Below are positions 1 to 64,000 of a DNA stretch of 64,000 nt, one piece after another. The translations under genes and the position numbers were made by a program. The notes under the pieces were generated by a model. It saw only the letters and a list, made by a program, of their open reading frames with translations, had not been told where the DNA came from and did not search any database. Each line of letters begins with the position of its first letter. The stretch's first letter is position 1. This stretch comes from Bacteroides rodentium JCM 16496 (lineage in GTDB: Bacteria; Bacteroidota; Bacteroidia; Bacteroidales; Bacteroidaceae). The stretch spans positions 1 to 64,000 of the forward strand of contig NZ_BAKJ01000019.1 of the NCBI RefSeq assembly GCF_000614125.1, given 5' to 3'.

Positions 1-170
1 CCAAGTTGATTTACGCAATCGGTGCCGTGGTCGGCCTTATCGGTGGCGTGAAGGTGTATTCAAAGTTCTCGTCCGGCGACCCGGATACCTCCAAGACCGC
101 CGCGAGCTGGTTCGGGGCGTGTATCTTCCTGATCGTGGCGGCAACCATCTTACGCTCATTCTTCCTGTAA
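1..170 (+). CDS. traE: TraE, conjugative transfer protein (5' truncated by window edge)
   Basis: The last 55 codons are present, read from base 3 and ending in TAA at 168-170. The peptide has two hydrophobic stretches (around IGAVVGLIGGVKVY and ACIFLIVAATIL) separated by a short hydrophilic loop, as in the small DUF4134/TraE membrane proteins of CTnDOT-type elements. Such proteins are thought to be inner-membrane parts of the mating channel (VirB2/VirB3-like size and topology). traF starts 1 base after the stop, which fits the usual traE-traF order. The N-terminus lies outside the window. Family assignment is from sequence recall and gene order. Confidence 0.85.
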   Translation, partial: KLIYAIGAVVGLIGGVKVYSKFSSGDPDTSKTAASWFGACIFLIVAATILRSFFL

Positions 171-171
171 T

Positions 172-502
172 ATGGCGAAGTATCCGATTAACAAGGGAAT
201 CGGCCGCAGCCGGAGTTCAAGGGGCTCAAGAGTCAGTACCTGTTCATCTTCGCCGGAGGCTGCTCGCCCTGTTCGTGGTGTTCGTCATCATGTACATGGC
301 AGGCATTGACCAGTGGATATGCATCGGTTTCGGGGTCATTTCCGCATCGGTGCTGGTCTGGGCGACCTTCCGCATGAACACGAAGTACGGCGAATGGGGT
401 CTGATGAAGCTCCAGGCGTTGCGCAGACATCCCCGCTACATCATCAACCGAAGAAAGTTCCTTCGGTTGTTCTCTTCAACCATCAAAAACAGAAAAGCAT
501 GA
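172..502 (+). CDS. traF: TraF, conjugative transfer protein (DUF4133), broken by two frame changes
   Basis: The ATG at 172 gives MAKYPINKGIGR. The TraF-like sequence then continues in a different frame from about 213 (EFKGLKSQYLFIFAGG) and in the third frame from 260 (LLALFVVFVIMYMAG onward) to the TGA at 500-502. Each step is explained by one missing base, near 208-213 and near 258-260. Put together, the protein would be about 110 residues with a hydrophobic hairpin in the middle, the normal size for a VirB3-like DUF4133 protein. The stop overlaps the traG start (ATGA), as expected for coupled tra genes. Given the same defect in housekeeping genes elsewhere in this window, the breaks are probably sequence errors, but a real double mutation would disable transfer. 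Confidence 0.75.
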
Positions 503-2997
503 GAAACGTAATGAAAACAGCCACGCTGGAAAGCAAGTTCCCACTGCTTGCCGTGGAGGACGGCTGCATCATCAGCAAGGACGCGGACATCACCGTGGCG
601 TACAGGGTGGAACTGCCCGAACTTTTTACGCTGACCCGTGCCGAGTACGAGGCGATGCACTCCACTTGGGCGAAAGCGGTCAAGGTACTGCCGAACTACA
701 GCATCGTGCACAAGCAGGACTTCTTCATTGAGGAAAGCTACCGTCCTGACATCTGCAAGGACGGCATGAGCTTCCTCGGCCGCAGTTTCGAGCGGCACTT
801 CAACGAGCGTCCGTACTTGCAGCACACCTGCTACCTGTTCCTGACCAAGACCACGAATGAACGCAGCCGCACGACCAGCAGTTTCAACGCCCTGACACGA
901 GGGTTCATCATCCCCAAGGAAATGCAGGACAGGGAGACCGTCACCCGTTTCATGGAGTGCTGCGGCCAGTTCGAGCGTATCGTGAACGACAGCGGCCTGC
1001 TCCGCATCACGCGCCTGACGGACGGGGAGATAACCGGAACGGAGAGTTCGGCGGGCATCATCGAGAAATACTTCTCGCTCTCGCAGGAGGATACCGCCTG
1101 CTTGCAGGACCTTTCGCTCGGGGCCGGGGAAATGAAGGTAGGCGACAACTACTTCTGCCTGCACACCCTTTCCGACCCGGAAGACCTGCCGTCAGGCGTG
1201 GCCACGGACTGCCGTTATGAACGGCTCTCCACCGACCGGAGCGACTGTCGCCTGTCATTTGCCGCACCGATAGGCATCCTGCTCACCTGCAACCACATAG
1301 TGAACCAGTACCTCTTCATCGACGATTCGGCGGAGAACCTGCGGAAGTTCGAGCAGACCGCGAGGAACATGCACTCGCTTTCCCGTTACAGCCGTTCCAA
1401 CCAGATTAACCGCGAATGGATCGAGGAATACCTGAACGAAGCGCACAGCAAGGGGCTGACCTCCATCCGTGCGCACTGTAATGTCATGGCGTGGAGCGAT
1501 GACCGGGAAAAACTCAAGTGCATCAAGAACGATGTGGGCAGCCAGCTGGCATTGATGGAAGCGAAGCCGCGCCACAACACGGTGGACGTGCCGACCTTGT
1601 TCTGGGCGGCGATACCCGGCAATGCCGGTGATTTCCCGTCCGAGGAGAGTTTCTACACCTTTATCGAACAGGCATTGTGCCTGTTCGTGGGGGAAACCTC
1701 CTACAAGGACTCGCTTTCCCCATTCGGCATCCGCATGGTGGACCGTCTGACCGGAAAACCCGTCCATCTGGATATTTCAGACCTGCCGATGAAGAACGGC
1801 ACGATTACGAACCGCAACAAGTTCATACTCGGACCTTCAGGCAGCGGAAAATCCTTCTTCACCAACCACATGGTGCGACAGTATTACGAACAGGGTACAC
1901 ACGTGCTGTTGGTGGATACGGGAAACTCCTATCAAGGGCTGTGTAACCTTATCCATGCGCGGACACACGGAGAGGACGGTATCTATTTTACCTACAAGGA
2001 GGAAGATCCGATAGCCTTCAATCCTTTTTATGTGGAGGATGGTGTTTTCGACATCGAGAAGAAGGAGTCCATCAAGACCCTTATCCTTACCCTGTGGAAA
2101 CGTGACGACGAACCGCCAACACGTGCCGAGGAGGTGGCACTCTCCAATGCCGTCAATCTCTTTTTAGAGAAGATTCGGCAGGAAAAGCAGTCCAATCCCA
2201 CTTTCAACACCTTCTACGAGTTCATCCGGGACGAGTACCGGGACATCCTGAAACAGAAGCGCACCCGTGAGAAAGATTTCGACGTGTTCAATTTTCTGAA
2301 CGTATTGGAACCCTATTACCGTGGCGGCGAATATGACTACCTGCTCAACTCGGACAAACAGCTTGACTTGTTAAGTAAACGATTCATTGTCTTCGAGTTG
2401 GACAATATCAAGGACAACAAGGTCTTGTTCCCGATTGTGACCATTATCATCATGGAAACCTTCATCAACAAGATGAGGAAGCTGAAGGGTGTCCGCAAGA
2501 TGATATTGCTGGAAGAAGCCTGGAAAGCCATCAGCAAGGAGGGTATGGCGGAATATCTGAAATACCTCTTCAAGACCGTCCGCAAGTTCTTCGGTGAGGC
2601 GGTGGTCGTCACTCAGGAAGTGGAGGACATCATTTCCTCTTCCATAGTCAAAGGCACCATCATCAACAACAGCGACTGCAAGATTCTCCTTGACCAAAGG
2701 AAATACGTCAACAAGTTCGATGAGATACAGGCACTGCTCGGTCTGACGGACAAGGAACGGGCGCAGATACTCTCCATCAACATGGCGAACAACCCTTCCC
2801 GGAAATACAAGGAAGTCTGGATCGGCCTGGGCGGAACGCAGTCGGCGGTCTATGCCACAGAAGTGTCGCTTGAGGAATATGTATGCTACACCACAGAAGA
2901 GACCGAGAAACTTGAGCTTATGCGGCTTACGGAAAAACTGGGTGGCAATATCGAACTTGCCATAAAACAACTTGCCGAGAGCAAGCGGGAAAAGTGA
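499..2997 (+). CDS. traG: TraG, VirB4-type conjugation ATPase
   Basis: This 832-residue protein is the cytoplasmic motor ATPase of the conjugative type IV secretion system, which powers channel assembly and substrate transfer. A Walker A motif GPSGSGKS is at residues 445-452 and a Walker B segment MILLEEAW is near 668-675. The N-terminal 400 residues correspond to the VirB4/TraG N domain. I chose the ATG at 499 because it overlaps the traF stop by ATGA and gives MRNVMKTATLE, the usual beginning of this family; the frame stays open further upstream, but that is traF sequence. The length is normal for TraG. It is the second complete gene of the + strand tra operon. Confidence 0.95.
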   Translation: MRNVMKTATLESKFPLLAVEDGCIISKDADITVAYRVELPELFTLTRAEYEAMHSTWAKAVKVLPNYSIVHKQDFFIEESYRPDICKDGMSFLGRSFERHFNERPYLQHTCYLFLTKTTNERSRTTSSFNALTRGFIIPKEMQDRETVTRFMECCGQFERIVNDSGLLRITRLTDGEITGTESSAGIIEKYFSLSQEDTACLQDLSLGAGEMKVGDNYFCLHTLSDPEDLPSGVATDCRYERLSTDRSDCRLSFAAPIGILLTCNHIVNQYLFIDDSAENLRKFEQTARNMHSLSRYSRSNQINREWIEEYLNEAHSKGLTSIRAHCNVMAWSDDREKLKCIKNDVGSQLALMEAKPRHNTVDVPTLFWAAIPGNAGDFPSEESFYTFIEQALCLFVGETSYKDSLSPFGIRMVDRLTGKPVHLDISDLPMKNGTITNRNKFILGPSGSGKSFFTNHMVRQYYEQGTHVLLVDTGNSYQGLCNLIHARTHGEDGIYFTYKEEDPIAFNPFYVEDGVFDIEKKESIKTLILTLWKRDDEPPTRAEEVALSNAVNLFLEKIRQEKQSNPTFNTFYEFIRDEYRDILKQKRTREKDFDVFNFLNVLEPYYRGGEYDYLLNSDKQLDLLSKRFIVFELDNIKDNKVLFPIVTIIIMETFINKMRKLKGVRKMILLEEAWKAISKEGMAEYLKYLFKTVRKFFGEAVVVTQEVEDIISSSIVKGTIINNSDCKILLDQRKYVNKFDEIQALLGLTDKERAQILSINMANNPSRKYKEVWIGLGGTQSAVYATEVSLEEYVCYTTEETEKLELMRLTEKLGGNIELAIKQLAESKREK

Positions 2998-3029
2998 AAT
3001 CATTTATCAACCATTAAACATTAGAAATC

Positions 3030-3650
3030 ATGTACAGTAATTTGGAATCTGACGAAAGGAAACGCGACGAGGTCGTGTCATGCCTCTACTGGTCCCTGAT
3101 GCAGAACTGGAACATTCCGCGGTCGATACAGGACTGTTACGGGTTTACGGAGGACTACAGGCTGTTCCATCGGCTTGAGGAGATGAGTCCCGATGAATAC
3201 CGGCAGAAAAGGCTGACGGGAGAAGTACCGGACAGTCTGGAGGTCGATGCCCGGCTGACCCACCGGGCGGAAGCACTTTTCGAGAGGCTTTGTCCCCGTC
3301 CTCCGGCCGATTACCTTGACAAACTAAACGGGGAACTGGAAAGATTGGGATGGATTGCCGCTTCACCGGATACCGTCCACGACATTATCCATATCAGTCC
3401 TTCTTTTCTTGTCAAGTACGGCATAGACAAAAACGCTTCCGCTGCGGAACGCTCGTGTCAGGCGGAAAAGGCATACCGGGAACTGGATGTCCGTTTTGTC
3501 AGGATGACCGGCCGCAGACCGTATGCCGATGAGTTCTTTTCATCGCTTAGACGTGAAACGGAAAAGGCTGCAAAGGAGAACCGTCCAAAGCAGGTTCATC
3601 GGACCATCCTGCGTAACCCGCCGTCCAAGGGACGGAAAATGTCATTCTGA
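3030..3650 (+). CDS. Conserved tra-operon protein of unknown function (traH position)
   Basis: This is a 206-residue, charged, soluble-looking protein with no signal peptide or membrane segment. It lies 32 bases after traG and 38 bases before traI, on the same strand, so it is almost certainly part of the tra transcript. The position is that of traH in CTnDOT-type operons, but I cannot confirm from sequence that it is the same protein, so no symbol is given. The C-terminus is basic (RPKQVHRTILRNPPSKGRK), which could mean nucleic-acid or membrane-surface contact. No catalytic motif is visible. Confidence 0.75.
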   Translation: MYSNLESDERKRDEVVSCLYWSLMQNWNIPRSIQDCYGFTEDYRLFHRLEEMSPDEYRQKRLTGEVPDSLEVDARLTHRAEALFERLCPRPPADYLDKLNGELERLGWIAASPDTVHDIIHISPSFLVKYGIDKNASAAERSCQAEKAYRELDVRFVRMTGRRPYADEFFSSLRRETEKAAKENRPKQVHRTILRNPPSKGRKMSF

Positions 3651-3688
3651 AATCCAACATTCTATTCACAATTAAAAACAGAAACATC

Positions 3689-4318
3689 ATGAAAAAGAAA
3701 ATTATCATGCTGTGTATGGGCTGTTTCTTTGTCAGCCTCACGGCGAAAGCGCAATGGGTGGTGACCGACCCGACCAATCTTGCCCAAGGTATCATCAATG
3801 CCGCGAAAAACATCGTGCAGACATCCACGACGGCGACCAATATGATCAACAATTTTCAGGAAACCGTAAAGATTTACAAACAGGGAAAGGAGTTCTATGA
3901 CGGGCTCCGCAAGGTCAAGAACCTCGTCCGTGACGCGCGTAAGGTGCAGCAGACCATCCTTATGGTCGGTGACATCACGGACATTTACGTGAACAGCTTC
4001 GAGCGTATGCTCAGCGACCCTTACTTCACGCCGGAGGAACTGAGTGCAATCGCTTTGGGTTACACCAAACTGCTGGAAGAGAGTGCGCATTTGCTGAACG
4101 ACCTGAAGACGGTGGTCAACGAGAACGGCCTGTCGATGAACGACAAGGAACGGATGGATATAATCGACCGCTGCTACAACGACATGCTGCAATACCGCAG
4201 TCTCGTGCAGTATTACACCAACAAGAACATCGGCGTTTCCTACCTGCGTGCCAAGAAACGGAACGACCTTGACCGCGTGATGGCCCTTTACGGCTCGCCT
4301 AACGAACGTTACTGGTAA
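3689..4318 (+). CDS. traI: TraI, conjugative transfer protein (DUF4141)
   Basis: This 209-residue protein starts with a clear Sec signal peptide (MKKKIIMLCMG..., cleavage likely after AKA near residue 21) and is otherwise hydrophilic and helical, so it is probably periplasmic. The sequence fits the DUF4141/TraI family found between traG and traJ in CTnDOT-like elements. By position and export signal it may play a VirB5-like role in the mating channel; this is inference. It is 18 bases from traJ and co-directional. Confidence 0.88.
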   Translation: MKKKIIMLCMGCFFVSLTAKAQWVVTDPTNLAQGIINAAKNIVQTSTTATNMINNFQETVKIYKQGKEFYDGLRKVKNLVRDARKVQQTILMVGDITDIYVNSFERMLSDPYFTPEELSAIALGYTKLLEESAHLLNDLKTVVNENGLSMNDKERMDIIDRCYNDMLQYRSLVQYYTNKNIGVSYLRAKKRNDLDRVMALYGSPNERYW

Positions 4319-4336
4319 TCCTAAATCCGAACGCTT

Positions 4337-5341
4337 ATGGTATTGTTGGCAGCAAATTTTGACAACCTGCACCAGATCCTGCAAAACCTGTACACGGATA
4401 TGATGCCGCTATGCTCGCAAATGACGGGCGTGGCAAAAGGACTTGCCGGATTGGGAGCTTTGTTTTATGTAGCATATCGTGTATGGCAGTCCCTGGCAAG
4501 GGCCGAGCCGGTCGATGTGTTCCCGCTCCTCCGTCCTTTCGCACTGGGGCTCTGCATCATGTTCTTTCCGACCCTTGTGCTGGGTACGCTGAACAGTGTC
4601 ATGTCACCCATAGTAAAGGGTACGCACACGATTCTGGAGACCCAGACCTTCGATATGAACGAGTACAGGGCACAGAAGGACAGACTGGAGCTGGAAGCGA
4701 TGAAACGCAATCCCGAGACGGCCTACTTAGTGGATAAGGAAGCCTTTGACAACAAGTTGGATGAACTGGGTGTATTGGACGCGATAGAAGCCTGCGGGAT
4801 GTACGTGGACCGCGCGATGTACAACATGAAGAAGGCGGTACAGAACTTTTTCCGTGAACTGCTGGAACTCATGTTCAACGCCGCCGCCCTTGTCGTCGAT
4901 ACGCTCAGGACATTCTTCCTTGTCGTCCTTTCGATACTCGGGCCGATTTCCTTTGCCATCTCCTGCTGGGACGGCTTCCAGGCTTCCCTCAGCCAGTGGT
5001 TCGTCCGCTATATCAGTATCTACCTGTGGCTTCCGGTCAGCGACCTGTTCAGCAGCGTGCTGGCAAGAATACAGGTGCTGATGCTCAAGCAGGACATAGA
5101 ATTACTTGCTGATCCCAATTTCATCCCCGACGGCTCGAACGGTGTGTATATCACCTTCCTGATTATCGGCATCATCGGGTACTTCACCATCCCGACAGTG
5201 GCCAACTGGATCATCCAGGCAGGCGGCGGTGCGGGCAATTACGGCAAGAACGTGAGCCAGACGGCATCCAGGACCGGGTCGATCGTGGCGGGTACGGCCG
5301 GTGCGGCGGTGGGCAATATCGCCGGAAGGCTTATCAAGTAA
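4337..5341 (+). CDS. traJ: TraJ, VirB6-like inner-membrane channel protein
   Basis: This 334-residue polytopic membrane protein has hydrophobic segments near residues 28-50, 65-85, 185-215 and 270-292. The C-terminal tail is rich in small residues (GGGAGNYGKN). This is the expected layout of the Bacteroidetes TraJ family, the counterpart of VirB6, which forms part of the inner-membrane translocation pore. The length is normal. It sits between traI and traK with gaps of about 20 bases. The start is ATG, giving MVLLAANFDNLHQ. Confidence 0.92.
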   Translation: MVLLAANFDNLHQILQNLYTDMMPLCSQMTGVAKGLAGLGALFYVAYRVWQSLARAEPVDVFPLLRPFALGLCIMFFPTLVLGTLNSVMSPIVKGTHTILETQTFDMNEYRAQKDRLELEAMKRNPETAYLVDKEAFDNKLDELGVLDAIEACGMYVDRAMYNMKKAVQNFFRELLELMFNAAALVVDTLRTFFLVVLSILGPISFAISCWDGFQASLSQWFVRYISIYLWLPVSDLFSSVLARIQVLMLKQDIELLADPNFIPDGSNGVYITFLIIGIIGYFTIPTVANWIIQAGGGAGNYGKNVSQTASRTGSIVAGTAGAAVGNIAGRLIK

Positions 5342-5362
5342 TCACATTAAAACGACATTGAA

Positions 5363-5986
5363 ATGGAATTCAAATCACTAAAAAACATCGAGACCAGTTT
5401 CAGGCAGCTGCGTCTGTTCGGTATCGTCTATCTCTGCGCCTGCACTCTGCTCGTGGGATTCTCCGTGTGGAAGGCTTATGGCTTTGCCGAGGCGCAACGG
5501 CAGAAAATCTATGTGCTGGACGAGGGGAAATCGCTTATGCTCGCCCTCTCGCAAGACTTGGAGCAGAACCGCCCAGTGGAGGCGAGGGAGCATGTCAGGC
5601 GTTTCCACGAGCTGTTCTTCACGCTTTCGCCTGACAAGAGTGCCATTGAGGGCAACATCCAACGCGCGATGTTCCTGAGCGACCGTTCCGCATACGCCCA
5701 TTACCGGGACTTGGCGGAGCAGGGCTATTACAACCGTGTCATCTCCGGCAACATGAACCAGCGTATCGGAATCGACAGCGTGAAATGCGACTTCAACACC
5801 TATCCCTACGAAGTCGTGACGTACGCACGCCTTTCCATCATCCGCGAGAAAAGCGTGACGGAGCGCAGCCTCGTCACGCGGGGCAGGCTGCTCAATTCCA
5901 CGCGCAGCGAAAACAACCCGCACGGCTTCATCCTCGAAGCCTTCCGCGTGGTGGAGAACAGGGATATAAGAGTGTATGACCGTTAA
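5363..5986 (+). CDS. traK: TraK, conjugative transfer protein
   Basis: This 207-residue protein has one transmembrane helix near residues 19-36 (LFGIVYLCACTLLVGFSVW) followed by a long soluble domain. That is the topology of bitopic VirB8-type assembly factors, and the sequence matches the Bacteroides TraK family. The soluble part would lie in the periplasm and bridge the inner-membrane ring. Start MEFKSLKNIE; 12 bases separate its stop from the traL start. Confidence 0.92.
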   Translation: MEFKSLKNIETSFRQLRLFGIVYLCACTLLVGFSVWKAYGFAEAQRQKIYVLDEGKSLMLALSQDLEQNRPVEAREHVRRFHELFFTLSPDKSAIEGNIQRAMFLSDRSAYAHYRDLAEQGYYNRVISGNMNQRIGIDSVKCDFNTYPYEVVTYARLSIIREKSVTERSLVTRGRLLNSTRSENNPHGFILEAFRVVENRDIRVYDR

Positions 5987-5998
5987 AATTTAGAATGT

Positions 5999-6292
5999 AT
6001 GAAAAAGATTTTTGTAAAAATCCGGGACTTGGCCGAAGGAAAACTGCGCGGCTTGTGCGCCGGGCTGAGTCCGGAAAAGAGAGTGATAACCATCGTGGTG
6101 CTGGCAGTCCTGTTCGCCGTCGGGAATTTCTATATGATTTTCCGTGCCATCCATGACATCGGACGGGAGGATGCAAAACAGGAGATTATCAAGATAGAGC
6201 CTCTGAACATTCCGGACTTTGTTCCGGCAGACACGCTTTCGGACAAGAAAATCCGCGAGATGGAAGAGTTTTTTAACCAATTCAACAAATAA
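5999..6292 (+). CDS. traL: TraL, small conjugative membrane protein (DUF3989)
   Basis: This 97-residue protein has one transmembrane segment near residues 29-50 (RVITIVVLAVLFAVGNFYMIF) and charged ends, matching the DUF3989/TraL proteins of Bacteroides conjugative elements. Its role in the channel is not known. It lies in the tra operon, 4 bases before the traM start, which suggests translational coupling. Confidence 0.88.
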   Translation: MKKIFVKIRDLAEGKLRGLCAGLSPEKRVITIVVLAVLFAVGNFYMIFRAIHDIGREDAKQEIIKIEPLNIPDFVPADTLSDKKIREMEEFFNQFNK

Positions 6293-6296
6293 GACA

Positions 6297-7600
6297 ATGA
6301 GTAATGATGTGAACAAATTGAAAAAACGGCAGGAAATCAGAAAGTACCTGGTCTTTGCCGGGATGTTCCTGCTGTTCATCGGCTGTATGTGGTGGATTTT
6401 CGCCCCTTCGGAAAAGGACAGGCAGGAAAAGGAGAAGAACGCCGGATTCAACACCGAACTGCCGACCCGAGAGGGGCGGGTATCGAGGCGGACAAGATTA
6501 CGGCTTACGAGCAGGCGGACATGAGACGCAGGCAGGAAGAGAAGATGCGCACATTGGAGGAATTCTCTGCGATGGCGGACGGGGGCAGACAGGAGGTGAC
6601 CACGGAACATGTCATTGAACTTTCACCGGATACGGACTATCCAAGCAGCGGCACATCCAACCGTAACGGCGGAAGTTACCGGAGAAGCGGCTCTTTCTCA
6701 TCGTCCACGGCAGCCTACAACGACATCAACGCCACGCTCGGCAGTTTCTACGAGACCCCGAAAGAAGACCCCGAGAAGGAGGCGTTGAAAGCCGAAGTCG
6801 AGCAACTGAGGCAGGCTACCGCCATGCAGCAGCCCGCGCAGATGACCTACGAGGAGCAGGTGGCTCTGTTGGAGAAATCATACGAACTGGCTGCCAGATA
6901 TACGCCGGGAAAGGATGGCGAGAGGACGGAGAGCCGGGAAGAAACGGAACCTGTTTCCAACAGCAGGAAACCGAAAGCCGTTCCCGTGGGGCAGGTATCC
7001 ACGCCGGTGGTATCGTCACTTCATCAGCCAATCAGTGACTCCGTGTTGTTTGCAAGGCTGGAGCAATCCGGAAACATGGGCTTCCATACCGCTGTGGGAA
7101 ACTCTGGAGAGAAGTATAGCCGGAATACCATCCGCGCCTGTGTGCATGGCGACCAGACCGTCACCAGCGGGCAAGGCGTGAGGCTGAGACTTTTGGAACC
7201 TATGCGTGTCGGCAGGTACACGCTCCCGCGTAATTCCATAGTTACCGGAGAGGGACGCATACAGGGAGAACGGCTCGGTATCGAAATCATCCAGGTGGAG
7301 CATGGCGGAGTCATCATTCCGGTGGAACTCACCGTGTATGACAATGACGGACAGGACGGAATCTTCATTCCGGGTTCCATGGAGGCGAATGCGGTCAGGG
7401 AGGTGGCCGCCAACCTGGGACAGAACCTCGGCACGAGCATCTCCATCACCAACCAGTCGGCAAAGGATCAGTTGCTGTCCGAACTCGGAAGGGGTGCCAT
7501 ACAGGGAGTGTCGCAATACATATCACGGAAAATGCGTGAGGAGAAGGTACACCTCAAGTCCGGCTATACCCTGATGCTTTACCAGAAAGAGAATCAATAA
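6297..7600 (+). CDS. traM: TraM, VirB10-like channel protein (one frame break)
   Basis: The ATG at 6297 gives MSNDVNKLKKRQ, a transmembrane helix near residues 18-38, then a linker. The frame then shifts near 6466: CTGCCGACCCGAGAG lacks one G relative to the expected LPDPRGAG. It continues to 7600 with the conserved C-terminal domain (for example VRLRLLEPMRVGRYTLP and a TLMLYQKENQ end). Corrected length is about 434 residues, normal for TraM. VirB10-type proteins span the periplasm and link inner- and outer-membrane parts of the secretion system. The break is probably a sequence error: a single base lost, with both halves well conserved. Confidence 0.9.
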
Positions 7601-7623
7601 CAATCCATTAAAATTCAAGAAGT

Positions 7624-8604
7624 ATGAAAAAGATTTTTGTAATGCTTGCCCTTGCATTGGGCGTAACGAGTGCTTTCGCACAGAATGAGTCCGATACCGT
7701 ATCGGCAGAAAAAAACAATGTGACACTGGCCAAGGATGTCTATCCGCAGCAGGAAGACGGCGACCTCTATCATGGTCTGACCCGGAAACTCACCTTTGAC
7801 AGGATGGTACCTCCGTATGGGTTGGAAGTGACCTACGACAAGACGACCCACATCATCTTCCCGTCGGCTGTACGTTATGTGGATCTCGGTTCCCCGAATC
7901 TCGTGGCAGGCAAGGCTGACGGTGCGGAGAATGTCATCCGTGTGAAGGCGGTGGTGAAGAATTTCCGTGACGAGACGAATATGTCGGTCATCACTGAAAG
8001 CGGCAGCTTTTACACTTTCAATGTCAAGTACGCCGATGAGCCGCTGCTTTTGAATGTGGAGATGAAGGACTTTATCCATGACGGCAGCAAGGTGAACCGT
8101 CCGAACAACGCGCTTGACATCTATTTAGAGGAACTGGGCTGTGAATCTCCCAAATTAGTGCAGCTTATCAACAAAAGCATCCACAAGGAAAACAGACGCC
8201 ATGTCAAGCACATCGGCAGCAAGGCTTTCGGCATCCAGTACCTCTTGCGCGGAATTTACACCCACAACGGGTTGCTTTATTTCCATACGCAGATCAGGAA
8301 CTCTTCCAATGTGCCTTTCGAGGTGGATTTCGTGACGTTCAAGATTATGGATAAGAAAGTGATGAAGCGTACAGCCATCCAGGAGCAGGTCATCTTTCCG
8401 CTCCGTGCCTATAACTACGCCACTGTGGTTGCCGGCAACAAGGAAGAACGTACCGTATTCACTCTTGACAAGTTCACCATTCCGGCCGACAAGGTGCTGG
8501 TGGTGGAACTGAACGAGAAAAGCGGCGGTCGCCACCAGTCGTTCACCGTGGAGAACGAGGACATCGTGAGAGCCAGGGTAATCAATGAACTTAAAGTGAA
8601 GTGA
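7624..8604 (+). CDS. traN: TraN, VirB9-like outer-membrane-complex protein
   Basis: This 326-residue exported protein has a signal peptide (MKKIFVMLALALGVTSAFA, cleavage near residue 19). The body is rich in beta strands, as in the TraN/VirB9 proteins that form the outer ring of the conjugation channel together with TraM. The length and its place between traM and traO are normal. It starts 23 bases after traM. Confidence 0.92.
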   Translation: MKKIFVMLALALGVTSAFAQNESDTVSAEKNNVTLAKDVYPQQEDGDLYHGLTRKLTFDRMVPPYGLEVTYDKTTHIIFPSAVRYVDLGSPNLVAGKADGAENVIRVKAVVKNFRDETNMSVITESGSFYTFNVKYADEPLLLNVEMKDFIHDGSKVNRPNNALDIYLEELGCESPKLVQLINKSIHKENRRHVKHIGSKAFGIQYLLRGIYTHNGLLYFHTQIRNSSNVPFEVDFVTFKIMDKKVMKRTAIQEQVIFPLRAYNYATVVAGNKEERTVFTLDKFTIPADKVLVVELNEKSGGRHQSFTVENEDIVRARVINELKVK

Positions 8605-8606
8605 CC

Positions 8607-9179
8607 ATGCGTAAAGTCGTTTGTATCATAGTAACGGTCGTGTCGCTAGCCCTGTTCTCAGGGCGGGCGCACGCCCAACGCTATCTCCCCGGCATGACGG
8701 GAGTGGAACTTCGCGGAGGTTTTGCCAACGGTTCAAGGAATCCGTTGAACTATTATACCGGATTCGCGGTGTCGGGATATACCAAGAGAGCCAACCGTTG
8801 GGTGGTCGGTGCGGAATACCTGCAAAAGAATTACGGATACCGTAATGTGTCCCTTCCCCGTACGCAGTTCACGGCCGAAGGCGGATATTACCTGAAGTTC
8901 CTGTCCGATCCATCCAAGACACTGTTCCTTTCTATCGGCGGTTCGGCAATGGCCGGTTATGAAACCGTGAACTGGGGTGACAGGATATTGTATGACGGTT
9001 CCAGACTGCTTGTCAAGGATGCCTTTGTCTATGGAGGGGCGATAACGCTGGAACTGGAGACCTATGTCACAGACCGTATCGTGCTGCTGGCAAGTGTCCG
9101 TGAGCGTGCCCTGTGGGGCAGTTCGCTCGGGGTATTCACGACCCAGTTCGGGATAGGATTGAAATTCATCATCAACTAA
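8607..9179 (+). CDS. traO: TraO, exported conjugative transfer protein
   Basis: This 190-residue protein starts MRKVVCIIVTVVSLALFSG with a signal peptide ending at AHA (near residue 23), followed by alternating beta-strand-like sequence and an aromatic-rich, membrane-barrel-like end (GIGLKFIIN). It fits the TraO family of Bacteroides elements, probably in the outer membrane. I chose the ATG at 8607; an in-frame GTG at 8601 overlaps the traN stop but is less likely to be used. Function beyond a need in transfer is unknown. Confidence 0.88.
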   Translation: MRKVVCIIVTVVSLALFSGRAHAQRYLPGMTGVELRGGFANGSRNPLNYYTGFAVSGYTKRANRWVVGAEYLQKNYGYRNVSLPRTQFTAEGGYYLKFLSDPSKTLFLSIGGSAMAGYETVNWGDRILYDGSRLLVKDAFVYGGAITLELETYVTDRIVLLASVRERALWGSSLGVFTTQFGIGLKFIIN

Positions 9180-9191
9180 AAATTACCGCTT

Positions 9192-10047
9192 ATGAATATA
9201 GAAGACATAAGGGCTGTTCCCATTACCGATTTCCTCGCGAAATTGGGATACGGGCCGAAAAGACAACGCGGGGATGAATGCTGGTATCTCGCTCCTTACC
9301 GTGAGGAACTGACTGCCTCATTCCAGGTGAACATCCGCAAGAATGTCTGGCACGACTTCGGAACCGGACGCGGCGGTGATATTTTCACCCTTGCCGGGGA
9401 ATTTGTCGGCAGTAACGATTTCAAGGAGCAGGCGGATTTCATCACGAGGATTTATGCCGGGCTGGCTCCGGAAAGGAAGACGGTCTTCCGTCCGAAAGAG
9501 AACGGCAAGGATAATTCGGATGAAAGGGAATGTATGACGGATATCCGTTTCGGACCGCTTTACAATAAGGTTCTGCTCCGCTATTTGCAGCGATGTGGCA
9601 TTACCGAACTGCGAGGAGGTCAGGTATTCCTTGCACGGGAAACAGTATTTCGCCATCGGGTTCAGGAATCGAAGCGGCGGATATGAACTGCGCAACCGTT
9701 TTTTCAAGGGAAGCCTGTCCCCGAAGGACATTTCGCTGACAGACAACGGATCGGATATCTGCAACCTCTTTGAGGGGTTTATCGACTACCTCTCGTGGAT
9801 GGTGTTGGGATTGGGGTACGGTGATGACTGTCTCGTGCTGAACTCGGTGGCGTTATTGGAACGTTCGTTTACTGTTTTTGACAGGTATGAGACGATAAAC
9901 TGCTATCTGGACCGGGACGAAGCCGGGAGGCGAACACTGGAAGCACTCCGAAAACGCTATGGAAACAGGATTGAGGACCGTTCAGCCTTGTACAAGGGGT
10001 TCAAGGATTTGAACGAGTATTTGCAAAACAGGTTGCCACAGGATTAA
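9192..10047 (+). CDS. traP: TraP, toprim-containing DNA primase-like protein (frame break)
   Basis: The N-terminal half (MNIEDIRAVPITDFLAKLGY..., with HDFGTGRGGDIFTLAGE) matches the zinc-finger-related domain of TraP primases. The C-terminal half has a toprim segment with the acidic motif YLDRDEAGRRTLEALRKRYG. The frame changes between about 9600 and 9620: GITE in the first frame is followed by NCEEVRYSLHGKQ in another. Unlike most breaks in this window this one needs +1 or -2, and compared with the family as I recall it a few residues may be missing, so a small real deletion is possible. The likely role is priming complementary-strand synthesis after transfer. Corrected length is about 284 residues. 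Confidence 0.85.
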
Positions 10048-10084
10048 AACAATGAAGTATAACAAATTAAAAATCAGATTGGAT

Positions 10085-10651
10085 ATGAATACATTGATTC
10101 GAAAAAGAGGATTTGGCGGACTTTTGTCCGTCCTGTTCCTGAGCCTGACGGCTTTTATGTTTACCGCCTGCAATGACGATATGGACGTGCAGCAGGCTTA
10201 TCCCTTCGCGGTGGAAACGATGCCTGTTCCCACGCGCATAGTGAAGGGCGAGACCGTGGAGATACGTTGTGAACTCAAGCGGGAAGGACGTTTCTCCGAT
10301 GCCCGTTACACCATCCGCTATTTCCAGCCGGACGGCAAGGGTACACTCCGCATGGATGACGGGATGGTACTGCTGCCGAATGACCACTATCCGCTTGACA
10401 GAGAAGTGTTCCGACTGTATTACACTTCCGCGTGTGAGGACCGGCAGTCGATTGACATCTATTTTGAAGACAACAGCGAACCGAAACTGCTGTTCCTGCT
10501 CAGTTTTGATTTCAACAACGAAAGAAAGGAGGAGACTGAAGAGAAAACGGAAGGGACTGTATCCGATCCCGGAACTCCTTGGATTAGGGATTCGCTCGTT
10601 ATTGTAAGACCGCCTGTATCGAAATCTGAAAAGGATTCCCTATGCGAATGA
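10085..10651 (+). CDS. traQ: TraQ, conjugative transfer lipoprotein (DUF3872)
   Basis: The start MNTLIRKRGFGG is followed by a hydrophobic stretch and a lipobox-like FTAC with the candidate lipidated Cys at residue 29, so this is probably a lipoprotein. The mature part is beta-rich, as in DUF3872/TraQ. An earlier in-frame ATG at 10052 would add 11 residues before the signal peptide; 10085 gives the more usual leader. The tail is charged (NNERKEETEEKTEG). Its stop overlaps the start of the next gene by 10 bases. Confidence 0.88.
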   Translation: MNTLIRKRGFGGLLSVLFLSLTAFMFTACNDDMDVQQAYPFAVETMPVPTRIVKGETVEIRCELKREGRFSDARYTIRYFQPDGKGTLRMDDGMVLLPNDHYPLDREVFRLYYTSACEDRQSIDIYFEDNSEPKLLFLLSFDFNNERKEETEEKTEGTVSDPGTPWIRDSLVIVRPPVSKSEKDSLCE

Positions 10652-11160
10652 TTGTAGCGGTTTTATGCCTGATTCTGACCTGCGGCGGTATGGTGGCGCA
10701 ACCACGGGGAGGCGGTTCTTCGCCTCCCACCGCCTTGCAGATTCCGGCTTCACTCTTCGAAAAGGCAATCGCCTGTATCAAGGAACATGAAGGATGGCAC
10801 GGAAATCATTTGCCTTATGTAGGATATGGCCATAAACTGTTGCCGGGCGAGACGTTCATGCCGGACATGAGCGAGGCGCAGGCGGATTCCCTGCTGAGGG
10901 CGGATCTGATGAAATTGTGCAGGATGTGCAGCCGTTTCGGAAAGGACGCATTACTCGTCGCAACCCTTTCATATAATGTGGGGTATTACCGTCTGGTAGG
11001 CTATGGAAAAATCCCAAAAAGCAAACTGATTCAAAAATTGGAAGCCGGTGACAGGAATATCTACCACGAATATATCTCCTTCAGGTGCTACAAGGGGAAA
11101 GCGGTACCAAGCATTGAACGACGAAGGAAAAAGGAGTTCAGACTGCTGTACATTCCATAA
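10642..11160 (+). CDS. Lysozyme-like (GH24/T4-type) exported protein of the tra operon
   Basis: This 172-residue protein has a signal peptide (MRMIVAVLCLILTCGGMVAQ) and a T4-lysozyme-like fold signature: E50 in KEHEGWHG is in the place of the catalytic Glu, and GYGH at 61-64 corresponds to the GIGH of phage lysozymes. The Asp and Thr that complete the catalytic triad in T4 lysozyme (D20, T26) are not seen in the short HLPYVGYGH loop, so activity may be reduced or use Glu alone. Such proteins are common after traQ and probably open the peptidoglycan for channel assembly. It overlaps traQ; ATG 10648 is an alternative start. Confidence 0.8.
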   Translation: MRMIVAVLCLILTCGGMVAQPRGGGSSPPTALQIPASLFEKAIACIKEHEGWHGNHLPYVGYGHKLLPGETFMPDMSEAQADSLLRADLMKLCRMCSRFGKDALLVATLSYNVGYYRLVGYGKIPKSKLIQKLEAGDRNIYHEYISFRCYKGKAVPSIERRRKKEFRLLYIP

Positions 11161-11166
11161 AATTAA

Positions 11167-11200
11167 ATAAGGATGAGATTCAATAGAGTTTCATCCTTAT
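11167..11200 (+). terminator. Terminator of the tra operon
   Basis: The 10-base arms ATAAGGATGA and TCATCCTTAT form a perfect inverted repeat around a 14-base loop, directly after the lysozyme-like gene and followed by a T-rich run. It separates the tra operon from the AbiH gene. Confidence 0.8.
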
Positions 11201-11204
11201 TTGT

Positions 11205-11236
11205 TATGTTCAATGTTTCAAAAAAGAGTAATTTTG
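11205..11236 (+). promoter_or_regulatory. Predicted promoter of the AbiH gene
   Basis: TAATTTTG at 11229-11236 matches the Bacteroides -7 consensus TAnnTTTG. TATG at 11205-11208, 20 bases upstream, is a 3/4 match to the -33 TTTG. It lies 22 bases before the AbiH start and after the tra terminator, so the gene is probably transcribed on its own. Confidence 0.6.
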
Positions 11237-11258
11237 TAAATTATTAATTGAAAACTAT

Positions 11259-12146
11259 ATGAACTATTTATTTCCAGAAATAGAACAACAGAATAAAAAG
11301 ACACTTGTTGTCATTGGTAATGGATTTGACTTGGCAAATGGTATTGAGTCCAGTTACGGCAACTTTAAAGAATGGTTACAAAAGAATAGTAAACATCGCC
11401 TCATTGGTTTGATGGACACTTTTTTTAGCAATCAACGGGATGTATGGGGTGATATTGAAAAAGCCCTTGGAGAATACGATGAAGATAGTATTTTGGAGTA
11501 TTGTAAACCCGACGAGGATTTTGATTATGACCATCCTACTCGTTCGATGGCGGCAGTGGAAGATTCACCGGATTGGATATTCAGACCAGTATTGGATGAG
11601 TTTCTTGAAGAATTCAGAAATTGGGTAGACAGTATCAATATAAACGATGCTGAAAAAGTCCTTGACCTACCAATGGAATGTAGATATTTGACATTCAATT
11701 ATACAGAAACATTGGAAAGGGTATATTCTATACCTGAATCTAATATATTGCATATTCACGGGTCACGATTGTCAGATAAAGAATATATTATCGGGCATAA
11801 TAATTATCGGGATCCACAAGATGCATATAATGATGAAAGCCAAATGTTATACCTGCAACAAACATGGAGTAAAATTATAGAGTGGATGAATGGCTTAATA
11901 AAAGTTTCGTCTTCTATCATTCATCAAAATCTGGACTTCTTTAATAGTTTATCTGATATAGAGCAGGTAGTTGTTTATGGTCATTCTTTTTATAAAGTTG
12001 ATTGGCCATATATGGAAGAGATTGTAAAACATATTGGGATTGACAAGCCATGGGCTATATCTTACCATGTTCCCGAAGACTTGAAACGTATAGATTCTTT
12101 TGTGAAAAAGATAGACCTAAAAAAAGTGAGAGAATTCAAATGGTGA
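11259..12146 (+). CDS. AbiH-family abortive-infection protein
   Basis: This 295-residue soluble protein has the motifs of the AbiH family: VVIGNGFDLANG near residues 17-28, LTFNYTETLE from residue 144, and HIHGS from residue 165, followed by IIGHNN. AbiH proteins are phage-defence factors that act late by stopping the infected cell; the biochemical mechanism is not settled. The gene is clearly more AT-rich than the tra genes on one side and the - strand genes on the other, and has its own promoter and terminators. This indicates a recently acquired cargo gene placed between the transfer operon and the right-end genes. Confidence 0.82.
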   Translation: MNYLFPEIEQQNKKTLVVIGNGFDLANGIESSYGNFKEWLQKNSKHRLIGLMDTFFSNQRDVWGDIEKALGEYDEDSILEYCKPDEDFDYDHPTRSMAAVEDSPDWIFRPVLDEFLEEFRNWVDSININDAEKVLDLPMECRYLTFNYTETLERVYSIPESNILHIHGSRLSDKEYIIGHNNYRDPQDAYNDESQMLYLQQTWSKIIEWMNGLIKVSSSIIHQNLDFFNSLSDIEQVVVYGHSFYKVDWPYMEEIVKHIGIDKPWAISYHVPEDLKRIDSFVKKIDLKKVREFKW

Positions 12147-12160
12147 TTTGATAATCTTTA

Positions 12161-12199
12161 ATAAAATGGTTCGTGAGGGCTTTCATTGAACCATTTTAT
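12161..12199. terminator. Bidirectional terminator
   Basis: The 12-base perfect arms ATAAAATGGTTC and GAACCATTTTAT flank a 15-base loop, with T-rich sequence on both outsides. It lies between the convergent AbiH gene and the J-domain gene and can serve both. Confidence 0.85.
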
Positions 12200-12208
12200 T
12201 TTTGTTGA

Positions 12209-13228
12209 CTAAGTTGCCGATTGTCTTGCCTGCCATGCCTTGTGTGCAACGATGACCTCCTGCCGTTCCTGCTCCAGCAACGCTTCCGTTTCGGGAGCAT
12301 AGCCGAGAAAACGGATGTAACCGCCATTATAGCCTGTAAGCTTGCATTGAATGCCGGCTTTTTCCAATTTGTCTATCCGTTTCTGCGCCAGTTTCGCACT
12401 TGAATAATTTTTCGGCCAGAAATAGAGCTCGCCGTGTGAGCCGTAATGGTCTTCACCGAGTATCATTTCCCCGGAATGCCTCCTGTGTTCGATAAAGTCA
12501 AAACGGGCTTTGCCCAATGCCTGCCGGATGGCCTTGTGCGCAGCCCCTTCGGGATGTTTGAACACTTCAGGCTTGTCCTTTTCCTTGCAGGCAAGTTTCG
12601 GCAACTCCACTTTATACGGTTGTTTGTAGCTGCCTATTCCGAGAGTCAGGTAGAAATTGGTGTGGAAGTAGTCCGTCATCGGGTCGCTGTCATCGAAGTT
12701 ATACGACATCACGAAATCGCAGACATTCAGCATCACCTCTTTCGCACGGTCGGTCAAGGACTTGTCGGACGAGATATTGTAATGGTTGATGTCATCCCGG
12801 ACTTTCCCGGATTCTTTGGTAAAAGCCTCGAAATCCGCTTTCATCAGCCGAATGTAGATGGAATGGTAGTTCTCGCGCTTGACCGAGAATTTGTATCTCG
12901 GATAGGTCTCCTTGAGCCATGACCGTACCAGTTCCACGATTTCAGGGGCGTGCTGCCCCTTGTAATTGCGGCCTTTCCAGCGGTATTCGTTATACACGTA
13001 CTCGGTGTATTCCTTTGCCGTAGCTCCCGAATAGTCGTGTTCATACCCGGTCGAAGTGGCGGAAACATCCGGCTTGTCCTTCCAGACCTCAAAAAGCCTT
13101 TCAAACTCGATGTTCACCTGTTGCATGATTGCAGTATCACCACCCTTGTCGGGATGGTGCTGCAATGCCAGACGGCGGTACTCTTTCTTCAAGTCCGCCA
13201 GAGAGTGTATGTTCTGAAAATAAGCCAT
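12209..13228 (-). CDS. J-domain protein with LPD29-type domain
   Basis: This 339-residue protein begins with a short J-domain containing the HPD motif (LALQHHPDKGGDT, residues 22-34), the part of DnaJ-type co-chaperones that stimulates Hsp70 ATPase. The region around YKGQHAPEIVELVRSWLKE and the following NYHSIYIRL resembles LPD29, a domain found in large polyvalent proteins of mobile elements. The rest is unassigned. It is the last gene of the long - strand block. It may recruit host DnaK to an element protein, but that is inference. Codon use matches the neighbouring element genes. Confidence 0.75.
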   Translation of the reverse strand: MAYFQNIHSLADLKKEYRRLALQHHPDKGGDTAIMQQVNIEFERLFEVWKDKPDVSATSTGYEHDYSGATAKEYTEYVYNEYRWKGRNYKGQHAPEIVELVRSWLKETYPRYKFSVKRENYHSIYIRLMKADFEAFTKESGKVRDDINHYNISSDKSLTDRAKEVMLNVCDFVMSYNFDDSDPMTDYFHTNFYLTLGIGSYKQPYKVELPKLACKEKDKPEVFKHPEGAAHKAIRQALGKARFDFIEHRRHSGEMILGEDHYGSHGELYFWPKNYSSAKLAQKRIDKLEKAGIQCKLTGYNGGYIRFLGYAPETEALLEQERQEVIVAHKAWQARQSAT

Positions 13229-13240
13229 AGCTGTAAGTTT

Positions 13241-13450
13241 TTATGCCCCTGCGAGGCGGTTGATAAAATATTCCCTGTAGTCAAAGTCAAGACCGAGGTT
13301 GCTACACGCCATATCAATATCATCTTCCCTTAAATCGTCCAGTTCCTGCAACTCGCGTAGGTTCCGGATTTCGGAGTCCAGATACTCCTGTGCTTCTGCC
13401 TGACCGCAGTTGCATGAACTGCAAATCAGATTAATGATGTTTGTCTGCAT
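13241..13450 (-). CDS. Small element-encoded protein, unknown function
   Basis: This 69-residue acidic protein carries a Cys pair-rich N-terminus (ICSSCNCGQ). It overlaps the 3' end of the upstream gene by 25 bases and is followed 12 bases later by the J-domain gene, so it is probably translated from the same message. I do not recognise a family; the overlap and the conserved-looking codon use support it as real. Confidence 0.6.
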   Translation of the reverse strand: MQTNIINLICSSCNCGQAEAQEYLDSEIRNLRELQELDDLREDDIDMACSNLGLDFDYREYFINRLAGA

Positions 13451-13725
13451 AATATTTGATTTTCAATGTTTATACTTTTGTTCCTGAAACGTTGGCCGTC
13501 ATAAATGGAGACGGCACGCTCCACCAATAACTTGCGATTGTTTTCCGACAGGGCGGCATAGAATCGTTCCGCCGCACCGAAGATAGAATCGTTTGCAAAA
13601 GAGTTCCATTTTTCCCAGAAATGCTTGCACATTCCACCGAATACGATTTCGCATTCCTCCTTGCTCCAGGCATTCCACATGTAGTAAAAGAAACTGGAGA
13701 CTGCATTTTCTGCTGGATAGTTCAT
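13426..13725 (-). CDS. Element-encoded protein, unknown function
   Basis: This 99-residue protein is rich in aromatic residues in its first 40 positions (SSFFYYMWNAWSKEE, KHFWEKWNSF). Its start overlaps the stop of the upstream gene (start codon at 13723-13725, upstream stop at 13722-13724), a tight coupling. No motif is recognised. It is part of the - strand block of the element's right end. Confidence 0.6.
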   Translation of the reverse strand: MNYPAENAVSSFFYYMWNAWSKEECEIVFGGMCKHFWEKWNSFANDSIFGAAERFYAALSENNRKLLVERAVSIYDGQRFRNKSINIENQILCRQTSLI

Positions 13726-14312
13726 GATTTTTCCGTTTGTGGTTCAACATCCTTTGTTTCTTCCAACTGGTGCCATACGGCATCATACATCTCGTGAAGC
13801 CAGTCTATGTTTCTTGCACCGAGTTCAAACGGGGAATCGCAACTTACTTCTTCAAAGCTGTCCTTCATTGTTGCGAATACCGTCAGGCCTTTGTCTGTTA
13901 CCTCAATGCCGGACACCCAACATTCATAAGGTTCGCAGTCGTCATTGAACCATATTACCCATACAGGGTCGTGTTCATTTTCATTCGGAAACCGTATCGC
14001 GTTCATGGCATGGTCATGGAGCAACTGCCGTATCGCACCGATGATGTCCTCCCGCAACTTCTTGATCCTGTCTTCAAACACCAGTTTGGGGGATTTCCCG
14101 CCTCTCTGCCTTACGGAGAGGACCTGCAAGTCCGGATGGCAGCCGAAGTTCCAGTCCGTCACCTCATCGTCATCGCGTGTCGTATGGATGTTGCCGCCCA
14201 ATACCAGCCCGCAATCTTCCGATACCATTCTTTCCGCTTCTTCGCGGTCCTCCGCCGCCACTGTGTAGGTACCCTCGAAGATGTACCTTACTTGTACATT
14301 GTACTTTGTCAT
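13722..14312 (-). CDS. Element-encoded acidic protein, unknown function
   Basis: This 196-residue protein has a first segment (MTKYNVQVRYIFEGTYTVAA followed by EDREEAERMV) resembling the small domain seen at the N-terminus of many plasmid and conjugative-element proteins. The middle contains WVIWFNDDCEPYECWVSGIE, a strand-rich section. It is rich in Asp and Glu overall. No enzymatic motif is seen. It overlaps the next gene downstream by 4 bases. Confidence 0.65.
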   Translation of the reverse strand: MTKYNVQVRYIFEGTYTVAAEDREEAERMVSEDCGLVLGGNIHTTRDDDEVTDWNFGCHPDLQVLSVRQRGGKSPKLVFEDRIKKLREDIIGAIRQLLHDHAMNAIRFPNENEHDPVWVIWFNDDCEPYECWVSGIEVTDKGLTVFATMKDSFEEVSCDSPFELGARNIDWLHEMYDAVWHQLEETKDVEPQTEKS

Positions 14313-14350
14313 AATCTTCTATTGTTTGATTGTTATTGATTTGATTCTTG

Positions 14351-14512
14351 TCAGGATACAATGCGTACCGCATCCCCGAAAAAGGAATTATCCACCCCAT
14401 ATACATGTTGGACTGAATAGTCATATTTGGAGCGTTCGTCATCCAGCCGGAAACGGAAGCCGTTACAGCCCTTGATTTCCAACTTCAGGCGTATATCCTG
14501 TTTCAGTTCCAT
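14351..14512 (-). CDS. Small element-encoded protein (53 aa)
   Basis: I start this gene at ATG 14512, giving MELKQDIRLKLEIKG, because this ATG overlaps the stop of the upstream gene by 10 bases; an in-frame upstream ATG at 14557 lies deep inside that gene. The 53-residue product is a mix of charged and aromatic residues with the short motif FRFRLDDERS. Function unknown. The close overlap suggests translational coupling. Confidence 0.5.
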   Translation of the reverse strand: MELKQDIRLKLEIKGCNGFRFRLDDERSKYDYSVQHVYGVDNSFFGDAVRIVS

Positions 14513-15279
14513 TTCAAGCAGCTTCCGCCACCGAATGTAGAGCTGAACAGCCCGCAACAGTTGCCTTTCGGGATGATAACTTCATTCAGCGAAAACTCTG
14601 CATTGTACAGTTCATTCAAGTTCACACGTCCTATATAGACCAGCAGGTTCGCGCCGCAACAGGAATTTATCAACTCCTTGTAGAACTGCTCGTATGAAAC
14701 CTGTTCCTTGCCGTTCCGGCTTCTGCGGTTCGGGAAACGTCCGTATGTCTTGTAGCCGTGTTCCGTCAGGAGTCTCTTCACTCTCGCCGGATTGAGGTTC
14801 AGGCAGTCTACCATGTCCCCGAAGTAGGATTCCTCGTACCTGTAACCGCCCTGTGATTCAAACCAGTTGGAATTGATGCAGTCGTGGTCGGACAGCATCT
14901 CCACACGAATGGGAATGTTGTCCGTGTGCCTTATCAGGTCTTTTATCACATCCGAGTCGTTGCGGCTGTAAACCTCGTCCCGGATTTCATCCTCGTGCTC
15001 ATCGAAGAAGGTATCCACATCCTCTTCACCGAAATCATTGAAAACTGTACATTCCTCTTTCAATTTGGCGATTATCTCACGGACAGCCTCCCATTCGGCA
15101 TCGCTGTACCACTCGTCCGCCTTTTCCCACAAATGTTCGGGGCTTTTGCTGTCAAGACATTTTTGAACCAGCCACCGATGGTTGTCAAGATTGTCATCAT
15201 AATCCGTCCAAATCAGTGTATAGGACGGTTCCATCAGGGATTTGATGAAATCCAATGTCAATGTTTTCTGCTCATCCAT
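14503..15279 (-). CDS. Element-encoded acidic protein, unknown function
   Basis: This 258-residue protein has a strongly acidic first half (for example NDFGEEDVDTFFDEHEDEIR) and a more neutral C-terminal half with a Cys-rich segment (INSCCGANLLVYIGR). Such acidity is often seen in proteins that mimic DNA or occupy DNA-binding proteins, but no known anti-restriction motif is evident. The 92 bases upstream contain two hairpins. The gene is in line with the - strand block. Confidence 0.65.
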   Translation of the reverse strand: MDEQKTLTLDFIKSLMEPSYTLIWTDYDDNLDNHRWLVQKCLDSKSPEHLWEKADEWYSDAEWEAVREIIAKLKEECTVFNDFGEEDVDTFFDEHEDEIRDEVYSRNDSDVIKDLIRHTDNIPIRVEMLSDHDCINSNWFESQGGYRYEESYFGDMVDCLNLNPARVKRLLTEHGYKTYGRFPNRRSRNGKEQVSYEQFYKELINSCCGANLLVYIGRVNLNELYNAEFSLNEVIIPKGNCCGLFSSTFGGGSCLKWN

Positions 15280-15290
15280 TTCTGTTACCT

Positions 15291-15355
15291 GTGTACGGCA
15301 GGATTCTTTTTCCCGTACATACCGTTATAAATGACAGAAGCGGCCTTCCGGCCGC
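15291..15355 (-). other. Two intercistronic hairpins
   Basis: On the - strand, GCGGCC-GGAA-GGCCGC (15340-15355) forms a stable stem with a GNRA-type tetraloop. It is followed by TGTACGG / CCGTACA arms (about 15291-15318) around an A-rich loop, ending just before the start of the 258-residue gene. They may protect or process the message or control its translation. Confidence 0.5.
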
Positions 15356-15371
15356 CTCCGTGTTCGTTTCA

Positions 15372-15659
15372 TTACCCATACAGTTCCTTTACTATCCCGT
15401 CATACTTGTCCTTTTCCATTTCCGTATTCCGGTTGAAGTGGAAATGCGCCGTGTATCGGTATCCAGTCCTCGGCTCTCCTCCGCATTGCTGTATAGCCAT
15501 GTCTATGTCCCAGTCGATATCACCTATGCCGAGAGAGATGCTTGTGCCACGTAGCAGGCACCTGGCAAGTTTCAACGCGGAATCCTTCTTGTCTTCCTTG
15601 CGGAGCCTGTCGAAAGCCATCATCGCAATCTGGCGGTTTGAAATCTTCATTATTTCCAT
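15372..15659 (-). CDS. Small element-encoded protein, unknown function
   Basis: This 95-residue protein has a basic N-terminal helix-rich part (ISNRQIAMMAFDRLRKEDKK) and an acidic middle with alternating small residues (SLGIGDIDWDIDMAIQQCGG). ATG 15650 is a possible shorter start. No family recognised. It lies 18 bases after the upstream gene on the same strand. Confidence 0.55.
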   Translation of the reverse strand: MEIMKISNRQIAMMAFDRLRKEDKKDSALKLARCLLRGTSISLGIGDIDWDIDMAIQQCGGEPRTGYRYTAHFHFNRNTEMEKDKYDGIVKELYG

Positions 15660-15677
15660 ATGCTTTCACTTTTAGAG

Positions 15678-16043
15678 TCAGACAATTCCGGCCAGTTGCT
15701 TGAATCGCGCAACTATTTCATCGCGTTTGCTTCGGGCAAGTTCTTTATATTTCCGACGGATGGCACAATTCTCCTCATAGGATTTGTTAAGTTCATGTTT
15801 GTATGAATTCATAACCAGTTCGGGATATTCGCAGAAAAGGGTCTTGAACGCTTTTTCCCATTTGCGTCCTTGCCATGCACCTTCTGCCACCAATGTTATG
15901 AATCCGAGCATTTGTTCGTCCGTCCTGACATCCAAAGCATAGTAATAATCGGTTCTTGGCCACACGTTGTTGGAATGCTGCCAAGTTTCTATCTGCTTGG
16001 TTTTAGCGTTGTATGCCATTCTTGTTATTATCTGGTGACTCAT
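15678..16043 (-). CDS. Element-encoded protein, unknown function
   Basis: This 121-residue protein starts MSHQIITRMAYNAKTKQIET. It has a Trp/Tyr-rich middle (WPRTDYYYALDVR) and a Lys/Arg-rich helical C-terminal third (IRRKYKELARSKRDEIVARF) that could bind nucleic acid or form a coiled coil. Function unknown. Neighbours on both sides are within 20 bases and co-directional. Confidence 0.6.
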   Translation of the reverse strand: MSHQIITRMAYNAKTKQIETWQHSNNVWPRTDYYYALDVRTDEQMLGFITLVAEGAWQGRKWEKAFKTLFCEYPELVMNSYKHELNKSYEENCAIRRKYKELARSKRDEIVARFKQLAGIV

Positions 16044-16054
16044 ATTGATATGTT

Positions 16055-16369
16055 TTAGTTCATTATCGTATTATCCCTTTCCCTGTCACGGCTTGCCAGC
16101 GTTCCGAAATGGATGCTGAATATGCGCTGTTTGAAACAGAGCGGCGAGTTGTACTCCATCCGTTGCCACAACGTGAAATGGTTGTCCGAGTAGGACCATC
16201 GGAAATGTCCCGACAGGGAGCCGAAAACGGGATTGGCATTCCGCCCGACGAGCATCCTGTTCACGTCCATGATGTTGTTCGCTGTCAGGATGATGTTCAG
16301 GATTTCCACGAAGGCCATCTGTACGAATCGGTCTGTCGGCAGGACCGGCCCGAGAAAATTGATATTCAT
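16055..16369 (-). CDS. Small element-encoded protein, unknown function
   Basis: I choose ATG 16369 (MNINFLGPVLPTDRFVQMAF), which follows the previous stop by 13 bases; longer versions of the frame run antisense-like into the upstream gene. The 104-residue product has a hydrophobic amphipathic start and a C-terminal part with aromatic pairs (HFRWSYSDNHFTLWQRMEY). No family recognised. Confidence 0.6.
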   Translation of the reverse strand: MNINFLGPVLPTDRFVQMAFVEILNIILTANNIMDVNRMLVGRNANPVFGSLSGHFRWSYSDNHFTLWQRMEYNSPLCFKQRIFSIHFGTLASRDRERDNTIMN

Positions 16370-16382
16370 AAGCGTGTTTTTT

Positions 16383-16892
16383 TTAGTCGTAATTGTCATC
16401 GAATATCTCGAAGCGGGGAATGCCCGGCTCGAAATAGTTGCCCGATATGCCCGGGTAGTACAGCAAACTATCATCCCCGCTGTCCGGGCAAGGTTCGTCA
16501 TTTATATAGGTCGCGTTCCCGAAAAGTTCGATATAATGCGCCACCAGCAGGTGAGGGTCTTCCGTGCCGATGTCGTGCCCGTAACGGTCACACCAGTCGA
16601 AGAAGCAATCCTTGTCGGGTTCCTCCAGTTGTTCCATCGCTTCCCTTATTTCAAAAAAGTTGGGACACAGCCATTCCCTGTTGATGAGCGAGTCCGGAAT
16701 GTCCTCCCATCTCGTGTACCTGTATTCCGGGGTTTCCTCTTCCGGAAACAGCTCGGAGCAGGTACACAGGAATTCCCCCATGTCGCCGAAGTCGGCCATT
16801 TGCAGCAGGCTGTCTTTTTCCTGCCTCGTGTCTATGAGATGCTGCGTGGTCACTGCCACTTCTGCCTGATTCAAGTCCATGATATTCTTCAT
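16383..16892 (-). CDS. Acidic protein, possibly ArdA-like antirestriction factor
   Basis: This 169-residue protein has roughly 40 Asp/Glu against about 10 Lys/Arg, an extreme negative charge spread over its length. The size and charge match ArdA proteins, which mimic B-DNA and block type I restriction enzymes. The C-terminal part LVAHYIELFG ... ISGNYFEPGIPRFEIF resembles, from memory, the end of the Tn916 ArdA (VARYYIEETG ... LSGTF ... FEIV). This is suggestive but not proof. The gene is the first one after the palindromic element at 16908-17090. If ArdA-like, it would protect incoming element DNA. Confidence 0.45.
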   Translation of the reverse strand: MKNIMDLNQAEVAVTTQHLIDTRQEKDSLLQMADFGDMGEFLCTCSELFPEEETPEYRYTRWEDIPDSLINREWLCPNFFEIREAMEQLEEPDKDCFFDWCDRYGHDIGTEDPHLLVAHYIELFGNATYINDEPCPDSGDDSLLYYPGISGNYFEPGIPRFEIFDDNYD

Positions 16893-16907
16893 TACGGTTT
16901 ATGATGC

Positions 16908-17090
16908 GGAACCGGGGATTTCATTCCACAGGCGTATAAAGGTCCGCGCCCCGGCAGTGCAGGGTTTTTCGGGGAAATACCGGAGCCTCCGGCGAGGATG
17001 ATTTGCCCGAAAACCGCCTGCGGCCTGACCTTGCTCTGCCGGAAAAGGGTGCGGGCTACCTTTGCCTGTGGAATGTAATCTGCGGTTCTC
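16908..17090 (-). repeat. Long imperfect palindrome B, candidate single-strand promoter
   Basis: The region folds end to end: GAACCG...CATTCCACAGGC on the left pairs with GCCTGTGGAATG...CGGTTC on the right, and inner arms GGCAGTGCAGGGT and ACCTTGCTCTGCC-like sequence continue the stem up to the loop GCGAGGATGATTT. A diverged copy is at 22001-22191 with the same loop. TACCTTTGC, a Bacteroides -7 type element, is in the right arm at about 17077-17085. The left base is 16 bases before the start of the ArdA-like gene. A 70-codon - strand frame (16892-17104) crosses the structure; the other copy of that frame has no start codon, so I treat this as a structural element and not a gene. Confidence 0.65.
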
Positions 17091-17108
17091 ATAAGTTTCT
17101 CCATTGTT

Positions 17109-20100
17109 TCAACTCATTATTCGCTGGCTTCCCCAGCTGATGTGTATCTTTCCCTCGCTGTCGCGTTCCCTGACCAGCAGGCTCTCGATGACGGACATGG
17201 TGACGTCGAACTCCTCGAAAATCTCGGACTGCTCCTTCACTTCTCCGGTCTTGATGAACTCGTTCAGCCGTTCTTTGGTCAATACCAGGGCCATCAGGTT
17301 CTGCTCCACAGAATCCTTGTAGGTGACATAATGCACGTCCTTCAGCTCTTTAGAGTCAAGACGTATGAAGCGGAAATAGAACTGTTCCATCTTCGGGATG
17401 TTCCATTGGAGCGATTCAAGTATCACGTCGTTGCAGGTGGGGATGTTCACCGAGCTGCTCAGGCTCTGCTGCGTGCAGACCAGTATGCCGTTTACGGTGG
17501 AGTCGAACTCCGTCACGATGCTTTGCCGTTTCTTGAAAGCCACGTCTCCCTTGACCACGAATACCGGCCTGTCGGGAAAACATTCGCGGAGACGGTTCCC
17601 GTAGAGGTCGAATGCGGCTATGGACGTGCAGCCGACGGCCACTTTGCCGGGAATCTTCCGTATCAGTCTCTCGATGTACCTTGTTTTTTTCGGAATCCCG
17701 TCACCGGAATAGCCCTCTATCAGGTGGGGGACGGAACAGGCCTTGATGAGTAGCTTGATCTGCCGCATAAGACGTAGTCCGGCATCCTTCTTCGTGTCAC
17801 CCGTGCTGTTGTAATACAACTCGCAGATACGGCAGAACTCCTCGATGATGACACGGTAAACCTCGCGTTCGCCATCGGCAGGGCTGACGGTGTGTGTCCG
17901 TATCTTGTACTTCTCGCCGGCAAAGTCCCTGAACTTGCGGGTGATGACGGTCTTCCCGATAAGCTCTGCAAGTTCCTCTTTGTTATAGACATCCTGGTTC
18001 TGTTTCTCTATTCCGAACACGGTGGATTTTCCCGGACAGTGGCAGGCGCGGAAAAGTACATGCCCCCTGAAAGCAGGGAACGGCTCACCGTAATGCGGGT
18101 TGTTTTCTTCCTCTATCTCCTTGTCCCTGTTCTCGTGGTACACCCGGCTGCTCCAGCAGATCATATTTACGGAGTTGTTGTACAGCAGCTCGAACTGGCT
18201 GTACAGTTCTGCGATGTTGTTTCGGGTGGTCGTTCCGGTATCGAGTATTTTGTACTTGAACCTGCGGAAGAGTCCGAGGATATGCCTTGTGCGCTGTGAC
18301 GAAGGGTTGGTTATCTCGTCCGATTCGTCAAAAACGAGGCATAGTTTTCTTGAGGAGCGTTTGACAAATTTCGTCAGCCCCCGTTTCAGTTTGCCGAGCA
18401 TGGAGGTGGAGAGCACAATGAACACGCCTTCCGGTACGGTTTCAAGGTCGGCATTGTTCCGTATAATCCTGAACCTTTCCCTGTTTATGGAGAGAAATGG
18501 TATCCATGTCATGTTGGTGGCAATGGCGGGGGCCAGTATGATGACGTTCCGTACCTTGCGGAATTTGAGCAGGTATTTGGCACGGTGATAGACCGCCGCT
18601 GTCTTGCCCGATCCCTGCTGCCAGTTAAGCAGCGCGTAGCGTTTCTGCAAAACGAGGTTCAGGTCGTGCTTCTGGAGTGCGGTGAACTCGCATACGTCAC
18701 CGTCCTTGTTGATGAATGTCACCCTGTCAAGGTATTCCGCCAGTTGGGTGTCCGGCTTCATGTCGGGAAACTGCCGGTTCTGGATTTCATATTGCCTGCG
18801 TTTCCTACGGATCAGCTTCTCTGCCACATGGATTTCACGCATGTTCTTTTCTGTCAGGATTTCCGGCATGGGCAGTTCGGTGCGCCCCAACACGAGGTCG
18901 TTGATGCCTGCCGCCTTGTGCGAAACCTTGTCTAACAGTCGTGGGGCGTACTGTTTCAGTTTGAACCCGTAGGAGGTCTTTACCAATGCCACTTCCTTGC
19001 GTGGCACGACATTCTGCGAGGTGATGTACCTACGGATGACGGCAAGCACTTTCTTCGGGGTAAGCTTGTTCTTTTCCCATTGCGCGACTTGTTCCCGTGT
19101 GGCGTTCTCCGGCGGTTTCTGGTTGCGGAACTTCGTGACCAGTGCTTCCGCCTTGCCGATATGTTTGTTCAACTTGGCGTGTGCCTTCAGTTCGTACATG
19201 TACTTGGCGAGCCTATACTCGAACACTTCAAGCTCTTCCTTGTCTATCCTGTTTGTCTCGCGCATCAGGTCGAAACGCAGCCTGTGTTTCATCGTCCTTG
19301 CTTCGCTGATACGGTTCTTCAATTCTTCCGCCGTTATGAATTCCTCCGCGTTGTAAGCCTGCATCTCGATATGAACCGATTTGCGCAGGAATACCATGAT
19401 TTTCGTATTGAAATCGCGGACTCCGACGGAGGCAAAGGCTGACGGAGACAGTTTTGTCTGTCCGACAAAAGAAAAGTTGTTATTGATACTGGCAACCCGT
19501 GTTTTCTCCCAAAATTCACTCTGCATAAACGAGCCGGGTACTATGGCCATCAGGATTCCTGCCGGGTTGAGCACGTCGTATGCCTTGTCTATGTAGTATT
19601 CCTGTGACAGCTTGTAATCGAACTTCAGGTTGAAAGGTGGATTGCCGATGACTACATCGAAGCGTTGTTCCGGATAATACTGCCGGATGTCACATTTTTC
19701 GATATGCGCGTCCGGATAGAGGTATCGCGCCACGCTGACGGCTTTCCCGTCTATGTCGAAGCCGTAGGTGTTGTGCTGGTTGGGCAGATGATTGAAGAAA
19801 TTGCCCATACCGCAACACATGTCAAGTATCATTTCGGAAGTGTTGGGAGAAAGCATCTCCACCATATCCCTGCACACTTCATGCGGGGTGAAGAACTGTC
19901 CCATCTCAAACTCCTTCTTCGCTTCGGCGTACTCGTTGTAATTGGCGAAATCGGATTGCCTGAGGTTGTGAAGCCCTCCGATGCCGGTGTAGCAGTTATA
20001 GATGCTCTCCGCCGGAATGAGGTCCTTGCCGGAGTCTATGGCGAAAAGTATCTTCTCGTTGACCTCGGCACGCATACCTTGCGGTATCTGTTGGGGAATG

Positions 20101-20111
20101 ATGGCATACAT
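17109..20111 (-). CDS. DNA N6-adenine methyltransferase fused to SF2 helicase
   Basis: This 1000-residue protein has two enzymatic parts. The N-terminal methyltransferase has motif I DMCCGMGNF (residues 97-105) and motif IV NPPF (157-160), typical of adenine-N6 methylation. The C-terminal part is a superfamily 2/SNF2-type helicase with Walker A QGSGKT (499-504) and a Walker B variant DESD (595-598). No nuclease motif is seen and there is no restriction gene nearby. Such fusions are widespread in Bacteroides conjugative elements and are plausibly anti-restriction or DNA-maintenance factors. I start at ATG 20111, because the longer in-frame start (GTG at 20147) falls in the T-run of a terminator. 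Confidence 0.85.
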   Translation of the reverse strand: MYAIIPQQIPQGMRAEVNEKILFAIDSGKDLIPAESIYNCYTGIGGLHNLRQSDFANYNEYAEAKKEFEMGQFFTPHEVCRDMVEMLSPNTSEMILDMCCGMGNFFNHLPNQHNTYGFDIDGKAVSVARYLYPDAHIEKCDIRQYYPEQRFDVVIGNPPFNLKFDYKLSQEYYIDKAYDVLNPAGILMAIVPGSFMQSEFWEKTRVASINNNFSFVGQTKLSPSAFASVGVRDFNTKIMVFLRKSVHIEMQAYNAEEFITAEELKNRISEARTMKHRLRFDLMRETNRIDKEELEVFEYRLAKYMYELKAHAKLNKHIGKAEALVTKFRNQKPPENATREQVAQWEKNKLTPKKVLAVIRRYITSQNVVPRKEVALVKTSYGFKLKQYAPRLLDKVSHKAAGINDLVLGRTELPMPEILTEKNMREIHVAEKLIRRKRRQYEIQNRQFPDMKPDTQLAEYLDRVTFINKDGDVCEFTALQKHDLNLVLQKRYALLNWQQGSGKTAAVYHRAKYLLKFRKVRNVIILAPAIATNMTWIPFLSINRERFRIIRNNADLETVPEGVFIVLSTSMLGKLKRGLTKFVKRSSRKLCLVFDESDEITNPSSQRTRHILGLFRRFKYKILDTGTTTRNNIAELYSQFELLYNNSVNMICWSSRVYHENRDKEIEEENNPHYGEPFPAFRGHVLFRACHCPGKSTVFGIEKQNQDVYNKEELAELIGKTVITRKFRDFAGEKYKIRTHTVSPADGEREVYRVIIEEFCRICELYYNSTGDTKKDAGLRLMRQIKLLIKACSVPHLIEGYSGDGIPKKTRYIERLIRKIPGKVAVGCTSIAAFDLYGNRLRECFPDRPVFVVKGDVAFKKRQSIVTEFDSTVNGILVCTQQSLSSSVNIPTCNDVILESLQWNIPKMEQFYFRFIRLDSKELKDVHYVTYKDSVEQNLMALVLTKERLNEFIKTGEVKEQSEIFEEFDVTMSVIESLLVRERDSEGKIHISWGSQRIMS

Positions 20112-20144
20112 ATTCTGTCGGTTGTTTACGGTTGAAAATGAAAA

Positions 20145-20172
20145 CACCCCGCAAGAATCGTCTTACGGGGTG
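20145..20172. terminator. Terminator between the methyltransferase gene and the gene upstream
   Basis: The arms CACCCCGCAAG and CTTACGGGGTG (11 pairs, one G-T) enclose a 6-base loop. On the - strand the stem is followed by TTTTCATTTT. It ends transcription of the 312-residue gene at 20194-21132 and shows that the methyltransferase start must lie further downstream, at 20111. Confidence 0.85.
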
Positions 20173-20193
20173 CTGTGAGTTTTTTCTTCATGA

Positions 20194-21132
20194 TCAGTTC
20201 TCTCTTAGCGTGATTTCATCAAGGCGGAGACGCTTGAAACAGTTTTCGGCAGTCGTGCTGTCCTTGAACTTGACATCTATGCGTCCGTTCTTGTAAAACC
20301 GGATTTGCTCGGCGTTGATCGTCGTGAGGTCGTACCAGCCGGAAACATCAACATTGTCAGCCTGGAAGCCGGTAATCATATTGCTTGAACCATGAATGGT
20401 GTCATCGGCACCGAACGCGATGCCTTCACAGAAGGTTTCTATGTCGCCCCGATAGTTGTAATGAATCTGGTTACGGTTGTATGACAGATAGAACTCATCA
20501 AATCTCAGAATTTCAGGGAATGTGATTTTATCTTTCTTCAGTTCCGGCTTGACCTTGCTCCAGCATGATGGACGGACTACTTTCAAGAACCTGTTCAACA
20601 GTTCCTCCTCTGCTGTTTCCCTGAAACTTTTGCCGCCAAGATGTTCTATGACAGCATCCACGTAGGTTTCATAGATTGGACGGAAGCCCATCGGAAGGGT
20701 ATTTTTCTCAATTTCCGGTACGGGGACAGAGACATTATATGTCTTGTTGAAATAGGAGATGATACGGCTGGCGAAATTAGCGTTGGCATTACAGTTCTTG
20801 TCAACCATATCATTGAGGATGTCAAACGGTTTGAACTCGTTGTGCGAATAGTCGTCCCTGTCGTTATGGTAGGAATAGAAATCACGCATGGATACCTTGC
20901 CGTTCTCCTCGTAGTGGAACTTGCGTTCCTCCCGGTACTGTTCCGCTTCCTCTTTGAAGATGGCGTACCAGCGGTCTATCCGGTCGAGTGTTTTGTAAAG
21001 CATGTCCTGTTGGTTCTGACAATAGATCCGGTCTTGCTCCGTAATCTTGTCCTCGTTTTTCACCTGCACGCTCAGGATACCGGAAAGCAGGTCGGGAGCG
21101 TTGCCGGCCTTAGTTGCTGTTGTCGTTTGCAT
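20194..21132 (-). CDS. Element-encoded protein, unknown function
   Basis: This 312-residue, soluble, charged protein has a helical N-terminal half containing DRIDRWYAIFKEEAEQYREE and a more strand-rich C-terminal part that ends in a basic segment (CFKRLRLDEITLREN). No catalytic motif is evident. It follows the DUF4121 gene by 20 bases and is closed by a strong terminator, so the two probably form one transcript starting near the palindromic element at 22001-22191. Confidence 0.7.
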   Translation of the reverse strand: MQTTTATKAGNAPDLLSGILSVQVKNEDKITEQDRIYCQNQQDMLYKTLDRIDRWYAIFKEEAEQYREERKFHYEENGKVSMRDFYSYHNDRDDYSHNEFKPFDILNDMVDKNCNANANFASRIISYFNKTYNVSVPVPEIEKNTLPMGFRPIYETYVDAVIEHLGGKSFRETAEEELLNRFLKVVRPSCWSKVKPELKKDKITFPEILRFDEFYLSYNRNQIHYNYRGDIETFCEGIAFGADDTIHGSSNMITGFQADNVDVSGWYDLTTINAEQIRFYKNGRIDVKFKDSTTAENCFKRLRLDEITLREN

Positions 21133-21152
21133 ATCAGTTGGATTTTTAAGTG

Positions 21153-21981
21153 TTAGAAGTTCTGTGATTTGATTCGGTAGAAGCAGGTGATGTGTTTTTC
21201 CATGTCCTTGACAATCTTCACCTGTTCGGGATAAAAGTTGAGCCTCCGTTCTTCGGCCGGAGCATCAATCTTTTCCCATTCGGCGAGAGGAAGGAAGACA
21301 TATTCCCGACGGAAGCACCATACCACGATGTTGTTGTCCCAGTTGCCTTTGAATACCGTTCCCTCGTAGTCCTTTAGGAATTGCTGGAACTCTTTTTCAT
21401 CACTGAAAGCTGCATCAAAACCTTGATAGAGATTTCTTGCGGAACCGCTTGTGTCTTTGGTGAGGTAGAATTTCCGGTAAGTTTCGGTAGTGAAGTTCCC
21501 GTACTTTGGGTTAGGTTCGGCATAGAACCATAGCGGCACTTTGGCTATGAATGTCACTGCACCGTTGGCACACGCGCCGCAATGTCCCCAGTCCTTGAAC
21601 GCGCCGTCCGTCCATCGCAGGAACTTCATATCCTTCGGATTCACTCCGTGGAATGCCCCTCCGCTGACGCTCAGACGGATATTCCCGTCTTGTTCCCACA
21701 CGAAAGGCACATACGGCTGTTCGCATATGGAAAGATGCCCTTCCTTTGTGTGATGCCGGTTCTCGATGAGCGTTGCCGTAATAATCCCCGTCTTCGGTCA
21801 CATAGACCAGCCTGTCTCCGATTTGCGGTGTAATCTCCGAACGTGTACGTTCGATGAGTTCAACATAACTGTTGGCCATATCGACATCTTTCTGTGTCAG
21901 CCCGTGCTCGTTGTCGTATGAAACATTCCATGCTCTGAGTGTTTCAATACTGTACTTTTCTTTTGTCGCCTGCTGTAACAT
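21153..21981 (-). CDS. DUF4121-type element protein (one frame break)
   Basis: The N-terminal part (MLQQATKEKYSIETLRAWNV to DGDYYGNA) and the C-terminal part (LIENRHHTKEG, then PFVWEQDGNIRLSVSGG to the end) are in different frames. One base is missing near 21768-21773, where AACGCTCATCGAG would be expected to read AACGC-n-CTCATCGAG. The corrected protein is about 276 residues. It resembles the DUF4121 family found near the ends of Bacteroides conjugative elements; function unknown. It is the first gene after palindromic element A. The break is probably a sequence error. Confidence 0.7.
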
Positions 21982-22000
21982 AACAATTGATTTTTGTTAG

Positions 22001-22191
22001 TCCGGCTTTTCGGGGCCGGAGTTCCCGTAACTACAGGCTATAAAAGGTCGTGTCCCGTACATGCAAGGTTGGCGGGAAAAATACCGAAAGCCCTCCGGGC
22101 GAGGATGATTTTTCCACGACACCCGGAGGGCTTGACCTTGCATTGTACGAGCAGGACACGGATTACCTTTGCCTGTGAGTTAGGGGGACTC
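22001..22191 (-). repeat. Long imperfect palindrome A, candidate single-strand promoter
   Basis: The outer arms GTTCCCGTAACTACAGGC and GCCTGTGAGTTAGGGGGAC, the middle arms GTGTCCCGTACATGCAAGGT and ACCTTGCATTGTACGAGCAGGACAC, and the inner arms GCCCTCCGGG and CCCGGAGGGC form one long stem around the loop CGAGGATGATTT. A small stem TCCGGC...GCCGGA (22001-22020) sits at its left base. TACCTTTGC, a -7 type element, is at 22164-22172 in the right arm. The structure ends 20 bases before the DUF4121 gene. It is a diverged copy of the element at 16908-17090 in sequence, structure and position relative to a - strand gene. Confidence 0.7.
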
Positions 22192-22286
22192 GGCTGCGGT
22201 ATGGCTGTTCTGTCCGATATGGATTATTTCATGGATTTATAACGAGATTATGCCCGGAAAATTCCGGTATTCTCGGAAAAAAATGC

Positions 22287-22294
22287 TATCTTTG
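22287..22294 (+). promoter_or_regulatory. Predicted promoter of the 30-residue ORF
   Basis: TATCTTTG fits the Bacteroides -7 consensus TAnnTTTG and is followed by a purine-rich leader of about 20 bases before the ATG at 22322. No clear -33 TTTG is present at 19-21 bases upstream. Confidence 0.45.
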
Positions 22295-22321
22295 CATCAA
22301 GATAAAGAGTTATTTGAAAGC

Positions 22322-22414
22322 ATGAGGAATATAGTGATTCTGAACAGTCTGGCATTTTCTTATCCGTTGCCCGTTCTCATGCGAGTTGAATATAATTCGT
22401 TGATAGTCAAATAA
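22322..22414 (+). CDS. Possible 30-residue small protein at the element's right end
   Basis: The frame begins MRNIVILNSLAFSYPLPVLM and ends in TAA at 22412-22414. A -7 promoter element lies 28 bases before the start and a short terminator-like palindrome is at 22496-22516, so promoter, ORF and terminator form a small complete unit. The peptide is mostly hydrophobic. It could be a leader peptide, a small toxin or a membrane peptide, or the frame could be chance; only conservation would tell. It is the last possible gene of the mobile element. Confidence 0.35.
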   Translation: MRNIVILNSLAFSYPLPVLMRVEYNSLIVK

Positions 22415-22495
22415 AATTCACCAAACTATCACAAATATACAAAAAACAATATTCATTTGCATCTTGTTGAAGATTAATTAATAAATACTGGTTGT

Positions 22496-22516
22496 CCCAT
22501 ATCTCATATGGGTTTT
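22496..22516 (+). terminator. Terminator-like palindrome
   Basis: CCCATAT-CTC-ATATGGG (seven pairs) is followed by TTTT. It would end a transcript from the 22287 promoter. The stem is short and AT-rich, so it is a weak candidate. Confidence 0.4.
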
Positions 22517-23087
22517 GACGGCTGTACGGAAAGTGTCTTCGGTACATTCCATAAAGTCACGGCCACCGCCACCGTGAGTATGGATTTTTACGTTGGGTCA
22601 ACATAGAATTTAGGGGTTAGAATTATTAAATTAATCATGTTGTCGCTTTGACATTGTTTCGGAGGACAAAAATAGGTACTTTTTGGAGAAGATGTACTCC
22701 TTCTTTTGGGGTATTTTCATTAAATACTCTAAAAAAGCGGATTTGGTGCATTTTGCAGGATGTTTCAGAATATTTATCAATGGATATCGTCTGTTGTTCT
22801 ATTTGTCGGTTCTGTTCCTGTCTTCTCCTCACCTTTTCCCTATTTCCTCCCTGTCTATACATTGGGAGCAGGTAGGGAGCGGGTAGGGAGAAGGTAGGGA
22901 GCAGGTAGGGAGAAAGAAGAGGAAGTATTAAGAATGTTCTGTTTGTCGGAATATTCTGTATAGCAATCCTGCGCTCATCTATAGGGATTCTGTGTAGTGC
23001 GTGCCAACTATTCAATTTTCGGTTGCTGATTCGCATGAATCGTGTAAAAATAAACCGCTCATCGCACTTTTTTCCGTTCGGGTTTGT
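22517..23087. other. Gene-poor region at the element-chromosome junction
   Basis: No convincing gene is seen in these 570 bases. A - strand frame at 22635-23036 runs through them, but it contains an 11-base tandem repeat and has no recognisable domain. The right end of the conjugative element must lie somewhere between about 22.4 and 23.0 kb; the matching left end is outside the window, so the attachment site cannot be defined. The short palindrome GATTC-GCAT-GAATC lies near 23026-23039. Confidence 0.5.
22865..22919. repeat. 11-base tandem repeat
   Basis: Five head-to-tail units of GGAGCAGGTAG with variants (GGAGCGGGTAG, GGAGAAGGTAG, GGAGCAGGTAG, GGAGAAAGAAG) lie in the gap before the SIMPL gene. 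The last unit is degenerate. The unit length is not a multiple of three, which argues against a coding role. Confidence 0.85.
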
Positions 23088-23095
23088 TATATTTG
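23088..23095 (+). promoter_or_regulatory. Predicted promoter of the SIMPL gene
   Basis: TATATTTG followed by C matches the Bacteroides -7 element and lies 31 bases before the ATG at 23127. The -33 region is T-rich but has no exact TTTG at the usual distance. Confidence 0.6.
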
Positions 23096-23126
23096 CGTAT
23101 GTTTATAAACTCTAAAATATCAACGT

Positions 23127-23828
23127 ATGAAAAGTTGGAAATTAGAAGCAGCCATCATCGCGGTGGGGCTGTTCTCGGTGGGTGCCATGCTGAAAGGTGG
23201 ACTCAACAATTTTGTGAACAAGGACCGTATAGTCAGCGTAAAGGGACTTGCAGAGATGGAAGTGCCTGCCGACAAGGTGGTCTGGCCTCTTGTCTACAAA
23301 GACATTGGCAATGACCCTGCACTGCTCTATGCCAATATGGAACAGAAGAATGCTACCATCGTGGGTTACTTGGAAAGCAATGGCATCGGGAAAGAAGAAA
23401 TCAGCATTGCGCCGCCCGAAGTGATTGACATGCAGGCCGAACGCTACGGTGACCGCAACGTGGCCTATCGCTATAATGCCACGTCCGTCATTACCGTCAC
23501 CTCTAAGAACGTGGATAAGGTGCGCAAACTAATGTCCGGACAGGCGGAACTCTTGAAACAAGGCATTGCCATCACCGGAGGAGATTACAGGTATAACGTG
23601 TCATACGAATTCACCGGTCTCAACGAAATAAAGCCCAAGATGATAGAAGATGCCACCAAGAATGCCCGCGCCGCAGCCGAGAAGTTTGCCAAGGATTCGG
23701 ACAGCGAGTTGGGTAAAATCCGCAATGCTTCGCAAGGGCAGTTCTCCATTAGCGACCGTGATGCCTATACTCCTTATATAAAAAGTGTGCGCGTAGTGAC
23801 TACCGTGAACTATTATCTGAAGAAATGA
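23127..23828 (+). CDS. SIMPL-domain (DUF541) protein, exported or membrane-anchored
   Basis: This 233-residue protein has an N-terminal hydrophobic segment (LEAAIIAVGLFSVGAML, residues 5-21) serving as signal anchor, and a SIMPL/DUF541 body: VSVKGLAEMEVPADKVVW, the NATIVGYLESNGIGKEEIS repeat region and the end VRVVTTVNYYLKK. SIMPL proteins are periplasmic or outer-surface oligomers linked to stress tolerance in other bacteria; the exact function is unknown. It is transcribed from its own promoter. Its 3' end overlaps the convergent amidase gene by 29 bases. Confidence 0.85.
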   Translation: MKSWKLEAAIIAVGLFSVGAMLKGGLNNFVNKDRIVSVKGLAEMEVPADKVVWPLVYKDIGNDPALLYANMEQKNATIVGYLESNGIGKEEISIAPPEVIDMQAERYGDRNVAYRYNATSVITVTSKNVDKVRKLMSGQAELLKQGIAITGGDYRYNVSYEFTGLNEIKPKMIEDATKNARAAAEKFAKDSDSELGKIRNASQGQFSISDRDAYTPYIKSVRVVTTVNYYLKK

Positions 23829-24606
23829 CGAAACAGTCCGCATCCCGCCAAGCGGGAAACTTTAGCCTGAACTCCTGCAGGGAGGAAAGGCTGAGGGAGG
23901 CGGTGGCAGTCGCCTCTTCGTTGTCGGGCACAGCGGCAAGCGTTTCCCCCTTCGGAGAGTAGACTACACTGCCTCCGTTGTGTGGGATGTCTCTGCCGTC
24001 CCTGCCGATGCGGTTGACACCGCAGACGTAACAGATGTTTTCCAGGGCGCGTGCTTGCAGCAGGATGTCCCAGACTTTCCGGCGGGGGACGGGCCAGTTG
24101 GCCACATAAATCAGGAGGTCGTACTCATTGTTCTTGTTGCGGCTCCAGACGGGGAAGCGAAGGTCGTAGCACACAAGCAGCAGTATGTTCCAGCCGTGAT
24201 ACCGGATGATGGGACGTCGGTTGCCGGAGGTAAAATGCTCTGTCTCGTGCCCCATCCGGAAGAGGTGGCGTTTGTCGTAATAGTAAGCATTGCCTTCGGG
24301 CGTAAGGAAGAATGCGCGGTTGTAGTAGGATGGCTTTCCACCTTCCGAGGCTGTTTCGCAGGCAATATAGCTGCCGGCAAGAGCAAGCCGGTACTCTTCG
24401 GACCATTGGCGCAGCGTTGCGATGGTTTCTCCCGTTGTGGGTTCGGCCAAACCGGCGGTGTCCATACTGAAGCCGGTGGAGAATGTTTCCGGTAAAACAA
24501 CAATCTCCGTTGTTCCACGAAGAGTTTCTAACTTCTCGCGGAGACGACGGAGATTTTCTTGTTTATTTTCCCAGACGATGTCTGTTTGCAGAATGCTTAT
24601 TCGCAT
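23800..24606 (-). CDS. Carbon-nitrogen hydrolase (nitrilase family, omega-amidase-like)
   Basis: This 268-residue protein carries the full nitrilase-superfamily triad: E40 in VVLPETFSTGF, K112 in DKRHLF and C146 in LLVCYDLRFPVW. The PETFSTGF form and length are typical of the YafV/Nit2-like omega-amidases, which hydrolyse alpha-ketoglutaramate or alpha-ketosuccinamate in amide recycling. It is cytoplasmic. The 3' ends of this gene and the SIMPL gene overlap. The start ATG gives MRISILQTDIVWENK, the normal family N-terminus. Confidence 0.88.
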   Translation of the reverse strand: MRISILQTDIVWENKQENLRRLREKLETLRGTTEIVVLPETFSTGFSMDTAGLAEPTTGETIATLRQWSEEYRLALAGSYIACETASEGGKPSYYNRAFFLTPEGNAYYYDKRHLFRMGHETEHFTSGNRRPIIRYHGWNILLLVCYDLRFPVWSRNKNNEYDLLIYVANWPVPRRKVWDILLQARALENICYVCGVNRIGRDGRDIPHNGGSVVYSPKGETLAAVPDNEEATATASLSLSSLQEFRLKFPAWRDADCFVISSDNSSR

Positions 24607-24628
24607 GGCATTAATGCTTAATACCTGA

Positions 24629-25183
24629 TTAGATATTTCCTAAATCAAAATTTTCGGGATTTTTTCCTTTAAAGTTCTTGAAGTACAGTTTTATCTCGCG
24701 CATATCCTTTTCGATGTCTCCGGTAGGCATGACAGCCTTGGTCGAGGAGATGGTCTTGGAAGGATAATCAATCCCGATAAGCATGATGGGCACTTGTGCT
24801 TTAAGTGCTATGTAATAAAAGCCTTTCTTCCAGTTAGGATTGGCTTTACGGGTTCCTTCCGGTGTAATGGCCAGATGGAAATGCTTGCTGTTTGCAAACT
24901 TTTCGGTCATTTGGTCCACTAAGGAAGATTTACGTCCCCGGTTCACCGGAATGCCGCCAACGGCTTTGAATATCAGTCCCAAAGGAAAAAAGAACCATTC
25001 CTTTTTCATCATGAAGCTGGTTTTGCGACCGATGGCACCATAAAACAATTTACCGATAAATAAATCCCAATTGGAAGTATGGGGTGCCGCACAAATTACA
25101 CATTTGTCGTAGTCGGGCACCGTCACGTCTGTCTTCCAGCCCAGCAGGCGATAATAAATGAAGCTATAAAAGGCTTTCTTCAT
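24629..25183 (-). CDS. 1-acylglycerol-3-phosphate acyltransferase family protein
   Basis: This 184-residue protein contains the two acyltransferase motifs: H-x4-D as HTSNWD (residues 35-40) and PEGTR (near 108-112). Members transfer acyl groups to lysophosphatidic acid or related lipids at the inner membrane. It is shorter than PlsC and lacks a long N-terminal anchor, as in several Bacteroides paralogues of uncertain substrate. The upstream 89-residue gene is only 1 base away, so the two are probably co-translated. Confidence 0.85.
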   Translation of the reverse strand: MKKAFYSFIYYRLLGWKTDVTVPDYDKCVICAAPHTSNWDLFIGKLFYGAIGRKTSFMMKKEWFFFPLGLIFKAVGGIPVNRGRKSSLVDQMTEKFANSKHFHLAITPEGTRKANPNWKKGFYYIALKAQVPIMLIGIDYPSKTISSTKAVMPTGDIEKDMREIKLYFKNFKGKNPENFDLGNI

Positions 25184-25184
25184 C

Positions 25185-25454
25185 TTATTTCAGTTTGCCC
25201 ATTGCGTCAATAATTTCATCTACTTTTGCATTGAAGTCAGCACGAAGTTTTTTGTAGAAACCTTTTACATTTCCCGGCTCGGTGTGGCTGATGCGGCTTA
25301 TGAATTCATCTTGCATTTTCAGAATTTCAGCCATCAGTTCATCGGCTTTCTGTTTGTCTGTTCCAGGTACATATAAGCTGTTTACAAGACACTCTGTGAA
25401 CAATTCTCCCGCAATATAGTTTATATTCTTCTTTAGCTCTTTTCTACTTGCCAT
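25185..25454 (-). CDS. Small helical protein, unknown function
   Basis: This 89-residue, charged, mostly helical protein begins MASRKELKKNINYIAGELF. It lies 1 base upstream of the acyltransferase gene on the same strand. A -7-like TATCTTTA is about 40 bases upstream. Related short proteins occur in Bacteroides, but I do not recognise a function; lipid or membrane association is possible only by context. Confidence 0.65.
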   Translation of the reverse strand: MASRKELKKNINYIAGELFTECLVNSLYVPGTDKQKADELMAEILKMQDEFISRISHTEPGNVKGFYKKLRADFNAKVDEIIDAMGKLK

Positions 25455-25562
25455 AATCTTTACGTTTAAAATGAATAATCTGAATTATTTTCGGTAAAGA
25501 TAATGTTTTTCTTTGTTAGTGTAGAGCAAAAAAAGGTTTTTATGTGTTTTTAATTTAATGGT

Positions 25563-25602
25563 TTTGTGGAATTATTCCACAAACTGTGGACACATTCCAC
25601 AA
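25563..25602. promoter_or_regulatory. Two palindromic operator-like sites upstream of the efflux operon
   Basis: A perfect 21-base palindrome TTTGTGGAATTATTCCACAAA (25563-25583, centre 25573) is followed by a second TGTGGA-N5-TCCACA site (25585-25601, centre 25593). The centres are 20 bases apart, two helical turns, so two dimers could bind on the same face. The sites are 98-137 bases upstream of the sigma-54-like promoter candidate and about 155 bases before the start codon. Confidence 0.65.
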
Positions 25603-25699
25603 GGGAAAATGGAAGATGCCACCATGAATAAAGAATTGTTGTCTTCTTTTCTGTCTGATATATAGTTTGTTAGAAGTGATGGATGAGATGGTGATAGAT

Positions 25700-25714
25700 T
25701 GGCATCGGATTTGT
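25700..25714 (+). promoter_or_regulatory. Candidate sigma-54-type promoter of the efflux operon
   Basis: TGGCA-N6-TTGT matches the -24/-12 pattern TGGCA-N6-TTGC except the last base. Transcription would start about 45 bases before the ATG at 25758. No good TAnnTTTG site is seen in this gap. The distant palindromes at 25563-25602 would be suitable for an enhancer-binding activator. Confidence 0.4.
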
Positions 25715-25757
25715 TTTAATAGAAAGAAACAGGGTTAAATTTAATATACAAACAAGC

Positions 25758-27032
25758 ATGAGACAGTTTTTCCAAAAAAAAGAATTGAAACTAAAGAAGA
25801 AGAGGTTGCTGATGATGATTGCCTGCATGGCGGTATTGTTGGCAGGCTACTTCATTCTGACTTGGCCTAAAAAGGTTGAACCGGAAGCTCCTACCGTGAT
25901 TGTGGAACCTGCGGAAAAAGGAGATGTGGAGATATATGGAGAGTACGTGGGACGTATTCGCGCCCAGCAGTTTGTAGAGGTACGTGCGCGTGTGGAAGGG
26001 TATTTGGAGAATATGCTTTTCGCAGAAGGAACATATGTCACCAAGAACCAGGTACTTTTTGTGATAAACCAGGAACAATATAGGGCAAAGGCTGACAAAG
26101 CCCGTGCACAGTTGAAGAAGGATGAAGCGCAGGCATTGAAGGCAAAGCGCGATTTGGAGCGTATCCGCCCCCTCTATGCGCAGAACGCTGCCAGCCAGCT
26201 GGATTTGGACAATGCCCAGGCTGCTTACGAAACTGCAGAAGCTTCGGTAGCGATGAGCCAGGCCGATTTGGATCAGGCTGAATTGGAACTGGGGTATACG
26301 CTGGTCCGTTCTCCGCTGTCGGGGCATATCAGTGAAAGAAATGTGGATTTGGGAACACTGGTGGGACCGGGAGGCAAGTCCTTGCTGGCTACGGTTGTGA
26401 AAAGCGATACGGTTTTGGTAGACTTCAGCATGACGGCATTGGATTACCTGAAAAGCAAGGAACGGAATATTGAGATAGGGCGCCAGGACTCTACACGTTC
26501 CTGGCAGCCGAACATTACGATTACTTTGGCAGATAATACCGTCTATCCTTATAAGGGCTATGTGGATTTTGCCGAACCTCAGGTGGACCCGCAGACCGGA
26601 ACATTCTCCGTGCGTGCCGAAATGCCGAACCCTGACAGAGCGTTGCTGCCGGGGCAGTTTACGAAGGTGAAGCTGTTGCTGGATGTACGTGAGGGGGCTG
26701 TCGCCGTTCCTCAAAAGGCGGTTACCATTGAGAAAGGTGGTGCTTATATTTTTGTGATGCGCCGGGACTCTACGGTCGAAAAGCGTTTCATTGAGCTGGG
26801 ACCTGAATTTGGCAACAATTGGGTGGTTGAGCGTGGTCTGGCTGCCGGAGAACAAATTGTGACGGAAGGTTTCCACAAGCTGACTCCGGGTATGAAAGTA
26901 CGTGTCCAGGCTGCCGTTCCTAAAAAGGAGGAAGAGCAGACGAGTGATTCTCTGAACAAACAGGTTGTTTCCGAAACCAAGCAGACTGCTCCGGCTGAGA
27001 ATAAATCAAAGGACAACAACCCTTCAAAGTAA
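25758..27032 (+). CDS. RND efflux pump, periplasmic adaptor (AcrA/MexA type)
   Basis: This 424-residue membrane fusion protein links the inner-membrane pump to the outer-membrane channel. An N-terminal signal anchor (near residues 16-35) is followed by a biotinyl-lipoyl-like domain (VEVRARVEGYLENMLFAEG), a coiled-coil hairpin (residues about 110-185, heptad-rich), the second lipoyl half (GYTLVRSPLSGHISER) and the beta-barrel domain. The tail is Gln/Lys/Ser-rich. It is the first gene of a three-gene pump operon with the transporter and an OprM-type channel. Confidence 0.93.
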   Translation: MRQFFQKKELKLKKKRLLMMIACMAVLLAGYFILTWPKKVEPEAPTVIVEPAEKGDVEIYGEYVGRIRAQQFVEVRARVEGYLENMLFAEGTYVTKNQVLFVINQEQYRAKADKARAQLKKDEAQALKAKRDLERIRPLYAQNAASQLDLDNAQAAYETAEASVAMSQADLDQAELELGYTLVRSPLSGHISERNVDLGTLVGPGGKSLLATVVKSDTVLVDFSMTALDYLKSKERNIEIGRQDSTRSWQPNITITLADNTVYPYKGYVDFAEPQVDPQTGTFSVRAEMPNPDRALLPGQFTKVKLLLDVREGAVAVPQKAVTIEKGGAYIFVMRRDSTVEKRFIELGPEFGNNWVVERGLAAGEQIVTEGFHKLTPGMKVRVQAAVPKKEEEQTSDSLNKQVVSETKQTAPAENKSKDNNPSK

Positions 27033-27039
27033 TGATGTT

Positions 27040-30000
27040 ATGAAAGTAAGTTTCTTTATAGACCGCCCGGTATTCTCGGCGGTGATATCGATTGTGATTG
27101 TAATTGTCGGTGTCATTGGCCTGACCATGCTGCCGGTAGACCAATATCCGCAGATAACGCCTCCCGTAGTGAAAATCAGTGCTTCCTATCCGGGAGCCAG
27201 TGCATTGACTGTTTCGCAAGCGGTGGCAACCCCTATCGAGCAGGAGATAAACGGTACTCCCGGTATGCTGTACATGGAGTCCAACAGTTCCAATTCCGGA
27301 GGATTTTCGGCTACGGTCACTTTCGACGTGTCTGCCGACCCGGATTTGGCTGCCGTAGAAATACAGAACCGTGTGAAACTGGCGGAGAGCCGTTTGCCGG
27401 CCGAAGTGATTCAGAACGGCATTTCTGTGGAAAAGCAGGCTCCCAGCCAGTTGATGACCATCTGCCTGACTTCCAGTGACCCGAAGTTCGACGAGATTTA
27501 TTTGAGTAACTTTGCTACTATCAATGTACTCGACTTGTTGCGCCGTATTCCCGGTGTGGGACGTGTTTCCAACATTGGCAGCCGTTACTATGCCATGCAG
27601 ATATGGGCGCTGCCCGACAAGCTTGCCAACTTCGGACTGACGGTGCAGGACTTGCAGAATGCCCTGAAAGACCAGAACCGTGAGTCTGCTGCGGGTGTTT
27701 TGGGACAACAGCCGGTGAAGGGACTCGACATTACTATCCCTATCACTACCCAGGGGCGTTTAAGCTCGGCAAAGCAGTTTGAGGACATTGTGGTCCGTGC
27801 CAATGCCAACGGTTCCATCATCCGTCTGCGCGATGTGGCGCGTGTTTCATTGGAAGCATCTTCGTATAGTACGGAGAGTGGTATCAACGGTGAGAATGCT
27901 GCCGTTCTCGGTATCTATATGCTTCCCGGGGCCAATGCAATGGAAGTTGCAAAGAGCGTAAAGGCTGCTATGGAGGAAATCAGCGCAAATTTCCCTGAGG
28001 GGATGAGTTATGAGATTCCCTTCGACATGACGACTTATATTTCCGAATCCATTCACGAAGTATACAAGACGTTGTTCGAAGCACTGATTCTGGTGGTGCT
28101 GGTTGTATTTCTATCCTTGCAAAGTTGGCGTGCGACGGTGATACCGATTGTTGCGGTACCTATTTCCCTGATTGGTACCTTCGGTTTCATGCTTATTTTC
28201 GGTTTCTCTCTGAACATACTGACTTTGCTTGGATTGATTCTTGCCATCGGTATTGTGGTGGATGATGCCATTGTGGTGGTGGAGAATGTAGAGCATCTTA
28301 TGGAGACGGAGAAATTGAGCCCGTATGAAGCTACCAAAAAGGCGATGAACGGATTGGCAAGTGCCTTGATTGCCACATCGCTGGTGCTCTGTGCCGTGTT
28401 TGTGCCGGTAAGTTTCTTGAGTGGAATCACCGGACAGTTATACCGTCAGTTTACCATTACTATCGCCGTTTCCGTATTGCTTTCTACGGTAGTGGCCCTG
28501 ACGCTTAGTCCCGTCATGTGTTCGCTCATATTGAAGCCCGACAGTGGAAAGAAAAAGAACCTGGTTTTCCGCAAAATCAATGAATGGCTGAACTTGGGCA
28601 ATCACAAATATGTGGCTGTCATTAACCGGGTCATCAGGAATCCCCGTCGCTTGATGAGTGCGTTCGGCCTGGTACTGGTTGCCATTTTCATTATCCACCG
28701 GTTGGTGCCTACCAGCTTCCTGCCGGTAGAAGACCAGGGCTATTTTAAGATAGAGTTGGAGTTGCCGGAAGGTGCTACTTTGGAGCGAACCCGTGTGGTG
28801 ACCGACCGTGCCGTGCAATACTTGGAGAAGAATCCCTATGTGGCCTATGTGCAGAACGTGACGGGTAGCAGCCCCCGTGTGGGTAGCAACCAGGCACGTA
28901 GTGAGCTGACGGTTATCTTGAAACCGTGGGAAGAGCGTAAGGGGATTTCCATCGATAAGATAATGGAGAATGTGGAGAGGGATTTGAAGGAATATCCCGA
29001 ATGCAGGGTCTATCTTTCCACGCCTCCGGTCATTCCGGGATTGGGTACCTCGGGAGGTTTCGAAATGCAGCTTGAGGCGCGTGGAGAGGCGACGTTCGAC
29101 AACCTGGTGCAGGCAGCGGATACGCTGATGTATTATGCCCGGAAGCATAAGGAGCTGACGGGGCTTTCATCATCCTTGCAGTCTGAAATACCGCAACTTT
29201 ATTTTGATGTGGACCGTGATAAGGTGAAAATGCTGGGTGTGCCCCTGGCGGATGTATTCTCTACCATGAAGGCCTATACCGGTTCTGTATATGTGAACGA
29301 TTTCAATATGTTCAACCGTATATATAAGGTGTATATCCAGGCCGAGGCTCCTTATCGTGAGCATAAGGACAATATCAACTTGTTCTTTGTAAAGGCAAAG
29401 GACGGAGTGATGGTGCCGCTTACTTCCTTGGGAAATGCCTCTTATACCACCGGACCGGGCAGTATCAAGCGTTTCAATATGTTTACCACTGCCGTCATCC
29501 GCGGTTCTGCGGCACAAGGCTACAGTTCCGGCCAGGCAATGGAGATTATGGAGCAGATTGCGCGTGACCACTTGCCGGACAATATCGGTCTGGAGTGGAG
29601 TGGCCTTTCCTATCAGGAAAAGAAGGCGGGAGGACAGACGGGTCTTGTGCTTACGCTGGTATTCCTTTTCGTATTCCTCTTTTTGGCTGCGCAATATGAA
29701 AGTTGGACGGTGCCTGTCGCGGTATTGCTTTCACTGCCGGTTGCCGCTTTGGGCGCCTATCTGGGCGTTGTGATATGCGGATTGGAGAATGATATTTATT
29801 TCCAGATCGGCTTGGTGATGCTGGTGGGGCTTGCGGCAAAGAATGCCATTTTGATTGTGGAGTTTGCCAAGGTGCAGGTCGACAAGGGAGGAGACCTGAT
29901 ACAGTCTGCCATCCATGCTGCCCAACTCCGTTTCCGGCCTATCCTGATGACTTCCCTCGCCTTTGTATTGGGAATGCTTCCTATGGTGTTGGCAAGCGGA

Positions 30001-30150
30001 CCGGGCTCGGCAAGCCGTCAGGCCATCGGTACGGGTGTTTTTTTCGGAATGATATTTGCCATTATATTCGGTATTGTGCTTGTACCGTTCTTCTTTGTCC
30101 TGGTATACAAGACAAAAGCCAAAGTGCAGCATAAGATTAAGAAAGACTGA
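27040..30150 (+). CDS. RND efflux transporter (HAE1/AcrB type)
   Basis: This 1036-residue inner-membrane proton-driven drug or lipid exporter starts at ATG 27040 (MKVSFFIDRPVFSAVISIVI), 7 bases after the adaptor stop. It has 12 predicted membrane segments and two large periplasmic loops. The twin Asp of the proton relay is seen in TM4 (GIVVDDAIVVVENVEH), and PVAALGAYLGVVICG and AAKNAILIVEFA mark the second half. Length is typical of HAE1 pumps. An in-frame start upstream lies inside the adaptor gene and is rejected. Confidence 0.95.
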   Translation: MKVSFFIDRPVFSAVISIVIVIVGVIGLTMLPVDQYPQITPPVVKISASYPGASALTVSQAVATPIEQEINGTPGMLYMESNSSNSGGFSATVTFDVSADPDLAAVEIQNRVKLAESRLPAEVIQNGISVEKQAPSQLMTICLTSSDPKFDEIYLSNFATINVLDLLRRIPGVGRVSNIGSRYYAMQIWALPDKLANFGLTVQDLQNALKDQNRESAAGVLGQQPVKGLDITIPITTQGRLSSAKQFEDIVVRANANGSIIRLRDVARVSLEASSYSTESGINGENAAVLGIYMLPGANAMEVAKSVKAAMEEISANFPEGMSYEIPFDMTTYISESIHEVYKTLFEALILVVLVVFLSLQSWRATVIPIVAVPISLIGTFGFMLIFGFSLNILTLLGLILAIGIVVDDAIVVVENVEHLMETEKLSPYEATKKAMNGLASALIATSLVLCAVFVPVSFLSGITGQLYRQFTITIAVSVLLSTVVALTLSPVMCSLILKPDSGKKKNLVFRKINEWLNLGNHKYVAVINRVIRNPRRLMSAFGLVLVAIFIIHRLVPTSFLPVEDQGYFKIELELPEGATLERTRVVTDRAVQYLEKNPYVAYVQNVTGSSPRVGSNQARSELTVILKPWEERKGISIDKIMENVERDLKEYPECRVYLSTPPVIPGLGTSGGFEMQLEARGEATFDNLVQAADTLMYYARKHKELTGLSSSLQSEIPQLYFDVDRDKVKMLGVPLADVFSTMKAYTGSVYVNDFNMFNRIYKVYIQAEAPYREHKDNINLFFVKAKDGVMVPLTSLGNASYTTGPGSIKRFNMFTTAVIRGSAAQGYSSGQAMEIMEQIARDHLPDNIGLEWSGLSYQEKKAGGQTGLVLTLVFLFVFLFLAAQYESWTVPVAVLLSLPVAALGAYLGVVICGLENDIYFQIGLVMLVGLAAKNAILIVEFAKVQVDKGGDLIQSAIHAAQLRFRPILMTSLAFVLGMLPMVLASGPGSASRQAIGTGVFFGMIFAIIFGIVLVPFFFVLVYKTKAKVQHKIKKD

Positions 30151-30167
30151 TTTTAAAGACAACGTTT

Positions 30168-31543
30168 ATGAAAAGAAAGAATATATATATTATTTTGTTG
30201 CTGGGTATGTTTGCCCTTACCTCATGCAAGGTGGGCAAGGGTTATGTGCGTCCGGAGATGGCATTGCCGGATAGCCTGGCACAGCAGCAGGATAGCATGA
30301 GCATAGCCGATGAACAGTGGCAGGCGGTTTATACGGACAGCACGCTGCGTGGTCTGATAGACCGTGCTCTGGAATATAACAAAGACATGCTGATCGCAGC
30401 TTCCCGTGTCAAGGAGATGGCTGCCCAAAAACGTATCAGTGTTGCCAACCTTCTGCCGCAGCTCACCGGAAAGGTGGAGGCTGAGCGCGAGGTGGAGAAT
30501 TACGGTGGTCATAGTCGTGATGTAGGCAATGCTTATGAAGCCAAGGCATTGCTCTCTTGGGAACTGGACCTTTGGGGAAACTTGAGATGGAAGAAAGTGG
30601 CTGCTGTGGCCGAATATCTGCAAAGTGTGGAGGCGCAGCGTGCGTTGCGCATGACTATCGTTGCCGAAGTGGCGCAGGCTTATTATGAGCTGGTAGCCCT
30701 TGATACGGAACTGGAGATTGTACGTCAGACACAAAAGGCGCGCGAAGAAGGAGTGCGCTTGGCCCGTATTCGTTTTGAAGGTGGACTGACCTCGGAGACT
30801 TCTTATCAGCAGGCTCAAGTGGAGTTGGCTCGTACGGCTACTCTTGTTCCGGATTTGGAACGCCGTATCTCTCTGAAAGAAAATGATATATCCTTCCTTG
30901 TGGGGGAATTTCCTACCCGTATCAAGCGTGTCAGTTTTCTGCAAGAACTGGATGTGCCGGAGTCCTTACCGGTAGGTCTGCCTTCCGATTTGTTGGAACG
31001 TCGCCCCGATGTCCGTGCGGCGGAGCAGCAGTTGAGGCTGAACATGCCAGAGTGAAAGTTGCTTATACCAATATGTTCCCCCGTCTGGCCCTGACCGGAC
31101 AATTTGGATTGGAAAGTGATGTGTTGTCCAATTTCCTGGAATCCCCCTATTCCTTATTGAATGGGGCAGTCTTGGCACCGCTTTTCGGTTGGGGAAAGAA
31201 CCGTGCTGCACTGAAAGCGCAGAAGGCTTCTTTTGAAGCCGAAGTGCATAGCTATGAAAAGACAGTGCTGAATGCTTTCAAGGAGGCGAAGAATGCCATT
31301 GTGGATTTCAATAAGATAAAGGAGGTCTACCAACTGCGTGCCAAACTTGAACGCTCTGCCAAGGGATATGTGGATTTGGCACAGTTGCAATACATCAACG
31401 GCGTCATCAATTATATGGATGTGCTCGACGCCCAACGTGGTTATTTCGATGCCCAAATAGGGGTGAGCAATGCCATCCGCGACGAACTTATTGCCATGGT
31501 AAATGTCTATAAGGCATTGGGAGGCGGCTGGCAAACCGAATGA
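30168..31543 (+). CDS. Outer-membrane efflux lipoprotein (OprM/NodT type), one frame break
   Basis: The N-terminal lipobox FALTSC shows a lipoprotein. The TolC-like body follows, with the two long helical repeats typical of the family (for example AEVAQAYYELVALDTELEIV and the LLERRPDVRAAEQQLR motif). The frame breaks near 31036, where TTGAGGCTGAAC should contain one more G (TTGAGGGCTGAAC); the sequence then continues with HARVKVAYTNMFPRLALTG to the stop at 31543. Corrected length is about 458 residues, which is normal. It is the outer-membrane channel of the efflux operon, 17 bases after the transporter. Confidence 0.9.
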
Positions 31544-31567
31544 CGTGTGATTAAAAAAACAGTAAGA

Positions 31568-31683
31568 GGGTGTCAAAATTCACCACAGATTACGCAGATT
31601 TGCACAGATAAGCATCCTTGATTATCAGTAGATTAAACCCGTTCTGTGTTAATCCGTGTAATCTGTGGTGAATTTTGACACCC
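31568..31683. repeat. Large inverted repeat (REP-like hairpin) after the efflux operon
   Basis: The 26-base arms GGGTGTCAAAATTCACCACA... (31568-31593) and their exact complement (31658-31683) enclose a 64-base loop that continues the pairing imperfectly through ACGCAGATTTGCACAG and CTGTGTTAATCCGT. The words CACAGATTACGCAGATT and AATCTGTGGTG recur in Bacteroidetes intergenic palindromes as I recall. It can end the efflux transcript and that of the convergent cold-shock gene. Confidence 0.85.
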
Positions 31684-31712
31684 CCCCTTGTCCTATAATT
31701 GGCTTATTTCAT

Positions 31713-32087
31713 CTAGGATTCTGTATTTAGAGTCTCCTTGTCTTTTTTCTTTTCCTTTGCCTTTTCTACTTCAAGAGCTACGTTTACGGCATTCATGCCT
31801 TTGAGACCACGTTCAAGGTCGAACGTCACAATATTGTTTTCTGCTATATCCGTAAGTACATTATTAATGTGGAAAAAGTATTTCTCGGTCCCGGATAGGT
31901 CCTTGATGAAGCCGAAGCCTTTCGATTCATTGAAAAACTCGATACGTCCTCTGTGGATGACCGGTTCTTCCTTATCTTTTTTGGGAGTTGATATGACGAT
32001 TTCTTCCAGCTTTATTTCTTCTTTGGGAGTGTTTTCTGCGGGAGGAGTAGAGGTTATCATGCCGTTTTCGTCAACATAGGCAATCAT
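31713..32087 (-). CDS. Cold-shock-domain protein
   Basis: This 124-residue protein has an acidic N-terminal extension (about 45 residues) followed by a cold-shock/S1-like domain with the nucleic-acid-binding motif GRIEFFNESKGFGFIKDL and the strand SGTEKYFFH. It ends in a Lys-rich tail (KAKEKKKDKE). These proteins bind single-stranded RNA and prevent misfolding. It lies downstream of a 31-residue basic ORF and an RRM protein on the same strand, a set of RNA-related genes. Confidence 0.88.
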   Translation of the reverse strand: MIAYVDENGMITSTPPAENTPKEEIKLEEIVISTPKKDKEEPVIHRGRIEFFNESKGFGFIKDLSGTEKYFFHINNVLTDIAENNIVTFDLERGLKGMNAVNVALEVEKAKEKKKDKETLNTES

Positions 32088-32114
32088 ATCTTCAAAGCTG
32101 TTGGCTTTGTTGGA

Positions 32115-32210
32115 TTAGTTTCTTTTCTTCTTTCTTTTCTGTTTTTCAGCTCGTCGGGCGAGTCTTTTCTTTTCATTTTCACGCTTGTCTGCGGAGATGG
32201 ATTTGGCCAT
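32115..32210 (-). CDS. Very basic 31-residue protein
   Basis: A frame from ATG (32208-32210) to TAA (32115-32117) encodes MAKSISADKRENEKKRLARR followed by AEKQKRKKKRN. About half of the residues are Lys or Arg. It sits 27 bases upstream of the cold-shock gene on the same strand and has clean, gene-like codons. Similar tiny basic proteins accompany cold-shock genes in Bacteroides as I recall. It may bind RNA or ribosomes. Confidence 0.6.
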   Translation of the reverse strand: MAKSISADKRENEKKRLARRAEKQKRKKKRN

Positions 32211-32235
32211 GTATCTTTATTTATTGAGTTATAAA

Positions 32236-32272
32236 AAAAGCAGGGGGCATTGCTACAACACCTCCTGCTTTT
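32236..32272 (-). terminator. Terminator after the RRM gene
   Basis: AAAAGCAGG and CCTGCTTTT (nine pairs) enclose a loop of 19 bases, with T-rich sequence after the stem on the - strand. It lies 18 bases after the stop of the RNA-binding protein gene. Confidence 0.8.
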
Positions 32273-32289
32273 GTCAGTAGTTAAGAATA

Positions 32290-32595
32290 TTAATATCTTC
32301 TAGAGTTGTAACCGCCTCTTCTGTCGCGATTGCCGCCATTGGAAGGTCTTTCTTCGCGGGGGCGTGCCACGTTTACCGAGATCTGTTTGTGCTCAAATTC
32401 AGCACCGTTCAATTCGTCAATGGCTTTTTGGCCTGCTACATCGTCCGGCATTTCTACGAAACCGAAACCTCTAGATCTTCTTGTTTCTCTGTCTGTAATG
32501 ATTCTTGCAGAAGAAACTTCTCCGTACTCTGAAAATAAATCGTTTAATTCAGCGTCTGTTGTGCTGAAATTTAAACCTGAAATGTAAATGTTCAT
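32290..32595 (-). CDS. RNA-recognition-motif (RRM) protein, Rbp type
   Basis: This 101-residue protein consists of one RRM with RNP2 IYISGL (residues 3-8) and RNP1 RGFGFVEM (residues 42-49), plus a Gly/Arg-rich tail (GGNRDRRGGYNSRRY). Such small RRM proteins are abundant in Bacteroides and act as global RNA-binding regulators or chaperones. The leader is long (about 125 bases from the predicted -7 site), as often seen for cold-inducible RNA-binding protein genes. Confidence 0.92.
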   Translation of the reverse strand: MNIYISGLNFSTTDAELNDLFSEYGEVSSARIITDRETRRSRGFGFVEMPDDVAGQKAIDELNGAEFEHKQISVNVARPREERPSNGGNRDRRGGYNSRRY

Positions 32596-32723
32596 TTGAA
32601 ATTTTAATTAATTGTAATTATTAAATTGGAGTATGGAGAATAATTATGGAAGAGACCGCCTAATAATAGTTATATATTAAAAGAAGAACAATGCGATAAT
32701 GACTCGTAACTCAAACTTTGCGG

Positions 32724-32731
32724 CAAAGATA
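32724..32731 (-). promoter_or_regulatory. Predicted promoter of the RRM gene
   Basis: On the - strand TATCTTTG (followed by C) is a full match to the Bacteroides -7 element. It would give a 5' leader of about 120 bases, which could hold regulatory structure. Confidence 0.55.
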
Positions 32732-32821
32732 ACACAATAAATCAGTTAATTGCTTTCTTCTCCTTTTTATTTTAGGATAAAAAACGATAAATGTCATTTT
32801 ATACATTATTTCGACCTCTCG

Positions 32822-32853
32822 TTTGCATATCTTACGAAAAAAAGCGAAATTTG
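32822..32853 (+). promoter_or_regulatory. Predicted promoter of the phosphofructokinase gene
   Basis: TTTG (32822-32825), a 20-base spacer and GAAATTTG (32846-32853) form a near-consensus Bacteroides promoter with one -7 mismatch, about 50 bases before the ATG at 32903. Confidence 0.6.
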
Positions 32854-32902
32854 CGACGCTTTTAAACGGAACTTTACTAACACCTTTAAATAATTAAGAG
32901 AA

Positions 32903-34548
32903 ATGACTAAAAGTGCATTGCAAATTGCAAGGGCTGCCTATCAGCCAAACTTCCGAAAGCGCTGAAAGGAACTGTTAAGGCTGCAGAAGGCGCAGCTACT
33001 CAGTCTGTTGCTGACCAGGAAGAAATCAAGAAATTGTTCCCCAACACGTACGGAATGCCTTTGATTAAGTTTGAAACAACCGATGAGGCGGTTAATTTTC
33101 CCGCAATGAACGTGGGGGTTATCCTTTCCGGTGGACAAGCTCCTGGCGGTCACAATGTGATTTCAGGTATCTTCGACGGCATCAAGAAGCTGAACAAAGA
33201 CAGCAAGTTGTATGGCTTTATTCTGGGCCCTGGCGGCTTGGTTGACCATAATTATATGGAACTGACTGCTGACATCATTGATGAATACCGCAATACGGGT
33301 GGTTTTGACATCATCGGTTCGGGCCGTACCAAGCTGGAAAAGGAAGAACAGTTTGAGAAAGGTTATGAAATCCTGAAGGAACTCGGCATCAAGGCATTGG
33401 TTATCATCGGTGGCGATGACTCCAACACCAATGCTTGCGTACTGGCTGAATACTATGCTGCCAAGAATTATGGCGTGCAGGTAATAGGTTGCCCCAAGAC
33501 CATCGACGGTGACTTGAAGAATGATATGATTGAAACTTCTTTCGGTTTCGATACTGCTTGCAAGACTTACTCTGAAGTAATCGGCAACATCCAACGTGAC
33601 TGTAACTCTGCCCGTAAATACTGGCACTTCATCAAGTTGATGGGACGTTCTGCTTCTCATATCGCTTTGGAATGTGCATTGCAGGTACAGCCCAATATGT
33701 GTATCATCTCTGAAGAGGTTGAAGCTAAGGATATGTCTTTGGACGACATCGTGACCAGCATTGCCAAGGTCGTTGCCGACCGTGCAGCCCAGGGTAACAA
33801 CTTCGGTACGGTTCTTATCCCCGAAGGATTGGTTGAATTCATCCCGGCCATGAAGCGTCTGATAGCTGAGTTGAACGACTTCCTTGCTGCCAATGCAGAG
33901 GAGTTTGCCCAAATCAAGAAGTCTCACCAACGCGACTATATCATCCGTAAACTCTCTCCGGAGAATGCTGCCATCTACGCAAGTTTGCCCGAAGGTGTGG
34001 CTCGCCAGTTGTCTCTGGACCGCGACCCGCACGGAAACGTACAGGTATCTCTGATTGAAACTGAAAAGTTGCTGTCCGAAATGGTTGGTACCAAACTGGC
34101 TCAGTGGAAAGAAGAGGGCAAGTTCGTAGGCAAGTTTGCTGCACAGCACCACTTCTTCGGCTACGAAGGACGTTGCGCTGCTCCGTCAAACTTCGATGCT
34201 GACTACTGCTACTCTTTGGGTTATGCGGCATCTGCATTGATTGCTAACGGAAAGACCGGATACATGTCTTCTGTACGCAACACTACTGCTCCTGCCGAAG
34301 AATGGATTGCAGGCGGTGTGCCCATCACTATGATGATGAACATGGAACGTCGCCACGGTGAAATGAAGCCGGTTATCCAGAAGGCTCTGGTGAAGCTGGA
34401 CGGTGCTCCGTTCAAGGCATTCGCCGCTCAGCGTGACCGTTGGGCTATGGAAACAGACTACGTTTATCCGGGTCCTATCCAGTACTTCGGTCCGACAGAA
34501 GTTTGCGACCAGGCTACGAAGACTTTGCAGCTGGAGCAGGCTAAATAA
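32903..34548 (+). CDS. pfp: Diphosphate-fructose-6-phosphate 1-phosphotransferase (one frame break)
   Basis: This enzyme phosphorylates fructose-6-phosphate with pyrophosphate, a reversible glycolytic step. The PPi-type signature GGDDSNTNA replaces the ATP-binding GGDGS, and [11 protein letters not shown] carries the catalytic Asp and the Lys typical of PPi enzymes. The true start is ATG 32903 ([15 protein letters not shown]); near 32947-32949 one A is missing (CCAAACTTCCG for CCAAAACTTCCG), after which [14 protein letters not shown] follows in the frame of the rest. Corrected length is about 548 residues, normal for Bacteroides Pfp. An essential glycolytic enzyme is unlikely to be inactive, so a sequence error is probable. 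Confidence 0.95.
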
Positions 34549-34581
34549 GTTGATGCATCAACAAGTTGACAATAAAACGGA

Positions 34582-34608
34582 GGGGCGGTTCATTCCGCCC
34601 TTTCTTTT
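34582..34608 (+). terminator. Terminator of the phosphofructokinase gene
   Basis: GGGCGG-TTCATT-CCGCCC followed by TTTCTTTT is a typical intrinsic terminator, 33 bases after the stop. The next gene starts 10 bases after its end. Confidence 0.9.
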
Positions 34609-34617
34609 CATTTACTC

Positions 34618-35474
34618 ATGGCAACCAAGACCTCCACAAATACCCGGCGTAAAACTACTGCCGCCCGTCGTTCTTCCTCTCCGCGGAGCAAGAAGAAAAC
34701 GCAGCCGCGTACCATGCCCATATGGTTGCGCAATCTGCTGGCGGTCTGTATCATTCTTGTTTTTTCTACCGGCTTTTACTGGTTTTTCATTCGTCCTTAT
34801 GCTTATCGCTGGAAGCCTTGTTATGGTCAGAAAGGTTACGGTGTATGTATGCCCTGCAATTATGAGGTGCATGGCATAGACATATCCCACTATCAGGGAA
34901 AGATAGATTGGGAACTCCTGACACATAATAGAGAAGCCAAATTTCCCATTCACTTTATTTTTCTGAAAGCTACCGAAGGCGGCGACCATGGTGACGATAC
35001 GTTTACGCAGAACTTCGGTCAGGCCCGTAAATACGGTTTTATCCGTGGTGCCTATCATTATTTTATCCCTAAGACCGATGCCCACAAGCAAGCCGATTTC
35101 TTTATCCGTACCGTGCAGCTGGCAAAGGGAGACCTGCCTCCCGTACTTGATGTGGAGACTACCGGCAAGCAGTCGCCGCAGGAACTTAAAACGGCAGTCA
35201 AGACTTGGCTGGACAGGGTAGAGGCGCATTACGGCGTAAAGCTATTCTTTATACTTCCTATAAATTCAAGAAACGCTATCTCAGCGATTCCATTTTCAAT
35301 GCTTATCCTTATTGGATAGCCCATTATTATGTAGATTCCGTGCGCTATGAGGGCAAGTGGCACTTTTGGCAGCACACGGATGTAGGCACTGTGCCCGGTA
35401 TCGAAGAAGAGGTGGATTTGAACGTCTTTAATGGGACGTTGGAAGAGTTGCAGATGCTTACGTTGCAAAACTGA
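34618..35474 (+). CDS. GH25-family lysozyme, membrane anchored (one frame break)
   Basis: A basic N-terminus (residues 1-35) and a transmembrane anchor (near 37-57) precede a GH25 catalytic barrel: HGIDISHYQGKIDW with catalytic-site Asp, FLKATEG and VLDVET with acidic residues. GH25 muramidases cleave the N-acetylmuramyl bond of peptidoglycan. The frame breaks near 35242 (AAGCTATTCTTTAT should have one more C), then continues with ILYTSYKFKKRYLSD to the stop. Corrected length is about 285 residues. The break is probably a sequence error. The location on the outer face of the inner membrane suggests a cell-wall remodelling role. Confidence 0.88.
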
Positions 35475-35615
35475 TTTTTTACATCCTTTCTGTGTCCAAT
35501 AGCGAACGCCTGTTCATTATCGGACACTTTTCTCTGTTGATTTCCCGCTGACAATCTGATTGTTGTCTATCTGGCACGTCTTTTGCTTTCCTTCTACGTT
35601 TTAAAATGTATTCGT

Positions 35616-36916
35616 ATGATAGGAAAATACTTGCAACAATCCTTTATGATGCTTCGGCAACAGCCTTTGTTCAGTAGCTTCTATATTGTCGCTACCGGAC
35701 TTGCCATCTCCATGGTGATGGTGTTGGCGGTTTTATATTATATAAAGGTAGGGGATATCTATCCAGAGACCAATCGTAGCCGTATGCTCGTAGCACCGTC
35801 GGCACACATGCAGAACACCAAGGATACGAGTAACAGCACGTGGAAGTTTTCTGCTCCTTTTGTGAAAGATTGTTTTTACTCGTTGAAAGGAGTAGAGGCT
35901 GTGACTGCTGTGAGTGAAGCGGATAGTTGGTTTGTAAAGGTTCAGCATGTGAAGCGGCCTCTTTCGGCCCTCGTTAAACTTACCGATACCGGCTTTTGGG
36001 AGGTTTTTGATTTTTCCTTTCTCTATGGACAACCTTTCACGGATGCTGATTTTCAGAGCGGCATGCGTACGGCGGTTATTTCGGAAGAGATAGCCCGTCG
36101 TGTTTTCGGTAAAAGTGATGTTGTAGGAGAATATATCAAACTTAACTATACAGATTATCGCATTTGCGGCGTGGTGAAGTCACCAAGTTATGCCATGAAG
36201 CTGAGTTACGCGCAAGTCTGGCTGCCCTATACCTGCCAGCCTGCCTACGTAAGGGATAATAACCAGTGGGATGTTCTTGGTCCTTTTCAGGTAGCCGTTC
36301 TTCTGCCCTCGGCAGCAGATGCCGACCGGGTGAAATCGCAGGTCGATGAGTACGTGCGCAAATTCAATGCTTTGCCGCACGATGGTTACCAACTGGTGAT
36401 GCACGGTCAGCCCTATCTTTATTGGAAAACCTTATTCTATGTCAATGATATGGACGATTTGGATTTCTTAGTGATTGTCCGGCAGATAGGCGTATGGCTG
36501 CTGATGCTGTTGCTGGTACCTGCACTCAATTTGTCGGGAATGATTTCCTCGCGCATGGAGCGCAGGCTTCCGGAGATGGGAATACGGAAGGCATTCGGCG
36601 CTACCGGAAAACGTCTTTTCTCTCAGATTATATGGGAGAATCTTTTGCTGACGTGCTTGGGCGGCATCATGGGCTGGTGCTTTCTTTCAGCATGGTGTAC
36701 TTTGCCAAAAGCTGGCTGCTGACTATGCTTGACGGCGGCATGAAGCCGTTGCCGGACAGCGTGCAGATGAGCATTACGACAGATATGCTGTTCAATCCTA
36801 CCTTATTTACGGTTACGTTTGTAGTTTGTGTGGTACTGAATTTGTTTTCGGCATTGATACCTACTTGCGTAGCTTTAAAGAAAGATCTTGTTTATTCGCT
36901 CAACCGACAAAAATAA
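35616..36916 (+). CDS. ABC-type FtsX-family permease (one frame break)
   Basis: An N-terminal membrane helix (near residues 23-45), a MacB-like periplasmic domain of about 220 residues and three C-terminal helices make this an FtsX/MacB-type permease. The start ATG 35616 (MIGKYLQQSFMMLRQQP) is better than an upstream TTG. The frame breaks at 36671-36673 (ATGGGCTGGTG should be ATGGGGCTGGTG) and continues with LVLSFSMVYFAKSWLL. Corrected length is about 433 residues. No ATPase gene lies nearby, so its partner must be encoded elsewhere. A second permease of the same type follows 6 bases later. Confidence 0.85.
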
Positions 36917-36922
36917 CGAATT

Positions 36923-38194
36923 ATGTTACGACAAATCATAAACTTGCTGTGGAACAGCCGTCGGCACAATCTGTGGGTTATGCTGGAATTGGTGGTGATA
37001 GCGATAGTCAGTTGGGCTGTTCTCGACCCTCTGTTTGTTTTGAAGTATAATCAGTCTATCCCGAACGGATACGATGCAGAAGGCCTCTATCGTCTGGAAG
37101 TGACGCGTAATAAGGCAGATACACTTTCAGCTCCTGCCCGAGACTTTGAACGGATTATGCAGGGGTTGCGCCATCATAAGGACATCGAAGCGGCCACATG
37201 CGTGCTGTCCGGAGCCTATCCCGGTTCGCCGGGCAATAATACGAATGAAGTCTTTAAAGACTCGGTACGGGCGCGCATGACGTATATTCCTTTTTTTACG
37301 AACTCCGGCTTTTTCCAGACCTGGCATTTTCATTCGGCTAAGGATGGCACTTGGGAGACACTTGAGAAGTTGGAAGTTCCGAGGGGCAGTGTGATTATGT
37401 CCGAAGATGCCGCTATGCTGCTTTACGGGGGCAAGGATTTGACCGGACAAACTGTGTACAGCACTTACGATTCTACGGAGATGCACGTAGCAGGAGTCAT
37501 GAAGCCTATTAAGATGCGGAACAGCATGCAGCCTTATCTGGTACGCCTGATTTCCTATGGTGATGAAGGGCAGATGCCCGCGTGGGCTTTTGACAGGGGA
37601 TTGCGTATCTTTTTCCGGACAAAGGAGAATGTTGCCGAAGGGCGTTTTATAGAAGAGTTCATGTCGTGGGCAGATGATAACCTATCGTCCGGTTCACTGG
37701 TATTTATGAAGCTGACTCCCCTTCATGAAGTGCAGCGCGAAAGCGATTTGCAGGAGGGCGCTACGAATGAAATACGGATGAAGTATGCTTTGGCCTATTT
37801 CTTTATGATAAACCTGCTGCTTGCCGTAAGCGGTACTTTCTGGCTGCATACGCGTACCCGCCGCGAGGAAATCGGTATCCGTTTGTCCTATGGAACCTCT
37901 CCCGGAGGCATCTGTCGGATGTTGGTAGGAGAGGCTTTTATCATGACGACCATAGCGGTCGTTGTCGGTTGCTTCTTGTATTTCCAGTGGGCCTATTATG
38001 AAGGCTTTTATACGCTGGATGATGGTGTGCCGGGATATGGTGACCTTTATCTGACCAACCATTTCTTTGCCCACTTCTGCATCGTATCACTGTTGGTATA
38101 TGTAGTGATGATGGCAGTGACATGGCTTGGGGTATATATTCCTGCATACAGCATCAGCCGTATATCACCGGTCGAAGCGTTGCGGGATGAGTAG
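36923..38194 (+). CDS. ABC-type FtsX-family permease
   Basis: This 423-residue protein has the same layout as the upstream gene: an N-terminal helix (LWVMLELVVIAIVSWAVL), a periplasmic domain and three C-terminal helices ending in SRISPVEALRDE, the usual MacB-type end. The two permeases probably form a heterodimer. Substrate unknown; related Bacteroides pairs are often part of peptide or macrolide exporters or of signal-transducing complexes. It is convergent with prmA, with 4 bases between the stops. Confidence 0.85.
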   Translation: MLRQIINLLWNSRRHNLWVMLELVVIAIVSWAVLDPLFVLKYNQSIPNGYDAEGLYRLEVTRNKADTLSAPARDFERIMQGLRHHKDIEAATCVLSGAYPGSPGNNTNEVFKDSVRARMTYIPFFTNSGFFQTWHFHSAKDGTWETLEKLEVPRGSVIMSEDAAMLLYGGKDLTGQTVYSTYDSTEMHVAGVMKPIKMRNSMQPYLVRLISYGDEGQMPAWAFDRGLRIFFRTKENVAEGRFIEEFMSWADDNLSSGSLVFMKLTPLHEVQRESDLQEGATNEIRMKYALAYFFMINLLLAVSGTFWLHTRTRREEIGIRLSYGTSPGGICRMLVGEAFIMTTIAVVVGCFLYFQWAYYEGFYTLDDGVPGYGDLYLTNHFFAHFCIVSLLVYVVMMAVTWLGVYIPAYSISRISPVEALRDE

Positions 38195-38198
38195 GTGC

Positions 38199-39041
38199 TC
38201 ATTTTTGGAACTTCACTGCCGCCCACCGGTTCTTCTCGCGATGGTGGACAAAGTGCACCCCGTTGCGTTCGGCTTCTTCGCGGATTACGGGAATGTCATC
38301 TATGTAGAAACCGCTCATCAACAATTCCGCTCCAGGATTCATGCGGGCTATGTAGTGCTTCATATCTGCCAGGAGGATATTGCGGTTGATGTTGGCGATA
38401 ACCATATCAAAAGGACCTTTGCTTTCCAGAGAGGAGGCATCGCCTTGGGATACGGCAATGTTGTCCACTCCATTCAATTCTATATTCTCGAGGGAGTTGC
38501 GCACACACCATTCATCTATGTCGATGGCTGTACAAGGGGAGGCTCCACGCATGCGTGCCAGTATGGCAAGGATGGAAGTTCCGCAACCCATATCGAGCAA
38601 TGCTTTGCCTTGTAGGTCACTGTCCAGCAGTTCGCCTATGATGAGGCTTGTTGTCTCGTGGTGTCCTGTGCCGAATGCCATTTGCGGATTGATGACGATG
38701 TCATATTCTGCTTGTGGGACATCGTTGTGAAAAGTGCTGTGAATGACACAACGGTCACCGATAACGATGGGCTGGAAGAAGTTCTTCTCCCATTCTTCGT
38801 TCCAGTCTTTATCTTCGGCTTCCACGAAGTTATATTCTATCTGCGTATCGGGCAGAGGAAAGTCTGCAAGCGCTTCTTTGAGTAGAGATTCGTTATACAG
38901 TTCTTTCTGTATGTAGGCAGTGATACCGTCGGTCTGCTCAACAAAACTTTCAAAGCCGGCTTCACCCAAGACTCCGGAAAGTACATCGTTGACTATTTCT
39001 GTGCACGGAACAGTGCGGAATGTAAATTCTAAATATTTCAT
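38199..39041 (-). CDS. prmA: Ribosomal protein L11 methyltransferase
   Basis: This 280-residue protein has an SAM-binding motif I (LLDMGCGTSILAILA), motif post I (AIDIDEW) and the family motif ANINRNIL. The N-terminal 100 residues form the substrate-recognition domain (with FGTGHHETT before the methyltransferase core). PrmA trimethylates L11 in the ribosome. The length is standard for Bacteroidetes PrmA. It is transcribed from a TACCTTTGC-type promoter upstream. Confidence 0.95.
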   Translation of the reverse strand: MKYLEFTFRTVPCTEIVNDVLSGVLGEAGFESFVEQTDGITAYIQKELYNESLLKEALADFPLPDTQIEYNFVEAEDKDWNEEWEKNFFQPIVIGDRCVIHSTFHNDVPQAEYDIVINPQMAFGTGHHETTSLIIGELLDSDLQGKALLDMGCGTSILAILARMRGASPCTAIDIDEWCVRNSLENIELNGVDNIAVSQGDASSLESKGPFDMVIANINRNILLADMKHYIARMNPGAELLMSGFYIDDIPVIREEAERNGVHFVHHREKNRWAAVKFQK

Positions 39042-39121
39042 CGGAATATGATTGTTTGTTAAATGCAGAAGAAGATTCTTAGAAGTAAACCAGTTTCTGC
39101 GTATATTTGTTTATCTTTTTG

Positions 39122-39129
39122 CAAAGGTA
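39122..39129 (-). promoter_or_regulatory. Predicted promoter of prmA
   Basis: On the - strand TACCTTTG (followed by C) matches the Bacteroides -7 element, about 80 bases before the prmA start. The -33 box is not clear. Confidence 0.5.
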
Positions 39130-39268
39130 ATGTAAACTGGGGGTAGAATAAAACGAACGTGCTCTTTTTTTATCCGGCAGGAACTTTGATTTGTTGAATG
39201 ATAGGGCATTTAGGGAATTCCCTATAAATCTTTGGGGAAAATCTGCTGCATGGGATAAAATCCGGCGT

Positions 39269-39276
39269 TATCTTTG
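39269..39276 (+). promoter_or_regulatory. Predicted promoter of the aromatic/Ser-Arg-rich protein gene
   Basis: TATCTTTG matches TAnnTTTG and lies 47 bases before the ATG at 39323. No TTTG occurs at the standard distance upstream. Confidence 0.5.
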
Positions 39277-39322
39277 TGACGTGAAGAAATAGATAAACGT
39301 AAAATCCATAAACCAAACTAAT

Positions 39323-40708
39323 ATGAAAAAGATTGTTTTTTTATCGCTTTTTGCCTTGTGCCTTCCATGGACACTGGTGGCACAAAGTATAGATGACGAC
39401 CTTTACTACACTCCTTCCAAGAATAAGGAAGAGAAAAAAGAAGAGGTGAAGCAGGAGAAGAAAGTCGCTGCTCCCGTAGAAGAGATTGTAGTAAAGTCGA
39501 ATGTACCGACCACGGTCTATTCATCGCCGGGAAGCACTACTGTTGTAGTAAAAGACCGTAAGGGAAACACCCGCGATGTGGACGAATATAACCGCCGTTA
39601 CGACTCCCGCGACAATAATTTCGTGATGGAGAACGATACCCTTTACATCAATGAAAAAGAAGATGACGGCCTGGACGGCGAATGGGTGAACGGTGAGTTT
39701 GAAGGTTCGCAGGATGATTACGAGTATGCTACCCGTATCATCCGTTTCCGTAATCCCCGTTATGCCATCAGCATCAGCAGCCCGCTATATTGGGATGTGG
39801 TCTATGGCTTGAATTCCTGGGATTGGAACGTGTATACCGACGGATTATATGCATATGCTTTCCCTACATTCACCAACCGCTTGTGGTGGGATTGGCGCTA
39901 TAACTCTTATGGTTGGGGCGGCTATCCTTACTATGGCTGGGGATGGAACAGCTGGTACGGTCCGAGCTGGAGTTTCAGTTGGGGCGGCTGGTACGGCGGT
40001 GGCTGGTGGGGACACCATCATCACCATCACTATCATCCCGGATATTATCCCGGTGGCGGTGGTCATTGGGGAGGCGGTGGCCATTGGGGAAATGCATATA
40101 CCAATAGACGTTCTTATGGTCCGAGCCGTTCTTCTTATGCCGGAAACAGAGTATCGTCCTCTACTTCCCGCCGTTCTTCTACTGTAAATGGAGGGCAGAC
40201 TGTACGTCGTAGCAGTACTACTTCCGGTCAAGTGAGACGTAGCAGTACCGGTACGTCAACCCGTCGGGTGGTAGGTACAAGAAGTTCGTCTACAGTTCGT
40301 TCAAGTTCTTCTGCAACTCGCTCAAGTGTAAACCGTTCGAGTGCGGCTTCTACCCGCCGTTCCACTTACACCCGTCCAAGCAGTACGCGTAGTAGCTCAT
40401 ATAATAGTAGCGTAGAAGGAGTTCGTAGCAGTCGTTCTTCCGGTGTACGCTCTTCTGTTGGAACTTCCACTCGTAGCAGGACTTCATCGACTTATAACAG
40501 AGGTTCAAGCGCCGCACCGGCACGCAGCTACTCCAATGACAACAATCGTAGCAGCAGTCGTTCATATTCTGCTCCAGTACGTTCATCCAGTAGCACCCGT
40601 TCTTCTTCCAGTTTCTCTTCCGGTAGTAGCTCACGTTCCAGTTACTCCAGTGGTGGTGGCGGTGGTTCCAGTCGTTCCAGTGGTGGCGGCGGTTCCAGAA
40701 GACGGTAA
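39323..40708 (+). CDS. Exported low-complexity protein with Trp/Tyr/Gly, His and Ser/Arg tracts
   Basis: This 461-residue protein has a signal peptide (MKKIVFLSLFALCLPWTLVAQ). An acidic-basic linker and a folded part up to about residue 170 are followed by a region extremely rich in Trp, Tyr and Gly (near 190-240). Next come a HHHHHH stretch, GGGGHWGGGGHWG, and a 200-residue Ser/Arg-rich tail ending in GGGGSRRR. The composition suggests an outer-surface or periplasmic protein with a disordered, positively charged tail; the His tract could bind metal. Function not known. The start and signal peptide are clear. Confidence 0.85.
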   Translation: MKKIVFLSLFALCLPWTLVAQSIDDDLYYTPSKNKEEKKEEVKQEKKVAAPVEEIVVKSNVPTTVYSSPGSTTVVVKDRKGNTRDVDEYNRRYDSRDNNFVMENDTLYINEKEDDGLDGEWVNGEFEGSQDDYEYATRIIRFRNPRYAISISSPLYWDVVYGLNSWDWNVYTDGLYAYAFPTFTNRLWWDWRYNSYGWGGYPYYGWGWNSWYGPSWSFSWGGWYGGGWWGHHHHHHYHPGYYPGGGGHWGGGGHWGNAYTNRRSYGPSRSSYAGNRVSSSTSRRSSTVNGGQTVRRSSTTSGQVRRSSTGTSTRRVVGTRSSSTVRSSSSATRSSVNRSSAASTRRSTYTRPSSTRSSSYNSSVEGVRSSRSSGVRSSVGTSTRSRTSSTYNRGSSAAPARSYSNDNNRSSSRSYSAPVRSSSSTRSSSSFSSGSSSRSSYSSGGGGGSSRSSGGGGSRRR

Positions 40709-40744
40709 GTATAAGCATGTTTTAATCTAACAAGACTAAGAATT

Positions 40745-42382
40745 ATGAAGAAGATAACCATGATAGCCCTTGCTATGTTTACAGCTGTAGGCGCGGGGGC
40801 ACAGACAATATATGATGCAACGAATATTGCACAGAAGGAATTGAATGGAACCGCCCGTTTTGTCGGAATGGGCGGAGCTATGGGAGCATTGGGTGGTGAT
40901 ATTTCTACCATAGGAACCAACCCTGCCGGTATCGGTATTTATCGTAGCAATGATGCTATGCTTACTTTTGGCTATTCAATGACGGGTACAGAAAGCAATT
41001 ATGTAGGTAATAAATTTGAAACGAACAAGAACCGCTGGAGTTTTGATAATGCTGGTTTTGTGATAGCTTCGAAGATAGGCAATCATACTCCTTTGCGGTA
41101 TGTGAATTTTGGTTTTAATTACCACAAATCAAAGTCATTCTATAAGAATATGACGATGCAGGGGTTGATGGGAAGCATAGATAATCAATATGTATCTCAA
41201 GTGCGGAGTATGGCGCAGCAGGCTACGGATGCCCAGAATTATGTCTATAACAATTATAATCAACGTTTGAACTGGGAATCGAAAGATATTTATCAAGACA
41301 ACGACGCTGGTTGGCTGGGAGCTGTAGGCTATCAAGGTTCTCTTCTTTTTGAGAACAGCCAGGAGGGTGCTCCCGATTTTTATGACCCTTATATTCCTTC
41401 CGAAGCGGATGCTTATTTCTTGTCGCGTGAGCGTGGCGGTATTGAACAATATGATTTCAATATCTCCTTTAATGTAAATGACCGTTTTTATTTCGGTGTT
41501 ACTCTGGGTGCTTACGATGTAGATTACAACAAATATTCTCTCTATAATGAAATGTATGCCTACAGATGGGAGGGTGACGGGCAGATTTATGAAGAAGGCT
41601 ACTCTTTGGAGAGCTTTAACCGTATACACGGTTCGGGTTTCGACTTCAAATTCGGTGCCATCTTCCGACCGATTGAGGATTCTCCGCTTCGTATAGGTTT
41701 GGCTGTGCATACTCCTACTTATTACAAACTGACTTATACTACGGGGGCGTTGCTGACTTCGGATTTGTACTTGCCTGATGAAGCAGGGAATGAAAGCCCT
41801 GTCCGTACAACTGTAGATACTTATTCTGCATTGGGTGGTAGAGACATGGATTGTGATTTCAAACTGCAAACTCCGTGGGTCTTTAACGCTAGTTTAGGTT
41901 ATACGGTTGGCAATAATCTGGCTTTGGGAGCTGAATATGAATATGAAGACTACTCAAGCATGAAGTTCAAATATCCTGAAGGTGACGAGATGACATGGGA
42001 AACGAGGCAAGCTGACTTCAACATGAAAGGGGTAAGTACGCTTCGTTTAGGAGCAGAATACAAGCCTATACCTGCTTTCTCTTTGCGTGCCGGTTACAAT
42101 TACAGTACTGCAGCCTATAAAAAGGATGCTATTAAGGAGTTGCCTTCCAACTCTATAAATACAGATACGGATTTTGCCAATAGCAAATCGATGAATACTT
42201 TCACTTTAGGTATCGGTTATCGCTTTTCTTCGTTTTATGCGGATTTGGCTTATAAATTCGATACTTATAAATCTGATTTCTATCCGTTCTATAATGATAT
42301 AAATGGCTTGGTAACACCGCCAACAACGGAAGTTACCAACACTCGCAGTAAAGTGCTATTTACATTGGGTATGCGTTTTTAG
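40745..42382 (+). CDS. Outer-membrane protein of the OMPP1/FadL-like type
   Basis: This 545-residue protein starts with a signal peptide (MKKITMIALAMFTAVGAGAQ). The motif ARFVGMGGAMGALGGDIS followed by TNPAGIGIYRSND is typical of FadL-like Bacteroidetes barrels, and the C-terminal strands end in ...KVLFTLGMRF with a final aromatic residue. These barrels transport hydrophobic compounds, but the substrate here is unknown. It lies 36 bases after the low-complexity protein and may share its promoter. Confidence 0.85.
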   Translation: MKKITMIALAMFTAVGAGAQTIYDATNIAQKELNGTARFVGMGGAMGALGGDISTIGTNPAGIGIYRSNDAMLTFGYSMTGTESNYVGNKFETNKNRWSFDNAGFVIASKIGNHTPLRYVNFGFNYHKSKSFYKNMTMQGLMGSIDNQYVSQVRSMAQQATDAQNYVYNNYNQRLNWESKDIYQDNDAGWLGAVGYQGSLLFENSQEGAPDFYDPYIPSEADAYFLSRERGGIEQYDFNISFNVNDRFYFGVTLGAYDVDYNKYSLYNEMYAYRWEGDGQIYEEGYSLESFNRIHGSGFDFKFGAIFRPIEDSPLRIGLAVHTPTYYKLTYTTGALLTSDLYLPDEAGNESPVRTTVDTYSALGGRDMDCDFKLQTPWVFNASLGYTVGNNLALGAEYEYEDYSSMKFKYPEGDEMTWETRQADFNMKGVSTLRLGAEYKPIPAFSLRAGYNYSTAAYKKDAIKELPSNSINTDTDFANSKSMNTFTLGIGYRFSSFYADLAYKFDTYKSDFYPFYNDINGLVTPPTTEVTNTRSKVLFTLGMRF

Positions 42383-42439
42383 AAGAACAATTTTCATTGC
42401 AGATAACCTTTCATTGTCAATACCTTAGGGTATAAAAGA

Positions 42440-42473
42440 ACTCCCCGGAATGTACAAATACATTTCGGGGAGT
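42440..42473. terminator. Bidirectional terminator
   Basis: ACTCCCCGGAATGTA and TACATTTCGGGGAGT (15 pairs, one G-T) enclose a 4-base loop between convergent genes. Confidence 0.9.
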
Positions 42474-42493
42474 CTTGTGTTATAGGGGAGGGG

Positions 42494-43399
42494 TTACAGA
42501 TACCATGCCACGCCAAATGAATAGGGAGATACTTCCGGTCCCTTGTCTTTTTGGAATAATCCGTATGTGGAATAGCGCAGGTAAATGCCGATATTGCCAT
42601 AACCGGCTTGTGCCAGCAGATTTATGCCGACGGGCTGTGCATACATACCTTTGCCTACGGTCTTCTTCTTGCCTCCATTGATGTGTGAGAATGACTTCAC
42701 ACCGTGGCGTATCTCAAATTCGGGACCGGCATTGAAGAACACTTTGTGCCTTCCTACTCTTTGTTGCCATTCCATCAATACGGGTACGCGAAAGAAGAAA
42801 TGGCGCAGACGGCTTTTGCTGTAGCTGGTCTCTTCATTTCCTGCGGTGAAAATACTGGTTCCATTTTCCTTTAGTAAAGCATAGTTACCGTCGATATTGA
42901 AAGAACGGTATCCCCAGCTGACTCCCAGGTTGATTCCCCAATGCGGATTCTTCTTGAAGTTGTGATATACGGAGAGGATGTTGAAGCCGAATTCCCATGA
43001 CTTGGATAAGTCGAGTCCCATCTTGTCGCTTGCTCCGAAGGAGAGGAAGTCGTTAGCCAGCCGGCTGTAGCCGATGAATAGACCGGAACAATGCGGTTCG
43101 TAAGCATTGTACCTTCTCTTTTTGGGGATGAATGGCAGGGCATCGAGGAAAGTACGCTTGTCTGCATCCACCTTCTCGAGATAGACTCCTTCATAAATTT
43201 GCACTTCTTTTTTCTCGCCGTCTTCCAGCTGCTCTTCGTACACCTTGATGCGCATGTCTCCTTTTCCTTTCAGGATGATGATGGAGTCTCCTTGTGTCTG
43301 TACAGTAGCTTTCTGTTCAGGGTCAGTCTGTTGTTGTGCTGCCATGCGGCCGGCCGGAATAGCAAGCAGGCAGGCCAAAATCATAATTCTGGTTTTCAT
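42494..43399 (-). CDS. Outer-membrane beta-barrel protein
   Basis: This 301-residue protein has a signal peptide ending at AAQ (near residue 21) and a repetitive pattern of amphipathic strands with aromatic ends (LFIGYSRLANDFLSF, GINLGVSWGYRSF), closing with PYSFGVAWYL. Probably a PorT/OmpW-type barrel. It is the last gene of a cluster with the sigma factor, anti-sigma factor and an exported protein, and so probably under their control. Confidence 0.75.
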   Translation of the reverse strand: MKTRIMILACLLAIPAGRMAAQQQTDPEQKATVQTQGDSIIILKGKGDMRIKVYEEQLEDGEKKEVQIYEGVYLEKVDADKRTFLDALPFIPKKRRYNAYEPHCSGLFIGYSRLANDFLSFGASDKMGLDLSKSWEFGFNILSVYHNFKKNPHWGINLGVSWGYRSFNIDGNYALLKENGTSIFTAGNEETSYSKSRLRHFFFRVPVLMEWQQRVGRHKVFFNAGPEFEIRHGVKSFSHINGGKKKTVGKGMYAQPVGINLLAQAGYGNIGIYLRYSTYGLFQKDKGPEVSPYSFGVAWYL

Positions 43400-43419
43400 A
43401 TCGTATATTGTTTTTAGTG

Positions 43420-43890
43420 TTATTCCGATTTGTAAAGCATATCCATCATTTCCTTTTCACTGAGCAGGCCCTCTATGTAAATCAAAGTGCCCACGGAGTC
43501 TTTTCCTATCTTGAAAATGATGTAGCGGTTCAGCTTCTTTCCATTGCGTTCCACCTCTTTCAGTTGGTAATAAGCGCTGCGCAGCACACCGCTTTCCATT
43601 ACTTCCTGCGCCTTCTTTGCGTTGTCTTGCTTGTCGTGTACAATGGCCTGCTGAATTTCCTGGCGATAGGGGGATACATTCTTGAACACAAGGCTCTTGT
43701 AGGTAGTCATGCGGTAAGATTTCAGGATGCTTCCGTTCAGTTCTACCCTGGTCACGTCCTTTTGTTCGCCATACTTGTTGAACAGGTCGGCTATTTGCAG
43801 TCCCTCTTGTGCATGTACAAAGGCTGGCAGGCAAATCAGCAGGGAAAAGAGGCACAGACTACGTATACAAATCAGTATAGATGTTTTCAT
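43420..43890 (-). CDS. Exported protein in the sigma-factor cluster
   Basis: This 156-residue protein has a signal peptide (to about residue 27, VHAQ). The mature part contains LQIADLFNKYGEQKDVTRVE and a strand-rich end (RYIIFKIGKDSVGTLIYIEG). It resembles small Bacteroidales periplasmic proteins that accompany ECF sigma/anti-sigma pairs; no catalytic motif. It follows the anti-sigma gene by 12 bases and precedes the barrel gene by 20 bases. Confidence 0.75.
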   Translation of the reverse strand: MKTSILICIRSLCLFSLLICLPAFVHAQEGLQIADLFNKYGEQKDVTRVELNGSILKSYRMTTYKSLVFKNVSPYRQEIQQAIVHDKQDNAKKAQEVMESGVLRSAYYQLKEVERNGKKLNRYIIFKIGKDSVGTLIYIEGLLSEKEMMDMLYKSE

Positions 43891-43902
43891 AACCTTGTTA
43901 TA

Positions 43903-44361
43903 TTAGTGTTGAAACAGTAAGTTGCTTAAATCTTCATCCGTGAAGCTGGCATTCTGCAGGGCTTCCAGTGCTTTGGCTTCCACCAGTTTCTCGTCTGTAT
44001 ACCGCTGGCCGTCGATGACGACATAATTTTCGGGAACACCGGAAAGCGGAAATATAATCTTGGCTACCCCGAGCAGCAGGAGCAATCCGGCGGCAATGCC
44101 GCTGACAGCATAGAATGTGCGATAGAGACGGGAAGGCTTCCGCTGTGCGGGCACTTCCTTTGCCGATTCTGTTGTTACGGTTGTTTCCTCTGTCGGTTCC
44201 GTCATTGAGGTTGCTTCCCGGTTCAGATAAGCGAATAGGGGGCGGTACGTTTGCAGGTGCTCCGGCACTTCCTCTTCGGTAAAGAAACGGCGCAACCGGC
44301 GTTCTTCTTCGCAGGAGGTTTCCCCTTCGAAATATTTGTCCAGCAGTTCATCTATCTTCAT
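43903..44361 (-). CDS. Probable anti-sigma factor
   Basis: This 152-residue protein has a cytoplasmic N-terminal part starting MKIDELLDKYFEGETSCEEE (the pattern common to Bacteroidetes anti-sigma proteins), a transmembrane helix near residues 88-105 (IAAGLLLLLGVAKIIFPL) and a short periplasmic tail. It overlaps the sigma gene by 4 bases (ATGA), so it is translationally coupled to it. It probably binds the sigma factor at the membrane and frees it on an envelope signal. Confidence 0.82.
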   Translation of the reverse strand: MKIDELLDKYFEGETSCEEERRLRRFFTEEEVPEHLQTYRPLFAYLNREATSMTEPTEETTVTTESAKEVPAQRKPSRLYRTFYAVSGIAAGLLLLLGVAKIIFPLSGVPENYVVIDGQRYTDEKLVEAKALEALQNASFTDEDLSNLLFQH

Positions 44362-44882
44362 GGCTCATTTCTCCTTTCTTTTCTTTCTTGTATGGTTCGC
44401 AGGTAAACGTCTCTCACTTTCTTCCGGGCTCTTGACAGATTGCTGCGGATGGCTTCCGGTCCGCATCCCGTGATTTCGGCGATTTCGTCCGTTTCGTATC
44501 CTTCGATGTCCTTCATCTGCATGATGGTGCGTTGAAGATTGGGCAACGAGTGGATGATTTCGTGCATCAGACGGATTTCATCTTTGATTTCCAACAGCCG
44601 TTCCGGTGTTCCGGTGGGGGATGCCGCCTGCACAATGTCGAGAGATAGGTTGTCGTTGCGTTTGCAGCGCCACATATCTATACAGATGTTGTGCGTCAAC
44701 GTCATGGCAAATGCTTCGATGCTCCGGTATTGCTCCAGTTCAAGCCTTTTGTTCCATAGCCTGAGCAGCACCTCCTGGACGGCATCTTCTGCATCCTCCG
44801 GTTCGTCGGTCAACTTCCGTGCGTAGTTCAGCAACTTGGCACGGAGGGGAAGAACGGTTATTTTGAATTCTTTGAGTTCCAT
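44358..44882 (-). CDS. ECF-family RNA polymerase sigma factor
   Basis: This 174-residue protein has region 2 (LLNYARKLTDEPEDAEDAVQ with EVLLRLW) and region 4 (LPNLQRTIMQMKDIEGYETDEIAEITGCGP with an HTH) of ECF sigma factors. It starts a four-gene - strand cluster (sigma, anti-sigma, exported protein, outer-membrane barrel), the usual layout of cell-surface signalling in Bacteroides. No SusC/D-type receptor is adjacent, so the signal is not clear. Confidence 0.92.
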   Translation of the reverse strand: MELKEFKITVLPLRAKLLNYARKLTDEPEDAEDAVQEVLLRLWNKRLELEQYRSIEAFAMTLTHNICIDMWRCKRNDNLSLDIVQAASPTGTPERLLEIKDEIRLMHEIIHSLPNLQRTIMQMKDIEGYETDEIAEITGCGPEAIRSNLSRARKKVRDVYLRTIQERKERRNEP

Positions 44883-44947
44883 TTACACAGATAAGACGAA
44901 TGGGAAATACAAACGTGACATTGATAAGTGAAAAAAGTCAGAATAAA

Positions 44948-44980
44948 AAAAGGGACTTACTAAAATTAGCAGTCCCTTTT
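44948..44980 (-). terminator. Terminator of the rubrerythrin gene
   Basis: AAAAGGGACT and AGTCCCTTTT (10 pairs) enclose a 13-base loop, 27 bases after the stop, with T-rich sequence outside on the - strand. Confidence 0.9.
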
Positions 44981-45006
44981 CATCACATTACTCTAAAAGT
45001 ATCGGA

Positions 45007-45564
45007 TTATTTCTTGAAATAGCGGTTGTACAGACCTTCGAAACCTTTACCGTGACGAGCCTCGTCCTTAGCCATTTCGTGAACGGTATCATGGATAGCG
45101 TCGAGGTTCAAAGCCTTAGCGCGAGTGGCGATACGCTTCTTGTCTTCGCAAGCACCAGATTCAGCGTTCATTCTCTTTTCGAGGTTAGTCTTGGTGTCCC
45201 ATACGCAGTCACCCAGCAATTCAGCGAATTTAGCAGCGTGTTCTGCTTCTTCCCAAGCGTAACGCTTGAAAGCTTCTGCAACTTCGGGATAGCCTTCACG
45301 GTCGGCCTGGCGGCTCATTGCCAAGTACATACCAACTTCTGTACATTCGCCCATGAAGTGGTTGTTCAGGTCCTTAATCATTTCGTCGTCGCAACCTTTG
45401 GCTACGCCGATAACATGTTCGTCGGCAAATACCAACGGACCGTCAGCTGTTGCTTCTTCAACTTCTACGAACTTGCTTGCGGGAGCTTTACACAACGGGC
45501 ATTTTTCGGGAGCTGCATCACCTTCGTATACGTAACCGCATACTGTACATCTAAATTTTTTCAT
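45007..45564 (-). CDS. Reverse rubrerythrin, peroxide-reducing
   Basis: This 185-residue protein has its rubredoxin-like domain first ([10 protein letters not shown] and CPLCKAPAS with two CxxC, residues 6-27) and a ferritin-like diiron domain after it. Glu and His ligands are in [18 protein letters not shown] and [12 protein letters not shown]. This order is that of reverse rubrerythrins, which reduce H2O2 with NAD(P)H-derived electrons in anaerobes. It lies downstream of the PerR-like gene on the same strand, a typical peroxide regulon pair. The start [10 protein letters not shown] is certain. Confidence 0.93.
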
Positions 45565-45590
45565 TTTCTCTCAGATTTTAATTAGTTGAA

Positions 45591-46025
45591 TTAGTTATTC
45601 TTTGTTGTTCTTAAACGTTCTTCTTCTATGCAATGTTTACAGATTCCTTTATAATAGTAGTGGATTTCCTGCACATCGTGTCCGCCCATATCCATGTCTA
45701 CCACTTTCTTGATGTTGTTGTTGCACATCAAGTCATAAATCTTTCCGCAACGTTTGCACAAGAAATGGCCGTGCGGACTGGTATCGGCGTCATAACATGT
45801 ATTACGCTCGTCGATAGTCAGGGTCTGTGCGGCACCTTGCTCACTCAGTAGTTTCAAGGTGTTGTATACCGTTGTCTTGGACAGTGTCGGTATAGAGGGA
45901 GACAATGCCGTATATATTTCATCCACCGTGGGATGCGTACGATGCTCCATCAGGTAGTTCATAATGGCTATGCGCTGCACTGAAGGCTTAATGTTATGAT
46001 TCTGCAACCGTTTTACTACATCCAT
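45591..46025 (-). CDS. Fur-family repressor, probably PerR
   Basis: This 144-residue protein has an N-terminal winged helix (PTLSKTTVYNTLKLLSEQG), a metal-site segment (HGHFLCKRCGKIYDL) and a second Cys pair (CKHC), which together form the structural zinc site with His ligands. The sequence is closer to PerR than to Fur, and the rubrerythrin gene 26 bases downstream fits a peroxide sensor. The gene has a near-perfect Bacteroides promoter. It likely represses itself and rubrerythrin. Confidence 0.9.
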   Translation of the reverse strand: MDVVKRLQNHNIKPSVQRIAIMNYLMEHRTHPTVDEIYTALSPSIPTLSKTTVYNTLKLLSEQGAAQTLTIDERNTCYDADTSPHGHFLCKRCGKIYDLMCNNNIKKVVDMDMGGHDVQEIHYYYKGICKHCIEEERLRTTKNN

Positions 46026-46072
46026 ATCATCAGATATTCAAACTTGTAATTATTACATTTTTAATTCTTTTG

Positions 46073-46103
46073 CAAAGGTAACAAGTTCCTATAATTCTCC
46101 AAA
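46073..46103 (-). promoter_or_regulatory. Promoter of the PerR-like gene
   Basis: On the - strand TTTG (46100-46103), a 19-base spacer and TACCTTTG (46073-46080) match the Bacteroides consensus exactly. A PerR box may overlap it, but I cannot identify one with certainty. Confidence 0.8.
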
Positions 46104-46260
46104 AGATTTCCGGAATATTTTTAGCTGCAATCATTAAAAATGTTTGTGTGCTTCTTGTTCTTGCGGGTAAATTGCCGTATTTCTGTCACAAAGTGAAGAT
46201 AGGCTGCATCTTAACAGAACTTTTTTGTGCAAGCATGAAAGTTCTGTATTTGGTTTGCAC

Positions 46261-46268
46261 TATCTTTG
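46261..46268 (+). promoter_or_regulatory. Predicted promoter of nadE
   Basis: TATCTTTG (followed by C) matches the -7 element and is 27 bases before the start codon at 46295. A -33 box is not clear. Confidence 0.6.
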
Positions 46269-46294
46269 CATCGAATAAATAATATAGCATCCTT

Positions 46295-48217
46295 ATGAAT
46301 TACGGATATGTAAAAGTAGCGGCGGCTGTGCCCCGTGTCAAGGTGGCTGACTGTAAGTTCAATGCCTCAGAGATTGAAAAAGAGATTATTATAGCCGACG
46401 GGAAAGGTGTGCAAATCATCGCTTTTCCGGAGTTGTGCATTACCGGATATACTTGTGGCGACCTCTTTGCCCAGCAACTTCTGCTTGAAGAGGCGGAAAT
46501 GGGCTGATACAGATTCTGAACAATACGCGCCAGATGGATATCATCTCGATATTGGGCATGCCCGTTGCACTGAACGGTGTGTTGCTGAATGCGGCGGTTG
46601 TCATTCAGAAGGGGCGAGTGCTGGGCGTTGTCCCGAAGACTTATCTTCCCAATTATAAGGAGTTTTATGAGAAGCGCTGGTTTACTTCCGCATGTGATGT
46701 GGCGGAAAACAGTGTGCGCCTTTGCGGGCAGATTATTCCGATGGGGAGAGACCTGCTGTTCGAAACGGCGGATACCACTTTCGGAGTGGAGATATGCGAG
46801 GATTTGTGGGCCCCCATACCGCCCAGTTCCACGCTGGCACTGCAAGGTGCGGAAATCTTGTTCAATCTTTCGGCCGACAATGAAGGTATCGGCAAGCACA
46901 ATTATCTGCGCTCGCTTATCAGCCAGCAGTCGGCACGGTGCATTGCGGGCTATGTGTTCAGTTCATGCGGTTTTGGAGAATCCACTACGGATGTGGTGTT
47001 TGCCGGCAACGGACTGATTTATGAGAACGGGACTCTGCTGGCGGCAAACGAACGTTTCTCCTTTGAAGGGCAGGTGGTCATCAGTGAAATTGATGTGGAG
47101 CACTTGCGTACGGAGCGCCGGGTGAATACGACCTTCGCGGCTTGCCATGCAAATTGTGTCTCGGACCTTCCGGTACGAATCTCTACGGAGTATGCTGGCA
47201 GCAGGGATTTGAACCTGACACGTATTTTTGAACCGCATCCATTTGTTCCGCAGGGGATAGCGCTGGACGAACGCTGTGAGGAGGTATTCTCCATCCAGGT
47301 GTCCGGACTGGCGCAACGTCTGGTGCATACTAAAGCGAAGAGTGCCGTTATCGGCATTTCGGGCGGACTGGACTCTACGCTGGCGCTGCTGGTTTGCGTA
47401 AAGACTTTTGATAAGTTGGGATGGTCCCGCCAGCATTGTCGGTGTCACCATGCCGGGATTCGGAACGACCGACCGTACTTACACGAATGCCATCGACCTG
47501 ATGAACTCCCTTGGTGTAACTGTCCGCGAAGTCAGTATCAAGGAGGCCTGCATACAGCATTTCAAGGACATCGACCATGATGTCCATGTGCACGACGTGG
47601 TTTACGAGAATGCGCAGGCACGGGAGCGCACCCAAATCCTGATGGATATTGCCAATCAGACGTGGGGAATGGTTGTCGGTACGGGCGACCTTTCGGAGCT
47701 GGCTTTAGGATGGGCCACTTACAACGGTGACCACATGTCGATGTACGGTGTGAATGCCAGTGTCCCCAAGACTCTGGTGAAGCACTTGGTGAAATGGGTG
47801 GCGGAGCACGACATAGACGATGCTTCACGTGCTACCTTGCTCGATATTGTGGATACTCCCATCAGTCCGGAACTGATTCCGGCAGATGAGAACGGTAATA
47901 TCCGGCAGATTACCGAGGACTTGGTGGGTCCGTATGAGCTTCACGACTTCTTCCTTTATTACTTCCTGCGCTGCGGTTTCCGTCCTTCCAAGATATTCTT
48001 CCTGGCAGCACGCACATTCAAGGGGATGTATGATGAAGAAACCATCAAAAAATGGTTGCAGACTTTCTGCCGCCGTTTCTTCAACCAGCAGTTCAAGCGT
48101 TCCTGCTTGCCGGATGGTCCGAAGGTGGGCAGTATCTCTCTGAGTCCGCGCGGCGATTGGAGAATGCCGAGCGATGCTTCGTCGGAGATGTGGCTAAGGG
48201 AGGTGGAAGGACTCTAA
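46295..48217 (+). CDS. nadE: Glutamine-dependent NAD+ synthetase (two frame breaks)
   Basis: This two-domain enzyme makes NAD+ from nicotinate adenine dinucleotide with glutamine. The N-terminal glutaminase (nitrilase fold) has the triad Glu in FPELCITGY, Lys in [11 protein letters not shown] and Cys in VEICEDLW. The C-terminal synthetase has the P-loop SGGLDST. Frame breaks lie at 46501-46503 (GAAATGGGCTG lacks one G) and near 47435 (about two bases missing before ATTGTCGGTGTCACC). Across the breaks the protein is about 641 residues, the usual size. This is an essential gene, so the breaks are probably sequence errors. Confidence 0.93.
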
Positions 48218-48275
48218 TTCTTTACTTCGGGCATGCCGTAATATTGATATGGGTATTTGATGACTGCATCTTGTT

Positions 48276-48421
48276 TGCATTCTCGCTGCATGTGTTTTGC
48301 AGTACCACTGCAAACGTGTTGCAGTATCACTGCACAACCGTTACAGTTGTACTGCATAACTGTTGCAGCGCCACTGCAACGGCTTTGCAGTGGCACTGCA
48401 AAATGTATGCAGGACTTTGCA
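48276..48421. repeat. Array of palindromes with 22-base period
   Basis: Five short palindromes of the type TTGCAGT-N3-ACTGCAA have centres at 48305, 48327, 48349, 48371 and 48393, exactly 22 bases apart. Degenerate units are at 48283 and about 48415. The stems are conserved with compensating changes (for example GTTGCAG / CTGCAAC in unit four), and the 3-5 base loops vary. The array fills the gap between the 3' ends of nadE and the solute-binding gene. A 60-codon frame crosses it but has no coding features. Confidence 0.9.
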
Positions 48422-48489
48422 GTAATAAGATGTTGATTAATAACTGGTTGTAAAAGCAGGGATATGCTGCGTGTATGGAAAAGTGCAGC

Positions 48490-49320
48490 TTAGTTTCGTT
48501 TCCCGTAGTATCGTTTGTAGATTTTCTTGTATTCCTTTCCCTTTTTGAAACTATCCAGCCATGTGTTGAGGCTGTCCAGCAGGATAGGGGACTGTTTGCT
48601 TACCCCCCAGGAATAGAATTGCGTGAAGCTGATGGCGGTATTGATGTCTATTTGAGGAATACTGTCGGCTGCGGTACGGGCAATGCTTTCGTCGCATACG
48701 GCATAGTCGATGTCTCCGTGGGCTACCAAGGCAATCAGTTGTTCGGAACCGTACTTCTCTATCTCCTCAACGTAGATGGTGTCGCCTATCTCATTTCCCA
48801 GGTTGCGGATGCGTAGTATGGAAGGGGAGCCTTTCACTACGTGCAGTGTCTTTCCGGCCAGGTCCAGTTGGCTTTTGATGAATAATGACGAGTCGGAAAT
48901 ATTCTCGAGCTTGCGTTGCACCAGCACTTGCTTGTTCAGCACAATAGGGGTGGTAAGCAGCAAGGAGTCTTTCAGCTCGCTGGTGGCGAGGATGCCGTAG
49001 GCAATCACGTCATATTGCCCGTCGGCCAGGCCTTCCAGCCGCTTGTTGAAGCTCATTTCCGGTGATATGGCCGCTTGCAGTCCGTGGTCGTGTGCAAAAG
49101 CTTCTATCAGCTCGTAGTGGAAACCGGACAAGGTGTCATCGTCCACATAGAAGCTGATGGAGTTGTATTCCGTCGAAGCATGTATGATGCCTTCGGCGGC
49201 TATCTCGGCATAATCGCGCGGATGACCTTTCGGTTTCTCTTCTTTCTTGATGAGATAGTGGGCTATGAGAGCCGCTGCAATTCCCAGAAGTGCGTATTTG
49301 AGCAGTCTGCTTTTCGTCAT
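48490..49320 (-). CDS. Periplasmic solute-binding protein (SBP family 3 type)
   Basis: This 276-residue protein has an N-terminal membrane anchor (residues 7-25, LKYALLGIAAALIAHYLI) and a family-3 binding-protein fold: GFHYELIEAFAHDHGL, the segment YDVIAYGILATSE and GDIDYAVCDESIA. It resembles the N-terminal half of MltF, which carries such a domain fused to a lytic transglycosylase, but the catalytic domain is missing here. It follows the porin gene by 11 bases, so a shared transcript is likely. Ligand unknown. Confidence 0.78.
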   Translation of the reverse strand: MTKSRLLKYALLGIAAALIAHYLIKKEEKPKGHPRDYAEIAAEGIIHASTEYNSISFYVDDDTLSGFHYELIEAFAHDHGLQAAISPEMSFNKRLEGLADGQYDVIAYGILATSELKDSLLLTTPIVLNKQVLVQRKLENISDSSLFIKSQLDLAGKTLHVVKGSPSILRIRNLGNEIGDTIYVEEIEKYGSEQLIALVAHGDIDYAVCDESIARTAADSIPQIDINTAISFTQFYSWGVSKQSPILLDSLNTWLDSFKKGKEYKKIYKRYYGKRN

Positions 49321-49331
49321 ACAGTCATCTG

Positions 49332-51542
49332 TTAGTCATAGAAATTCCATGAGACGCCAATTTTGAACAAGCGCGGATTGATGGGGTAGTGCGGCACCAG
49401 GAAGGAATTGGCGCTTCCCATACCCGCGTTGACGTGATACATCATGGCAAAGATACGTGTCCGCTTCAAGTGCAGGTTGGCATATACGTTTACGATGGGA
49501 TAGCCGCCTATTTCCACCTGGTCGTCCGTAGGTTGCAGATGGAACTGCTGGATGCCGGGGGCGTATGCCGGTGCGTTGTACTTGGTGAAGTAACGGACAT
49601 CGGCACCCAACTGGACGGTCAGCACCTTTTTGGCCAGCTTGGTCAGTATGTAGAAGTTGTGGTAGAGCGAGAGTTGGGGCAATGGAAGTACTGTTTCATT
49701 GCTCGTCTTCTGCCAGGTCACCTCGTTGTCCAGGTGGAAGACACCAAGGCGGAAGTCTTGTTTCAGCGTGGCAGACAGCACTTGTATGTTGCCTCCGTTC
49801 TGTTCGGGCAGGGCGCTTTGGTTGAAGTAAGTGTAGTTCTTGATGTTCTCTACCCCGGCACGGAGGTTGGTTCCCCAATGGGCGATGTTCAGCTCGCCTT
49901 CCACACGCGTACGGAATTCCTTGTCCATGTTGTCATTGTCCCAGTTGTAGTGGTTGGAGTGATAATGACGCATATAGAAGGAAGGAAGCGTGTTGCTCAC
50001 ATAACCGCGGGCGTAGAAGTTCACCGTATCTTTCCATAGACGGAAGTTCAGGTCCAGATTGGCGTTGACACGGAACTGCCCGATGGCTTTGTCTACCAAC
50101 CCCACTTCACCGTTTACGTTGTAGTGCAGCAGTTTGCCTTCGCGCTTGGCGAGTTCGCCACCCAGGAAGATTTCCTGCTCGGTGTAGCGGATGCGGCGCA
50201 TGTCGGTAAGCGTGTCCGTGTTCATCAGGTCGTACCGGCTGAACTTGTGCGAGATATAGGCCGTAAGTCCGGCTTTGGCGTATTTGTTGAAACCTTCCAG
50301 CAAGGCTATGCCGAACACGTTCTTCACGCTGAATGCCGTGGTGGAGTCGTTGCTGAACCCATTATACAGCTTGGGTTCGTCGGGGAAGAATCCTTCAGGT
50401 TCCCTTCCCGAACGGAATTGGTGCCGCGACCGCTCTACTTTCAGTGTATGGATAAAGCTGGTGACGGGTACGAACTCCTCTTCGAAAAGTGAGTCGTTGA
50501 CGGCGGCAGGGGCTGGCGGCAGGCTGTCGTTGGCGGCTGCAAGTGTGCTGACCGATTTTGATGCTATGCTGTCGTTTGGCAATGCTATGTCATTGTTCGA
50601 AGCGGATATTTCGGCTTCAGAGGACGGGGAGGATGAGACTTTGGGTGCGGATACCGTCGGTTTGCCTTCTTGTGTGTTCCGTACTCTCCGCGTAAAACCA
50701 AGACGATAGCGCTGTGTCAGATAGATATAAAAATCCTTGTTACGGTTGGAAGTCTGTTCCAGTTTCACCGGGATGGTGGTCGATTCATACTCTTTCTTTC
50801 CGCCGGACATGTTTTCGGGGCGGGTGATGTATTGGTCGTCGGCAATTCCGCCGTTTTCGTTCATCTTCAGGAAAAAGTTGTTGTAGACTGCTTGTACCTG
50901 ATATTTCTCGCCAATATAGCTGCCAAACACTCCTGCATTGAAATGCGAGGTGGACTGGTTCTGGTAGTAACCGCGTCCGTACAGATAGTCGATGTTAAAG
51001 CCAAATGCCAACTGCTTGTTGACGTTGACGGAGAAGTAGGACTTGAAGCGTTCTTCACCGTTCACTTTGTTGCCGGCCTTGTAGTAGGTAAGATTGGTGT
51101 AAGGCACGTTGCTGTTGGTGAAAAGCACCTGGTCGGGACGTGTGAAAAAACTGGAGAAGGGAGCCATGAAGATGGTAGGTTCGCTTTCCTCCCGTTCGAA
51201 GAACAGACGTGAGAGACGTGGAGAACCTAAATTTCCCAAGTAGTTGTAGTGGCCGAACATTCCTTCCACCAGGTTGGTGCTCTGGAAGTTGAGGCTGGCT
51301 GTGTCGGCAGGTATGATGGTACGGTTGCCCAGTGTCTCACTTAGTTTCCACATGTAAAGCTTGGGCGGAAGACTTTGAATTTCAGTATTGGTACTGTCTT
51401 CCAGATTGTCCGGCTGGGTATTCGGGTCAATCTGGTTACCGAACCGGTCGCGATTGTTCATCGGGTTCAAGGTGTTCTGCGCCATCGCCCCCCATATCCC
51501 TATAACGGACAGAAATATATATGTCAGTACAATTCGTCTCAT
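49332..51542 (-). CDS. Putative porin (large outer-membrane barrel)
   Basis: The start ATG 51542 (MRRIVLTYIFLSVIGIWG) gives a signal peptide ending at AMAQ. The product of about 736 residues has a large number of amphipathic strands ending in aromatic residues and terminates in VSWNFYD, typical of the Bacteroidetes putative porin family. A Ser/Ala/Pro-rich disordered insert (about 50 residues) lies near the middle. An upstream TTG start is rejected because it lies in the predicted promoter. Confidence 0.82.
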   Translation of the reverse strand: MRRIVLTYIFLSVIGIWGAMAQNTLNPMNNRDRFGNQIDPNTQPDNLEDSTNTEIQSLPPKLYMWKLSETLGNRTIIPADTASLNFQSTNLVEGMFGHYNYLGNLGSPRLSRLFFEREESEPTIFMAPFSSFFTRPDQVLFTNSNVPYTNLTYYKAGNKVNGEERFKSYFSVNVNKQLAFGFNIDYLYGRGYYQNQSTSHFNAGVFGSYIGEKYQVQAVYNNFFLKMNENGGIADDQYITRPENMSGGKKEYESTTIPVKLEQTSNRNKDFYIYLTQRYRLGFTRRVRNTQEGKPTVSAPKVSSSPSSEAEISASNNDIALPNDSIASKSVSTLAAANDSLPPAPAAVNDSLFEEEFVPVTSFIHTLKVERSRHQFRSGREPEGFFPDEPKLYNGFSNDSTTAFSVKNVFGIALLEGFNKYAKAGLTAYISHKFSRYDLMNTDTLTDMRRIRYTEQEIFLGGELAKREGKLLHYNVNGEVGLVDKAIGQFRVNANLDLNFRLWKDTVNFYARGYVSNTLPSFYMRHYHSNHYNWDNDNMDKEFRTRVEGELNIAHWGTNLRAGVENIKNYTYFNQSALPEQNGGNIQVLSATLKQDFRLGVFHLDNEVTWQKTSNETVLPLPQLSLYHNFYILTKLAKKVLTVQLGADVRYFTKYNAPAYAPGIQQFHLQPTDDQVEIGGYPIVNVYANLHLKRTRIFAMMYHVNAGMGSANSFLVPHYPINPRLFKIGVSWNFYD

Positions 51543-51551
51543 AATTAGGCG

Positions 51552-51559
51552 CAAAGATA
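51552..51559 (-). promoter_or_regulatory. Predicted promoter of the porin gene, near-leaderless
   Basis: On the - strand TATCTTTG (followed by C) matches TAnnTTTG. Only about nine bases separate it from the ATG at 51542, so a normal start point would leave a leader of a few bases at most. Confidence 0.4.
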
Positions 51560-51690
51560 CAATAAAAAATTATTTGCTTACTGAATTCAGCCTTTTTTGC
51601 TTCTTTTAAACTGTCTTGTTTTCTATTTTGTTCTATACTGCTTCCGGTTCTCTGCCCTTGAATCCATGCTTTTTCCGGCTTGAAATGAAA

Positions 51691-51726
51691 TAAGCCCTTG
51701 CAATAAATCAATATCACAAGGGCTTA
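51691..51726 (-). terminator. Terminator of the 2-oxoacid oxidoreductase operon
   Basis: TAAGCCCTTG and CAAGGGCTTA (10 pairs) enclose a 16-base loop, followed by a T-rich run on the - strand; 72 bases after the stop of the last gene. Confidence 0.85.
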
Positions 51727-51797
51727 TCCGTTTTCCTTTATCTCTTATTCTGGCGTAAAGTTCCTCCTCATTATGGGAAGTGGCTTTACATAGCCTT

Positions 51798-52343
51798 TCA
51801 TTTCATTTCCTGAATAAGTTCCATTCCTTTCTTGATAGCTTCTTCGTTCATCGGTATCAAGTGGTGGTGGCGTTCGGGCAGTGTCTTCTTCAATCCTCTG
51901 AGTACACTGTCCAGTGTAACCATCGGCTTGATTTTCAATAATCCACCCAATACAATCATGTTGAATGCCTTGGCGTTGTTCATTTCATTGGCGGCATCCA
52001 TGGCGTTGATGCGATAGACGTGGATGTCCTTGCGTGTCGGCGGGTTGATGATGCCGTAACCGTCGTAGATAAGTACGCCTCCGGGTTTTACCTTGCTTTC
52101 GAATTTCTCCAGTGACGGCTGGTTCAGGATGATGGCGGCATCGTACTTGCTCAAGATGGGTGAGGATATTTTCTCGTCACTCACGATGACTGTCACGTTA
52201 GCCGTGCCACCGCGCTGTTCCGGTCCGTAAGCCGGCATCCAAGTTACCTCTTTGCCTTCCATCAGTCCGGAGTAGGCAAGAATCTTTCCCATGGACAATA
52301 CGCCTTGTCCGCCGAAGCCTGCTATAATGATTTCTTCTTTCAT
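51798..52343 (-). CDS. 2-oxoacid:ferredoxin oxidoreductase, gamma subunit
   Basis: This 181-residue protein starts MKEEIIIAGFGGQGVLSMGK with the Gly-rich motif of gamma subunits and contains the conserved MPAYGPEQRGGTANV segment. It is the last gene of the operon TPR, ferredoxin, alpha, small membrane protein, beta, gamma. The complex probably converts 2-oxoglutarate or another 2-oxoacid to the acyl-CoA with reduced ferredoxin; the subunit set with a ferredoxin is close to KOR/VOR-type enzymes. Substrate specificity cannot be read from the sequence alone. Confidence 0.9.
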   Translation of the reverse strand: MKEEIIIAGFGGQGVLSMGKILAYSGLMEGKEVTWMPAYGPEQRGGTANVTVIVSDEKISSPILSKYDAAIILNQPSLEKFESKVKPGGVLIYDGYGIINPPTRKDIHVYRINAMDAANEMNNAKAFNMIVLGGLLKIKPMVTLDSVLRGLKKTLPERHHHLIPMNEEAIKKGMELIQEMK

Positions 52344-52394
52344 TGATTTAATGTGCTAATGGTTAATGAATGTGTGCAACTGTAATGATGCACA

Positions 52395-53155
52395 TTATCT
52401 GTCCTTCAAGTCGCCCAGCGGATAGAACGGGAACATGTTCTCCTTCATCCATTGGTTTGACTTTTCGGGCGACATCTTCCAACCGGAGTTGCAAGTGGAG
52501 ACGATTTCCACCAGGTTGGAACCTTTGCCTGCCATGGAGTTTTCGAACGCCTTGCGGATGGCCTTCTTTGCCTTGCGGATGGCGGGGACGCTTTCCACGC
52601 TTTGGCGTGTCACGTAAGCGGTGCCTTCCAGTTGTGCGGCAATATCCGCCATCTTCAGCGGATAGCCGTGCAGGTGCACGTCGCGACCGTAGGGGCAGGT
52701 GGCGGTTTTCATGCTACAAGGGTGGTGGGTGCCATCTGTCCGCCCGTCATGCCGTAAATGGCATTGTTGATGAAGATGATGGTGATGTTTTCGCCGCGGT
52801 TGAGGGCGTGGATGGTTTCGGCAGTACCGATGCAGGCCAAGTCGCCGTCACCTTGGTAGGTGAACACCAGGCGGTCCGGCCAAAGGCGCTTGATGGCAGT
52901 GGCAAGTGCGGGTGCGCGTCCGTGGGCGGCTTCCTGCCAGTCGATGTCTATATAGTTGTAGATGAACACGGCACATCCCACGGGGGAGATGCCTATTGCT
53001 TTGTCTTCCAGTCCCATTTCTTCGATAACTTCGGCTACGAGTTTATGGACTACGCCGTGGCTGCATCCCGGGCAGTAGTGCATGGGATTGTCGTTCATCA
53101 GAGTCGGTTTCTTGGCAACCAGGTTCTCGGGCTTTATAATATCTTCTTTTGTCAT
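52395..53155 (-). CDS. 2-oxoacid:ferredoxin oxidoreductase, beta subunit (one frame break)
   Basis: The N-terminal half contains [14 protein letters not shown] and the thiamine diphosphate motif [12 protein letters not shown] with FINN at its end. The frame breaks at about 52709-52712, where the code for [16 protein letters not shown] lacks one G (GTAGCATGAAA for GTAGGCATGAAA), then continues to the stop at 52395. Corrected length is about 253 residues, normal for beta subunits. The start ATG 53155 has AAGGAG 8 bases upstream, better than the upstream GTG. The break is probably a sequence error. Confidence 0.9.
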
Positions 53156-53167
53156 AATCACTTCTCC

Positions 53168-53341
53168 TTATCTGTTGGTGAACCGTATGAAAAACTCCAT
53201 TAGCTTGACAAATATCGCCGCGCCGCAGACGTAGATGAACAGCTTGAAATCATCTTTTGCAGCAAAATATATAATGATAGCTGCCAGGGCAAGTACCATG
53301 AAGAGAATGTTCAGTACGTTTCTTATTTTATCAGGATTCAT
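53168..53341 (-). CDS. Small membrane protein in the oxidoreductase operon (57 aa)
   Basis: A frame from ATG 53339-53341 to TAA 53168-53170 encodes a 57-residue protein starting MNPDKIRNVLNILFMVLALA with two hydrophobic helices (near residues 10-27 and 33-50) and a basic end (RFTNR). It lies between the alpha and beta genes, its stop followed at once by the ribosome binding site of the beta gene, so it is part of the operon. It may anchor the complex to the membrane; nothing similar is known to me with a function. Confidence 0.72.
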   Translation of the reverse strand: MNPDKIRNVLNILFMVLALAAIIIYFAAKDDFKLFIYVCGAAIFVKLMEFFIRFTNR

Positions 53342-53365
53342 CGTTTTATTTGCGATTTAATTATT

Positions 53366-53426
53366 TACGATTTACGATTGAAGAATGTTTCGATTTACAA
53401 AAGAGTAATCTGAATCGTAAATCGTA
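53366..53426. repeat. Inverted repeat upstream of the small membrane protein gene
   Basis: TACGATTTACGATT (53366-53379) and AATCGTAAATCGTA (53413-53426) are perfect 14-base arms around a 33-base loop. It lies between the alpha gene and the small gene and could be a processing or attenuation hairpin within the operon. Confidence 0.75.
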
Positions 53427-53443
53427 CATCGTCAAATCGTACA

Positions 53444-54523
53444 TCAAATTATTTTTTCTTTCAGTGCGCTTATTATTTCATCTGGGTCGGGTACGATACC
53501 ACCGAGACGTCCGAAGTGTTCTACTTTTACTTTACCGTTCACGGCGAGGCGTACGTCTTCAATCATCTGTCCCGCATTCAGTTCAGTAACCAGCATGCCT
53601 TTTACTTTCTCAGCATAAGATGCGATGGCTTTTGTGGGGAAAGGCCAAAGGGTAATGGGGCGCAATATGCCGACTTTAATACCTTCTTCGCGTGCCAGTT
53701 CCATTGCTTTCTGTCCGATGCGGGCCATAGAACCGAAGGCGATAATCAGGTAATCGGCATCTTCACAATTGATTTCCTCGAAACGAACTTCGTTTTCTTC
53801 AATCTGTTTGTATTTGGCTTGGAAGCGGAGGTTGTTCTTTTCCATTTCCTCCGGTTTCAGTTCCAGTGAGGTGATGATGTTGGGTTTGCGTCCGTTGGTT
53901 CTGCCGGTAGTGGCCCATGGGCATTGTTCGATGACTTCCGCATCGGTGCGCCGTGGCTTTTGTGCAGGGAGCACCACTTTTTCCATCATCTGGCCGATGA
54001 CACCGTCGGCAAGGATGATTGCCGGATTGCGGTATTTGAAGGCAAGTTCGAATGCCAGTCCTACGAAATCTGCCATTTCCTGTACGGAAGCCGGAGCAAG
54101 GGCAATCAAGCGATAGTCGCCGTGGCCGCCTCCTTTTACTGTCTGGAAATAGTCGGCTTGGCTCGGTTGGATAGTTCCCAGACCGGGACCGCCGCGCATC
54201 ACGTTGACAATCAAGCAAGGCAGCTCGGCACCTGCCAGATAAGAGATGCCTTCCTGCTTCAGGCTGACACCGGGGCTGGAGGAGGAGGTCATGACCATTT
54301 TACCACTTCCGGCACCGCCGTACACCATATTGATAGCTGCCACTTCACTTTCTGCCTGGAGCACCACCATGCCGGTCGTTTCCCAGGGTTTCAGTTCGGC
54401 AAGAGTTTCCAATACCTCCGATTGCGGAGTAATGGGATATCCGAAGTAACCGTCGGCACCACAACGGATGGCTGCGTGGGCGATGGCTTCGTTTCCTTTC
54501 ATTAATACAACTTCTTCTGCCAT
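53444..54523 (-). CDS. 2-oxoacid:ferredoxin oxidoreductase, alpha subunit
   Basis: This 359-residue protein has the alpha-subunit signature GYPITPQSEVLETLAE and the ESEVAAINMVYGG region near the thiamine site. The C-terminal domain contains IAFGSMARIGQKAMEL and a transketolase-like C-terminal fold. The length is normal for the two-domain KorA/VorA type. It follows the ferredoxin gene by 19 bases on the same strand and supports a 2-oxoglutarate- or branched-chain-type enzyme. Confidence 0.92.
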   Translation of the reverse strand: MAEEVVLMKGNEAIAHAAIRCGADGYFGYPITPQSEVLETLAELKPWETTGMVVLQAESEVAAINMVYGGAGSGKMVMTSSSSPGVSLKQEGISYLAGAELPCLIVNVMRGGPGLGTIQPSQADYFQTVKGGGHGDYRLIALAPASVQEMADFVGLAFELAFKYRNPAIILADGVIGQMMEKVVLPAQKPRRTDAEVIEQCPWATTGRTNGRKPNIITSLELKPEEMEKNNLRFQAKYKQIEENEVRFEEINCEDADYLIIAFGSMARIGQKAMELAREEGIKVGILRPITLWPFPTKAIASYAEKVKGMLVTELNAGQMIEDVRLAVNGKVKVEHFGRLGGIVPDPDEIISALKEKII

Positions 54524-54542
54524 ATTCTACTGATTTACAGAT

Positions 54543-54770
54543 TTATTCTACTTTTATTTTATATACTGAGATACATCCGTCCGGACATACTGTGGCGCAC
54601 GAGGCGCATCCGTTGCAGGTATCTTCCAATATCTGGTGGGCATAGTTATACCCTTTCACATTCACCTCCTTGGTGAGGGCTATTACGTTGAGCGGACACG
54701 CTACCACACACAAGTTGCAGCCTTTGCAACGTTCGGTGTCTACTACGATTGCTCCTTTGATTTTTGCCAT
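54543..54770 (-). CDS. 4Fe-4S ferredoxin subunit of the 2-oxoacid oxidoreductase
   Basis: This 75-residue protein carries two [4Fe-4S] motifs, CKGCNLCVVACP and CNGCASCATVCP, at residues 15-26 and 52-63. It forms the electron-carrying delta subunit of the complex, transferring electrons from the beta subunit site to ferredoxin. It lies 16 bases after the TPR gene and 19 bases before the alpha gene. Confidence 0.93.
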   Translation of the reverse strand: MAKIKGAIVVDTERCKGCNLCVVACPLNVIALTKEVNVKGYNYAHQILEDTCNGCASCATVCPDGCISVYKIKVE

Positions 54771-54786
54771 AATTTACGTTCTTTAT

Positions 54787-55062
54787 TTATTGATTGTACA
54801 TATCCTTGTTGTAGAAGTTCAGGATGTCCATAGCCATTTGATAGGCATGTTGTGCCGGGCTTTCGGGGTTCAGGTCGATGGCATACTGATAGTTGTTCAG
54901 TGCTTGTTGCCAGTTGCCTTGTTTCCGATAGGCATTTCCCCGCAGGTAGTAAGCTTCGTCTTTGCCGGGAAAGTCTGTTTGCAGTATTTCGTCAAGCTGC
55001 TGGATGGCTTGCCCTACATTTCCCTGGTTGATAAGCTCTTTTATGGTATTCAGTCGTTCCAT
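54787..55062 (-). CDS. Small TPR-repeat protein, first gene of the oxidoreductase operon
   Basis: This 91-residue protein has about two tetratricopeptide repeats (GNVGQAIQQLDEIL and AYYLRGNAYRKQGNWQQALN with NYQYAIDLNPES). TPR proteins mediate protein-protein contacts and could assist assembly of the complex. It is co-directional with the ferredoxin gene and 16 bases from it. Only the operon context suggests a role. Confidence 0.82.
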   Translation of the reverse strand: MERLNTIKELINQGNVGQAIQQLDEILQTDFPGKDEAYYLRGNAYRKQGNWQQALNNYQYAIDLNPESPAQHAYQMAMDILNFYNKDMYNQ

Positions 55063-55172
55063 ATCTAAAAAATATCCGGGTTATCGAACCACAAAGATAG
55101 TTTTTATTTGAAGATAATGGGCATCTTCACTGTGAAAAATAAGAAAAAGGGGCAAATAAAAAGCCCGAAGTT

Positions 55173-55207
55173 TCTCACGATTCTATCAGAATGTCAGAAC
55201 TTCGGGC
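55173..55207 (-). terminator. Terminator of the GH28 gene
   Basis: GCCCGAAGTT and AACTTCGGGC (10 pairs) enclose a 15-base loop, followed by TTTTTATTTG on the - strand, 23 bases after the stop. Confidence 0.9.
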
Positions 55208-55229
55208 GGATATCATAAAGAATGTGATT

Positions 55230-56636
55230 CTACTGCTTTACAAGTTTGCCGTTTATATAAAGGTTACGGAACGTAACGTCTTTCGCACCTTTTATGTCAT
55301 TTCCGTCTTTTTCGACATTATTGAAGCGGCTGTCTTCTACGCTGATATTGGATACATGCTCGTCATCATCCAGTCCGATGACAAGTATGCCGAGCTTACT
55401 CTTTTCGCAGGTCACGTTTTTCAGGTGGACGTTGCGTACGACAGGAGGGAAATTGCGGTCGCACTTTTCGCGGTTTTCGTATTGCAAGTTGATGCGGAGT
55501 ACCGCTTCACGACATTGGCCTACGGTAACGTTGCGAACAAATACATTTTCTATGATGCCGCCACGGCAGGTACTGGTCTTTATGCGGATGACACGGTCCA
55601 AGTCCGGACTGTCCATACGGCAGTTTTCAACGTATAGGTTGCGATAGCCTCCGGAAATTTCACTGCCGATGACTACACCCCCATGTCCGTTCTTCATGAG
55701 ACAGTTGCGTACGATGATGTTTTCACTGGGGATATTCCATTTTCGGCCGTCGGCGTTACGTCCGGACTTGATGGCAATACAGTCGTCACCCGTATCAAAA
55801 GTGCAGTTCTCAATCAATACGTTTTTGCAGGATTCAGGGTCGCATCCGTCACCGTTGGGACCACGATTGAACACTTTTACACCTCGTACAATCAGATTTT
55901 CGCAGAATAGCGGATGGATGACCCAGAAGGGGGAGTTCAATAGTGTGACATTCTCAATCAGGACGGTATTGCAGGAATAGAGGTTGATGAGTTGCGGGCG
56001 TAGACCGTCTTCGGGAGTCATTACACGTTTGTAGATGGGAGTAGAGGTTTCACCGTACATCAACAGGCGTTCGCGCCCACCAGTACTCTGTGCAGTCATC
56101 CCTTCTTTCCATCCATAGCGGGAAACTCCGCACATGGGCCACCAGGCGTTTTTGGAGCCTTGTCCGTCGATGGTACCCTTTCCGGTGATGGCGATATTTG
56201 TTTCGCCATAGGCATAAATCAGCGGATGTGCATTGTAGCAGTCCAGTCCTTCCCAACGGGTAATGACACCTGGAAAGTAAAGGCTTTGAGTGGTCGAGAA
56301 TTTGAGTTCGGCACCTTCTTCCAGATGGAAGTTTACATTACTTTTTAAAGTGATGGGACCGGTATGGAAAGTTCCCTTAGGTACGATGACTGTTCCACCG
56401 CCATTCAGGCTGCAGATCACGATAGCCCGGTTGATGGCTTCATGGCAGGGTTCGTCCGGTGTATCGGTTTTTGCACCGAAATCGGTGATGAAGTACGTAC
56501 GTTCAGGGAATGAAGTCTTTTTGATTTGCTTTTCAATTTGGGCGCTTTCTTTGAAGGCTTTGTCAAAGTCTATCGGGTGGGCGATGGCCAAAGTTGCCGA
56601 TAGAAGCAGGAAAAGAATTCCGGATACTTTTTTCAT
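55230..56636 (-). CDS. GH28 polygalacturonase
   Basis: This 468-residue exported protein (signal peptide ending near AIAHP) has the full right-handed beta-helix signature of GH28: NGDGCDPESC with the first catalytic Asp, TGDDCIAIKSG with the two further Asp, GHGGVVIGSE with the conserved His, and RIKT with the Arg and Lys for substrate binding. It cleaves alpha-1,4-galacturonan in pectin or trims its ends. It stands near the arabinose genes, consistent with use of pectin side chains. It has no obvious lipobox, so it may be periplasmic. Confidence 0.93.
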   Translation of the reverse strand: MKKVSGILFLLLSATLAIAHPIDFDKAFKESAQIEKQIKKTSFPERTYFITDFGAKTDTPDEPCHEAINRAIVICSLNGGGTVIVPKGTFHTGPITLKSNVNFHLEEGAELKFSTTQSLYFPGVITRWEGLDCYNAHPLIYAYGETNIAITGKGTIDGQGSKNAWWPMCGVSRYGWKEGMTAQSTGGRERLLMYGETSTPIYKRVMTPEDGLRPQLINLYSCNTVLIENVTLLNSPFWVIHPLFCENLIVRGVKVFNRGPNGDGCDPESCKNVLIENCTFDTGDDCIAIKSGRNADGRKWNIPSENIIVRNCLMKNGHGGVVIGSEISGGYRNLYVENCRMDSPDLDRVIRIKTSTCRGGIIENVFVRNVTVGQCREAVLRINLQYENREKCDRNFPPVVRNVHLKNVTCEKSKLGILVIGLDDDEHVSNISVEDSRFNNVEKDGNDIKGAKDVTFRNLYINGKLVKQ

Positions 56637-56865
56637 GTGTTTCTTCTGTTTTTTTAGATTATTGGATGTCGGCTACAAAAGTACGGAATACCGGCTGATA
56701 GGCAGGAGGAGTTTTTGATTGAAAAGGTGGAATATTTGATGGGAATGGAGATATTATTATAAATGAAGATAGAATCATACGGCATGATGGTCATAATCGT
56801 GCTGTATGATTCTATACTGAAGTTCAAAGCGAGAATCTCTCGATAGTAGGATGTTCCACTTGCCA

Positions 56866-57306
56866 TCAGGCAGGGTGTACCGGTATCTTGTCCACTCTTC
56901 GTTGGTGACGTCCGCCTTCGAATGGGGTACTGAAGAATTCCCTCATAATCATGTCTGCTTCTTCGGTACTGATGAATCGCCCTGGCATGACGAGTACATT
57001 GGCATCGTTGTGCTGGCGTGCCAAATGGGCTATTTCTGCTGTCCAGCAGAGGGCTGCGCGGATACCTTGATGCTTGTTCAGCGTTATGCTGATGCCTTCA
57101 CCGCTTCCGCAGATGGCAATTCCCGGATAGCACTCTCCGGCTTCAACGGCCAGTGCCAACGGATGTGCAAAGTCGGGATAGTCGCAACTCTCGGTTGAGT
57201 AGGTCCCGAAGTCCTTGTAAGCCCAGCCTTTGGCTTCCAACCAGCCGCGGACATATTCCTTCAATTCGAAGCCTGCATGGTCGGAACAGATTCCTATTGT
57301 TTTCAT
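56866..57306 (-). CDS. rpiB: Ribose 5-phosphate isomerase B
   Basis: This 146-residue protein starts MKTIGICSDHAGFELKEYV with the RpiB motif SDHAG. The active-site segment GICGSGEGISIT-like sequence (AICGSGEGISITLNKHQGI) has the Cys/Thr/Asn pattern, and the catalytic-site region HNDANVLVMPGR is present. It interconverts ribulose- and ribose-5-phosphate. I start at ATG 57306; an in-frame GTG upstream would add seven residues. It lies 91 bases after tkt on the same strand, the order known from Bacteroides arabinose loci. Confidence 0.94.
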   Translation of the reverse strand: MKTIGICSDHAGFELKEYVRGWLEAKGWAYKDFGTYSTESCDYPDFAHPLALAVEAGECYPGIAICGSGEGISITLNKHQGIRAALCWTAEIAHLARQHNDANVLVMPGRFISTEEADMIMREFFSTPFEGGRHQRRVDKIPVHPA

Positions 57307-57334
57307 GATGGTCAGTTGATATACCAATGTGCCA

Positions 57335-57387
57335 ATGTGCTGATGCCTGCAGCTTGTAGGGCGCGGGCAATCAGCACATCAGCACAT
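57335..57387. repeat. Hairpin between tkt and rpiB
   Basis: ATGTGCTGAT (57335-57344) pairs with ATCAGCACAT, which is present twice in overlapping copies at 57370-57379 and 57378-57387. A processing or stabilising role between the two genes is possible. Confidence 0.6.
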
Positions 57388-57397
57388 CGGATAATGA

Positions 57398-59407
57398 TTA
57401 TAACATTGCTTTTACTTGCTTGTAAACGTTCTCAGCGGTGAAACCGAGCTTTTCGTCCAGCACCTTATAAGGTGCCGAGAATCCGAACGATTCCAATCCC
57501 CATACTTTACCGCGGGGACCTACCAGCCCTTGCAGTGTGACGGGCAGACCGGCTGTCAGGCCGAATACCTTGGCGCCACACGGGATAATGCCTTCTTGAT
57601 ATCCCGGAGCCTGGCTGCGGAACAGACCTTCGGAAGGAACGGACACGATACGCACCTTGATGCCATCCTTGCGCAGCAATTCAGTACCGGCTACCAATGT
57701 GGCAACTTCCGAGCCTGAAGCAACGAGGATTACATTCGGATTTTCATCGGAGCCGGCTACGATATAAGCGCCTTTGGCAGCTTGTTCGTAATCGTTGCCT
57801 TCGGGCAGGTTGGCGATGTTCTGGCGGGAGAAAATCAAACCGGTCGGAGTTGTGGTATTTTCCATTGCCAGCTTCCATGCCACAGTCGTTTCTTCTGCAT
57901 CTGCCGGTCGGAGTACCAACATGGAATTGTGCCCCTTGTGGTTTTTCAGCTTTTCCATCAGGCGGATTTGGGCTTCTTGCTCTACCGGTTCGTGGGTAGG
58001 ACCGTCTTCACCTACACGGAAGGCATCGTGTGTCCAGATGAACTTCACGGGAACCTCCATCAGGGCTGCCATACGTACGGCAGGTTTCATGTAGTCGGAG
58101 AATACGAAGAATGTTCCGCAAGCGGGGATTACACCGCCATGCAGTGCCATACCGATACAGCAGCAAGCCATAGTCAGCTCGGCAACACCGGCCTGGAAGA
58201 ATGCACCGCTGAAGTCACCTTTCTTGAAAGCATGTGTTTTCTTGAGGAATCCGTCTGTCTTGTCGGAATTGGAAAGGTCGGCGGAAGCAACAATCATATT
58301 TTCTACTTGAGTGGCGAGAGCACCGAGTACGGTAGCGGATGCTGCGCGGGTGGCAACGCCTGCTTTCTGTTCGATGGCGGCCCAATTCACTTCGGGAGCC
58401 TTGCCGGAGAAGAACATTTCCAGTTTGGCGGCCTTTTCCGGATTGGCTTTTGCCCATGCGGCCTTGGCTGCATACTTTTCAGCCATGATTTTCTTCAGCT
58501 CAGCTGCACGCTTGGCATATAGTTCGGCCACTTCGGGGAAGATGACAAACGGATTTGTCGGGTCACCACCCAAATTCTTGATAGTGTTTACATAAGCGTC
58601 GCCGCCCAGAGGAGCACCGTGCGTGGCACAATCAGCCTCGTAGCTGCTGCCGTCTGCCTTGCGGGCACCTTTACCCATTACGGTATGACCGATAATCAGC
58701 GTCGGACGCTCTTTCTCAGCTTTGGCTTCGTTCAGTGCACCGCGGATGGCATCGGGATCGTTGCCATTGATTTTAATGACTTTCCAGCCCCAAGCTTCGT
58801 ATTTCTTGCCGGTGTCTTCGATGGTTACATCCTTTGTTTCGGTAGAAAGCTGGATGTCGTTGGCATCATAGAACATGATGAGATTATCCAACCCTAATGC
58901 TCCGGCAATACGGCCTGAGCCTTGGGAGATTTCTTCCTGGATGCCACCGTCGGAAATATAAGCGTAGATGGTCTGTGGCATTACTTCTTCGAAACGTGCC
59001 TTCATGAACTTGGCTGCGATGGCCGCACCGACTGCAAATGTGTGTCCCTGGCCGAGCGGTCCGGAAGTGTTTTCGATGCCGCGCATGATGTCACGTTCGG
59101 GATGTCCCGGAGTAGGGCTTCCCCATTGACGGAACTCTTTCAGTTCGTCCAGCGTGAACTTGCCGGTCAGGGCCAATGTGGAGTAAAGCATCGGTGACAT
59201 GTGTCCCGGGTCGAGGAAAAAGCGGTCGCGACCTTCCCAAGCCGGATTTTCAGGATCATATACCAGGAACTCTGAGAAGAGTACATTTACAAAGTCGGCA
59301 CCACCCATGGCACCGCCCGGGTGTCCGGAGTTGGCTTTCTCAACCATGGATGCAGCAAGGATACGGATATTATCCGCTGCACGGTTCATAAGTTTGTTGT
59401 CGTTCAT
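57398..59407 (-). CDS. tkt: Transketolase
   Basis: This 669-residue enzyme of the pentose phosphate pathway transfers two-carbon units. The thiamine diphosphate domain starts with ANSGHPGGAMGGAD and contains GDGG-like YISDGGIQEEISQGS; the second domain has the transketolase motif FFVFSDYMKPAVRMAALMEV and GEDGPTHEPVEQ. The length is normal for bacterial Tkt. It is the second gene of the pentose block; together with rpiB it feeds arabinose-derived ribulose-5-phosphate or xylulose-5-phosphate into glycolysis. Confidence 0.96.
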   Translation of the reverse strand: MNDNKLMNRAADNIRILAASMVEKANSGHPGGAMGGADFVNVLFSEFLVYDPENPAWEGRDRFFLDPGHMSPMLYSTLALTGKFTLDELKEFRQWGSPTPGHPERDIMRGIENTSGPLGQGHTFAVGAAIAAKFMKARFEEVMPQTIYAYISDGGIQEEISQGSGRIAGALGLDNLIMFYDANDIQLSTETKDVTIEDTGKKYEAWGWKVIKINGNDPDAIRGALNEAKAEKERPTLIIGHTVMGKGARKADGSSYEADCATHGAPLGGDAYVNTIKNLGGDPTNPFVIFPEVAELYAKRAAELKKIMAEKYAAKAAWAKANPEKAAKLEMFFSGKAPEVNWAAIEQKAGVATRAASATVLGALATQVENMIVASADLSNSDKTDGFLKKTHAFKKGDFSGAFFQAGVAELTMACCCIGMALHGGVIPACGTFFVFSDYMKPAVRMAALMEVPVKFIWTHDAFRVGEDGPTHEPVEQEAQIRLMEKLKNHKGHNSMLVLRPADAEETTVAWKLAMENTTTPTGLIFSRQNIANLPEGNDYEQAAKGAYIVAGSDENPNVILVASGSEVATLVAGTELLRKDGIKVRIVSVPSEGLFRSQAPGYQEGIIPCGAKVFGLTAGLPVTLQGLVGPRGKVWGLESFGFSAPYKVLDEKLGFTAENVYKQVKAML

Positions 59408-59471
59408 ATTGAATCTAATTAATTTTGAATATTATCAATAGGTTATTTGGTCCTTGTAGGTTTTCCAAGGG

Positions 59472-59502
59472 CAAAGATAACTCTTTATGCGTAATTCACA
59501 AC
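59472..59502 (-). promoter_or_regulatory. Promoter of tkt
   Basis: On the - strand GTTG (59499-59502), a 19-base spacer and TATCTTTG (59472-59479) are near consensus. A short palindrome ACACTC-GAA-GAGTGT overlaps the -33 region (near 59500-59514) and CTAAA-CGTA-TTTAG (59558-59571) lies upstream; either could be an operator for an arabinose regulator, but this is only a guess. Confidence 0.7.
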
Positions 59503-59597
59503 ACTCGAAGAGTGTCTTTTTTATCAGTATTACTGCCTTTTTGCTGCTAAAATGATACTAAACGTATTTAGCTGATTTTGTGCGGTGCACGGTAGTT

Positions 59598-61142
59598 TTA
59601 CTGTAACTCAATAGTAACGATTGATTTGGCCGGAAGTTTAATCTTGAGAATATCTTTATTGACTTTTACCTCTTTGAACGGAACGGGTTTCACATTGTCG
59701 GGATTTTCAAATGAATTGTAGTCCGTCAGATTGGTGGAAGTCAATATTTCGCCAACTGCTTTCTTGGCTTTCGTTCCAGACAGATTGATGGTCACTTCCT
59801 GTGCATTGTCTGCATCTACGTTGGACATGGAAATGTGTATCTTGCCATTTTGGTCTTTGGAGGCAGTAGCGCTGACCATTGGTATTTTGCGGTTGTCGCG
59901 TACATCCATCATGTCGCAGTTCAGCTCAAGAGGAATGTAGGTGGCATCCTGGTGTACATTGTACATTTTGAATACATAATAAGTGGGGGTGAGTACCATG
60001 TTTTTTCCGCTGGTCAGAATCATGGATTGCAATACATTGACGATTTGGGCAATGTTCGCCATTTTCAGACGGTCGGTATATTTATGGAAGATGTCGAAGC
60101 TGAGGGAGGCGACAAAAGCATCACGCAATGTATTCTGCTGGTACAGATGTCCGGGATTGGTACCCGGCTCAGTGTCCCACCAGGTTCCCCATTCGTCAAG
60201 CATCAGCGCCACGTTCTTTTGGGGGTCGTATTCGTCCATGATGGCGCAGTGCTTTTTGAGCACGTCTTCTATTTCGCGGCATTTGCCCAGTGTCCAGTAA
60301 TAGTCGTCTTTACTGAATTGGGTGGCGGCGCCTTTACTGCCGTTCCATCCGCTGACGGTATAGTAGTGGAGGGACAGGCCTTGCATGCGGCTGCCCACGC
60401 GGTCCATCAGCACTTTGGTCCAGTTATAGTCGTAGTCGCTGGCACCGCTGGCTATCTTGAACAGGTTGTTGCCGTCGTAGTTGCGGCAGTAGGTGGAATA
60501 GCGGCGGTAGAGGTCGGCATAATATTCGGGGCGCATGCTTCCACCGCAACCCCAGCTTTCGTTACCCACGCCGAGGTATTTCACTTTCCAGGCTTTGTCG
60601 CGACCGTTCTGTCGGCGCAGGCGTGCCATGGGGGAGTCTCCTTCGGAGGTCATGTATTCCACCCATTTGGCAAGTTCTTCTACGGTACCGCTGCCTACGT
60701 TTCCGCTGATATAGGGCTCGCAACCCAGCATTTCGCAGAGATTGAGGAACTCATGGGTTCCGAAACTGTTGTCTTCGATAGTGCCTCCCCAGTTGTTGTT
60801 CACCATTTTGGGGCGGTTTTCTTTAGGGCCGATACCGTCCATCCAGTGGTATTCATCGGCAAAGCAGCCTCCCGGCCAGCGAAGGACGGGTACGCGGAGC
60901 TCCTTCAGTGCATTGAACACGTCGGTGCGATAACCGTTGATGTTGGGAATATCGGAGTTCTCACCTACCCAAAGTCCGCCATAGATACAAGTTCCCAAAT
61001 GCTCTGCAAATTGGCCGTAGATTTCTTTGGGAATGATTTGTTCGCTCTGGTCTGATTTCAGAGTAATGGTTGTACTCTTCTGTGCCGATGCGGAAAGCGT
61101 GGCTGCCAGGAAGATACTGCTGATGAAAAGTTTGTTTTTCAT
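59598..61142 (-). CDS. GH51 alpha-L-arabinofuranosidase
   Basis: This 514-residue exported protein starts [20 protein letters not shown], a signal peptide ending at SAQ. The GH51 acid/base Glu is in [11 protein letters not shown] and the nucleophile Glu in [11 protein letters not shown], with [10 protein letters not shown] and [13 protein letters not shown] in the N-terminal part. It releases terminal arabinofuranose from arabinan or arabinoxylan side chains. I use ATG 61142; a longer frame starts upstream without a signal peptide. Downstream are tkt and rpiB; upstream are ribulokinase and arabinose isomerase. Confidence 0.95.
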
Positions 61143-61257
61143 ATTGGATAATGTTTTTAAAAGATGATAATAAAGAGATTGTTTTAAGAAAACAAGCACA
61201 TGCGAAGTGCGGACTATCTATGTATGAAGTGTTCACTCTACATGTTTATGCTGCGAA

Positions 61258-61358
61258 AGGCGAATGCCTGTCGGCGGCTCACTGTAGTAAGCTGCTTTGT
61301 TCACCCATGTGAACGGCTCGGCTCACCCTCGTGAACAATTCGGCTCACTATAGTGGTC
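61258..61358. repeat. Second array of palindromes with 22-base period
   Basis: Four palindromes of the type GTTCAC-N4-GTGAAC (variants GCTCAC-TGTA-GTAAGC, GTTCAC-CCAT-GTGAAC, GCTCAC-CCTC-GTGAAC, GCTCAC-TATA-GTGGTC) have centres at 61284.5, 61306.5, 61328.5 and 61350.5, exactly 22 bases apart. A fifth, AGGC-GAAT-GCCT, is centred near 61263.5. The array lies between the ribulokinase stop and the arabinofuranosidase start. The unit sequence differs from the array at 48276-48421, but the period is the same. Confidence 0.88.
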
Positions 61359-61417
61359 TGCTGACAAAACAGGTAGATGGAAGAGAAAGAATCCTATAGT
61401 TTCCCTTTCCTAAGTGC

Positions 61418-63016
61418 CTACTTCTTCCATTTTACGGCTGCTTCTTCGATGGGCAGACAGCCTTTGTAGTTCTCGATGTATGTATTGAATCCGGCTACGT
61501 CCTCAGCTGTCGGCGATACTTCGATGCCTGCATCGCCTGCAAACACAGATTCGTCCAGAAATTCTGCAAGAGATTCTCCTTTCCGGTTGTTTGCAAGGTA
61601 GGAAGCGAGGAGGGCAATACCCCAGGCACCGCCTTCGCCGGCTGTTTCCATAACGGAAATGGGGGAATTGATGGCAGCTGCCAGTATTCTCTGGCCTACT
61701 CCTTTGGTTTTGAAAAGTCCTCCGTGACCGGTGATTCTGTCTACTCTGATTTTCTCTTCATTGAAAAGGATGTCGTTGCCGATTTTGAGAACTCCCACTG
61801 AAGCATACAGATGGGCGCGCATGAAGTTGGCAAGGTTGAACTTGTCGTTTGCCGAACGTACAAACAGCGGGCGTCCTTCTGCCAGTCCCGTTATAGGCTC
61901 GCCTGATATGTAGTTGTAAGAGATGAGGCCTCCGCAGTCTGCATTGCCTGTCAGGGCGTGGTTATAGAGCTTTCCGTAGATTTCGTCCATATCTGCGGGG
62001 ATGCCCATCAGTTCCTGGTATTCTTTGAAAATATTGATCCAGGCATTGAGGTCGGAAGTGCAGTTGTTGCAATGTACCATGGCTACGAGGCTCCCGTCGG
62101 GGGTGGTTACCATGTCAATCATTTCGTAGGGCTTGGACAATTCTTTCTCCAATACAATCATTGAGAAAGAAGAGGTGCCTGCCGATACGTTTCCAGTGCG
62201 CTGCTTTACGGCGTTGGTGGCAACCATGCCGGTTCCGGCGTCACCTTCGGGCGGACAGACGGGAATTCCTGGTTTCAGATGTCCCGATACGTCAAGGCGG
62301 CTGGCTCCTTCGGGAGTAAGGAAACCTGCGTTTTCACCGGCGGACAATACCTTCGGAAGAATATCTCGAAGCTTCCAGTCGTATCCTTTCGGAGCAATAA
62401 GTTTGTCGAACTTATCCACCATTTCAGAAGAATAGTTTTTGGTGGTGGGGTTGATGGGGAGCATACCGGAGGCATCGCCTATGCCCAGTACCTTTTGGCC
62501 GGTTATTTGCCAGTGGACAAAACCGGCAAGGGTGGTCAGGTAATTGATGGATGGGACGTGCTCTTCATTATCCAGGATGGCTTGGTAGAGGTGGGAAATG
62601 CTCCAACGCAGAGGGATGTTGTAGACAAATAGTTCGGATAGGGCTGCGGCAGCCTGGCCGGTATTCGTATTTCTCCAGGTACGGAAGGGCACAAGGATTT
62701 CTTCTTTTTCATTGAATGCCATATAGCCGTGCATCATGGCACTGACACCAATGGCTGCCAGGGTTTCTATCTCTATATCGTAGAGGCTCTTTACATTGGT
62801 GCGAAGGTCTGCGTAGCAATCCTGCAACCCATGCCAGACAGCTTCGACGCTATATGTCCACAGCCCGTCGACTAACTGATTCTCCCAAGTGTGGCTTCCC
62901 TGGGCGATGGGTTTGTTTTCCTGGTCAATCAAAACCGCCTTGATTCGTGTGGAACCGAGTTCTATACCAAGGATGGCCTTACCTGCCTCAATGGTTGATT
63001 TTGCATCTAATTTCAT
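61418..63016 (-). CDS. araB: FGGY-family pentulose kinase, probable L-ribulokinase
   Basis: This 532-residue protein has the N-terminal ATP-binding fold of FGGY kinases ([17 protein letters not shown]) and a C-terminal domain with [19 protein letters not shown]. The substrate-domain region [12 protein letters not shown] resembles sugar-kinase motifs. The neighbouring arabinose isomerase makes L-ribulose, so L-ribulokinase is the likely activity; xylulokinase is the alternative, and annotation of this family varies. It is 131 bases downstream of araA. Confidence 0.82.
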
Positions 63017-63147
63017 GGTATTAATGATGAATTACGGATTTATAGTACGATTATAAACTACGGGTTACTGATTGCAAACTACTAGTTACGTCTGTGGTGT
63101 GCGTAATTAGCAATCTGCAACCGGTAATCTGTAATCAGTAATGATTA

Positions 63148-64000
63148 TTAGCAAAGTGCCTTGTTCAGCATGTAATAGACTTCATTCATACGCAGTTCTT
63201 TTTTGAACTCGCTGATGGTGGTATTTTCATCGATGACCACCATTTCGATGCCGGCCATTTCGGCAAAGTCTTCCCAATATTCCACCGTCAGGTCGTAGGA
63301 GAAGCTGGTATGATGTGTGCCTCCGGCCAGAATCCAGGCTGCGGCGCCTACTTCGAGGTTGGGCATCGGAATCCACAGTGCACTGGCAACGGGCAATTTG
63401 GGCAGAGGCTTGCTCTTGATGCATTCTACTTTATTCACAATGAGGCGGAAGCGGTTGCCCAGGTCTACGATGGTGGCGGCTACACCTTCACCTTGCTTGC
63501 TGGTAAATACCAGGCGGGCTGTTTCGCTGTCGATACCGATGCTCAGACGGTGTACTTCCAGTTTCGGCTTTTGTTCGGCAATCAGTGGACAGACTTCCAA
63601 CATGTGTGCCTGCAGGATGGCACTCTTTTCCCCGTCGAAGTTCAGTGTATAGTCTTCAAGGAAGGAGCACCCCTTCGGCATGCCTTGACTCATCACCCAA
63701 GTGGTACGGTACAGTGCCGCAGTTTTCCAATCGCCTTCGGCACCGAAGCCGTAACCTTCCGCCATCAGTCGCTGTGAGGCCAGTCCGGGGATTTGGTCAA
63801 AGTCGCCCAAATCGTTGAAGTTGGTGGTGAAGCCTTTGGCACCCGTGTCTTTCAGCACGCGGCGAATGGCTATTTCAGCCTTGGCGGAGTTCCATACTTT
63901 GGTGTAGGCTTCCGTACGTGTGTCTTCCAGTTCGGGAGCGTGGTCGTAAAGCTTGAAGTATTCTGCTACAAGCGTCTTCACGTCCTCGTCGCTGACAGCA
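63148..64000 (-). CDS. araA: L-arabinose isomerase (N-terminal part beyond window)
   Basis: The C-terminal 283 codons are present; the frame continues past base 64000 without a start. The metal-binding Glu and His residues of the family are visible in GFGAEGDWKTAALYR, CSFLEDYT, HMLEVCP and AGGTHHTSFS. AraA converts L-arabinose to L-ribulose, the substrate of the adjacent kinase. The gene is the most upstream visible member of the arabinose block and is followed by a 131-base gap with an imperfect hairpin. Confidence 0.95.
   Translation of the reverse strand, partial: AVSDEDVKTLVAEYFKLYDHAPELEDTRTEAYTKVWNSAKAEIAIRRVLKDTGAKGFTTNFNDLGDFDQIPGLASQRLMAEGYGFGAEGDWKTAALYRTTWVMSQGMPKGCSFLEDYTLNFDGEKSAILQAHMLEVCPLIAEQKPKLEVHRLSIGIDSETARLVFTSKQGEGVAATIVDLGNRFRLIVNKVECIKSKPLPKLPVASALWIPMPNLEVGAAAWILAGGTHHTSFSYDLTVEYWEDFAEMAGIEMVVIDENTTISEFKKELRMNEVYYMLNKALC

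Follow-up and report, generated by a model that had tools for sequence, protein, structure and literature searches.

The 64,000-nucleotide stretch of Bacteroides rodentium DNA that was analysed here, which we call the window, holds two long palindromes, A and B, and raises the question of what such elements do in a region that also carries part of the transfer operon of an ICE. The initial annotation, made from the letters of the stretch, had described A and B as two related folding palindromes with the geometry of the Frpo promoters of the F plasmid, from which RNA polymerase would run leftwards into a minus-strand gene once the + strand was single. Our analysis leads us to regard it as probable that A and B are ICE single-stranded-DNA promoters, Frpo-like with Bacteroidota boxes.

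When folded as single-stranded DNA, A reached -60.7 kcal/mol against a shuffle mean of -26.9 kcal/mol, and B reached -63.5 kcal/mol; none of 200 dinucleotide shuffles was as good in either case, and the z-scores are given in Table 1. Chance palindromes were ruled out by these scores together with the copy number of the apical 13-mer GCGAGGATGATTT, which occurs 14 times in the B. rodentium genome, with 11 copies forward and 3 reverse, whereas the reversed control occurs 0 times. Every one of the 14 copies lies in a hairpin of the same kind, one of them truncated by a contig end. A and B align with each other and share the arm motifs listed in the initial annotation, except that GCAAGGT reads GCAGGGT in B, and GCGAGGATGATTT is present in both as the common central loop. 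They are related, as had been claimed, but they are not a lone pair, being two of the 14 genomic copies. The remaining details also proved accurate: TACCTTTGCCTGT, the proposed -7 element, sits in the right arm of both (22164-22176 in A, 17057-17069 in B), CTTG and TACC are separated by 23 bases in each, and minus-strand ORFs begin in the left flank at 21981 (A) and 16892 (B). The covariance model of the family described below detects, within the window, only A and B (E up to 1).

The genes of the window are listed in Table 1. The DUF4121 gene is split over two frames (21153-21981), and the operon copy that follows A thus begins with a broken gene. Among the scanned genes of the window presumed to be driven by the hairpins, the methylase/helicase protein was the only one with a match in NCBIfam and PADLOC. 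The layout of the window, with both the tra genes and the hairpins on the + strand, is that of the other ICEs inspected.

Table 1. Palindromes, proposed promoter elements and neighbouring genes in the window.
Feature	Position	Strand	Basis
Element A, family hairpin folding on the + strand	22012..22183	+	R1 covariance model, 105.9 bits; DNA fold z -11.2
Element B, family hairpin folding on the + strand	16909..17076	+	R1 covariance model, 121.8 bits; DNA fold z -9.9
Apical motif of A, AAAAATACCG...GCGAGGATGATTT (A-tract stem, conserved internal loop)	22077..22111	+	Sequence
Apical 13-mer GCGAGGATGATTT of A	22099-22111	+	Sequence match
Apical 13-mer GCGAGGATGATTT of B	16992..17004	+	Sequence match
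TACCTTTGC, right arm of A, proposed sigma-ABfr -7 box	22164..22172	+	Sequence match and family profile
TACCTTTGC, right arm of B, proposed sigma-ABfr -7 box	17057..17065	+	Sequence match and family profile
Proposed -33 box of A: CTTG, paired in the stem, 23 bases from the -7 box	22137..22140	+	Sequence; family pairing 91-100%
Proposed -33 box of B: CTTG, paired in the stem, 23 bases from the -7 box	17030..17033	+	Sequence; family pairing 91-100%
N-terminal part of DUF4121 gene, predicted to be started by A, frame broken	21511..21981	-	Pfam DUF4121 positions 1-71
C-terminal part of the same broken DUF4121 gene	21153..21710	-	Pfam DUF4121 positions 85-264
312-aa gene without Pfam match, between DUF4121 and methylase/helicase	20194..21132	-	ORF list, Pfam
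N6 DNA methylase and SNF2/helicase-C protein, 1012 aa, same strand, after A	17109..20147	-	Pfam
169-aa gene, predicted to be started by B	16383..16892	-	No Pfam, NCBIfam or PADLOC match
Part of ICE transfer operon, strand opposite to the genes presumed to be hairpin-driven (TraG 313-2997, TraJ 4337-5341)	313..5341	+	NCBIfam TIGR03783, TIGR03782

A scan of named genomes for AAATACCG, a spacer and GCGAGGATGATTT returned at least 113 stretches in at least 80 loci. Nearly all loci among the matches listed are titled Bacteroidales or Bacteroidota, with Phocaeicola vulgatus ATCC 8482, Bacteroides, Parabacteroides, Alistipes and Barnesiella among them; the matches under the titles Mesorhizobium, Verrucomicrobia and Kapabacteria have weak folds and look accidental. 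The conservation of AAATACCG and GCGAGGATGATTT in loci L017-L096 follows from the construction of the search pattern. In total, 100 unique copies were examined, mostly from Bacteroidales and with the B. rodentium genome included. Copies were retained when they had 105 nt of flank before and 115 nt after the start of the 13-mer, contained no ambiguous letters and had a + strand DNA fold not above -42 kcal/mol, which left 90 of the 100. Four of the ten dropped copies were short of flank (L010, one in L015, L044 and one in L058) and six folded weakly (L043, L056, L065, L072, L078 and L090). Because the fold filter was computed on the + strand, the retained set leans slightly to that strand. A covariance model was built from 37 cluster representatives, and covariation across homologues, which the initial annotation had proposed as a check, was found in their alignment, with compensatory change in 20 of the 32 consensus pairs. 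When applied to 247 genomes drawn from the phylum, the model gave at least nine positive genomes, of which seven belong to two further families within the class; owing to strict filters, this figure is a lower bound.

Two further groups of records carry similar sequences. Metagenome-assembled genomes titled Clostridium sp. or Clostridiales (L021, L036, L069, L071) hold well-folded hairpins of the family, four of them in the record JAMPGY010000003.1, to which L021, L036 and L071 belong; these genomes are probably misnamed bins or contaminated. Similar stretches are also present in unannotated faecal contigs titled 'Bacteriophage sp.' (hits H8-H14: MT836373, MT837091, MT836551 and others), which may be ICE DNA in phage-enriched samples or may be mislabelled.

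The promoter consensus of sigma-ABfr is TAnnTTTG at -7 and TTTG near -33 (PMC7366714), and the -7 box holds also in Flavobacterium (PMC9723704). The positions of this box lie outside the pattern by which the copies were collected. All 90 filtered copies match TAnnTTTGC in the right arm at five or more of the seven defined positions (7/7 in 52 copies, 6/7 in 35 and 5/7 in 3), and 87 of them at six or seven. The A is conserved in 100% of the copies, the three T in 100, 100 and 96%, the G in 94%, the C in 97% and the first T in 68%. In the left arm at this height, 22 copies match at 5/7 and the remaining 68 at two to four positions. An exact TAnnTTTGC was found in the left arm of one copy, L036, at 10 nt from the apical motif; the scans of the left arm begin 30 nt (profile) or 20 nt (strand test) from the centre, and hence neither sees this exception. 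In 16 more distant copies, found with a covariance model that includes the columns of the box, a slightly relaxed pattern placed the box in the right arm in 15 and in the left arm in none.

The box lies in a bubble of the fold. Its TAnnTTT positions are paired in 31-43% of the copies, against 73-100% for the ten preceding bases and 90-99% for the following G and C, and a second unpaired stretch (18-22% paired) is found 12-14 bases before the box. The CTTG positions are paired in 91-100% across the family. The gap between CTTG and the box is 22 bases in 51 of 88 copies and ranges from 18 to 24. In sigma-ABfr promoters this gap is 19-21 bases; the mostly 22-23 bases seen here are slightly above it, which counts somewhat against the single-stranded-promoter reading. 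According to the mechanism that we propose, the + strand, when single, would fold into an imperfect hairpin of about 170 nt and so rebuild a sigma-ABfr promoter, with a duplex -33 region (CTTG in the GCAAGG/CCTTG stem) and with the -7 box (TAnnTTTGC) held open in the bubble on the non-template arm, above further duplex. RNA polymerase would start in the bubble, run out of the base of the hairpin and copy the single-stranded left flank, where the first gene starts tens of bases from the hairpin. Once the second strand had been made, the box would point away from the gene in duplex DNA and the gene would fall silent.

Since every G.T mismatch of the + strand corresponds to A.C in the complementary strand, the mismatches that a fold tolerates can tell which of the two strands folds. 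Single mismatches were counted when they were flanked by Watson-Crick pairs and present in both folds. Read on the + strand, the 90 filtered copies gave 75 G.T, 13 A.C and 96 other mismatches. Deduplication within the 37 similarity clusters, which removes relatedness in part, left 47 G.T against 10 A.C; counted per cluster, 22 favour G.T, 4 favour A.C, 2 are even and 9 contain no mismatch of either type (sign test, p 0.0005). In the reverse-complement control the mismatch numbers invert exactly. The + fold was the more stable one in 74 of the 90 copies and the - fold in 10. Among the 16 distant copies, the + fold was more stable in 15, as detected by a model itself built on the + strand, and the mismatch ratio was weaker, with 12 G.T to 5 A.C. 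By this comparative measure, the copies show the + strand to be the folding strand of the hairpin, in agreement with the earlier view of a folding + strand that carries the box as non-template strand.

The excess of G.T on the + strand speaks for a single + strand, be it DNA or RNA, and makes a leader RNA of the minus-strand gene less likely. A 5' leader of the minus-strand mRNA, acting as an attenuator, a riboswitch or a processing signal, would be suggested by the place of the palindrome, which in the window is flanked by minus-strand genes of one direction and is closely followed by a start codon. A minus-strand RNA should, however, tolerate A.C mismatches as read on the + strand, whereas these are outnumbered by G.T 13 to 75; the greater stability of the + fold also points the other way, and the TAnnTTTGC of the right arm would be left unexplained. 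A leader of this kind was rejected, since the mismatch test places the fold on the wrong strand for it, and we consider it extremely improbable. A function in duplex DNA, as an operator bound by a protein, as a cruciform or as a rightward promoter, would agree with the very high conservation of the apical 13-mer, as expected of a protein site, although for most loci this conservation is due to the way the search was constructed. Duplex DNA predicts no asymmetry between G.T and A.C, and an asymmetry was found; we hold this explanation to be very unlikely.

A structured RNA read from the + strand, either antisense or a separate non-coding RNA, would tolerate G.T as well as DNA does. A known RNA family was rejected, as an Rfam scan of the window at the gathering score gave 0 matches. 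Furthermore, a role as RNA would account neither for the identity of the bubble motif with the -7 promoter box of the phylum nor for gene starts that lie to the left, on the antisense side, and we give such an RNA only a slight chance.

The position of genes beside the hairpins was analyzed in 82 copies with enough flank, taking ORFs of at least 50 aa. A minus-strand ORF starts 60-230 nt to the left of the 13-mer in 73 of the 82 copies, and 45 of these 73 starts fall at 115-126 nt; the gene that had been predicted for the left side of A and B is thus found at a single 12-base range of distances in a large part of the family. On the right, plus-strand ORFs start in 41 of 82 copies at scattered distances. 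This rate shows the background of short ORFs, so that short ORFs taken alone are weak evidence; what counts in the placement of the ORFs is that their distance is narrow and that the same protein families recur (69 of the 73 left-side ORFs fall in protein clusters of at least two, partly through related loci). A rightward duplex promoter, which predicts genes on the right, was rejected on the scattered 41 of 82. In duplex DNA the box of the right arm points away from the gene, and a minus-strand TAnnTTTG was found 20-130 nt to the left of the hairpin centre in 0 of 90 copies; as only about 1% would be expected by chance, an ordinary box is absent there, and avoidance is not implied.

The same data bear on the possibility that the hairpins are single-strand initiation sites, where a polymerase or primase acting on the folded strand primes the synthesis of the second strand, gene expression being secondary. 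Such sites would also fold on a single + strand and could well be present in many copies per element and on both sides of oriT, as is the case here. The clustering of ORF starts beside the hairpin is, however, something that a primer site does not need, and we judge this function to be unlikely, if less so than those considered above.

With regard to the single-stranded-promoter reading, the genes that follow the hairpins elsewhere are also informative. Among the first genes at other loci are DUF4120, a SLOG protein of the YpsA type and small genes that precede PRTRC protein E; in one Parabacteroides record, the hairpin is followed by a hypothetical gene, by DUF4121 and by an N-6 DNA methylase. 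SSB genes are found near the hairpin at four distant loci in three genomes, with starts 140, 206, 304 and 141 nt away; at three of the four, SSB is the only ORF of at least 40 aa that starts within 450 nt, the fourth locus (L249) having a nearer ORF of 91 aa. Pfam confirms SSB at the three distant loci scanned, and the genes that follow SSB in L249 include DUF932 and PRTRC protein E. Some of these downstream genes (methyltransferase/helicase, SSB) fit a role in protection on entry.

Several minor features of these regions can be mentioned. The hairpins are often paired on the same strand about 560-660 bases apart, as in L014:5035-5777 and L131:7360-8108, where one small gene of the DUF4120 type lies between them, and similar pairs are present in L026, L033, L036, L040, L042, L062 and L073. 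In several copies, e.g. L011 and L014, a small GC hairpin (CCGGCT...AGCCGG) separates the big hairpin from the start codon and would belong to the 5' UTR. At L258:9462-10264, the usual relation is reversed: the hairpin precedes a MobA-type gene by about 200 bases, and no long ORF begins on its left; it is a probable remnant.

The family resembles Frpo1 and Frpo2 of the F plasmid and ssi of ColIb-P9 in that a long imperfect hairpin of single-stranded DNA rebuilds promoter boxes, that transcription leaves the base of the hairpin into the flank (predicted in the present case), that there is more than one copy per element and that, at some loci here, ssb is next downstream. In F, Frpo2 is followed by ssb-F, and single-stranded promoters are active before the second strand is synthesized (PMC9849209). 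Unlike Frpo and ssi, the Bacteroidota family has sigma-ABfr boxes in place of -35 and -10 elements, its box lies in a conserved bubble, it has a conserved apical motif, and it is carried by Bacteroidota ICEs with copies on both sides of oriT. Comparison of A with 72,556 PLSDB plasmid records by blastn gave no match, and the L014 copy matched 7 Parabacteroides/Phocaeicola records only among the same 72,556. The family works like Frpo in its anatomy, and homology is unsupported by blastn of these two copies against plasmid records.

Another partial parallel is offered by EGeRS of the pLS20-family plasmids, likewise a shared regulatory sequence repeated upstream of establishment genes (PMC8708921). 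The authors of that work rejected a single-stranded-DNA promoter because the transferred strand is non-template and they saw no promoter in the fold (PMC8708921), whereas a promoter box is present in the fold of the Bacteroidota hairpin. Ordinary sigma-ABfr promoters share with the hairpins the -7 box and an element at roughly the -33 distance, but in the hairpins this element is CTTG, not TTTG, and their box is in one arm of a palindrome and points away from the gene in duplex DNA. The large search for Frpo promoters used E. coli boxes, and 'bacteroid' is absent from its main text (PMC11541004). The initial annotation knew of no such element in Bacteroides; likewise, among the matches listed for the open-licence literature, none describes one in Bacteroidota.

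Comparative support also comes from the orientation of the hairpins with respect to the origin of transfer. Seen in the frame of the hairpin, the mob genes point to the left and the tra operon to the right at the 11 ICE loci of this type that were examined; the relaxase was identified by PF03432, and the names of the other mob and tra genes are putative. The gap between mob and tra holds a conserved motif, ACAnAnCTTGCtATnTTCnnnnGAAnAT, which we take, on the basis of its position and conservation, as a candidate oriT motif. On the contig of the window itself, a search for this motif found none. Hairpins were paired with the nearest motif on the same contig within 100 kb: 118 hairpins from 21 genomes were entered, 31 of them had no motif in range, and 86 of the other 87 share the orientation of their nearest candidate oriT motif. 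These pairs involve 27 oriT loci, and the hairpins lie on both sides of the motif, at positions between -74 and +97 kb; in five pairs of the 87 the distance exceeds 60 kb, and the motif may belong to another element. Left out of the pairing were G005 (1 hairpin) and G009 (4), which were not among the genomes searched for oriT, as well as G449 (7) and G524 (4), in which the coordinates of G004 and G009 recur. Part of the fixed orientation could be due to shared ancestry of the layout, against which stands the fact that the hairpins occupy many places before many genes. The one hairpin opposite to its motif is G006:C23:12898; the same apical letters occur in G006:C21 in the usual orientation, and a local inversion is possible.

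The strand that is transferred was considered from several sides. In 37 unique oriTs, the hairpin arms before the sequence ACAnCTTGC vary but keep their pairing; their folds contain 23 G.T pairs on the + strand against 5 on the - strand, their single mismatches are 7 G.T against 3 A.C, and the + fold is the more stable one in 23 and the - fold in 5. The ACTTG^C of the motif presumably resembles an RP4-type nick. The variable hairpin before ACAnCTTGC and the G.T bias on the + strand lead us to hold the + strand more likely than the minus strand. Relaxase genes typically enter last (PMC11541004), which here means transfer towards tra. A small inverted repeat, ATGTTC....GAACAT, is also conserved in the motif, as is the flank on its left. 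The usual order in an oriT is a hairpin, then about 8-10 nt, then the nick; read by this rule, the small inverted repeat would place the nick on the minus strand and exclude expression of the genes beside the hairpins from the entering strand. Furthermore, an integrase-defective CTnDOT is reported to transfer in an Hfr-like manner (PMC1976400), with a marker 20 kb from oriT (PMC5729914); if this marker was tetQ, the report suggests transfer towards mob. A search of PDB sequences with MobB gave one match (E 0.15). Judged from the oriT sequences, the + strand is the likelier candidate for the transferred strand. As regards the Frpo-like reading as a whole, the geometry and the folding strand are upheld by comparative evidence, while two hints on the transferred strand point the other way.

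On balance, we favour the broader view that Bacteroidota ICEs have their own, independently evolved single-stranded-DNA promoter regulon that spans the whole element. An ICE would have several hairpins, their strand set by oriT and their sigma-ABfr -7 box pre-melted for use by a sigma-ABfr polymerase, and these would fire operons of methylase, PRTRC, SLOG, DUF and SSB genes in the recipient before the second strand is made. Single-stranded promoters have so far been worked out in F-like enterobacterial plasmids; if the present reading is true, a dominant gut phylum has its own with different boxes, the reading names those genes of Bacteroidales ICEs that are expressed early and are probably protective, many of which have no known function, and it predicts the transferred strand of CTnDOT-type elements. 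The combination of a promoter box in a bubble of one arm with a G.T/A.C strand bias is a general mark that can be searched for in any phylum. The hairpins are also a candidate tool for gene expression only during transfer in commensal bacteria.

Finally, the oriT-like motif is common to Bacteroidales ICEs, being present in the mobA-traA gaps of L130, L133-L142 and L145-L195 with a variable paired hairpin, the conserved ACAnCTTGC and a covarying small inverted repeat, and it may be of use for finding ICEs and for mapping nicks.
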